A stretch of DNA of 33,998 nt from positions 1 to 33,998 of the forward strand of contig QZIK01000088.1 in NCBI GenBank assembly GCA_003599015.1. The letters run 5' to 3'. Source of the DNA: Desulfobacteraceae bacterium. GTDB lineage: Bacteria; Desulfobacterota; DSM-4660; Desulfatiglandales; Desulfatiglandaceae. A program made the translations under genes and the position numbers. Positions 1 through 33,998 of this stretch are shown in pieces. The notes below the pieces were generated by a model. It had not been told where the DNA came from. It saw only the letters and a list, made by a program, of their open reading frames with translations, and searched no databases. Each line of letters begins with the position of its first letter. Within the stretch, counting starts at the first letter, position 1.

Positions 1-1
1 T

Positions 2-181
2 AAAGAACTCATTATCGAGGCCTGCCGAACATTGAAGGCTCTGGGCGAAAGGCTTCCCTTTGAACTCAGGGGAGGGGATGAACCCCTGCGCATTGAAGAT
101 CCTGAGACAATCAAGGCGGCTGCCGGGGAGGTAAGGCGTTATCTGATGAGACGAGTGCTTTCTGCCGGGGTAGAGCCATGA
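2..181 (+). CDS. Partial C-terminus of a probable SbcD/YhaO-like DNA repair exonuclease
   Basis: An open frame enters from the left edge and ends at TGA 179-181, giving about 59 residues that finish RRVLSAGVEP. Its stop overlaps the ATG of the next gene by 4 nt (ATGA), a sign of translational coupling. The fragment has no catalytic motif, so identity rests on context: YhaN-type SMC-like ATPases are normally encoded directly after a calcineurin-like exonuclease of the SbcD/YhaO family. A charged helical C-terminus is compatible with that. The start lies outside the window. The function is an inference from the neighbour, not from sequence. Confidence 0.5.
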   Translation, partial: KELIIEACRTLKALGERLPFELRGGDEPLRIEDPETIKAAAGEVRRYLMRRVLSAGVEP

Positions 182-3100
182 GGATCATGAGACTTGACCT
201 TTCAGCTTTCGGACCCTTTACCGACAAAAGCATAGACCTTGGAGAAGGCCGGGAAGGATTGCACATCATCTATGGGGCAAACGAAGCTGGTAAAAGCTCT
301 GCCTTGCGCGCGCTCAAATGTCTTCTCTATGGAATACCGGCAAGGTCCTCCGACAACTTCATACATGATCACAAATCTCTCAGGATTGGAGGGCTTATTT
401 CCGATTCCAGGGGCTCAGAGCTCAACTTCATAAGGCGCAAGGGAAACAGAGACACACTTCTCGATTCATCAGGCACTCCAATGAGTGATGCAGTGCTCGA
501 AAGATACCTGCACGGAATCACCGGAGAGTTTTTTGAGATCCTTTTCGGCATTGATCATCCTGCGCTTGTGACAGGGGGGCAGAATCTTCTCTCAGGAAAA
601 GGCGGGGCAGGAGGGAGCCTGTTTGCAGCAGGCACAGGTGGGAGAAATCTGACGCATGTCCTTTCAGAAATAGAATCCAAGGCGGAAGCCCTTTTTAAGC
701 CGAGGGCGCAAAATCCTTTGTTAAACAAAGCGATAGCAAGGCATCAGGATATAAGAAGACGGATATCGGAGGTTTCTGTTTCAAGCAGCGACTGGGGTGA
801 AAAAGAGAGAACTCTCAAAAAGGTCCTTAAGGAACGGGACGAGGTTCAGGGCCTTATCGAGGCTCACTCGGTGAAGCAGATTCGTCTTATGAGGATTAAG
901 GAACTCATCCCCAAGGTTGCCGGCAGAAAGGAGCTTGCGGCAAGACTTGAGGTCTTCGGAGAAGTGGTTATCCTGCCCGAGGAATTTACAAAGAGGCGCC
1001 ATGAGGTAGAAAGCGATCTAAAGAAGGCAAAAGAAGTTAAGAGAAGGGCCGAGCTTGATCTTGAGCGGCTCCTTTCCGAGAAGGCAGGTATCGCGATTCC
1101 TGTAAGGCTTCTCGAAAGGGCCGAGGCGGTGAGGGAGATCCAACAGAGGCTTGGGCAGCATATAAAGGCCGCATCGGATCTGGGTAAGCTCGAAGGCAGT
1201 TACGCACAGAACATGTCGGACATTCAAAGACTGATCTCAGAGCTTAAACCCGGCGCGGGAATGGATGAGTTAAAATCCATGCGGCCCGGGGCCTCAGCCA
1301 AGGCTCGCGTCCAGGGCCTGGGCAATAAATATCATGCTCTGCGCTCAACCCTTGAGAGGGCAGAAAAGGATATCAGGGAGGCAGGCGATAAAATAAAAAG
1401 GCTCAGGGAAGAACTGGCCTTGCTGGAAGCGTTCAGGGACGCATCGAGCCTTAAGAGGGCTTTTTCAAGGGCCAACAAGAAGGGCGATCTTTCGGCTGCG
1501 TTGAGGAATACGGAAAAAGATCTTACCACTGAAGAAAAAAACGTGAATATACTCTTGAGCAGGCTCAACCCCTGGTCGGGCACCCTTGAAGACCTGATGA
1601 GGCTGACTGTGCCTTCTGTCGAGACCATAAACCGTTTTGCAACAGAATTCTCCGAGATCAGGCTGGAGAAGGAAAGCGGTAATGGCCTTCTAAAGAAGAC
1701 CGATGATGAACTTAAGGTCCTGAGGCAGAAGATCAGGGCGGTTGAAATGGCAGGAGTTGTCCCCACCGAAAAGGAGCTTGAAGCGCAGAGGGAAAGGCGC
1801 AATCTTGGATGGGAAATTGTAAAAAGGACATGGCTCAAAGGAGAGGATGTCGGTGAACAAGCCAGAAGCTATGACCCTGAGCGCAGCCTCGCGGATGCCT
1901 ATGAGGATGCAGTGATAGAGGCCGACAAGATCTCCGACCGCCTGAGGAGGGAGGCGGCGCGTGTCGCTGATTACGCATCACTTTTGTCCCGGGCAGGGAG
2001 GATGGAAGAAGACATTGGGAAGTTAAAGAGCGACCTTCGAATCCTTGAGACGGAAAACGTCTCCCGACAGGCCGGATGGATTGAATTGTGGAATTCCTGC
2101 GGTTTTGAGCCTCTAACCCCTTCAGAGATGAGGGACTGGATTGGCCGTTTTGACAAGGTTATGCAAAGGGCTGAGCGGCTGGGCGAACTCAAGGCCGACA
2201 TAGAGACCCTGAGGGAGCAGACCGGTATCCACAGGGCGGAACTGAAGGGGTGCATGGAGTCCCTGGGAGAGAATGTCCCTGAAGGAGATTCTCTGGATAA
2301 GCTCCTTGACCGCTGCGAGGCCGTCCTTGATCGAATAGATAAAAACGCAAGGCGCAGAACCGATCTGGAATCCAAACTGTCGTCTCTCAATGATGCTATG
2401 GCTGATGCCTTAAGGAACAGGGATGAAACAAGCGAAAAGCTTCTAGCCTGGGAGGGTCAGTGGTCAGAAGCGGTGAGACAAGTTGGTCTGCCGGGAGGGA
2501 CCGCGCCTGATGCGGCCCTCCTGTTGATAGCAAAACTTGATGAGCTTTTCAAGAAACTGGATGAATGCGATTCCCTGGAAAGGCGTATTGTAGGGATAAA
2601 AAGGGATGGCGAGGCTTTTGCCTGTGATGTAAAAACCGTCGTTGCCTGTGTAGCGCCGGAGCTGAAGGAACTGGCTCCCGAGCACGCCGCCGTGAACCTC
2701 AACAACGAGCTTTCAAAGGCGCTTCAGGCGGAGACCAGATACAGGGCTATCGAAAAGGAGATGAGGCAGAAGACCTCGGATATTAAGGAGGCGGAAAAGG
2801 ATATTGCCCTTGCATCTGGGAGGCTCTCTGCGCTTTGCAGACAGGCAGCCTGTGCATCTCCCGAGGAACTTGAGGCACAGGAGATGAGATCTTTCGAGTT
2901 TAGAAAACTTAAGGATGCCCTCAATTCCCTTGAGACCCGGATAACAGAGCTCGGAGGGGGCGCGGGCCTTCACGATATTCTCAAGGAGTTGGAAGCCTAT
3001 AATATGGACGGCGTTGAGGCCGGAGTAGGGAAGCTGGAGTCGGAGCTTTCCGATCTAAAGATTCGCCAGAGGGAACTGGGGGAAAGGGTGGGTGCACTGA

Positions 3101-3678
3101 GAAGCGAACTTGCCAGAATTGACGGATCGGCTGCTGCCTTGCGAGCTGCTGAAGAGGCACAGCAAATTCTGGCAGAGATAAGAAACACGGCCGAGGACTA
3201 TCTTGTGCTTCGATTGTCTTCCCTGATCCTGCGAAAGGCAATAGAGAAATATCGGACACGAAACCAGGGTCCGCTCGTCGCCAGAGCGGGGGAGCTTTTT
3301 GCAAGGCTCACCCTGGGTTCTTTTGCCGGCCTTAAGACGGATTACGGAGAAGGAGACGAACCGGTGCTCTATGGAGTCAGACCCGGCGGCCGTCTCGTGG
3401 ATGTGACAGGCATGAGCGACGGCACCGTCGACCAGCTTTACCTTGCGCTTCGCCTGGCTACGCTTGAAAGATATCTTGAAGAAAACGAGCCAATGCCTTT
3501 CGTGGTTGACGACATCCTCATCCGCTTCGACGACGACCGATCAAAGGCGGCCCTTGAGATCCTCTCCGATCTCTCCCGCAAGACCCAGGTCCTCTTCTTT
3601 ACGCACCACACCCGCATGCTTGAACTTGCAAAGAAGATAAACGGGAGAAGAGAGATCTTTTTCAAGAATCTGGGTTAG
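178..3678 (+). CDS. SMC-like AAA ATPase, YhaN family (SbcC-type partner of a nuclease)
   Basis: The 1166-residue protein begins with a Rad50/SbcC-type N-terminus and has a Walker A motif GANEAGKSS at residues 33-41. A very long charged region rich in Lys, Glu and Arg follows (about 200-1000) and looks like coiled coil. The C-terminus has an ABC signature-like stretch (SDGTVDQLYLALRLA) and a Walker B region (PFVVDDILIRFDDD, about 1107-1120). This arrangement folds back to form one ATPase head. The family is thought to work with an SbcD-like nuclease in DNA end processing or repair, here probably the upstream gene that overlaps it by 4 nt. The ATG at 178 fits both the overlap and the conserved start. 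The exact substrate is unknown. Confidence 0.88.
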   Translation: MRIMRLDLSAFGPFTDKSIDLGEGREGLHIIYGANEAGKSSALRALKCLLYGIPARSSDNFIHDHKSLRIGGLISDSRGSELNFIRRKGNRDTLLDSSGTPMSDAVLERYLHGITGEFFEILFGIDHPALVTGGQNLLSGKGGAGGSLFAAGTGGRNLTHVLSEIESKAEALFKPRAQNPLLNKAIARHQDIRRRISEVSVSSSDWGEKERTLKKVLKERDEVQGLIEAHSVKQIRLMRIKELIPKVAGRKELAARLEVFGEVVILPEEFTKRRHEVESDLKKAKEVKRRAELDLERLLSEKAGIAIPVRLLERAEAVREIQQRLGQHIKAASDLGKLEGSYAQNMSDIQRLISELKPGAGMDELKSMRPGASAKARVQGLGNKYHALRSTLERAEKDIREAGDKIKRLREELALLEAFRDASSLKRAFSRANKKGDLSAALRNTEKDLTTEEKNVNILLSRLNPWSGTLEDLMRLTVPSVETINRFATEFSEIRLEKESGNGLLKKTDDELKVLRQKIRAVEMAGVVPTEKELEAQRERRNLGWEIVKRTWLKGEDVGEQARSYDPERSLADAYEDAVIEADKISDRLRREAARVADYASLLSRAGRMEEDIGKLKSDLRILETENVSRQAGWIELWNSCGFEPLTPSEMRDWIGRFDKVMQRAERLGELKADIETLREQTGIHRAELKGCMESLGENVPEGDSLDKLLDRCEAVLDRIDKNARRRTDLESKLSSLNDAMADALRNRDETSEKLLAWEGQWSEAVRQVGLPGGTAPDAALLLIAKLDELFKKLDECDSLERRIVGIKRDGEAFACDVKTVVACVAPELKELAPEHAAVNLNNELSKALQAETRYRAIEKEMRQKTSDIKEAEKDIALASGRLSALCRQAACASPEELEAQEMRSFEFRKLKDALNSLETRITELGGGAGLHDILKELEAYNMDGVEAGVGKLESELSDLKIRQRELGERVGALRSELARIDGSAAALRAAEEAQQILAEIRNTAEDYLVLRLSSLILRKAIEKYRTRNQGPLVARAGELFARLTLGSFAGLKTDYGEGDEPVLYGVRPGGRLVDVTGMSDGTVDQLYLALRLATLERYLEENEPMPFVVDDILIRFDDDRSKAALEILSDLSRKTQVLFFTHHTRMLELAKKINGRREIFFKNLG

Positions 3679-3687
3679 CCTGGAACA

Positions 3688-3733
3688 GTTAAGCCCGAGG
3701 CTTTGGCCGGAAGGCCCCCTTTGTGGACTTAAC
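3688..3733. repeat. Inverted repeat between convergent genes, possible weak terminator
   Basis: GTTAAG at 3688-3693 is mirrored by CTTAAC at 3728-3733. Inside lies a small GGCC-GGAA-GGCC hairpin (3705-3716). It sits between the convergent ends of the YhaN-like gene and bamI and overlaps the bamI stop codon. There is no T-tract on either strand, so a termination role is only a guess from position. Confidence 0.25.
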
Positions 3734-4337
3734 CTTCGTGTACAAACGAATGCAGAGAGGAGGCCAGCGCTTCTGTCAAGACATATGCTGCCTGCAGTGC
3801 CGAAGTGGGGCAGAGGGGAAAGCATTCCTTGCAGTTCCAGCACTCCTTGGAGGCTATTTCCGGGATGAAGCTGATCTCCCGTCGTGTCCCTCTGTCAACA
3901 AATCCGACAGCGTTTTTCTTTTTTATCTCGGCACAATATCTCACACACAGGCCGCAGTGGATGCAAAAGGAGGCCTCTTTTTCAAAACGGTCTCTGTCAG
4001 CTCCATATTCCTTGGCAAGTTCCTTTAATTGAGTGGAGTCAGGAGCATGGGCAAGGAGAAGTTCAAGGATCGTTTTTCGGATTCTGTCTATCTTTTCAGA
4101 CCTGGTTCTCACGATCAGGTTAGGTTCCACAGGATAAAGGCAGGCTGCCACGAGCTTTGTCCAGCCGCGGATTTCCGCTTCCACGGTGCAGATTCTGCAG
4201 GCTCCATAAGGTTCCAGTTTTTCGTGGTGACAAAGAGTCGGAATAGCAATCCCAAGCTTTTGGGCGGCCTGCAGAATGGTCATTCCTTCACTGGCTTCAA
4301 ATTTTCTTCCGTCAATCTCTAAAATGATTCCGCTCAT
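3729..4337 (-). CDS. bamI: BamI: NuoG/HndD-like iron-sulfur subunit of class II benzoyl-CoA reductase complex
   Basis: The 202-residue protein resembles the N-terminal part of NuoG and of [FeFe]-hydrogenase subunit HndD. A plant-type [2Fe-2S] domain carries C36, C47, C50 and C66. Two [4Fe-4S] ferredoxin motifs follow: C125-C128-C131-C135 and C166-C169-C172-C176. The catalytic or molybdopterin-like part of full NuoG is absent, so it is an electron wire rather than an enzyme. Its ATG overlaps the end of bamH by 4 nt (ATGA). As last gene of the bam operon, it is expected to take electrons from the BamG-BamH NAD(P)H module and pass them to the Hdr-like subunits in the cytoplasm. The role is assigned by family and gene order. 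Confidence 0.85.
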   Translation of the reverse strand: MSGIILEIDGRKFEASEGMTILQAAQKLGIAIPTLCHHEKLEPYGACRICTVEAEIRGWTKLVAACLYPVEPNLIVRTRSEKIDRIRKTILELLLAHAPDSTQLKELAKEYGADRDRFEKEASFCIHCGLCVRYCAEIKKKNAVGFVDRGTRREISFIPEIASKECWNCKECFPLCPTSALQAAYVLTEALASSLHSFVHEG

Positions 4338-6262
4338 TTCTTTTTACTCTCTCTGACTATAGTTCTGGCTTCTGTAGGGATAGGAGGCGGAACAGGCTCC
4401 CCGGAGATCTTTTTTACCGCACCAAAGCGGTCCGGGCAGGCCTGAAAGCAGGTTCCGCACTTTGTGCATTTGTCCTGGAGAATTACATGGATCTGGTTTT
4501 TACCGCCTTCAATGGCCTTTGAAGGGCATTGCCTGAAGCAGATCATGCAGGCCTTGCACTTTTCAGGATCAATATAAAAGGAAATCAACTCCTTGCAGGA
4601 GAGAGCAGGGCATCTCTTATCCCTGATATGCGCCTCATACTCATCTCTAAAGTATTTGAGTGTACTCAGAAAAGGATTGGGAGCGCTCCTTCCCAGGGCG
4701 CACAGGGATGCCTCTCCGGAAACCTCTGCCAGCTCCTCCAGGAGCTCTATGTCGCCTTCTTTTCCCTTTCCTTTGGTGATATTGGTTAGGATCTTTAGCA
4801 TCTGCCTTATGCCTTCGCGGCAGGGGACACATTTGCCGCACGACTCATCGGTCAAAAAATCCAGAAAATACCTGGCCACATCAACCATGCAGGTATCTTC
4901 ATCCATTATGATCATCCCGCCCGATCCCATCATTGAGCCGGCCTTTGTGAGTTCATCAAAACCGACCTGCAGATCAAGCAGCTCTTCAGGAAGACATCCG
5001 CCCGAGGGACCGCCTGTCTGCACTGCCTTGAACCTCTTTCCTCCTGGAATCCCTCCGCCTATCTTGTAGATCAGGTCCCTCAAGGTCATACCCATGGGAA
5101 CTTCCACAAGGCCGGTGTTGTTTATCTTGCCGACCAGGGAGAAGATCTTTGTGCCTTTGCTTTTTTCGGTTCCGAATTCGGTGAACCAGTCAGCCCCCTT
5201 GTTGATGATGAGCGGTACATTGGCCCATGTCTCAACATTGTTCAAAACGCTGGGTCTGTCCCAGACTCCCTTGACCGCTGTGTGTATGTACTTGGGCCTT
5301 GGCTCTCCCGCCTTGCCTTCCAGCGCGGTCATGAGCGCACTGGATTCTCCGCATACAAAAGCTCCGGATCCCCTGTGCACCTTGATGTTGAAATCAAATC
5401 CGGAACCAAGAATATCTTTACCCAGGAAGCCGTACTCTTCTGCCTGATTAATCGCGATGGTGACATTTTCCACTGCAAGTGGATATTCCTGCCTGACGTA
5501 GATGTATCCCTCGCTTGATCCAACTGCGTAGGCCCCTATGATCAATCCCTCGAGAACCGAATGAGGATTTCCCTCAAGAAGGCTTCTGTCCATGTAAGCC
5601 CCGGGGTCTCCCTCGTCCGCGTTTACGATCACATACTTGATATCGCCCGGCGCATTGCGGGATTCTTCCCACTTCCTTCCTGTCGGAAACCCTCCTCCAC
5701 CCCTTCCTCTCAGGTTGGATTTTTTGACCTCCTCCAGTACCCTGCCGGCAGTCATCTGGAAAAGGGCCTTAGCAAGGGCTGAATAGCCGCCGATCGCCAG
5801 ATAGTCTTCTATGCTCTTGGGGTCAATATTCCCGTTGGAACCGAAAACACGGCGAACCTGATTTTTATAAAATGGTATTTCAGATTCATGCATTATCTTT
5901 TGGTTGGTTTTTGGGTCCGTATAGAGTAATCGCTCTATTACCTTTTTATTCTTTATGGTCTGGGAGATGATTTCAGGGACATCCTGAGGCTGCACCTGAA
6001 GGTAACATATCTCCTCGGGATGAATAACTATTATGGGTCCCCTTTCACAAAATCCATGGCATCCTGTTCTCCTGACATCAACATCTGCGCTCAGCCCCTG
6101 TTTTGAAACCTCTTCTTGGATAATGGCAGCGACTTCGCGGCTGCCCGAGGCATGGCAGGCAGATCCGGAGCAAAGAGTGATACAGGGCTTATTCGGATCT
6201 CTTTTTGATAAGATGATTTTCCTGATTTCTTCCAGTTCAGCAGGTGAATTTATCCGTGCCAT
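4334..6262 (-). CDS. bamH: BamH: NuoF/HndC-like FMN- and NAD(P)-binding iron-sulfur subunit
   Basis: The 642-residue protein has the NuoF layout. An N-terminal thioredoxin-like [2Fe-2S] domain carries C31, C36, C68 and C72. An NAD(H)/FMN domain follows with the glycine-rich GRGGGGFPTGRKWE and NADEGDPGAYMDR motifs, then an SLBB-type stretch, then the N3-type [4Fe-4S] motif ESCGKCVPCREG near residues 472-482. A C-terminal two-cluster ferredoxin domain follows (CKACMICFRQCP near 568, CTKCGTCFQACP near 598), as in bifurcating hydrogenase subunits. It should be the NAD(P)H site of the Bam complex. The ATG at 6262 has AGGGGA upstream and lies 9 nt after bamG. Confidence 0.9.
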   Translation of the reverse strand: MARINSPAELEEIRKIILSKRDPNKPCITLCSGSACHASGSREVAAIIQEEVSKQGLSADVDVRRTGCHGFCERGPIIVIHPEEICYLQVQPQDVPEIISQTIKNKKVIERLLYTDPKTNQKIMHESEIPFYKNQVRRVFGSNGNIDPKSIEDYLAIGGYSALAKALFQMTAGRVLEEVKKSNLRGRGGGGFPTGRKWEESRNAPGDIKYVIVNADEGDPGAYMDRSLLEGNPHSVLEGLIIGAYAVGSSEGYIYVRQEYPLAVENVTIAINQAEEYGFLGKDILGSGFDFNIKVHRGSGAFVCGESSALMTALEGKAGEPRPKYIHTAVKGVWDRPSVLNNVETWANVPLIINKGADWFTEFGTEKSKGTKIFSLVGKINNTGLVEVPMGMTLRDLIYKIGGGIPGGKRFKAVQTGGPSGGCLPEELLDLQVGFDELTKAGSMMGSGGMIIMDEDTCMVDVARYFLDFLTDESCGKCVPCREGIRQMLKILTNITKGKGKEGDIELLEELAEVSGEASLCALGRSAPNPFLSTLKYFRDEYEAHIRDKRCPALSCKELISFYIDPEKCKACMICFRQCPSKAIEGGKNQIHVILQDKCTKCGTCFQACPDRFGAVKKISGEPVPPPIPTEARTIVRESKKK

Positions 6263-6271
6263 GATTTTCCC

Positions 6272-6724
6272 CTAGTCATATTTTTTTAGCACGTCTGCAA
6301 CATTGGCAGGCGCAATCTTTCCATGATGCTTTCCATCCACTTCCATTACCGGCCCCAAGGCGCAGCAACCCAGGCAGTTGACGGTCTGGAGGCTGAACTT
6401 CAAATTAGAGTCCGTCTCTCCAGGTTTGATTCCGGTAAGGTCCTGGACCGTATCTAGTATGCGGGTCGCACCACGGACATGGCAGGCAGTGCCCATGCAG
6501 ATATGGATCTCGTGCCGTCCCTTGGGCACTAGACTAAAGGCTTTGTAAAAGGTAGCTATATGCTGTATTCGGGTTAAGGGAACTTCCAGCCTTTCGCTTA
6601 CTCTTTCAAGTGCCTCCTTGGGAAGCCAGTGATTTTCGCTCTGGATCTCAAGCAATACCTGAATCAAAGAACTGGCTTCGCAGTGATGTTTGTCAATAAT
6701 TTTATCGATTTTTTCGTTATCCAT
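6272..6724 (-). CDS. bamG: BamG: NuoE-like [2Fe-2S] subunit
   Basis: This is a thioredoxin-like [2Fe-2S] protein of about 150 residues, like the 24-kDa subunit of complex I. The four expected cysteines are visible as ICMGTAC (C76, C81) and VNCLGCC (C117, C121). I chose the ATG at 6724, preceded by AGGAAAGGG, over a TTG 36 nt upstream that adds 12 poorly conserved residues. It lies 52 nt after bamF and 9 nt before bamH. It pairs with BamH to move electrons between NAD(P)H and the rest of the complex. Confidence 0.88.
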   Translation of the reverse strand: MDNEKIDKIIDKHHCEASSLIQVLLEIQSENHWLPKEALERVSERLEVPLTRIQHIATFYKAFSLVPKGRHEIHICMGTACHVRGATRILDTVQDLTGIKPGETDSNLKFSLQTVNCLGCCALGPVMEVDGKHHGKIAPANVADVLKKYD

Positions 6725-6776
6725 AGACCCTTTCCTGATCTCATTCCTTTCCTTATCCAATGCCCGTTTTTATAAC

Positions 6777-7544
6777 TCAGGCAGTGGCAAAGCGCTTTTG
6801 ACTTTCATCATACCTGACCAATCCCTGCCTTGAGGAACTGTTGAGATGTCTTGATACTTCAGACTGGTTCAAGCCTAAAGCCCTGGATATCTCTCCGGTT
6901 GAAAGGGGTTTTTCATTAAGAAGCGATATGATCTGGCTTATCGCCAGCTTGTCTATGACCAACTCATTAAACAATCTGTTTACTTCGTCGCTGGCGTAAA
7001 ATTTTTTATAGGCTTCTTCTGATTTGACCGGAGCTCTAAGCCTCTCTCTTTCCACCAGCCTGATATAGGGAACCAGTTTTCTGGCTGCCTCCAGCTTGAA
7101 TTTTAATGTTTTTTTATCGTTACCTTCATCCGTGCCGATCGGTCCCAGTTCCTTTACTTTTCTGGTGAAGGCATTAACGGCTTCAGCCAGACGGATTCCA
7201 TCGCTGGAATTCATGAACTCGATTTTTAATCTCTCAGGGTTGATGCCTATATTTGCCATTATTTTTCTGCATAGAAGCGTGTTGGCCAGGGCATCATAGT
7301 TCCCCTGAGTTACGTAATTGCATTCATTCAGCCTGCAACCGCCTATGAACACTCCATCGTGTCCGTTTGCAAACGCTCTGAGTATGAATTCCAGGTCCAC
7401 CCTGCCGGAGCACATGACGCGAATGAGCCTGATTTCAGTCGGATATTGTAGTCTGGAAACTCCAGCTAGATCAGCGGCGCCGTATGCTCACCAATGGCAT
7501 ACGAAACCTAGAATGTTCGGCTTGAATTTAAGACCTGTACTCAT
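6777..7544 (-). CDS. bamF: BamF: Sec-containing MvhD-like electron-transfer protein with C-terminal winged-helix-like domain
   Basis: Reading through an in-frame TGA at 7488-7490 gives 255 residues starting at ATG 7544, with GAGGTG as ribosome site. The N-terminus GFVCHW-Sec-AYGAADLAG and the following CSGR (C45), GGC (C70) and NEC (C75) match MvhD/VhuD, whose [2Fe-2S] cluster links hydrogenase to HdrA. Here Sec19 stands where relatives have Cys in CxxC. From about residue 195 the protein adds a region with an ArsR-like helix-turn-helix look (LSTGEISRALGLNQSEVSRH, 214-233), which MvhD does not need. Sec in BamF is known from anaerobic benzoate degraders such as Geobacter. Conventional calling would start at 7415 and lose the first 43 residues. 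The normal stop is also TGA (6777-6779). Confidence 0.9.
7449..7468 (-). promoter_or_regulatory. Candidate bacterial SECIS hairpin of bamF
   Basis: Starting 19 nt after the UGA on the minus strand, CUGGA pairs with UCCAG around a GUU loop. Three further pairs (UAG with CUA) lie below a single bulged A. The distance, small apical loop containing GU and coding-region location fit the bacterial SECIS pattern bound by SelB. Folded by eye only. Confidence 0.6.
7488..7490 (-). other. UGA read as selenocysteine, codon 19 of bamF
   Basis: TGA interrupts a frame that matches MvhD without a gap on both sides (FVCHW before, AYGAADLAG after). The position is a conserved Cys of the CxxC pair in the family. 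There is no frame change, which argues against decay. Confidence 0.9.
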
Positions 7545-7593
7545 TAATCATCACCTCTTTTCTCAGAATCCCTTATTTGGACATCAGCGGCTT

Positions 7594-10500
7594 CTAGTTG
7601 CTGAGAGCGTGAGGCATGGCCGCATCAATCTGGCTCAAAAGTTCTTCATCCGTAAAGTGTTTTAATGTTATTGCCCCGGTCGGACATTTTGTGTTGCAGA
7701 GGCCGTCGCCTTTGCAGAGGACGGGATTTACCCATGCCTTTCTGCCTTTTTTCGTATCAATAAACTCTATGGCGCCGTAAGTACATGCGGTTATACATGC
7801 CCCACAGGAGACACAATCGTTTTGTTTTACCTCGCAAATGGCGCCTGAGGCTGTCACCGTATCGCGCGAAAGAAGTGTCAGAACACGGCTTGCGGCTCCA
7901 TAAGCCTGGCTGATTGCCTCGGGAATATGTTTTGGATATTGAGCCATGCCGCACAGATAGACTCCATCTGTTGCAAATTCGACAGGTTTAAGTTTGGCAT
8001 GGGCTTCCTTGAAAAAACCGTCAGGGCTTAAGGTTACCTTGAACAATCCTGCTATGTCGTCGGTCCCGGTGGAGGGAATTACAGCGGCGGAAAGCACAAG
8101 CGTGTCGGCGTCTATTGCGATCCTGTCCCCCAGAATCGGATCAGCGACGTTGATCCTTAAAATACCGGCTCCGCCTTCCTCGACAGACTCCACCTGCGGT
8201 TGGTTTTCAGTGTCGTATCGGATGAACTTTACGTCTTTGTTGGAAGCCTCCCGGTAAAAATCCTCCCTGAAACCGTAGGTTCTCATGTCACGAAAAAGGA
8301 TGTAGATATCCATGTCGGGATTCTTCTCTTTGAGTTTCAAGGAATTTTTGACGGCATGGCCGCAGCATATCCGGGCGCAGTAGTTTCTGTCCTCATTTCT
8401 GCATCCCACGCACTGGATCATAACCAGGGATCTGGAGTTGATGATCCTTTCGTCTTCCTTGATTATCCGCTCCTCCAGTTCAAGCTGCGTCAACACCTTG
8501 TCGTCTTTACCGTAAAGGTATTCTTTGGGACTGTATTCCTCGGCGCCGGTTGCGAGAACCGCTGCGCCGTGTTTGATCTCCGTCACCCCTCTGTCGGATT
8601 TGACCGTAGTTATGAAATTTCCCACATAGCCTGTGACGTCAATTATGGCAGCGTCGTGATAAACGTGTATTGAAGGGTGCCTGTAAATTTCTTTTATAAG
8701 ATTTTTCAAATAAGCCTGAACGTCCATTCCCTCAAGTGTGTAATGGATTTTTCTGGCCGCTCCCCCCAGTTCCTTTTCCTTTTCCACCAGGCAGACATTG
8801 TGTCCCTGCCTGGCTATTGAGAGGGCACAGGTCATGCCTGCTACGCCTCCGCCGACTACCAGCGCCGTCTTGTTTACCGGCAGATCGAACTCCTCTAGCG
8901 GCTCCAAAAAGCAGGCCCTTGCCACAGACATTCGTACTATATCCTTGGCTTTCTCGGTTGCATCTTCCTTTTCCTTTGAATGGACCCAGGAGTCATGTTC
9001 CCTGATATTGGCCATCTCAAAGTAATACTGGTTTATACCAGCCTCCAGAAGCGTATCGCGGAAAAGAGGTTCAAGGGTCCTTGGTGAGCAGGCAGCAACC
9101 ACCACGCGGTTGAGCCCTTTTTCCTTGATTATGTCGGATATTTCCATGGCAGAATTTGTTGCGCATGAAAAAAGCTGTTCCTGGGCATGAACCACATTGG
9201 GAAGGGTCAGGGAATATTCAACCACTGAAGGTACATTTACGACGCTTCCGATGTTGGCCCCGCAGTGGCATACAAATACACCGATACGGGGCTCCTCCTG
9301 GGAGACATCCTTTTCCGGTGGATATGTCTTTTCCTTGCTCAGTTTGCCTCTCCTGTAATTGAGCAGTTCACCGCATTGGGCGCCGGCCCCGCTGGCTGTA
9401 AAAACAGATTCTGGTATATCTGTGGGTCCCTGAAAGTTTCCGCTTGCAAATATGCCGGCTCTGGTGGTTTTTACAGGATTTGAAGGAAACGCCTTGCAGA
9501 ATCCGTGTGAATTGAGCTCGATTCCGAACTTTTCTGCAAGGCTCTTCACATCAGCCGGAGGAGTAAGTCCGACGCTCAATACAACCATCTCGAATTCTTG
9601 TTCAATTACCCCTTCATCGGCATCTGCATATCTAATGAAAATGTTTTTGGTATCGGGGTCTTCCCTCACTATCGAGGCGTAGCTTCTTATGAATCTGACT
9701 CCTGGAAGTTTTTCCGCTCTCTGAAAGTATCGCTCAAAATCCTTTCCATAGGATCTTATATCGTTGTGAAATATGGTACACTCAGCATCAGAGTCATGAT
9801 CTTTGGTTAAAATAACCTGCTTCTGGGTGTATGTGCAGCATACCGCCGAGCAGTAGCTGTTATTGCCAGGGGTAACCCTCCTCGATCCGACGCATTGGAT
9901 CCAGGCGATTTTGCGGGGATGTTTTTTGTCGGAAGCTCGAAGCACCTCTCCCGTATAAGGACCTGTTGAGCTGAGAAGCCTTTCATAGTCCATGCTGGTT
10001 ACCACGTTTTTCATCCTGCCGTATCCGTATTCATCCCTTATCCTGGGATCAAACGGCTCAAGGCCGAGAGAAAGAACTATTGCCCCCACATTCAACTTTA
10101 CCTGTTCAGGCTTTTGGCTGAAATCAATTGCGTTGTTTTTGCAAACTCCCTTGCAGATCATGCATTTCTTTTCTTTGAGGTAGAGGCAGCTTTCATCAAT
10201 GTATGTCACAAGGGGAATTGCCTGAGAAAAGAAAATATGAACGGCTTTATTGTCAGATATCTCCTGGTTAAATTGATCAGGATAAAGAACAGGGCAATAC
10301 TCAACGCACGTCGTACAACCCGTGCATTTTTCCTCTATAATGTACCTTGGCTTTTTTATCAGGGTGACCTTGAAGTCTCCTTCTTCTCCTTCAATGCAGT
10401 CCACTTCAGTATAAGTCAGGACCTCTACGTTCGGATGCCGGCCGACCTCGACCAGTTTGGGCGAGAGTATTCACATGGAGCAGTCGTTTGTAGGGAAAGT

Positions 10501-10686
10501 CTTGTCGAGCTGGGCCATGTGGCCGCCGATGCTGGGGCCTTTCTCGACCAGGTAGACCTTGAACCCTGAGTTGGCAAGGTCAAGAGAGGCCTGGATGCCG
10601 CTGATTCCTCCGCCTACGACCATCACATCGCCGATGTTGCCCTCTGTAAGACTTTTACAAAGCTGTTCGATCTGTTCTTTTTCCAC
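7594..10686 (-). CDS. bamE: BamE: Sec-containing HdrA-like flavoprotein with duplicated FAD modules and multiple [4Fe-4S] clusters
   Basis: Read through the TGA at 10471-10473, the protein has 1030 residues from GTG 10686, with TGAGGG upstream. Order: an FAD Rossmann motif (GGGISG, 25-30); the HdrA signature NDCSM[11 protein letters not shown] with Sec72; a ferredoxin motif with C121, C124, C127, C131; a further Cys set at 167-182; an HdrA-type VFVCHCG segment; a second FAD motif (VVGGGVAGM, about 605-615); and two C-terminal clusters (C958-C968 and C991-C1001). Two HdrA-like halves in one chain suggest a bifurcating flavin unit inside the Bam complex. The gene lies 31 nt after bamD. The GTG at 10404 is not a credible start because it lacks the FAD site. 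Confidence 0.92.
10438..10455 (-). promoter_or_regulatory. Candidate bacterial SECIS hairpin of bamE
   Basis: Starting 15 nt after the UGA, CUGGUCG pairs with CGGCCGG through 7 consecutive pairs (two of them G-U), closed by the tetraloop AGGU. A GGU in the apical loop is also the key feature of the E. coli fdhF SECIS. Folded by eye only. Confidence 0.65.
10471..10473 (-). other. UGA read as selenocysteine, codon 72 of bamE
   Basis: The TGA lies exactly at the Cys/Sec position of the HdrA motif NDCSM-x-ILSPKLVE. Sec at this place is established for HdrA of some methanogens. The flanking frame is intact for hundreds of codons on the downstream side. Confidence 0.92.
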
Positions 10687-10717
10687 TTCGCTGTTCCCTC
10701 ATCAGGTTTTTCGATAC

Positions 10718-11869
10718 CTAAATCAATTCCTCAAAAATTTCCGTGAGCTCTTTAATCTCTATCCTATCGCTAAGATCCAGCGTCAGTCTGCTGTCCTCAA
10801 AGTTGGTGATGCAATATGGACACGAGGTAGCCAACACCTCGGCTCCGGTTCCGATCGCCTGTTCCAATCTGAGGTCGGAAAATCTTTCACCCTTGGGTGT
10901 TTCCATCCAGATGCGACCCCCTCCACCTCCGCAGCAGAGGCTGTCTGCGCGGGAATCAGGCATTTCTTTTAGCTCCAGGCCGGGAGCCTTTTTAAGAAGT
11001 TCTCTTGGTTCATCGTATATGCCGTTATGTCTTCCAAGGTAACAGGGGTCATGATAAGTAACCTTTTTATTATATTCCTTGTTAATTTTAATCTTTCCAT
11101 TATTGATTAGGCTGAGTATATATTGAGAAGTATGAATGACCTCAAAGTGTACCATAAATTCAGGGTACTCATTTTTAAAGGTATGGTAGCAATGGGGAGA
11201 AGAGACAAGCACCTTTTTTACTCCATTGTCAATAAAAGTCTTGATGTTTTCCCTTGCCAGGCGTTTAAACAGTTCCTCGTCACCTGTCTTGCGGATGCTT
11301 TCCCCGCAGCAGTTTTCTTTTGAGCCGAGTATGCCGAAATCTACCCCTGCCAGGTTGAGTATATTGGCGGTGGCCCTGGCTGCCTTCTTTAGTCTCGGAT
11401 CATAGCTGAGATAGCAACCGGGGAAATATAGAATCTCCGTGCCTTCGGTAAATGGTTTGACTGAAATTCCTTCTGCCCAGTTCGCTCTTTTTTTACGCTC
11501 TTCGTTCAAGGGGTTGCCTTCACCCACCAGACTTGCGCTTATGGTGCGGACAGGCTTTACAGGAGGAGGAAACACGCCGTATTCTGTTGCGATCCTGCGA
11601 AGGGCTACTCCTGATTCTATCTGTTTGACGTCTCTGGGGCACTGCTGAGGGCATCGCCCGCAGGTGGTGCAACGCCATATGTCTTCGCTTTCAATCTCGG
11701 TCAAACCGAACGTAGCCTGCCGGACTATCTTGCGCATACTGAATTTTCTGACCCTGTTCCAGGGGCAGACGGCATCGCATAGTCCGCATTGATAGCATCT
11801 TTTGAATGCATCACCACCGTTGGCCTTTATGACATCTATTATCTCTTTGTAAGGGGCTACAGTTTCCAC
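10718..11869 (-). CDS. bamD: BamD: HdrD/GlpC-like iron-sulfur protein with CCG domains
   Basis: The 383-residue protein starts with an HdrC-like two-cluster domain (C25-C28-C31-C35 and C67-C70-C73-C77). A CCG-type HdrB/HdrD region follows, with FPGCYLSYDP, ENCCGES, SSPHCYHTF, HDPCYLGRH and SLCCGGGGG. In heterodisulfide reductases such CCG motifs hold a non-cubane cluster; in Bam complexes this subunit is an electron-transfer partner of BamE. The start is GTG at 11869, with GAGG about 14 nt upstream, so the start is less certain than the identity. It sits 36 nt after bamC and 31 nt before bamE in the operon. Confidence 0.88.
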   Translation of the reverse strand: METVAPYKEIIDVIKANGGDAFKRCYQCGLCDAVCPWNRVRKFSMRKIVRQATFGLTEIESEDIWRCTTCGRCPQQCPRDVKQIESGVALRRIATEYGVFPPPVKPVRTISASLVGEGNPLNEERKKRANWAEGISVKPFTEGTEILYFPGCYLSYDPRLKKAARATANILNLAGVDFGILGSKENCCGESIRKTGDEELFKRLARENIKTFIDNGVKKVLVSSPHCYHTFKNEYPEFMVHFEVIHTSQYILSLINNGKIKINKEYNKKVTYHDPCYLGRHNGIYDEPRELLKKAPGLELKEMPDSRADSLCCGGGGGRIWMETPKGERFSDLRLEQAIGTGAEVLATSCPYCITNFEDSRLTLDLSDRIEIKELTEIFEELI

Positions 11870-11905
11870 AGTCTTTTCTGATCCTCTTCTATGGTAGTTA
11901 AGGTG

Positions 11906-12448
11906 TTAGCCCTTCTTTGACATGCGAGCAACGGTATCCATTACCTTGTCGAGTCCATATTTGTTGACAAGGGTCTCCAACCCCACTTCCATCTCACCCG
12001 GAGGTGCTTCTTCCTCTATATCCTCTTCCCTTTCTTCGTATATAAGGGCGTCATTGAGGCACCACTGAACACACATGGGCTCTTTTAAGGATGGATCGCT
12101 TTCACACATGTCGCACTTGAGGGGGAGGCCTGAGTCCGGTTCCTTAAAGGCATCCCTGGAAGGGCAGGATGCTCTGCAGAAGGCACACTCTTCGTATTCC
12201 TTTCCATCAATCACGTACTTGTCTCTTCCCATGCACTCGGCTGGGGTATACTCGCCCGCGTATACAGGTACATATATGTCTTTTAGCGGATCGCGAACAA
12301 CTCGGATACGGGACCTCGCCGGATTATTGCTGCTGTATTTGGGCGCAGCGTGAAAGGCGGAGCAGATTACCTCGCATGCCCGGCAACCGTTACATTTATC
12401 AACGTCAACTTTAATGGTTTTAACTATTTTCTTTTTTTTCTCACCCAT
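11906..12448 (-). CDS. bamC: BamC: multi-[4Fe-4S] ferredoxin subunit of the BamBC ring-reducing unit
   Basis: This is a Cys-rich protein of about 180 residues related to the electron-transfer subunits of DMSO-reductase-type and AOR-type enzymes. The first motif is CNGCRACEVIC (C19-C29), followed by further Cys groups (EECAFCRASCP, KCDMCES, MCVQWC), enough for about three [4Fe-4S] clusters. The C-terminus is acidic. I chose ATG 12448, which has AAGAGGTGG about 8 nt upstream, rather than a GTG 12 nt before it. The stop of bamB is only 21 nt upstream. In Geobacter BamC forms a tight complex with BamB and supplies its electrons. Confidence 0.9.
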   Translation of the reverse strand: MGEKKKKIVKTIKVDVDKCNGCRACEVICSAFHAAPKYSSNNPARSRIRVVRDPLKDIYVPVYAGEYTPAECMGRDKYVIDGKEYEECAFCRASCPSRDAFKEPDSGLPLKCDMCESDPSLKEPMCVQWCLNDALIYEEREEDIEEEAPPGEMEVGLETLVNKYGLDKVMDTVARMSKKG

Positions 12449-12469
12449 GACGGTTACCACCTCTTAACT

Positions 12470-14476
12470 TTATTTCTTCTCAGTTTCCGCCGAAGTCTCC
12501 TGGGAGGCTGTCTCCTGGTTCTCAGACAAAATGCCCCTCTGCTTAAAGTCTTCGCTTACATAATCCAGCCCCAGTTGATGTAAGGATTCCTTTGTGGGAA
12601 TTCCCTGGTTGTTCCATCCCTTGAATTTGTAATACTCATCAAGGAGCTTGGTCTCAAGCTCGGGAAATCTATTTTTCCAATGGTCCTCGGGTGGCTTTTC
12701 ATCTTTTCTGCGCAGGCCTCTTCTCACGTTAAGAGCTCTAAGAAGAGTTCTGTTCCTGTTTGCTGTTCGCGTTAGGCCTTCTTCATCCATGTCAATCCCT
12801 GTGGCCAGCGAAATCATTGTCGGGAAATTGTGGATATGATATGGAGGCTTGAGCGGAAAGGAGGAAAGCCCGGCGCATAGTCCCAGTGCGTCGTCAATGT
12901 AGTGCATCCGCTCCTGCCAATCAACTATTTCACAGGTGGCTTCAATGGACGGATAAAACGGAATGGATTTTTCTCCCCGCAGTTCCCAGTCCAGGAAATA
13001 CTGCTTGAACCTTTCGTTTGGTACTTGAATCCAGTCCTTGACAAAGGCTTCTCTCTCTTCCCTTGTGGGAAAAGGCGCCTGGGGGAACTGCCCCTCGATC
13101 TGAGTGATGTTTATTTTCTCGCCTGTGCAATACATGAGAAAGTAAATGGGGTTAAGCATTCCCAGCTTGAGAGGAAGCTGCTCGTGCCTTTTTATGTTGT
13201 TGTGTGCGTATTTTTCGGCTCCCTTGCCGATCTTTTCTGCCGCCCAGTGAGTACCGTTTGCCAGCACATCCCCTATGCCTTCGCGCCTGACAATCCTGTC
13301 TAGCAGCCAGAAAAATCTTCCTTCATTTTCGGAAGGCATACCCTGCATGTCCTGATCCGTAAGGATTCCGGCCTCGTAAAGCTCAAGGGCAAAAGCCATA
13401 ACCTGCGGTGTTGAGAATGCATCCACGCCATATTCAGTTGCACGCTGGGCGATTCTCAGTCCGAAATCCAGGTCAGACATGGCTGCCATTGTATAGGTAA
13501 GTTTAGAGAAACACTTCATCATGTAAGTGGGAAGGCCTGGCACTGAAATGGTTCCGCCGCATTTCATGGGACAGTTGTAACAGCTTATAAGCCTCGTCCG
13601 CATGCTTTCCATCGTGTGGGTCCACTGTTTGGCAATTTCCTCGTTCCAGAAATTTTTTCTCCGGTGGCGGGCATTTCCCCAGGCAAAATTCTCCGTGTGC
13701 CATTTCTCGTCGTGAACCGCCATCTCCTGCGGTGATCCAAGCCCAGCAAGTATTGGCATGACGCCCGGAATCGGATTTGAGGCACGATGTTTAATGTATT
13801 TTAAAATATCATTGCAGAAATTTATGAATTCAGCCGGTCTGGCTATGTTCAGGTCCTTTGTGCCTCTGACGGCTATGGCCTTGAGCCCCTTGTCTCCCAT
13901 TACGGCGCCTATGCCGGCCCTGCTGGCGCTAGATCTGCCCTGCTCGATAGAGGCGAAATAAACCCTGTTTTCCCCTGCCAGACCTATTGATGAAACCTGT
14001 GCTTTGGGCTCTTTCAATTCATGTTTTATGATTTCTGAGGTTTCAATGGCGCCTTTACCTCTAAGGTGGGAGGCATCGCGGATCTCCACCTTGTCATTAT
14101 TTATCCACAGATACACCAAATCAGGAGATTTGCCGCGAATGATCACCTTGTCATAGCCTGCGTACTTCAATTCCGGCGCCCAAAATCCTCCCATCATTGA
14201 ATAGGCCATCAGCAGGGTCTGGGGGGAGATGGTGGAAACAATAGTGCGATTACATCCGGGCGCTGGTGTTCCGCATAGAAGACCTGTACCGAATATCAGA
14301 AGATTATCCGGAGAAAACGGTTCAGTCTCAGGAGGAACCCTGTCCCATAGTATCTTGGCATTAGTGCCGAGCCCCCCCAGATGAAGTTCGGTTAACCTTG
14401 GATCGGTTTCCACCCTTTCAATGCTTCCCCGGGACAGATCAACTTCCAGATTATACCCTGTCTCTGCGTATCTCAT
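12470..14476 (-). CDS. bamB: BamB: tungsten-dependent active-site subunit of class II benzoyl-CoA reductase (AOR family)
   Basis: The 668-residue protein belongs to the aldehyde:ferredoxin oxidoreductase family and closely resembles Geobacter metallireducens BamB as I recall it. Key residues fall at the same numbers: E251, E257 and H260 in the active site, C322 as tungsten ligand, and C299, C302, C306 and C534 as [4Fe-4S] ligands. The N-terminal MRYAETGYNLEVDLSRG starts the AOR domain, so ATG 14476 with AAGGGG upstream is well supported. The enzyme reduces the benzoyl-CoA ring to a cyclic diene without ATP hydrolysis in obligate anaerobes. The C-terminal 15 or so residues (QETASQETSAETEKK) are a low-complexity tail. 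It leads the bam operon. A closely related aryl-CoA substrate cannot be excluded. Confidence 0.94.
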   Translation of the reverse strand: MRYAETGYNLEVDLSRGSIERVETDPRLTELHLGGLGTNAKILWDRVPPETEPFSPDNLLIFGTGLLCGTPAPGCNRTIVSTISPQTLLMAYSMMGGFWAPELKYAGYDKVIIRGKSPDLVYLWINNDKVEIRDASHLRGKGAIETSEIIKHELKEPKAQVSSIGLAGENRVYFASIEQGRSSASRAGIGAVMGDKGLKAIAVRGTKDLNIARPAEFINFCNDILKYIKHRASNPIPGVMPILAGLGSPQEMAVHDEKWHTENFAWGNARHRRKNFWNEEIAKQWTHTMESMRTRLISCYNCPMKCGGTISVPGLPTYMMKCFSKLTYTMAAMSDLDFGLRIAQRATEYGVDAFSTPQVMAFALELYEAGILTDQDMQGMPSENEGRFFWLLDRIVRREGIGDVLANGTHWAAEKIGKGAEKYAHNNIKRHEQLPLKLGMLNPIYFLMYCTGEKINITQIEGQFPQAPFPTREEREAFVKDWIQVPNERFKQYFLDWELRGEKSIPFYPSIEATCEIVDWQERMHYIDDALGLCAGLSSFPLKPPYHIHNFPTMISLATGIDMDEEGLTRTANRNRTLLRALNVRRGLRRKDEKPPEDHWKNRFPELETKLLDEYYKFKGWNNQGIPTKESLHQLGLDYVSEDFKQRGILSENQETASQETSAETEKK

Positions 14477-14535
14477 TTTTTCTTACCCCTTACACTGAAC
14501 TTGCAAAGTGTTAGTCAGCTCATTCTTGAAAAATC

Positions 14536-14541
14536 ATTATA
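14536..14541 (-). promoter_or_regulatory. bamB: Possible -10 element of the bamB operon
   Basis: The 123-bp gap before bamB holds a perfect TATAAT on the minus strand, about 60 nt from the start codon. The -35 region (around ATTAAG) is poor, which would suit activator-dependent expression. A short ACACT/AGTGT inverted repeat lies between it and the ribosome site. No clear sigma54 -24/-12 pair is seen. Confidence 0.4.
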
Positions 14542-14599
14542 GGCGGAGCTGCAATATCCTTAATAAATTAATCTTTTGAAATCCCAAGCCTTACCTTAA

Positions 14600-15055
14600 T
14601 CAAGTTCTGACAAGTTCTTTCCTCAAATTGATGAAGCTGCTACGATCAAAGCCTAGGGTCTTAAAAAAGGACAGCAGATCAGCCGAATCCCATCTTACGG
14701 AAGTAAATATGTATCTTATGCCATTCTTCTCATAGAAAGAGAGTATCTCCTGGGCAAGTCTTTTTCCTATGCCCTGGCCCATCCATCTGGGATCTACTCC
14801 CAGCGTTGCAATCCAAGCGCTTTTTTCAAGTCCGTATCCGCCATAGACGATATAGCTGATCATGAAACCGGCCACCTTGCCTTCCATTTCGGCAACAAAG
14901 CTGGCACTTTCGCCGCGCTGGAGCTGCTTTTCTATGATACGCCTGAAGTCCGTGGTGGAAGGCTCTTTGGTTATGGAGGCCTGAATACGATTAATTTCCT
15001 GTGTGTCTTCAAGTCGTATGGGCCTTATTATGAGATTGGCGAGTGAATCGTTCAT
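14600..15055 (-). CDS. GNAT family N-acetyltransferase
   Basis: This 151-residue single-domain protein has a typical GNAT acetyl-CoA loop at about 87-100 (VDPRWMGQGIGKRL), preceded by the central beta strands (SFVAEMEGKVAGFMISY). It resembles RimI-like enzymes that acetylate protein or small-molecule amines; the substrate cannot be read from sequence. The ATG at 15055 has AGGGAAAAG just upstream. It follows the DUF2080-like gene by 17 nt and precedes bamB by 123 nt on the same strand, so it could be co-transcribed into the bam operon. Lysine acetylation regulates CoA ligases in aromatic degraders, but a link here is only speculation. Confidence 0.8.
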   Translation of the reverse strand: MNDSLANLIIRPIRLEDTQEINRIQASITKEPSTTDFRRIIEKQLQRGESASFVAEMEGKVAGFMISYIVYGGYGLEKSAWIATLGVDPRWMGQGIGKRLAQEILSFYEKNGIRYIFTSVRWDSADLLSFFKTLGFDRSSFINLRKELVRT

Positions 15056-15072
15056 CTTTTCCCTGAAAGGTC

Positions 15073-15261
15073 TTAGTCTATCCTGATGATCTTGACTAGA
15101 GAGCCAACCCAGTCGGGAGGGAGGTAGACCCTGCCGCTGTTTCCACTGAGTTTGACGGTCTTCTCGACCATCTCTTCTCCGTAAACCTCGAATTTAACCT
15201 TTCCTTTACCCTCGCTGGGGGCTGTTTGAACGGAGTCCTTAGATTTTTTGTCGTTGGACAT
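15073..15261 (-). CDS. Small DUF2080-like protein
   Basis: From ATG 15261 the product has 62 residues: a charged N-terminus (MSNDKKSKDS), then a compact domain containing VEKTVKLSGNSGRVYLPPDW. That motif recalls the DUF2080 family, called transposon-encoded in databases, with an AbrB-like SGNSGRVYLP core. The frame stays open upstream to 15354, but that part is hydrophobic, has no ribosome site and does not look like the family. No good ribosome site precedes 15261 either, so the start is uncertain. It lies 17 nt before the GNAT gene. No transposase is nearby. Function unknown; a small DNA-binding or antitoxin-like role is possible from the fold alone. Confidence 0.6.
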   Translation of the reverse strand: MSNDKKSKDSVQTAPSEGKGKVKFEVYGEEMVEKTVKLSGNSGRVYLPPDWVGSLVKIIRID

Positions 15262-15366
15262 ATCAGTAAGCATCGTAAGCAGGCTAAGACCAATGATTAG
15301 TACAATATGTTGACTCTTAAGTAATAAATCCAATGAGCCAAGAGCTGTCATCAACTTATTGGTTAC

Positions 15367-15395
15367 ATTCTAGCTACATCATAACTATGTGTCAA
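15367..15395 (-). promoter_or_regulatory. Sigma70-type promoter for the DUF2080-GNAT genes
   Basis: On the minus strand TTGACA (15395-15390) is followed after exactly 17 nt by TAGAAT (15372-15367). Transcription would start near 15360, giving a leader of about 100 nt to ATG 15261. Read-through could also reach bamB. Confidence 0.65.
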
Positions 15396-15481
15396 GAAAA
15401 AATGTCATATCCATCAAGCTTTACCTTCAGGGGGGAAACCTGATAAGGTGTCCGAGAATTGAGTTTTCATGGAGGGAGCCC

Positions 15482-16174
15482 ATGAATGATGAGCTTTCGA
15501 TCTACCTGACGGCCACATCCATCATAGATTCGGATCATCCTGAGATAGGCAGATTTGCAGAATCCGTTGTTGATGGTCTGAATGATCCGGTGGAAATGGC
15601 GGTGGCACTTTATTATGCGGTGCGCGACGGCATAAGATATGATCCTTACTGTCCTTTTTACAGGGCCGACCATTACAGGGCAAGCTCTGTGCTCAAAAGC
15701 GGAAGGGGCTATTGTGTGAGCAAGGCTTCTGTGCTGTGTGCAGCGGCAAGGGCCTGCGGAATACCAACCCGACTGGGCTTTGCCGATGTAAGAAATCATC
15801 TCTCCACAAGACAGCTGCGGCAATATATGGGAACCGATCTTTTCGTGTATCACGGCTTCAACGAGCTGTTTCTTGTCGGCAAGTGGGTAAAGGCCACTCC
15901 TGCCTTTAACAAGGAGCTTTGCCTGCGCCACAGGGTTTTACCTCTTGAGTTCAACGGCCGTGAGGACTCCCTGTTCCATGCATTTAATTTGGATTCCCTG
16001 CAATTCATGGAATACGTTCGGTACCACGGCGTGTTTGCTGATGTTCCGGTTTCTTCCATAGTTCAGGCCTGGAGAGAGGCCTACGGTGAACGTGTGGACA
16101 ACTGGATCAACTCCTTTGAAACGATCGGAGCGGCACCGGGACGCGATTTTCATGAAGAAGATATCCTGACATGA
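15482..16174 (+). CDS. Transglutaminase-like (papain-fold) domain protein
   Basis: From ATG 15482, preceded by GGAGGGAGCCC, the protein has 230 residues. A transglutaminase-like core is visible: the Cys motif GRGYCVSKAS (C78) on a helix, then YHGFNELFLVGKWVK with H124, then ATPAFN (138-143). In many family members the third segment reads DPTFN with a catalytic Asp; here Ala and Thr fill that spot, so activity may rely on another residue. Such proteins include peptidases and amidases. There is no signal peptide or membrane segment, so it is probably cytoplasmic. A longer frame to 15389 exists but lacks a ribosome site. It converges with the methyltransferase gene, leaving 9 nt. Confidence 0.75.
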   Translation: MNDELSIYLTATSIIDSDHPEIGRFAESVVDGLNDPVEMAVALYYAVRDGIRYDPYCPFYRADHYRASSVLKSGRGYCVSKASVLCAAARACGIPTRLGFADVRNHLSTRQLRQYMGTDLFVYHGFNELFLVGKWVKATPAFNKELCLRHRVLPLEFNGREDSLFHAFNLDSLQFMEYVRYHGVFADVPVSSIVQAWREAYGERVDNWINSFETIGAAPGRDFHEEDILT

Positions 16175-16183
16175 GGAGAAGAT

Positions 16184-17176
16184 TTATACATTGGCCCTTA
16201 GAATCCCTGAATCTGTTGGTCCTCTGAAATCGAGTCTTATTACTTTCTTAGCTCCGGCTTTTTCCAGCATATCTCGAAGTTGCCCTTCCGAGTAAGATCT
16301 TCCTTCACTGGTGGCAATGAGCATATTGAGGGAAAAGATAGCCGGGAAAAGCGGGGCAGCCATGGAATCATCCAATATGAACTCATGGATGAAAATCAAT
16401 CCACCCGGTTTGACGGCAGCAACGGCCTTTTTCAGGATATTGTCGCATGAATCCGGTCCTTCTCCATGAAGTATGTGTGACAACCATGCTACGTCGTAAG
16501 ATCCTGATATGGGGTCTTTCAGATAATCACCGGGCTGGAATCCAACCCTGTCGGCTACGCCAAAACGGGATATTGTCCCTTCTGCAAAAGGCCTTGATTG
16601 AGGAAGGTCAAAGACGGTAGCTTTAAGATCCGGGTTTTTGAGGCAGAAATGTATTGCATAGGTGCCTGGACCGCCTCCCAGGTCCAGAAGGTGTCTTCTC
16701 TCGGACAAATCAATCTCGGCGGCAAGGCGTGGGGCAATACCCATGGCGAGGGTGAACATGCCCATGAGAAAGCTTTCTCTTTCTTCCGCATCGGAGGCTA
16801 CCCTTTTTCGAACCGGTCTCCCTGACTTGACCGCTTCGTGGAGCCTGGCCCAGCCATCCACGAGGTGGTGATGGTGCATGATCATATGGCCTATGTATTC
16901 GGAAGATGTTTTTACAAGGTATTTTCTGGCTTCATTGGAGTTGTAATAGGAGCTTTCATCCTTCATCAGTAAACCCATGGCGGTCAGGGCGTTACAGATG
17001 GTCTCAACTCCCCTGTCATCCGCCTCGATGATTCGAGCGAGGTCGGAAGATCGCATACCTGAGTCTCCAATCCTTGTAAATATCTCCAGTTTCACCGCTG
17101 CATGAAGAGTGCACGTCTGCCAGTAAATCCCGGAAAGACCCAGCAACTCCTTTACGCCCCAATTTTTATTTTCCAT
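16184..17176 (-). CDS. SAM-dependent methyltransferase, O-methyltransferase family 2 type
   Basis: The 330-residue protein has the two-part layout of the hydroxyindole/caffeate O-methyltransferase family. An N-terminal winged-helix dimerisation domain (about 10-90, with SSDLARIIEADDRGVETICNAL as two segments) is followed by a Rossmann methyltransferase domain with DLGGGPG at 165-171 and a VFDLP acidic loop. Relatives methylate phenols, tetrapyrroles (BchU), carotenoids and small thiols, so the substrate is open. The ATG at 17176 has AAAGGGGGC upstream. It is transcribed away from the Rrf2 gene, from which it is separated by 123 bp. Confidence 0.82.
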   Translation of the reverse strand: MENKNWGVKELLGLSGIYWQTCTLHAAVKLEIFTRIGDSGMRSSDLARIIEADDRGVETICNALTAMGLLMKDESSYYNSNEARKYLVKTSSEYIGHMIMHHHHLVDGWARLHEAVKSGRPVRKRVASDAEERESFLMGMFTLAMGIAPRLAAEIDLSERRHLLDLGGGPGTYAIHFCLKNPDLKATVFDLPQSRPFAEGTISRFGVADRVGFQPGDYLKDPISGSYDVAWLSHILHGEGPDSCDNILKKAVAAVKPGGLIFIHEFILDDSMAAPLFPAIFSLNMLIATSEGRSYSEGQLRDMLEKAGAKKVIRLDFRGPTDSGILRANV

Positions 17177-17226
17177 ATACTGCGCCCCCTTTAATTTTTA
17201 TATGCAGATTCCCGGCGCTATACGCC

Positions 17227-17255
17227 TTGACATGACTTTTCAGTATGCCTATACT
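17227..17255 (+). promoter_or_regulatory. Sigma70-type promoter of the rrf2-MOSC genes
   Basis: A perfect -35 TTGACA (17227-17232) is followed after 17 nt by TATACT (17250-17255). Start of transcription would be near 17262, about 38 nt before the Rrf2 ATG. Confidence 0.75.
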
Positions 17256-17274
17256 ATAGAAATCCGGTAGAATA
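17250..17274 (+). promoter_or_regulatory. Imperfect palindrome over the -10 element, possible Rrf2 autoregulatory operator
   Basis: TATACTATAG (17250-17259) and CGGTAGAATA (17265-17274) are inverted with 7 of 10 matches and a 5-nt spacer. Rrf2 proteins often bind such AT-rich dyads over their own promoter. Placement on the -10 suggests repression. Inferred, not proven. Confidence 0.4.
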
Positions 17275-17299
17275 TATCAAGAGGTGTCAGAAAACTTTC

Positions 17300-17752
17300 A
17301 TGAAGTTGACCACAAGGAGCCGCTACGGAACAAGACTGATGGTGGACTTGGCTCAGAATTATGAAAAGGGGCCAACCCAGGTGGGGGATATCTCACGAAG
17401 GCAGGATGTCTCGTCCAAGTACCTGGAGCAGCTTATTATACCGCTAAAAAAGGCCAATCTGATAAAGAGCGTGCGTGGACCCAAGGGTGGACATATGCTT
17501 GCAAGGCGGCCAGAAGACATATCTGTCGGCGAAATAGTCATGCTCCTTGAAAATGATACCTATCTTGCACCATGCCTGGAGGACCCGGATACATGTCAGA
17601 GGGTCCATAATTGCAAGACCAGGGATCTTTGGGAGGCCTTGATGATAGAGGTCTATCAGAGGCTCCATTCTATAAGCCTGAAAGACTTGATTACAAAAGG
17701 GCTGAGCCAAACAAAAGATGAAGATCATAACCGTTGCTACAAGCAGGCATAA
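17300..17752 (+). CDS. Rrf2 family transcriptional regulator, probably Fe-S-binding
   Basis: The 150-residue protein has the classic Rrf2 N-terminus (MKLTTRSRYGTRLMVDLA), a winged helix with the recognition region SSKYLEQLIIPLKKANLI and a wing VRGPKGGH. Three cysteines, C92, C99 and C105 (PCLEDPDTC, HNC), sit where IscR holds its [2Fe-2S] cluster, so it probably senses Fe-S status, redox state or a related signal. It has its own promoter with a dyad over the -10. Its last 35 nt overlap the MOSC gene in another frame, which implies coordinated expression. Targets other than its own operon are unknown. Confidence 0.88.
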   Translation: MKLTTRSRYGTRLMVDLAQNYEKGPTQVGDISRRQDVSSKYLEQLIIPLKKANLIKSVRGPKGGHMLARRPEDISVGEIVMLLENDTYLAPCLEDPDTCQRVHNCKTRDLWEALMIEVYQRLHSISLKDLITKGLSQTKDEDHNRCYKQA

Positions 17753-18203
17753 GGGTACACCCAAGTCCCTTGTGGAAAGCGCTTTCCTGAGGGAAGGTTA
17801 CGGCATTGACGGTGACGCCCATGCAGGAGACTGGCACAGACAGGTAAGCCTGCTCGCCTGGGAGCGTATAGAGGAGGCTAGAAACCACGGGCTTGAGGTT
17901 TCGGCGGGTGATTTTGCGGAAAATATAGCCACCATGGGTATAGACTGGAAGACCGTTCCGGTGGGTTCAAGATTCAGTTTGGGTGAATCCGCCATAATTG
18001 AAATTACGCAGCTTGGAAAGGAATGCCACAACAGGTGTGCCATTTATTACAGGAACGGGGATTGCATTATGCCAAGGGAGGGAGTCTTCGCAAAGGTCCT
18101 TAAGGGCGGCTCCATAAGACCGGGAGATAATATCTCTCTCATTAACGGTCCTGTTTCGGTATCTCCCTGGCCTGAACGGAGCCCGGAAGATACTCAAGTT
18201 TGA
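17718..18203 (+). CDS. MOSC domain protein
   Basis: The 161-residue protein is a single MOSC domain: GYGIDGDAHAGDWHRQVSLL (28-47), the QLGKECHNRC segment with the conserved Cys C103, and CIMPREGVFAKVLKGG near 116-131. MOSC domains occur at the C-terminus of molybdenum cofactor sulfurases and in mARC enzymes and are thought to handle sulfur or molybdopterin. A stand-alone MOSC protein beside an Rrf2 regulator could supply sulfur for Mo- or W-pterin enzymes; a role with the tungsten enzyme BamB is tempting but unproven. The start lies inside the Rrf2 gene. The last 62 nt overlap the convergent TtcA-type gene on the other strand. Confidence 0.87.
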   Translation: MKIITVATSRHKGTPKSLVESAFLREGYGIDGDAHAGDWHRQVSLLAWERIEEARNHGLEVSAGDFAENIATMGIDWKTVPVGSRFSLGESAIIEITQLGKECHNRCAIYYRNGDCIMPREGVFAKVLKGGSIRPGDNISLINGPVSVSPWPERSPEDTQV

Positions 18204-18900
18204 TGTTATGAAGGGCATTAAAGATATTCCCTTTAATCTTACTGTTTGACCTGTAAATTCCTGCAAGGATATCCTTTATCTGCCTCCTTCTGGAGGTCCC
18301 TGCGCTGGGGCAGCCCAAATCAATTTTGGGCCACTCCATTTTCCGGCTCAAGCTCTCTATGATACTTTCTTCTATAAGGTAGAGGGGCCTTATTACAGTG
18401 TGCCGTCCTTTGAAAAATTTCTGTACAGGCATCATGGTGCTAAGTGATCCGCCATAAAGGACATTAAGGAAAAATGTCTCTATGGCGTCATCTTTGTGGT
18501 GTCCAAAGGCGATTTTTTCGCAGCTCAGTTCAGCGGCAATATCGAAAAGGTGCTTTCTCCTGAGCCTGGAACATAGAAAACAGGGGTTCTCTCTGTTGGA
18601 AGGACTGTGCGCAATAGGCCCTATATCGGTCCTGAGGATTCTGTAAGGAAATCCTTGCTCTTTAAAGAAGCCCTCCATACTTGTTGCTGAATCTGCACCG
18701 AAGCCTGGATCAACGTGTACGGCGGTAAATCTGTATTTAATAGGGACCCGGGCCTGGTGTTCCCTCAGGAGCCACAGGAGTGCAAGGCTGTCTTTTCCTC
18801 CTGAAACGGCTACCAATATGTGGTCTCCGTCTCTTATCATCCCGTGGCAATGTATGGCCTTTCCCATCAGACGCGAGATTTTTTTCATGGAATGAGACAT
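18142..18900 (-). CDS. TtcA-family tRNA thiolation enzyme (PP-loop ATPase)
   Basis: From ATG 18900 the protein has 252 residues. The PP-loop AVSGGKDS (residues 31-38) binds ATP for adenylation of the tRNA base. The motif NPCFLCSRLRR gives the CxxC pair, and GCPSAGTSRR gives the third Cys; these three hold the [4Fe-4S] cluster in TtcA. The family makes 2-thiocytidine at tRNA position 32, with relatives acting on other bases. The frame is open to 19026 but that part lies inside the YggS gene and is not TtcA-like, so I chose 18900, 8 nt after the YggS stop. Its 3' end overlaps the MOSC gene by 62 nt. Confidence 0.85.
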   Translation of the reverse strand: MSHSMKKISRLMGKAIHCHGMIRDGDHILVAVSGGKDSLALLWLLREHQARVPIKYRFTAVHVDPGFGADSATSMEGFFKEQGFPYRILRTDIGPIAHSPSNRENPCFLCSRLRRKHLFDIAAELSCEKIAFGHHKDDAIETFFLNVLYGGSLSTMMPVQKFFKGRHTVIRPLYLIEESIIESLSRKMEWPKIDLGCPSAGTSRRRQIKDILAGIYRSNSKIKGNIFNALHNIKLEYLPGSVQAREIPKQDR

Positions 18901-18908
18901 ATGGAAGA

Positions 18909-19580
18909 TTATGCCATCCTGGATGAGTAGAGCCTTTCTCCAAAGATGCATGTTCCGAGCCTTATAAGGTTGGCGCCCTCTTCTATGGCGATTTTGTAGG
19001 TGTCGGACATGCCCATGGAAAGGCATTGCATCTCTATATTGGGGATGCCTTTTTTATGGATTTCGTCGAAAAGTCTGGCTGTATACCGAAAAAAAGGGCG
19101 GACCTCTTCAGGTTCTTGGGAAACAGGCCCCATGGTCATGAGACCCATGACCCTTACATTGGAAAGCTCAGCTATTTCCATGAGCAGTGGGATGAGGTTT
19201 TCAGGCATCACTCCTGCTTTCTGGGGCTCTTTTGCGCTGTTGACTTCTATTAAGACCGGCATTGTCTTACCCAGGTCATGACAGGCCCGGTTTACGGCAG
19301 AAGCAAGTTTGAAAGAGTCTACGGTCTGTATCATGTCAAAGATCTGCGCTGCCTTTTTTGCCTTGTTGCTCTGCAGGTGTCCGATCATGTGCCATTGGAC
19401 CTTTGAACCTATTCGGCTTAATGCACTTTCAGCCTCCTGCACATAGTTTTCTCCCACAATGGAAATCCCTGCATCAATCGCCTCCATTATTTCCTCAATT
19501 GTGCGGGTCTTGGCTGCGGCGACCACCTTAACTGAAGAGGGGATCTGGGAGATGATTCTCATTACTTTCTCTCTTATCAT
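18909..19580 (-). CDS. yggS: YggS/PLPBP family pyridoxal phosphate homeostasis protein
   Basis: The 223-residue protein is a single-domain alanine-racemase-like TIM barrel. K24 in VVAAAKTR is the PLP lysine, followed by GENYVQEAESAL, QWHMIGHLQSNKAK and the C-terminal LSMGMSDTYKIAIEEGANLIRLG, all typical. It has no known enzymatic activity and buffers free PLP in the cytoplasm. The ATG at 19580 has a strong AGGGAGG ribosome site. It lies directly upstream of the TtcA-type gene (8 nt), so they form an operon. It has an upstream dyad at 19596-19613. Confidence 0.93.
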   Translation of the reverse strand: MIREKVMRIISQIPSSVKVVAAAKTRTIEEIMEAIDAGISIVGENYVQEAESALSRIGSKVQWHMIGHLQSNKAKKAAQIFDMIQTVDSFKLASAVNRACHDLGKTMPVLIEVNSAKEPQKAGVMPENLIPLLMEIAELSNVRVMGLMTMGPVSQEPEEVRPFFRYTARLFDEIHKKGIPNIEMQCLSMGMSDTYKIAIEEGANLIRLGTCIFGERLYSSRMA

Positions 19581-19595
19581 GATGGTCCTCCCTGA

Positions 19596-19613
19596 TGATT
19601 TATTGATAAATCA
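19596..19613 (-). promoter_or_regulatory. Short palindrome before yggS, possible operator
   Basis: TGATTTA and TAAATCA are perfect inverted 7-mers around TTGA. It overlaps a possible minus-strand promoter (TTTACA, 17 nt, TATCAA) and lies just upstream of the yggS ribosome site. No regulator can be named. Confidence 0.3.
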
Positions 19614-19743
19614 ACAAGGCGGCTGTGTAAAGCGCTATTAGCATTTTATAAGGCATGAAATTACTTGTTGACTCCGTTCTCTTGGAGGTGTTTTGTAAGA
19701 ACTAACGGGGCGGACAGGCAAAAAAATAATCTAAGAGGCTTTT

Positions 19744-20178
19744 ATGAAAAAAAATCATATGACCGGGTACTCGCGGAAACATCCACCGGGTATTGTTGTG
19801 CGAAGAGATGTGGCAGAGGCTGTAGTCCGTGAGGCTTATAGGGGAAAGCTTGACTGTGCAATCGCTTTCAAGATTGCCGATCAGCTTGGGGTTTTGCCTC
19901 AGGATGTGGGGCTTGCTGCAGACCTGAAGGATGTTTCTATCGTTAAATGCCAGCTTGGACTTTATGGATACCGCGATAAGGAGAAAAGGCTTATTCCTGC
20001 AAAATCTGTAAGCTTTACCCTTGAGGATGCCATACGCTCCTGTCTTACAGACGGGAAGCTGCCTTGCAAAAAGGCCTGGGACATTGCTTTTGAAACTGGC
20101 CTGAGGAAGACTGATGTCTCCTCGGCTTGTGAGGCATTGGGCATAAAGATATCCAGGTGTCAGCTGGGAGCTTTCTAA
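19744..20178 (+). CDS. Uncharacterised protein with two copies of a CQLG-type helical domain
   Basis: The 144-residue protein is built of two similar halves. Half one runs from about 24 to 74 and has GKLDC (C38) and KCQLGLY (C69). Half two runs from about 94 to 144 and has GKLPC (C108) and RCQLGAF (C139). The Cys-to-Cys distance is 31 in both and the period is 70 residues. Between them each half has helix-like IADQLGVLPQDVGLAADL or IAFETGLRKTDVSSACEAL, which recalls a helix-turn-helix. I do not recognise a named family. Possible roles are DNA binding or metal/Fe-S binding by the paired Cys. The start has AGAGG upstream. It converges on the selenoprotein gene across a shared terminator. Confidence 0.75.
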   Translation: MKKNHMTGYSRKHPPGIVVRRDVAEAVVREAYRGKLDCAIAFKIADQLGVLPQDVGLAADLKDVSIVKCQLGLYGYRDKEKRLIPAKSVSFTLEDAIRSCLTDGKLPCKKAWDIAFETGLRKTDVSSACEALGIKISRCQLGAF

Positions 20179-20182
20179 TATA

Positions 20183-20221
20183 ATTCCCGGCCTTCAGGCC
20201 GGGAATGCAATAATTTTTTAT
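20183..20221 (+). terminator. Rho-independent terminator
   Basis: A perfect 10-bp stem, ATTCCCGGCC with GGCCGGGAAT, closes on the loop TTCA at 20183-20206. A T-run follows at 20214-20219. It starts 4 nt after the CQLG gene stop. The opposite strand has only a weak T-rich tail, so it may also end the convergent selenoprotein gene less efficiently. Confidence 0.88.
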
Positions 20222-20224
20222 TGA

Positions 20225-20539
20225 TCAGCAACTGCAAGAGCTGCCACAGCCGCCGCCTGCCTTCATGCTGGAACCTATTGAAAAACCGGATCCAAAAGGG
20301 GATTCAACGTAGTCAACCTTCACAGGTTTAACCTGTTCCAGCAACACCTTATCTATTACATAAGTGATTCCCCTGTCATCAAAGATCTCGTCGTTCTCTT
20401 TTGACTCATCCAGAGCCATTCCCAGGGAGGGACCCGATCACCCACCCTGCGAGAGCATTATACGAATGGGCGGAATTATGGGTCGGTCCTTTAAGAAATC
20501 CTTAATCATATCGCTTGCTTTTTGTGTTACCTCAAACAT
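20225..20539 (-). CDS. HesB/IscA-like selenoprotein
   Basis: Reading through TGA 20438-20440 gives 104 residues from ATG 20539, which has AAGGAG upstream. The sequence PPIRIMLSQGG-Sec-SGPSLGMALDE matches the IscA/HesB fold at the first conserved Cys (GGCSG in relatives), with Sec34 in its place. The C-terminal metal-binding Cys are present as GGGCGSSCSC. HesB-like selenoproteins are a known bacterial selenoprotein class; canonical members carry Fe-S clusters or iron for delivery. Without recoding only a 64-residue stub from 20419 would be called. The gene ends with a second TGA (20225-20227), which cannot be Sec because the terminator follows. It has its own leader of about 110-120 nt. Confidence 0.9.
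20402..20418 (-). promoter_or_regulatory. Candidate bacterial SECIS hairpin of the HesB-like gene
   Basis: Starting 19 nt after the UGA, UGGCUC pairs with GAGUCA (6 pairs, one G-U) around the loop UGGAU. Distance equals that in bamF. The loop has GG but not the GGU of fdhF, so this is the weakest of the three. An alternative hairpin using UCCC/GGGA lies nearer to the UGA. Confidence 0.45.
20438..20440 (-). other. UGA read as selenocysteine, codon 34 of the HesB-like gene
   Basis: TGA stands at the first conserved Cys of the IscA family (GGxSG). Both flanks remain in frame and family-like, and the ribosome site is on the upstream half only. Confidence 0.9.
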
Positions 20540-20665
20540 GTCTTTCTCCTTATCTTTTTAACTCAGGCTAAAAAGCCCTCCTCTTTACGGCATAATCCTA
20601 AACCTTATTGTTCTGGCTTAAAGCTCAAACCTGGTTCCACCACCATGCCGATTCCATAGCGTGAA

Positions 20666-20695
20666 AGTATACATTCTTATGAATAAGTCAAACAA
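20666..20695 (-). promoter_or_regulatory. Possible promoter of the HesB-like selenoprotein gene
   Basis: On the minus strand a good -10 TATACT (20671-20666) lies 18 nt after a partial -35 TTGTTT (20695-20690). Initiation near 20659 would leave a leader of about 120 nt that contains a small GGCT-TTTT-AGCC hairpin. No riboswitch is recognised in it. Confidence 0.4.
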
Positions 20696-20724
20696 AAATA
20701 CAAGGCAACAAAAAACAACTTACA

Positions 20725-21351
20725 TCAGGATGGTTCTTCCGCCATTCTTAGGTCAAGCCATTTGATTATCTTTTCAGCCTCCCCCCTGAGTTCAGCCATT
20801 GCCCTTCCCCTGTGGCTTACATGGTTTTTCTCCTGTGTTGTCATCTGGGCAAAGGTCTTACCAAGTGGCGGATAATAAAAAAGAGGATCGTAGCCGAAAC
20901 CGTTGGAACCCAACTGGCTGTCAAGAACCAGACCTTCGCACCTGCCTTCGTAGATTAAGGCCGGTCCCCTGGGTACTGCAATGGCGAGAACACAAATAAA
21001 TGCAGCCTCCCTGTCCTTGCGGTTTTTTAGAGCATGAAGGAGTTTTAAATTGTTCTCCTCGTCCGTCGCAGATTCTCCTGCATATCTTGCAGAGTGCACG
21101 CCAGGCATGCCTCCCAGGGACTTGACCATTATACCCGAGTCGTCTGCCAGTGCCGGAAACCCAAGTATCCTGGCGGTAAACCTGGCCTTTATAACAGCGT
21201 TGTCTTCAAATGTCTCCCCATCTTCAATAACATGAGGTATAGGGCCAAAATCATCCAGACCACATACGGTAATTTCCATACCCGAAAAAAGCTCTGAGAA
21301 TTCAAGGAGTTTACCTTTGTTTCTGGTGGCGATAACAAGCGTTCTTTTCAT
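20725..21351 (-). CDS. rdgB: RdgB/HAM1-type non-canonical purine NTP pyrophosphatase
   Basis: From ATG 21351 the protein has 208 residues, close to the usual 195-205. Typical motifs are LVIATRNKGKLLEF at the start, ALADDSGIMVKSLGG, PGVHSARYAGE, GSNGFGYDPLFYYP and SHRGRA. It hydrolyses ITP, dITP and XTP to monophosphates and so keeps deaminated purines out of nucleic acids. The frame is open 27 codons further upstream, but that part overlaps the kinase gene and is not conserved. It lies 52 nt after the kinase stop on the same strand, so the two may be co-transcribed; no functional link is evident. Confidence 0.93.
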   Translation of the reverse strand: MKRTLVIATRNKGKLLEFSELFSGMEITVCGLDDFGPIPHVIEDGETFEDNAVIKARFTARILGFPALADDSGIMVKSLGGMPGVHSARYAGESATDEENNLKLLHALKNRKDREAAFICVLAIAVPRGPALIYEGRCEGLVLDSQLGSNGFGYDPLFYYPPLGKTFAQMTTQEKNHVSHRGRAMAELRGEAEKIIKWLDLRMAEEPS

Positions 21352-21403
21352 AGTTAATATGCCTTGTATATCGGTTGTCAATCCATGAAAGATATAGTCG
21401 CTA

Positions 21404-23938
21404 TCATTCTTCTGCCTTAGTATGTATTTCATCTTTTTGGCTTATGAAAGTATTCGTTGAATCGCCGGCTGCGTCGCCGCCAAGAAGCACTGATTCAATG
21501 GTTGCCCTGAGGTTGTCAAGAGAGTAAGGTTTTGGTATGGCCGCAAGAAATCCATAGCGGGCAAAATCAGTAATAACCGGATCAGTGTCGTATCCGCTTG
21601 TGACAACAGCCCTTATCTTCGGGTCCAGCTCCCGAAGCCTTTTCATGGCTTCCTTTCCACCCATGCCTCCCCTGACAGTAAGATCCAGGAGGACAAGGTC
21701 AAAGGGCCTTTCTTCTTCATATGCCTTCATATAAAGATCAATCGCCTCTGCTCCATCTCGGGCCAGGACCGCTGTGTGTCCGAACTTTTCCAAAATCTCT
21801 TTGGTAAGAATTCTTACGCTTTCCTCATCGTCCATTAATAGTATGCGGGCGCTTCCTGGAGGGTCCTGGCAGGGACTGGGCTTCAATCCTATTGCCGACT
21901 CCATCTTCGGCCTTGCAGGCAGATATACATAAACACAAGTGCCTGATCCATCTTTGGACTCTACATGGATATACCCTCCGTGTCTTTTTATTATGTTGTA
22001 GGCTGTCGTAAGACCAAGTCCCATGCCCTTTTGGACTCCTCTCTCCTTTGTAGAAAAATACGGATCAAAGAGTCTGGGCAGGTGCTCTTTTGGTATGCCA
22101 GGACCATTGTCATGTATGGAAATAATTATGTATTTGCCATCCCCTGCCTTAAAAGACGATGAGGAAGACATTTCTCTTCTCATTTCCTTATTTTTAATGG
22201 AAATCTCTATTTCTCCCGCTCCATTCAGGGCCTCTCTGGCATTCACAATTATGTTGGTCAAGGCTTGGCGTATCTGTGACTCGTCGTATGATGCAATCCA
22301 CAGGGAATCATCAATATCTAATATAAATTGAACGGCAGATCCGGCAAGGGCAAGGTTTGCTGAATGGATAACTGTTTCTGAAATTACTCCAGGTCTTTTT
22401 ACAGGGGTTCCTCCACCGGAAAAGGATATGAATTTCTTAGTGAGATCCTTTGCACTAGTACAAGCCTTCTCTGCTTCAATCAGATTAAAGTGTCCGCGGG
22501 AATTTTTTTGCAATTCCATTCGAGCTATATTGATATTGCCCAATATAACGGTCAGGAGATTGTTGAAATCATGGGCGATTCCACCTGCAAGCAGACCCAG
22601 GGACTCCAGCTTTTGGGTCCTGATCAGTTCGTTTTCTGCGGCCTTTTTCTCGGTTATTTCCATAAAATTGCCAAGAAGGGCAGGTTTTCCCTCATAGGTT
22701 ATGAGGCCGGTGCTTACCATGACGAATCTTTCCCTGCCTGCCTTGTCTCTCACTCGCATTTCATAGGGCGTGAACCTTTTTGTCTTGAGCATGTTCACAA
22801 GCTCTTCCGCCATCTTCTCTTTATCTTCTGAAATGACCAGATTGAGGGAGTTCATGCCTGTAAGTTCCTCGGTGGTGTAGCCGGTCATCTTTGAAAAGAC
22901 GGGGTTTACCAGCTTGAAGATCTTGTCCTGGACAATGAACAACCCCACCTCGGCATTGTTGAACAGATCCCTGAATAGTCTCTCTGCCTGCCTGAGGGCA
23001 GTAATATCTGTTATGGATGCTACGCTTTTACCGGTATTGCCGATGGTAGAAACCCTGACATAGGCGTCCATGACCCGTCCAAACTTGTCTATGAAGCTGA
23101 ATTCGTATCCATCGGGAGCCTCCTTGTCATTAGTCCTGCGGGTTATATGATAGCCTTTCATCCTCTCAAGATCTTCAGGCGCCACGAACTGGGTCCATTT
23201 AAGCCTTCCCTCAATAGCCTCTCCGGAACACCCGCTCATTCTTTGAAACTCTGAGTTGGCCATGGATATGGTCATATCTTCTTCTATTATGACTGTTGCG
23301 GTTCCTGTGTTTTCAAAGACGGTTCTGTATTTCTGTTCGCTCTCACGAATAGCTGCTTCTGCCAGACACTTTGCCGTAACATCCCGGACGGTTCCCCTGA
23401 ATCCCGTAGGCCGGCCATCCTGATCTCTTATGAGGGATATCGAGAGCTCAAGATATGCCTTGTTTCCGTCCTGTTTGGTTATGCGACACTCAAAACCTTT
23501 GACTGCCTTGCCCGTGGAATAGACCTGATTGAAGACCCGATAAGTCTTTTCTGCATCCCCCGGGTCCATGTACTGACGGTTATTTATCCCTTCAAGTTCC
23601 TCCTTTGGTCGCCCGGCAATATGGCACATGGCCATATTGCAGAAGGTCATGTTTCCCGCGAGATCGGTTTCATAATATCCGTCTTCTATGGTTTCAAGAA
23701 TGTTGCGGTATTTCTCTTCGCTTTCTCTCAGGGCCTTTTCGGCGGAGACCTTTTCATCAACCTCCCTTTTAAGTCTTGCATTCGCGGCAACCAGGGCAGC
23801 AGTTCGCTCCTCAATTCTTATTTCAAAATCCCTCTGAACCTTCTCAAGTGCCTCTTCAGCCTGGAACCTCCTGAGCGCCTCCTGCTCTAGAAGGTCGAGC
23901 CTCTCTCTAAGTTCCTCGTATGTTGGTTTCGAACCCAT
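21404..23938 (-). CDS. Cytoplasmic hybrid histidine kinase with three PAS domains and a C-terminal receiver
   Basis: The 844-residue protein starts with a coiled coil (about 5-70). Three PAS domains follow (about 72-190, 200-312 and 318-430). The HisKA domain has the phospho-accepting H456 in GGIAHDFNNLL. The ATPase domain shows the N box (NIIVNAREAL), DNGPGIP and GMGLGL. A receiver domain begins at LLMDDEESVR with the phospho-acceptor D752 (LLDLTVRGG). No membrane segment is seen, so it senses an internal signal, perhaps redox or a ligand via PAS. No response regulator with an output domain is adjacent, so the target is unknown. The start ATG 23938 faces the M48 protease gene. Confidence 0.92.
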   Translation of the reverse strand: MGSKPTYEELRERLDLLEQEALRRFQAEEALEKVQRDFEIRIEERTAALVAANARLKREVDEKVSAEKALRESEEKYRNILETIEDGYYETDLAGNMTFCNMAMCHIAGRPKEELEGINNRQYMDPGDAEKTYRVFNQVYSTGKAVKGFECRITKQDGNKAYLELSISLIRDQDGRPTGFRGTVRDVTAKCLAEAAIRESEQKYRTVFENTGTATVIIEEDMTISMANSEFQRMSGCSGEAIEGRLKWTQFVAPEDLERMKGYHITRRTNDKEAPDGYEFSFIDKFGRVMDAYVRVSTIGNTGKSVASITDITALRQAERLFRDLFNNAEVGLFIVQDKIFKLVNPVFSKMTGYTTEELTGMNSLNLVISEDKEKMAEELVNMLKTKRFTPYEMRVRDKAGRERFVMVSTGLITYEGKPALLGNFMEITEKKAAENELIRTQKLESLGLLAGGIAHDFNNLLTVILGNINIARMELQKNSRGHFNLIEAEKACTSAKDLTKKFISFSGGGTPVKRPGVISETVIHSANLALAGSAVQFILDIDDSLWIASYDESQIRQALTNIIVNAREALNGAGEIEISIKNKEMRREMSSSSSFKAGDGKYIIISIHDNGPGIPKEHLPRLFDPYFSTKERGVQKGMGLGLTTAYNIIKRHGGYIHVESKDGSGTCVYVYLPARPKMESAIGLKPSPCQDPPGSARILLMDDEESVRILTKEILEKFGHTAVLARDGAEAIDLYMKAYEEERPFDLVLLDLTVRGGMGGKEAMKRLRELDPKIRAVVTSGYDTDPVITDFARYGFLAAIPKPYSLDNLRATIESVLLGGDAAGDSTNTFISQKDEIHTKAEE

Positions 23939-23962
23939 GACAGAGCTGCCTCTCCTTGATAT

Positions 23963-23992
23963 TTACACCCCCTTGAAATGCGGGGGGTATAA
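23963..23992. repeat. GC-rich hairpin in the divergent kinase/protease intergenic region
   Basis: ACCCCC (23967-23972) pairs with GGGGGT (23983-23988); the stem extends by three A-T pairs beyond one mismatch. It lies 25 nt upstream of the kinase ATG, so in that mRNA it could sit near the ribosome site. It may equally be an operator or a remnant terminator. Confidence 0.35.
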
Positions 23993-24003
23993 GGGTTCAG
24001 GGT

Positions 24004-24032
24004 TTGCAAAAGACCTTTTAGCATGGTAGCAT
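24004..24032 (+). promoter_or_regulatory. Possible promoter of the M48 protease operon
   Basis: TTGCAA (24004-24009) and TAGCAT (24027-24032) are separated by 17 nt, with the ATG 36 nt further on. Both boxes deviate from consensus. Confidence 0.4.
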
Positions 24033-24068
24033 GGCAAAACCAAGTCCAAAAAAAGGGATCTATTTTTC

Positions 24069-25493
24069 ATGAAAATCCGCACAACCAGTTTAAGGCTCTG
24101 GGCAAAAACGGTTACGTGTGTCATCCTGCTATGGAGCTTTTTGGTGCAGCCGGAATCGGCAAGGGCTCTTTCCATAGAAGAGGAAACAACACTGGGACAG
24201 GAGTTTTTTTCTCAGGTTAACCGATACTTTAATCTTGTCGAAGATGATTTCCTCACCGAGTACCTAAACTCTCTGGGTCTATATCTTGTAAGATCAATAG
24301 AAGCGCCGCCTTTTCCTTTCAAGTTTCATCTGATCAAGGACGGGTCTCTAAACGCCTTTGCAGGCCCGGGCGGATACGTTTTTATGTTTACTGGTCTGGT
24401 GATGGAGATGGACAGGGTAGATGAACTTGCCGCAGTTGTGTGCCACGAGATTGCCCATGTCTCGTCCAGGCATCTTTCAACCCGCATCGAACAGGGCAAG
24501 AAGATAGGCCTGGCTACCCTGGCGGGCATTCTCGCCGGGGTCCTTATTGGCGGCCCTGCAGCTGGGGCCATTGTCAGCGGTACAATGGCGGCAGGGATCC
24601 AGACCCAGCTTTACTACAGCAGAAACGATGAGAGGGAGGCCGACCAGCGGGGATTTTTATATATGAAGAACGCCGGGTTCGATCCAAGGGCCATGGTATC
24701 GGTGTTGTCCAAAATAGAAAGAGGAAGGTGGATGGGAACAGACAAGGTTCCGGCTTATCTTCTTACCCATCCTACGGGTCCTGAACGCATGGCTAACCTG
24801 GATATCATTACAAGGGAATATACCGAAGGTCCCCTGCCTCCGGAAGCCCATTTTTTTGCCTCGGAATATCCTTTTTTCAGAGCTACCGTCGTGGCAATGA
24901 ACATGGATTCCAATGATGCAGCAAGGGTGTTCAAATCCGAGATCAAAGGTAACCCGAAATCTGCCGTTGGCTATTTCGGTCTTGGACTTGTGATGAAGGG
25001 AAAGGCTGATTTTGATATGGCTTCCGAATATCTTGCAAGAGCCTCTAGAATTGCCCCCGAGTCAGCGGTTGTGCTGCGAAGCCTTGCCGACACATATCAG
25101 GCGAGCGGCAGGGTGAATGAAGCGATTTCAGTGCTTGAAAGGGTGCTTGAAAAGGACCGGAATGATAAGGCGGCTCTATTCCTTTTGGCAGGATGCCATC
25201 AGTATTTGGGTAACGATGCAAAGGCTGTATCAATATATGAAAAGCTTGTTTCATTTCCCCCTGTAAAGGACGACGTCTTCCATAACCTTGGTGTTTCTTA
25301 CGGAAGGCTTGAGAAACTTTCCCTTGCTCATCTTAATTTCGGTATATTCTTTAAGAAGAAGGGTGAGTCCAGCAAGGCCAGATTTCACTTCGAGAAGGCC
25401 ATGGAACTGGCAGCAGGCGATAATGAAATGGCAGACCGCATAAAAAAAGCAATGGAAAGCGGGCCTCGCCCCAAGAGGCAGCAAAGCAGATGA
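24069..25493 (+). CDS. Exported M48 family metalloprotease with TPR repeats (BepA-like)
   Basis: The 474-residue protein begins with a signal peptide (about 1-33, cleavage likely after ESARA). The M48 zinc motif HEIAH is at 126-130, with the third ligand E190 in EREAD. A glycine-rich hydrophobic stretch at about 147-175 lies between them, as in BepA/YfgC. From about residue 265 there are several TPR repeats (SAVGYFGLGLVMKGKADFDM and similar). BepA works in the periplasm on outer-membrane protein assembly; the same role is likely here and supports a Gram-negative host. It starts a plus-strand run with the membrane protein gene 36 nt downstream. Confidence 0.9.
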   Translation: MKIRTTSLRLWAKTVTCVILLWSFLVQPESARALSIEEETTLGQEFFSQVNRYFNLVEDDFLTEYLNSLGLYLVRSIEAPPFPFKFHLIKDGSLNAFAGPGGYVFMFTGLVMEMDRVDELAAVVCHEIAHVSSRHLSTRIEQGKKIGLATLAGILAGVLIGGPAAGAIVSGTMAAGIQTQLYYSRNDEREADQRGFLYMKNAGFDPRAMVSVLSKIERGRWMGTDKVPAYLLTHPTGPERMANLDIITREYTEGPLPPEAHFFASEYPFFRATVVAMNMDSNDAARVFKSEIKGNPKSAVGYFGLGLVMKGKADFDMASEYLARASRIAPESAVVLRSLADTYQASGRVNEAISVLERVLEKDRNDKAALFLLAGCHQYLGNDAKAVSIYEKLVSFPPVKDDVFHNLGVSYGRLEKLSLAHLNFGIFFKKKGESSKARFHFEKAMELAAGDNEMADRIKKAMESGPRPKRQQSR

Positions 25494-25529
25494 AGCAAAG
25501 GTTTGATTGGCGCAATTAGGAAATGAAAA

Positions 25530-26069
25530 ATGTTGGGAAGATTCATTCTGAGGGTGATCCCTTTAACCTTTCTTTTTGCAGTCTTCTACGGAGGGTATCT
25601 TGTTGTTGCCGATATCTGCAGACTTCCTTTCAGAGCGACCAACGACGAACTTCACAGGTCCGGCAGCCCTTTAACCCTTGATATTTTGATTCCCGCAGGT
25701 GTTCATATAGATGAAAAAATAACCATTGGAGATGTTGCCAGGTTGAGATTAAAAAAAGAGGGCTCCGTGGTGGAGCGGAGCATCAGATATGTGTCAGGCA
25801 TCATTCCGCCACGGTACAGACTCACTGCTGATCTTATGCTGTTCTTCTTCTGGTCGTTCCTCTATATGATTTTTCTGAGGGTTTTTACATTTGCCGGGTA
25901 TGGTCGGTCAATGAGGATAAGTCTGTTTTTCGGAGGCATAACCTATTATTTCATGCCTGACTTTTCAGCCGGGTTATGGGACGATGCAGCCTTTATAGGT
26001 ATTCCGATCCTTGTCATTATAGCGACGTTTGTTGTCCGTCGAAGAAAAAAGGAACGGTATCTAGCCTGA
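25530..26069 (+). CDS. Predicted small inner-membrane protein of unknown function
   Basis: The 179-residue protein has hydrophobic segments at about 7-27, 100-121, 129-145 and 153-169. A loop of about 70 residues (30-98) between the first and second segments is probably exposed on one side of the membrane. The C-terminus is basic (RRRKKER), which suggests it stays in the cytoplasm. I do not recognise the family. It lies between an exported protease gene (36 nt upstream) and the diadenylate cyclase gene (37 nt downstream) on the same strand, which hints at envelope homeostasis. The start is preceded by AGGAAATG-like sequence. Confidence 0.72.
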   Translation: MLGRFILRVIPLTFLFAVFYGGYLVVADICRLPFRATNDELHRSGSPLTLDILIPAGVHIDEKITIGDVARLRLKKEGSVVERSIRYVSGIIPPRYRLTADLMLFFFWSFLYMIFLRVFTFAGYGRSMRISLFFGGITYYFMPDFSAGLWDDAAFIGIPILVIIATFVVRRRKKERYLA

Positions 26070-26106
26070 TGATCATGGATTATCAGTCAAAGGGGAAACA
26101 ATCGGC

Positions 26107-27276
26107 ATGGATTTTCTGGCCATAGTTACGACTCTCAGAATCAGGGATTTGGCTGATATCCTGCTTCTGGGCATACTTGTATATCATCTTTATCTGTGGT
26201 TCAGGGGCACCAAGGCCTTTAAGGCACTTATAGGGATGGTGGCTATGGGTGTTGTTTTTACTATAGCCAGGACATGGGGTCTTTTTTTGACTACGTGGGT
26301 TTTTCAAATACTTTGGCAGGTCCTGGTAATATTGCTTATCATACTTTTTCAATCAGAGATCCGTCAGGTTTTAGAGAGAGTAAACCCAATGAGAGTACTT
26401 GGGTTCAGAAGGCCCAATTCATCTGTGGACTGGGCGGGGGATCTGTCGGACGCCATCTTCAAACTCGCTTCTCGAAGAATAGGGGCACTGGTCATCCTGG
26501 AGAGATCGGACAGGGTAAATGAGTGGATTACAGCAGGCCAGAGCATTGAAGCGGATGCCGGCCTGGAGATACTTATGAGTATCTTTCAAAAGGATTCCCC
26601 TCTTCATGACGGCGCCATCCTGGTCAGGGAGGGACGTCTGAAAAAGGCAGCATGTTATCTTCCCCTCAGCTCTGCGGAAGGTCTTCCCAAGGAGTGGGGG
26701 ACAAGGCACAGGGCCGCTCTAGGACTCAGCGAACGGTGCGATGCGTGGGTTATAGCGGTCTCTGAAGAAAGAGGGACCGTATCCATTGCCAGAGGAGGGG
26801 CTATGACAGGGGTTAAGGGCAAGGAACCCCTGGCCTCGTTGATCTCAGAGGGGATCCTTCCCAAGGCTCAATCCCAGCGCTCCTGGGGGGAAAGGGTTAA
26901 GTCCTATTTTACAATCAACTGGGCCGCCAAGCTCCTTGCAATATCAGTTGTTTCCGCAACATGGCTCCTTCTGGCAGGCCAGCAGGATTTTGAGGTGAGC
27001 TTTTATGTGCCCCCCGTCCTCAGGAATGTTCCGGCAGATAAGGAGATAGCTGAGCCTGTTAATCCCAGGGTGAACCTTACCGTCAGAGGACTCAGGAGGG
27101 ACGCCAGTACCTTGAGAAGCAGCGACGTAAGAGTTGAGATAGATCTTTCCCTGGCACACCTGGGGTACACGGTTTTTCCTGTAAGCAGGGACCAGGTTTT
27201 TCTTCCCAACGACAGGATCCAGATTGTACAGATAAGGCCGACTCAGATGGAATTCAAACTGCGCAATAAACAGTGA
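26107..27276 (+). CDS. cdaA: Membrane diadenylate cyclase CdaA fused to a YbbR/CdaR-like domain
   Basis: The 389-residue protein starts with CdaA-type transmembrane helices (about 15-82). The DAC cyclase domain has DGA at 168-170 (PLHDGAILV) and RHR at 200-202 (WGTRHRAALG), the two catalytic signatures for making c-di-AMP from two ATP. After a linker a further membrane helix (about 273-291) leads to a YbbR-like beta domain (293-389; VSFYVPPVLRNVP, VNLTVRGLR), which would face the periplasm. CdaR, the regulator of CdaA, has repeated YbbR domains and is usually a separate gene; here one is part of the enzyme. The ATG at 26107 follows AGGGGAAAC. c-di-AMP controls osmotic balance and cell wall, matching the envelope neighbours. 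Confidence 0.9.
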   Translation: MDFLAIVTTLRIRDLADILLLGILVYHLYLWFRGTKAFKALIGMVAMGVVFTIARTWGLFLTTWVFQILWQVLVILLIILFQSEIRQVLERVNPMRVLGFRRPNSSVDWAGDLSDAIFKLASRRIGALVILERSDRVNEWITAGQSIEADAGLEILMSIFQKDSPLHDGAILVREGRLKKAACYLPLSSAEGLPKEWGTRHRAALGLSERCDAWVIAVSEERGTVSIARGGAMTGVKGKEPLASLISEGILPKAQSQRSWGERVKSYFTINWAAKLLAISVVSATWLLLAGQQDFEVSFYVPPVLRNVPADKEIAEPVNPRVNLTVRGLRRDASTLRSSDVRVEIDLSLAHLGYTVFPVSRDQVFLPNDRIQIVQIRPTQMEFKLRNKQ

Positions 27277-27384
27277 ATGTCTTTATGATAGTGAAGTCCG
27301 ATCCGCGACTGAGAGGCCAGAGTGCTTGCATGAAACAGTAAAGATTGGACATAACCAAAATAGGAAGAGAGGTTAGAGACTGCC

Positions 27385-29949
27385 ATGACCGTCCCCATCG
27401 CCGCCCTTGATATAAAGCCGCGCATCCCCGAAAGGTTTAAACCATTAAGCGATCTTGCCCACAACGTATGGTTTGAGTGGAACTACGAGTCCAGCGACCT
27501 TTTCAGAAGGCTCAGCCCGGAACTGTGGGAGGAGACAGGGAGAAATCCGGCAGCGCTTTTGGGCAAACTGAGGCAGAGCGATCTGGAGCTCCTTGCCTCA
27601 GATGAGGGTTTCCTGGCCCACATGGATAGAGTTATTCAGGAGTTTAACAGGTATATGTCCGAAAAGAGAAATCCCAAGGTCTTTGGAGACAGAAACAATC
27701 CTTTTACGGTAGCCTATTTTACTGCCGAGTGCGGAGTTGCAGGATGTCTTCCCATTTATTCTGGAGGCCTTGGCATACTGTCCGGGGATCACCTTAAATC
27801 GGCAAGCGACCTGAATCTTCCCCTGGTAGGTGTTTCGCTTGCTTATCAGCAGGGATATTTCCGGCAGTACCTGAGCAAAGAAGGCTGGCAGATGGAGACA
27901 TATCCTGCCATACAGTTTACCTCAACGCCTATGAAGCTGGTGCGGACCTCTGATGGGTCTCCTTTGAGGATAGCGCTTTCCATGAGGGGAGAGCAGGTGT
28001 GGATTCAGGCCTGGCAGGTGGATGTTGGGAGAACCCAGCTGTATCTCCTTGACACAAATGTTCCCGAGAACTCCCCCTGGATGAGGGACATAACCTCCCA
28101 GCTGTATGGAGGGGACCGTGACATGAGGATCCGCCAGGAGATTGTTCTGGGCATAGGCGGGGTGAGGATGCTCAAGAACCTTGGTATTGAAGCTACAATC
28201 TATCACATGAACGAGGGGCACAGTGCCTTTGCTGCCTTTGAGCGGATACGAAGTCTGAAAGCGGATTCCGGTTTGAGCTTCAACGAGGCACTTGAACTGG
28301 TAAGGGTAACCAATGTCTTTACAACCCATACCCCGGTGCCGGCAGGCATTGATATATTTCATCCTGATCTGATGAGAACGTATTTTGAGGATTTCGCAAG
28401 ATCAATGGGTATAAGCTTTGATGTAATGCTGGCATTCGGCCGGCAGAACCCCAGAGACAGGGAAGAGCCTTTTTCCATGGCTGTGCTTGCCCTGCGTCTT
28501 TCAACATGGAATAACGCCGTCAGCAGGCTTCATGGGAAGGTTAGCAGAAAAATGTGGCAGAAAATATGGCCCAAGACTCCGGAGATTGATCTTCCCATCA
28601 GCTATACCACAAATGGAGTCCATATCCCGACATGGATCTGCCAGGGCATGGCCGAACATTATAATCGGTATCTGGGTCCCAGATGGATTGAGGATCCGGA
28701 CAATGAAAAGGTTTGGGAGAGGGTGGACAGAATTCCGGACACGGAACTCTGGAGGACCCACGAGCAGGCAAGGGCAAGGCTTGTGGCCTTCTGCCGGCGC
28801 AGGCTGCGTGATCAGATGGCGAGAAGAGGATTTTCCAATCGCGATATGGCCATAGTGGATGAGGTGCTTGATCCGGAGGCCTTGACCATAGGATTTGCAA
28901 GGCGCTTTGCACCATACAAAAGGGCGCATCTTGTCCTGAGGGATCTGACGCGTCTGGAGAGAATACTGACCAATAAGACTCAGCCAGCCCAGATCATCTT
29001 TGCCGGAAAGGCACATCCCCAGGACCACATGGGCAAGGAGCTCATCAAACATCTCATTGAAATAGCTGAAAAGGACAACCTGAGACGGCGTGTTGTGTTT
29101 CTCGAAGACTATGACATGGAAGTGGCCCGCAATATGGTGCAGGGGGTGGACGTCTGGCTAAATACGCCCAGAAGGCCGCTCGAGGCGTGTGGTACGAGCG
29201 GTATGAAGGCTGTTGCCAACGGAGCCCTTCATATGAGCGTTCTGGACGGATGGTGGGATGAAGGATACGACAGAGAGATAGGGTGGGCAATAGGCAGGGG
29301 AGAGGAATACCAGGATGAGAGCTTTCAGGATGATCTTGAAAGCAGGGCCCTCTATGACATCCTGGAAAAAGACGTGGTGCCTCTTTTCTACGACAGAGGG
29401 GCAGACCGATTGCCGCGCAAGTGGCTTTCAATGATGAAGATGTCCCTGCGCCGTCTTTGCCCTGTCTTCAACACCCATCGAATGGTGGAGGAATACTGGG
29501 ATCGCTTTTATGTGCCTGCTGCTGTCCATGAAGAAAGACTGATGGGCAAAGATAGGGAAGGTCTCAGGAGGCTTGCATCCTGGAGGGAGAAGATCATGTA
29601 TAACTGGTCGGGTGTCTCCATAAAGGCGGTAAGGATGCAGCAGATCTCCGAACTTGAAGCGGGCGGAACCTATCATGTGGAAGCTGATGTCACCCTGGGA
29701 GAGCTGAGCCCACAGGAGGTGATGGTGGCTGCCTACTGTGGAAGACTGGATTCTTCGGGGCAGTTTCTTGACCGTTTTGAGCAGGTTATGAACCCTGTTG
29801 AGGTCTTTGGGGACCGATCATACAGGTATGCAGGAGATGTTCAGTTTCAGGAGGTAGGAAGATTCGGAATAAATGTGAGGATTACGCCGAACCATCCTAT
29901 CCTGGAAAACCGTCACTCCATGGGGCTTGCAATCTGGGCCAAGGAGTGA
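27385..29949 (+). CDS. glgP: Alpha-glucan (glycogen/maltodextrin) phosphorylase
   Basis: The 854-residue protein belongs to the long bacterial/archaeal glucan phosphorylase group. The N-terminus (FKPLSDLAHNVWFEWN) is the lead domain, followed by ECGVAGCLPIYSGGLGILSGDH and the PLP region ACGTSGMKAVANGALHMSVL with K608 as the PLP lysine. WWDEGYD follows. It releases glucose 1-phosphate from storage glucan. A 108-bp gap from cdaA suggests its own promoter; GAGAGG precedes the ATG. It converges on the flavoprotein gene with 11 nt between stops. No other glycogen gene is nearby. Confidence 0.93.
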   Translation: MTVPIAALDIKPRIPERFKPLSDLAHNVWFEWNYESSDLFRRLSPELWEETGRNPAALLGKLRQSDLELLASDEGFLAHMDRVIQEFNRYMSEKRNPKVFGDRNNPFTVAYFTAECGVAGCLPIYSGGLGILSGDHLKSASDLNLPLVGVSLAYQQGYFRQYLSKEGWQMETYPAIQFTSTPMKLVRTSDGSPLRIALSMRGEQVWIQAWQVDVGRTQLYLLDTNVPENSPWMRDITSQLYGGDRDMRIRQEIVLGIGGVRMLKNLGIEATIYHMNEGHSAFAAFERIRSLKADSGLSFNEALELVRVTNVFTTHTPVPAGIDIFHPDLMRTYFEDFARSMGISFDVMLAFGRQNPRDREEPFSMAVLALRLSTWNNAVSRLHGKVSRKMWQKIWPKTPEIDLPISYTTNGVHIPTWICQGMAEHYNRYLGPRWIEDPDNEKVWERVDRIPDTELWRTHEQARARLVAFCRRRLRDQMARRGFSNRDMAIVDEVLDPEALTIGFARRFAPYKRAHLVLRDLTRLERILTNKTQPAQIIFAGKAHPQDHMGKELIKHLIEIAEKDNLRRRVVFLEDYDMEVARNMVQGVDVWLNTPRRPLEACGTSGMKAVANGALHMSVLDGWWDEGYDREIGWAIGRGEEYQDESFQDDLESRALYDILEKDVVPLFYDRGADRLPRKWLSMMKMSLRRLCPVFNTHRMVEEYWDRFYVPAAVHEERLMGKDREGLRRLASWREKIMYNWSGVSIKAVRMQQISELEAGGTYHVEADVTLGELSPQEVMVAAYCGRLDSSGQFLDRFEQVMNPVEVFGDRSYRYAGDVQFQEVGRFGINVRITPNHPILENRHSMGLAIWAKE

Positions 29950-29960
29950 TCAGGAAAGCT

Positions 29961-31301
29961 CTAGAAAATTTTTAACAACTGGTTGGCCGCTGTAAGGAGC
30001 GGGTCCCATACGGGGCTGAAGGGAGGGGCATAGGCCAGATCGCACTGGCTGAAGGCCTCAACGGTCATGTGTTGATGCAGCGCCACAGATGCTGCGTTTA
30101 TCCTGTGGGCAGTTCCCTCCCTGCCTACCATCTGGACCCCCAGCAGCCTTCCGGATATCTTATCCCCCGCCATGTTTACAAGAATGCCGGATGACCCTGG
30201 GTGGGCGTGGGCCCTGGACCTGGATTCGATGACAACCTCGGCAGGGTTGAAGCCTGCTTCCTTTGCTTCAGCAGCGTTGAGGCCGGTTTTTGCCACTTCA
30301 AGGTCAAATACCTTGAATACCGAAGTGCCTGCCACCCCGTCCAGGGATGTCTCTTTCCCGGTTACCGTGTCCGCCACTGCCCAGCCGCCTCTGTTTGCCC
30401 TGAGCGCCAGGGGAATCCATACCTTTTTGCCTGTAACCACATGAAAGGCGTCTGCACAGTCGCCCGCGGCAAAGATATCTGCATCGGTTGTCCGAAGACA
30501 CCTGTCAACGGCTACTGCCCTTGAGGGGCCGAGCGCAAGGCCCGCATCAGAGGCCAAATCGCTGTTGGGCCTTACCCCCGCTGCAACGAGAACCAGATCG
30601 GTCTCAAGTTCAAGGCCTGAACAAATGAGAACGAGAGATCCCTTGTTTTGCTCAATCCTTTTAATTTGAACGCCTGTATATATCCTCACCGACTCTTTTT
30701 CGAGCGTATTCCTTACCATGCGGGCAAGCTCCGGATGCATCCATGGAAGAAACGCCGCCCTCGGTTTAACCATGGCCACCTCAAGCCCCAGTGCGCGGAA
30801 TGCCTCACACATCTCAAGGGCTATATAGCCCATGCCTATAATAACGGCTCTCCTTGCCTTTGTTGATCTTAGATAATTTTTGATTGCCCTTCCGTGGTGA
30901 AGGCCCTTTAAAACAAACACCCCCGGAAGATCAACCCCTGCCAAATCAGGCAATGTGGGGCTTGCACCGGTGGCTATTAAAAGATAATCGTAAGGTACTG
31001 AAAAGACTTCTCCTGATCGGAGGGTCCCTCTCACTTTCCGTTCCTTACGGTCAATTGCCTCCACCCTGTGCCTAAGTCTTAGATCTATCCCCTGCTTTTC
31101 CTTGAAGGTCCGCGCGTCTCTTACAACGAGATCATCCATTTCCCTGGATTGGTCCGCCAGATTGTAGGGCATGCCGCAGGCGCTGTAAGATACGTCCTCT
31201 CCCTGCTCAAAGACAGTGACATCGAGCTCGGGCATATTGCGCTTGGCCTTGCTTGCGGCGCTCATTCCGGCAGCGTCGCCCCCGATTATGACAAATCTCA
31301 T
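29961..31301 (-). CDS. FAD-dependent pyridine nucleotide-disulfide oxidoreductase, CoA-disulfide reductase/NADH oxidase type
   Basis: The 446-residue protein opens with the FAD Rossmann motif VIIGGDAAGMSAA. The single active-site Cys is C42 in YSACGMPY, as in CoA-disulfide reductase and NADH peroxidase/oxidase. An NAD(P)H motif (AVIIGMGYIALE) and the second FAD motif (ADIFAAGDCADAF) follow. The C-terminal dimerisation domain ends with YAPPFSPVWDP. It may reduce CoA disulfide or persulfides, or reduce oxygen for protection. The ATG at 31301 has TAAGGAGG upstream. It is a paralogue of the partial gene at the right edge but lacks the rhodanese domain. Confidence 0.9.
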   Translation of the reverse strand: MRFVIIGGDAAGMSAASKAKRNMPELDVTVFEQGEDVSYSACGMPYNLADQSREMDDLVVRDARTFKEKQGIDLRLRHRVEAIDRKERKVRGTLRSGEVFSVPYDYLLIATGASPTLPDLAGVDLPGVFVLKGLHHGRAIKNYLRSTKARRAVIIGMGYIALEMCEAFRALGLEVAMVKPRAAFLPWMHPELARMVRNTLEKESVRIYTGVQIKRIEQNKGSLVLICSGLELETDLVLVAAGVRPNSDLASDAGLALGPSRAVAVDRCLRTTDADIFAAGDCADAFHVVTGKKVWIPLALRANRGGWAVADTVTGKETSLDGVAGTSVFKVFDLEVAKTGLNAAEAKEAGFNPAEVVIESRSRAHAHPGSSGILVNMAGDKISGRLLGVQMVGREGTAHRINAASVALHQHMTVEAFSQCDLAYAPPFSPVWDPLLTAANQLLKIF

Positions 31302-31653
31302 TTGGGAATCCTCCTTATAAAGAGTCTTTTGCCGCTTCCGGCTGTGATTTCCTGAGAAACAGCATCAGAAACTTACTTGAAAAAAATATGCCCATGTGAT
31401 TTTGACTTATTTCCGGGAAAATGCAACCCTATTCAGCGGGACAACTATAGGTCCAATTTATGCTTCATAATCAATAAAAGGACCTTGACTTCAAATTCTA
31501 AAGGTCCTTTAAGAAATCGGCGGATTAAAACGTGCGTATGTGCATGGGGGAATGGTATTTTCCAAAACATGGTTTACTAGTCAAAGGATATTTGGGTATA
31601 AGAAGGTCCTGCAATAATACAGTCGAGAGAAGCTATTTAAAAGGAGGGAAGCC
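31302..31653. other. 352-bp intergenic region between divergent flavoprotein and SDR genes
   Basis: No gene or RNA is recognised. It is AT-rich and contains the inverted repeat at 31477-31510 and another copy of AAGGTCCT at 31603-31610. It must hold the promoters of both divergent genes, but no clear -35/-10 pair stands out. Confidence 0.6.
31477..31510. repeat. Perfect 10-bp inverted repeat, possible operator or transcript hairpin
   Basis: AAAGGACCTT (31477-31486) and AAGGTCCTTT (31501-31510) are exact inverses around a 14-nt loop. AAGGTCCT recurs at 31603-31610, 44 nt before the SDR start codon. No T-tract follows on either strand, so an operator is more likely than a terminator. Confidence 0.5.
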
Positions 31654-32418
31654 ATGAAGGGAGCGGAACTGGATTTTTCAGGCAAAGTTGCTCTGGTAAC
31701 AGGAGGCAGCAGGGGCATAGGAAAAGGTGTTTCTCTGGCCCTTGCAGAAAGGGGCGCACGGGTTATGATCTGTGGAAGAAAGGAGGAAATCCTCAGGAGC
31801 GCTTCCCGGGAATTAAAGGAACTTGGCTATGAGGTGCTTGCCTTTCCTGCCAATGTGGGCAAATCTGATCAGGTAAAGGCTCTCATGGAATACCTGGACA
31901 AACAGTTCGGCAAGCTCGACATACTGGTCAACAATGTGGGAATGAACATCCTCACGCCGTCTATTATAGACTCCGACGAGGGACTCTGGGACAAGGTTAT
32001 TGAGACCAACCTTAAAGGACCATACCTTGTTACAAAGGAAGCGGTCAGGCTCATCAGAAAAGCCGGAGCCGGACGTGTAATTAACATAAGCTCAATTGCC
32101 GCCCGCAAGGCCACCATGGGAATGGGCATCTATTGCATTGCAAAGGCGGGCCTTGAAATGCTCACCCGTGTCCTTGCCGTTGAACTGGCACAGGAGCGGA
32201 TAAACGTCAATGCAATTGCGCCTTCCATGGTGAAGACAGGTTTCAGTAAATTTTTCTGGGGGAATGAATCTCTTCTTCCTGAGATCACAAGGATGGTCCC
32301 CATGGGGAGGATTGCTGAGGTGGAGGATGTGGTGGGTTGTGTGCTTTTTCTGGCCTCGGAACTGTCACGTTTTGTGACAGGAGAGACCATTACGGTGGAT
32401 GGAGGATCAATGGCCTGA
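31654..32418 (+). CDS. Short-chain dehydrogenase/reductase (SDR), FabG-like
   Basis: The 254-residue protein is a classical SDR. The NAD(P) motif TGGSRGIG is at 16-23, NNVG at 93-96, and the catalytic set is N119, S146 or S147, Y160 and K164 (YCIAK). The C-terminus FVTGETITVDGGSMA is typical. R42 after the second strand (ICGRKEE) suggests NADPH preference, which is an inference. Substrates could be 3-oxoacyl thioesters or alicyclic alcohols; the latter would suit an aromatic degrader but nothing here proves it. The ATG follows a strong AAAAGGAGGG ribosome site. It converges with rlmH, 11 nt apart. Confidence 0.9.
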   Translation: MKGAELDFSGKVALVTGGSRGIGKGVSLALAERGARVMICGRKEEILRSASRELKELGYEVLAFPANVGKSDQVKALMEYLDKQFGKLDILVNNVGMNILTPSIIDSDEGLWDKVIETNLKGPYLVTKEAVRLIRKAGAGRVINISSIAARKATMGMGIYCIAKAGLEMLTRVLAVELAQERINVNAIAPSMVKTGFSKFFWGNESLLPEITRMVPMGRIAEVEDVVGCVLFLASELSRFVTGETITVDGGSMA

Positions 32419-32429
32419 CAAGGCCTCTT

Positions 32430-32900
32430 CTATTTGTGATATTTCTCGTTGTTGAGGATGGTGAAGGCCCTGTATACCTGCTCCAGGAGAAACAGACGGG
32501 CCATCTCATGGGTCATGGTGAGGGATGAAAGGGAAAATGTTTCGTTTGATTTTGCCAGGATCTCCTGAGAAAGACCCAGAGTCCCCCCTATGATGAAGCA
32601 GATGCTGCTTTGATCAAGGGATAGCCTTCCAATCCGCTCTGCAAGCTGCACTGAATCATAGGTCCTGCCTTTGCGGTCCAGGGATATGACATGCTCCCGG
32701 GGCGTGAGCCTCCGGGAGATGGCTTCTCCCTCAAATGCCAGGGCGTCTCTTGGGGAAACGGCGTGTTTACCGCTTGCAGGTCTTACCTCGATCCATTCTG
32801 TTCGGGCATATCTTTTTATCCGATCAAGGTAAAAGGACTCCCCTCTTTGCAGGAATTCCTGCCTGGTGCGGTCCACCACCACAAAACGTATCGTCAACAT
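32430..32900 (-). CDS. rlmH: RlmH, 23S rRNA pseudouridine-1915 N3-methyltransferase
   Basis: The 156-residue protein has the normal RlmH length (about 155). It is a SPOUT methyltransferase with the knot motifs FIIGGTLGLSQEI, LSSLTMTHEMARLFLLEQ as two parts, and the C-terminal VYRAFTILNNEKYHK, which is diagnostic. It methylates a pseudouridine in helix 69 of the large ribosomal subunit and uses SAM. The ATG at 32900 begins MLTIRFVVVD, the expected first strand. It lies 54 nt after the flavoprotein-rhodanese gene on the same strand. Confidence 0.95.
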   Translation of the reverse strand: MLTIRFVVVDRTRQEFLQRGESFYLDRIKRYARTEWIEVRPASGKHAVSPRDALAFEGEAISRRLTPREHVISLDRKGRTYDSVQLAERIGRLSLDQSSICFIIGGTLGLSQEILAKSNETFSLSSLTMTHEMARLFLLEQVYRAFTILNNEKYHK

Positions 32901-32954
32901 GAAATTTCTCTTTCCGCCTCTTATGCCTGCTCAAAGAGGTCCGTCGGCTTTGCT

Positions 32955-33998
32955 TCAGACCGGAATTCCCGACTTCTTAAGGGCTGCCATGCCGCCCTGC
33001 AGATTGAAAGTGTGGGTTATTCCCGCCTGTTTGAGAAGTACCTGCGCCTCGTATGACCGGACACCGGTATTGCATATCAAGACTATGGGGCGATCCCTTG
33101 GAACCTCTTCCATCCTTGATCGCAGCTCATCCTGCGGGATGCTTTTCCAGTGGTCCGGATATTTTTTAACAAAAGGCTCTGCGTTTCCCCATCCTCTGCA
33201 ATCCAAAAAGAATACATCACCGCTGCCCCGGTTCTCCCACCAGGCTGCAAAGGTCTCAGGCTCAATTACCGTGCTTCTTCCCTCTATTATGTTTTCAGCC
33301 GTGTTTCCAAGGGCGTTAAGGATGTCCATGGCAGAAGAAAAAGGAGGCGAATAGGGAAGTTCCAGGTTGCTTATTTCAGATATTTTCGGCTGGTGCCTGA
33401 GCAGGGCAGCCACTGCGTTTACCCTTGCAAGCAATGAATCTCCCTTTTCTCCCAAGCCCTGGATACCCAGGACCTGTCCTGTTTTTCTGTCAACCGTCAA
33501 TTCCAGATAAAGAAGATCTTTCTCCGGATAAAAATGCGCCCTGTCAAACTGGGCGACAAAAGCGCTCACAGCATCGAAGCCCTCTTTCCGCGCTGCTTCC
33601 GGGGCCAGCCCGGCGCTTGCAACCGAGATGTCGAAAAGCTTTATCACAAAAGAGCCAACCGCACCGTCGAATTCGGCGCTCCCTCCGGCGATGTTGGTTC
33701 CGATCACCCTTCCCTGGCGATTGGCCATAGAACCCAGCGGGTAATGGGCAGGTTTTCCTGTTATCAGATTGGGGATCTCAACGCAGTCTCCTCCTGCGTA
33801 AATAAAAGGGTCTGATGTCTGCATCCTTTTGTTGACCGAGATGGCTCCCCTATCCGTCAGCCTTAACCCGGCATCCTTTGCCAGATCGCTGTTGGGCCAA
33901 ACCCCTACCGCCATGATTACCAGATCCGTCTCAAGGACGTTTTTGTCCGTCACGACCGACCGGACCCTTTCGTCTCCATCAATTCGCAGCACCTCATG
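32955..33998 (-). CDS. Partial CoA-disulfide-reductase-like flavoprotein fused to a rhodanese domain
   Basis: The frame runs off the right edge; 347 C-terminal residues are present. The first part contains the end of the NAD(P)H domain (DLVIMAVGVWPNSDLAKDAG), the FAD motif (PFIYAGGDCVEI) and the dimerisation domain (ELPYSPPFSSAMD). A rhodanese domain follows with DCRGWGNAE and the active-site loop LICNTGVRS, whose Cys would carry a persulfide. This layout matches CoADR-rhodanese fusions such as NADH-dependent persulfide/polysulfide reductases (Npsr) of sulfur-metabolising bacteria. The active Cys of the flavoprotein part is outside the window. The GTG at 33992 is not the true start. Confidence 0.9.
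   Translation of the reverse strand, partial: HEVLRIDGDERVRSVVTDKNVLETDLVIMAVGVWPNSDLAKDAGLRLTDRGAISVNKRMQTSDPFIYAGGDCVEIPNLITGKPAHYPLGSMANRQGRVIGTNIAGGSAEFDGAVGSFVIKLFDISVASAGLAPEAARKEGFDAVSAFVAQFDRAHFYPEKDLLYLELTVDRKTGQVLGIQGLGEKGDSLLARVNAVAALLRHQPKISEISNLELPYSPPFSSAMDILNALGNTAENIIEGRSTVIEPETFAAWWENRGSGDVFFLDCRGWGNAEPFVKKYPDHWKSIPQDELRSRMEEVPRDRPIVLICNTGVRSYEAQVLLKQAGITHTFNLQGGMAALKKSGIPV

Follow-up and report, generated by a model that had tools for sequence, protein, structure and literature searches.

A HesB/IscA-fold selenoprotein with a re-spaced cysteine tail in a Desulfobacteraceae bacterium

Introduction

HesB-like selenoproteins have been a class since about 2006 without an assigned function. 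They were listed in Syntrophobacter, Syntrophus, Desulfovibrio and Geobacter, and only two events of Sec-to-Cys replacement were reported for the family at that time (PMC1794560). One archaeal member, in Methanococcus maripaludis, was identified by mutagenesis together with 75Se labelling; a strain of this species mutated in a HesB-like selenoprotein remained viable and, according to an unpublished observation, still fixed nitrogen (PMC11097638). More recently, a review of 2026 described the family under the model TIGR01911 HesB_rel_seleno with its UxGP motif (PMC13188914).

Here, a gene of this class is described in a window of 33,998 nucleotides, the whole stretch of DNA that was analysed, and compared with its relatives. 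The comparison supplies testable handles on function: the protein is the sole A-type protein detected in near-complete relatives, Sec-to-Cys copies have arisen repeatedly, and lone Cys-type copies occur in hdrA/flpD operons.

The gene and its signals

The gene and its signals at either end were located as follows, the strand having been absent from the earlier note.

20225..20539, minus strand: hesB-type selenoprotein gene, 104 residues plus stop (NF038090, PF01521 and translation)
20546..20551, minus strand: ribosome-binding site AAGGAG, 6 bases 5' of the hesB ATG (from the sequence)
20438..20440, minus strand: in-frame UGA, residue 34, read as Sec and aligned with IscA Cys35, the first conserved Cys
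20183..20206, no strand: 10-bp inverted repeat ATTCCCGGCC/GGCCGGGAAT, between convergent genes (from the fold)

Translation starts at an ATG at 20539 on the minus strand and, with TGA read as Sec, yields MFEVTQKASDMIKDFLKDRPIIPPIRIMLSQGGUSGPSLGMALDESKENDEIFDDRGITYVIDKVLLEQVKPVKVDYVESPFGSGFSIGSSMKAGGGCGSSCSC. The terminal stop at 20227-20225 is likewise a TGA. That any of the three codons can close the gene in homologues (TAA, TGA and TAG in 38, 34 and 13 of the Sec genes tallied) marks it as an ordinary stop, and a second Sec inserted by readthrough at this point was therefore rejected. The inverted repeat is probably a terminator common to both convergent genes; a consensus terminator scan of the region between them made no call despite the strength of the repeat. 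Rfam searches of the whole window at gathering thresholds returned zero matches.

The protein is almost certainly a HesB/IscA-fold selenoprotein of the NF038090 family. It matches NF038090 IscA_HesB_Se with 134.3 bits (E=1.5e-39, cut-off 85), residues 1-100 covering positions 1-101 of the 101 in the model, and Pfam PF01521 at 2e-7. The earlier note had proposed a HesB/IscA-like protein from a known selenoprotein class in which Sec takes the place of the first conserved Cys, with family-like flanks in frame on both sides of the TGA. This is borne out by the alignment of UGA34 with IscA Cys35, by the matches to NF038090 and PF01521, in which both flanks of the codon are aligned, and by the HesB-like selenoproteins already described (PMC1794560).

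Decoding of UGA34 as selenocysteine

On the evidence of the sequences compared, UGA34 is decoded as Sec: a conserved SECIS element lies downstream, and selC and SelB are encoded in the genome. Four lines of evidence, independent of one another, point this way: the decoding genes, the shared UGA column, the hairpin and its loss from Cys homologues. The tRNA-Sec gene selC scored 72.7 bits with a covariance model and was called tRNA-SeC with anticodon tca by ARAGORN, while SelB scored 398 bits across its whole profile. Co-occurrence of HesB with SelB is nevertheless uninformative, since SelB is near-universal in the phylum (371 of 394 genomes at E<=1e-50, 355 of them over the family cut-off).

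Members of NF038090 over the cut-off were found in 43 of 61 genomes from the same genus, family and order, nearly all of them with exactly one in-frame TGA. UGA34 lies in a GGUxGP loop, corresponding to the GG(U/C)xGP loop of the family, and the UGA occupies the same column in 44/44 Sec homologues of the order or nearby, with protein conservation on either side. The same codon was present in 40 further Sec homologues from the rest of the phylum, and the more than 80 homologues that share it come almost all from different genomes.

The downstream hairpin was placed as follows.

20402..20418, minus strand: SECIS hairpin UGGCUC-UGGAU-GAGUCA, loop 20408-20412 (from pairing, slid pairings, a codon null and compensatory changes)

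With the U of UGA as +1, it spans +23 to +39. The hairpin, UGGCUC-UGGAU-GAGYCA in the order-level alignment, begins 19 bases past the codon, and every one of the order-level and phylum-wide Sec homologues keeps a SECIS hairpin 20-37 bases downstream of UGA. All five inner pairs are formed in 41/44 order-level homologues, whereas in 1000 synonymous-codon shuffles 1.4 sequences did so on average and 6 at most. In the true register, 97% of the SECIS cells are paired, as against 17-50% in slid pairings. Codons are frozen exactly at the hairpin (A42 GCT 42/42, L43 CTG 44/44, D44 GAT 41/43, E45 GAG 42/44), while flanking synonymous codons vary freely in the order-level alignment. Moreover, the C26-G36 pair is changed on both sides to U26-A36 in 8/40 distant homologues, and one change from G-C to U-A was found at pair 24-38. 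The hairpin has been lost from homologues with Cys, among them the Cys copies that lie in tandem with Sec genes. As in bacterial selenoproteins, the element is thus a downstream hairpin with a G in its apical loop and under selection, and the SECIS check called for in the earlier note came out in favour of the selenoprotein.

Reading UGA34 as a true stop, within a pseudogene, a sequencing error or two short ORFs, has the raw stop codon alone in its favour and is extremely improbable. It is opposed by more than 80 homologues carrying the same UGA, by conservation of the protein downstream of it, by the compensatory SECIS changes and by the presence of selC and SelB. The UGA column together with the SECIS null test rules out a sequencing error, a pseudogene and a split ORF; the TGA is no base-call error, and neither this nor a SECIS fold lacking conservation, the two outcomes that the earlier note had held against its proposal, was found.

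Fold, Sec position and cysteine tail

An AlphaFold model was built from a 56-sequence alignment. Its pLDDT is about 90 in the core (residues 1-90) and about 70 in the Sec loop, and falls below 50 in residues 95-104; the tail is predicted to be disordered, so that the model is silent on it. The predicted structure has a HesB/IscA fold, with best Foldseek matches in the PDB to 1x0g (IscA with [2Fe-2S]), E. coli IscA (1r94/1s98) and SufA (2d2a) at E values of 1e-6 to 7e-6. DsrR was matched as well. DsrR is not known to have the cluster-binding Cys or to bind clusters; as it has the same fold, cluster binding does not follow from the fold by itself.

Sec34 aligns with the Cys of the IscA GCSG motif, the first ligand, and conservation is tight in the IscA-like loop and core. 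Where Sec is lost in aligned homologues, it is always replaced by Cys.

20228..20248, minus strand: Cys tail C98-GSS-C102-S-C104 (from conservation; predicted disordered)

The three-ligand set of A-type carriers is not retained: Cys35 corresponds to Sec, Cys99 to G96 and Cys101 to C98. Relative to IscA, the C-x-C pair of the tail has G96 in place of its first Cys and keeps C98 as its second, while C102 and C104 are gained. Contrary to the earlier note, it is not longer than that of IscA; 6 residues follow the conserved Cys in both, and the spacing of Cys alone differs. In order-level homologues, C98 is conserved in 42/44, C102 in 40/43 and C104 in 43/43. Tails vary in other lineages, with Cys-rich repeats at one extreme and one lone Cys at the other. 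Two loci (L125, L128) encode Sec-type HesB with one tail Cys (FTGTCSI), which limits models with three tail ligands. In sum, the protein departs from the canonical A-type ligand set yet keeps the fold and the key position.

Distribution and exchange of Sec for Cys

When the general A-type model TIGR00049 was run over the same 61 relatives, no A-type proteins other than the NF038090 loci were found, conventional IscA, SufA and ErpA being undetected. A PF01521 search of the bacterium's own genome gave no candidates and missed even the known hesB gene, which makes it uninformative. The family is absent from 6/30 near-complete relatives, and the protein is therefore not an essential carrier.

About 11 changes between Sec and Cys are required on a maximum-likelihood tree of 83 proteins, at least 7 of them being forced by well-supported branches. 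Cys copies nest in the Sec clades of their own family, often in tandem with the Sec gene (f17, f18, f42) or, in f2, as a second copy at a different place. Tandem pairs of Sec-type and Cys-type hesB were observed at L094, L095, L096, L102, L108-L111, L160-L164, L170 and L171, with a spacing of 65-345 bases in L094, L095, L096, L102 and L108-L111. Such pairs apparently arose independently in at least three families.

Lone Cys-type genes were found in hdrA/flpD operons at 11/23 loci, all on the same strand, against 3/69 Sec loci (Fisher p=6e-6), the loci having been picked from best matches rather than sampled at random. Counted by family, with families assigned by hand from genome tables, the link is seen in 6/12 lone Cys against 3/21 Sec (p=0.04). 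It is accordingly a lead rather than proof. The 11 lone Cys genes (L152, L154, L156, L158, L159, L166, L168, L173, L178, L180, L183) share the strand of flpD and mostly of hdrA too, and often lie directly 3' of these genes. The gene order is hdrA-flpD-hesB in L156 and L159, and flpD, a CCG-type gene and hesB in L183.

Genomic neighbourhood

Neighbours were compared across 60 related loci, each taken with flanks of at most 6 kb per side. The two genes adjoining hesB in the window are the following.

19744..20178, plus strand: convergent neighbour gene, 144 aa, matching no Pfam or NCBIfam family; adjoins hesB in 12 related loci
20725..21432, minus strand: rdgB/HAM1 (XTP/dITP diphosphatase), upstream neighbour; adjoins hesB in 14 related loci

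The recurrent neighbours over the 60 loci were rdgB (14), the convergent gene (12), yggS (9) and a ttcA-like gene (7). The 144-aa convergent protein consists of two similar halves with a CQLG motif in each.

Elsewhere in the window, a run of genes on the minus strand (3729-14476) encodes AFOR-type, ferredoxin-type, CCG, HdrA-like, FlpD-like, NuoE-, NuoF- and NuoG-like proteins and resembles the bamBCDEFGHI class II benzoyl-CoA reductase cluster. Two more selenoproteins are encoded in this run, FlpD-like (CHWU, TGA 7490-7488) and HdrA-like (TNDCSMU, TGA 10473-10471), hesB being the third of the window, as counted before. The bam cluster is real, but its position does not explain hesB. The earlier note had linked the protein's role to the nearby bam genes and an Rrf2 regulator; none of the bamB-, bamC-, CCG- or Rrf2-like genes of the window recurs near hesB in the 60 related loci, and a role by way of the bam cluster or Rrf2 was rejected. 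A part in cluster supply, which the note had also suggested, may still apply and draws indirect support from the Cys-type paralogues in hdrA/flpD operons.

Possible functions

Taken as a whole, the protein is best explained as a Sec-ligated, A-type-like carrier of Fe-S clusters or metal that perhaps serves Hdr/Flp-type modules, a reading given about an even chance. Sec34 in the GGUxGP loop would stand where A-type carriers have their first cluster-ligating Cys, and the remaining ligands may come from the mobile Cys tail (C98, C102, C104), so that a transient Fe-S cluster or iron could be bound through a selenolate ligand. More speculatively, the cluster might then be delivered to, or repaired in, Hdr/Flp-type electron-transfer proteins. 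Judged from sequence comparison, the ligand or carrier role by itself is plausible, if slightly short of evenly balanced. The second canonical ligand (IscA Cys99) is absent and the tail Cys vary widely, down to the clade with a single one, which both speak against it. Further points against are the 6/30 near-complete relatives without the family and the viability of the M. maripaludis mutant (PMC11097638). Hdr/Flp-type proteins were proposed as clients because lone Cys-type paralogues are repeatedly found in hdrA/flpD operons; they are doubtful in this role, the Sec gene being flanked by housekeeping genes rather than by Hdr. A more far-reaching reading is unlikely, though conceivable: HesB selenoproteins would serve specifically to mature or repair electron-bifurcating modules of the Hdr/Flp type, which are partly Sec-containing, by means of a selenolate-bound Fe-S cluster, and would repeatedly have given rise to Cys tandem partners that act as selenium-independent back-ups or hetero-oligomer partners.

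A redox enzyme is rather unlikely, although several observations would fit it. Sec34 and a tail Cys could form a selenenyl-sulfide, and the protein could be a thiol-disulfide or peroxide reductase built on the IscA fold: Cys is the only substitute for Sec, the many Cys of the tail lie on a mobile segment, the protein no longer has the canonical C-x-C ligand pair, and redox roles are presumed for most uncharacterised selenoproteins (PMC13188914). However, there is neither a CxxU or UxxC motif nor a redox fold, Sec sits exactly at the metal-ligand position of IscA, and the Cys paralogues occur in operons for Fe-S proteins. Less probable still is a buffer or detoxifier in which Sec34 and the Cys tail bind soft metals or metalloids, e.g. 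copper, mercury, arsenic or selenium compounds. Metal-ligand or metalloid-resistance roles have been proposed for other selenoproteins (PMC13188914), and a flexible Cys-rich tail of variable length would suit them, but resistance genes are not among the recurrent neighbours in the 60 loci, and the tight conservation of the IscA-like loop and core argues against such a role. Should Sec indeed be a ligand in a cluster carrier, this would add a new kind of use for selenium, away from the active sites of enzymes.

Comparison with known systems

The protein does not differ substantively from NF038090 IscA_HesB_Se, with which it shares the full-length match, Sec in GGUxGP and the Cys tail. Its score of 53.5 bits with TIGR01911 HesB_rel_seleno is below the cut-off of 66.35, which places it in the NF038090 branch rather than strictly in TIGR01911. 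The class is identical to the HesB-like selenoproteins of Zhang et al. 2006 (PMC1794560); the gene is a routine member of a class described since then, and its identification is not new.

With the A-type carriers IscA, SufA and ErpA, it has in common the fold (1x0g, 1r94, 2d2a) and the position of the first ligand. It differs from them by Sec in place of Cys35, the absence of Cys99 and the extra C102 and C104, and it scores far under the equivalog cut-offs (44 vs 150 bits for IscA). Finally, the protein resembles DsrR of Allochromatium vinosum (2k4z) in having an IscA-like fold outside the canonical carriers, but it retains Sec and three tail Cys.
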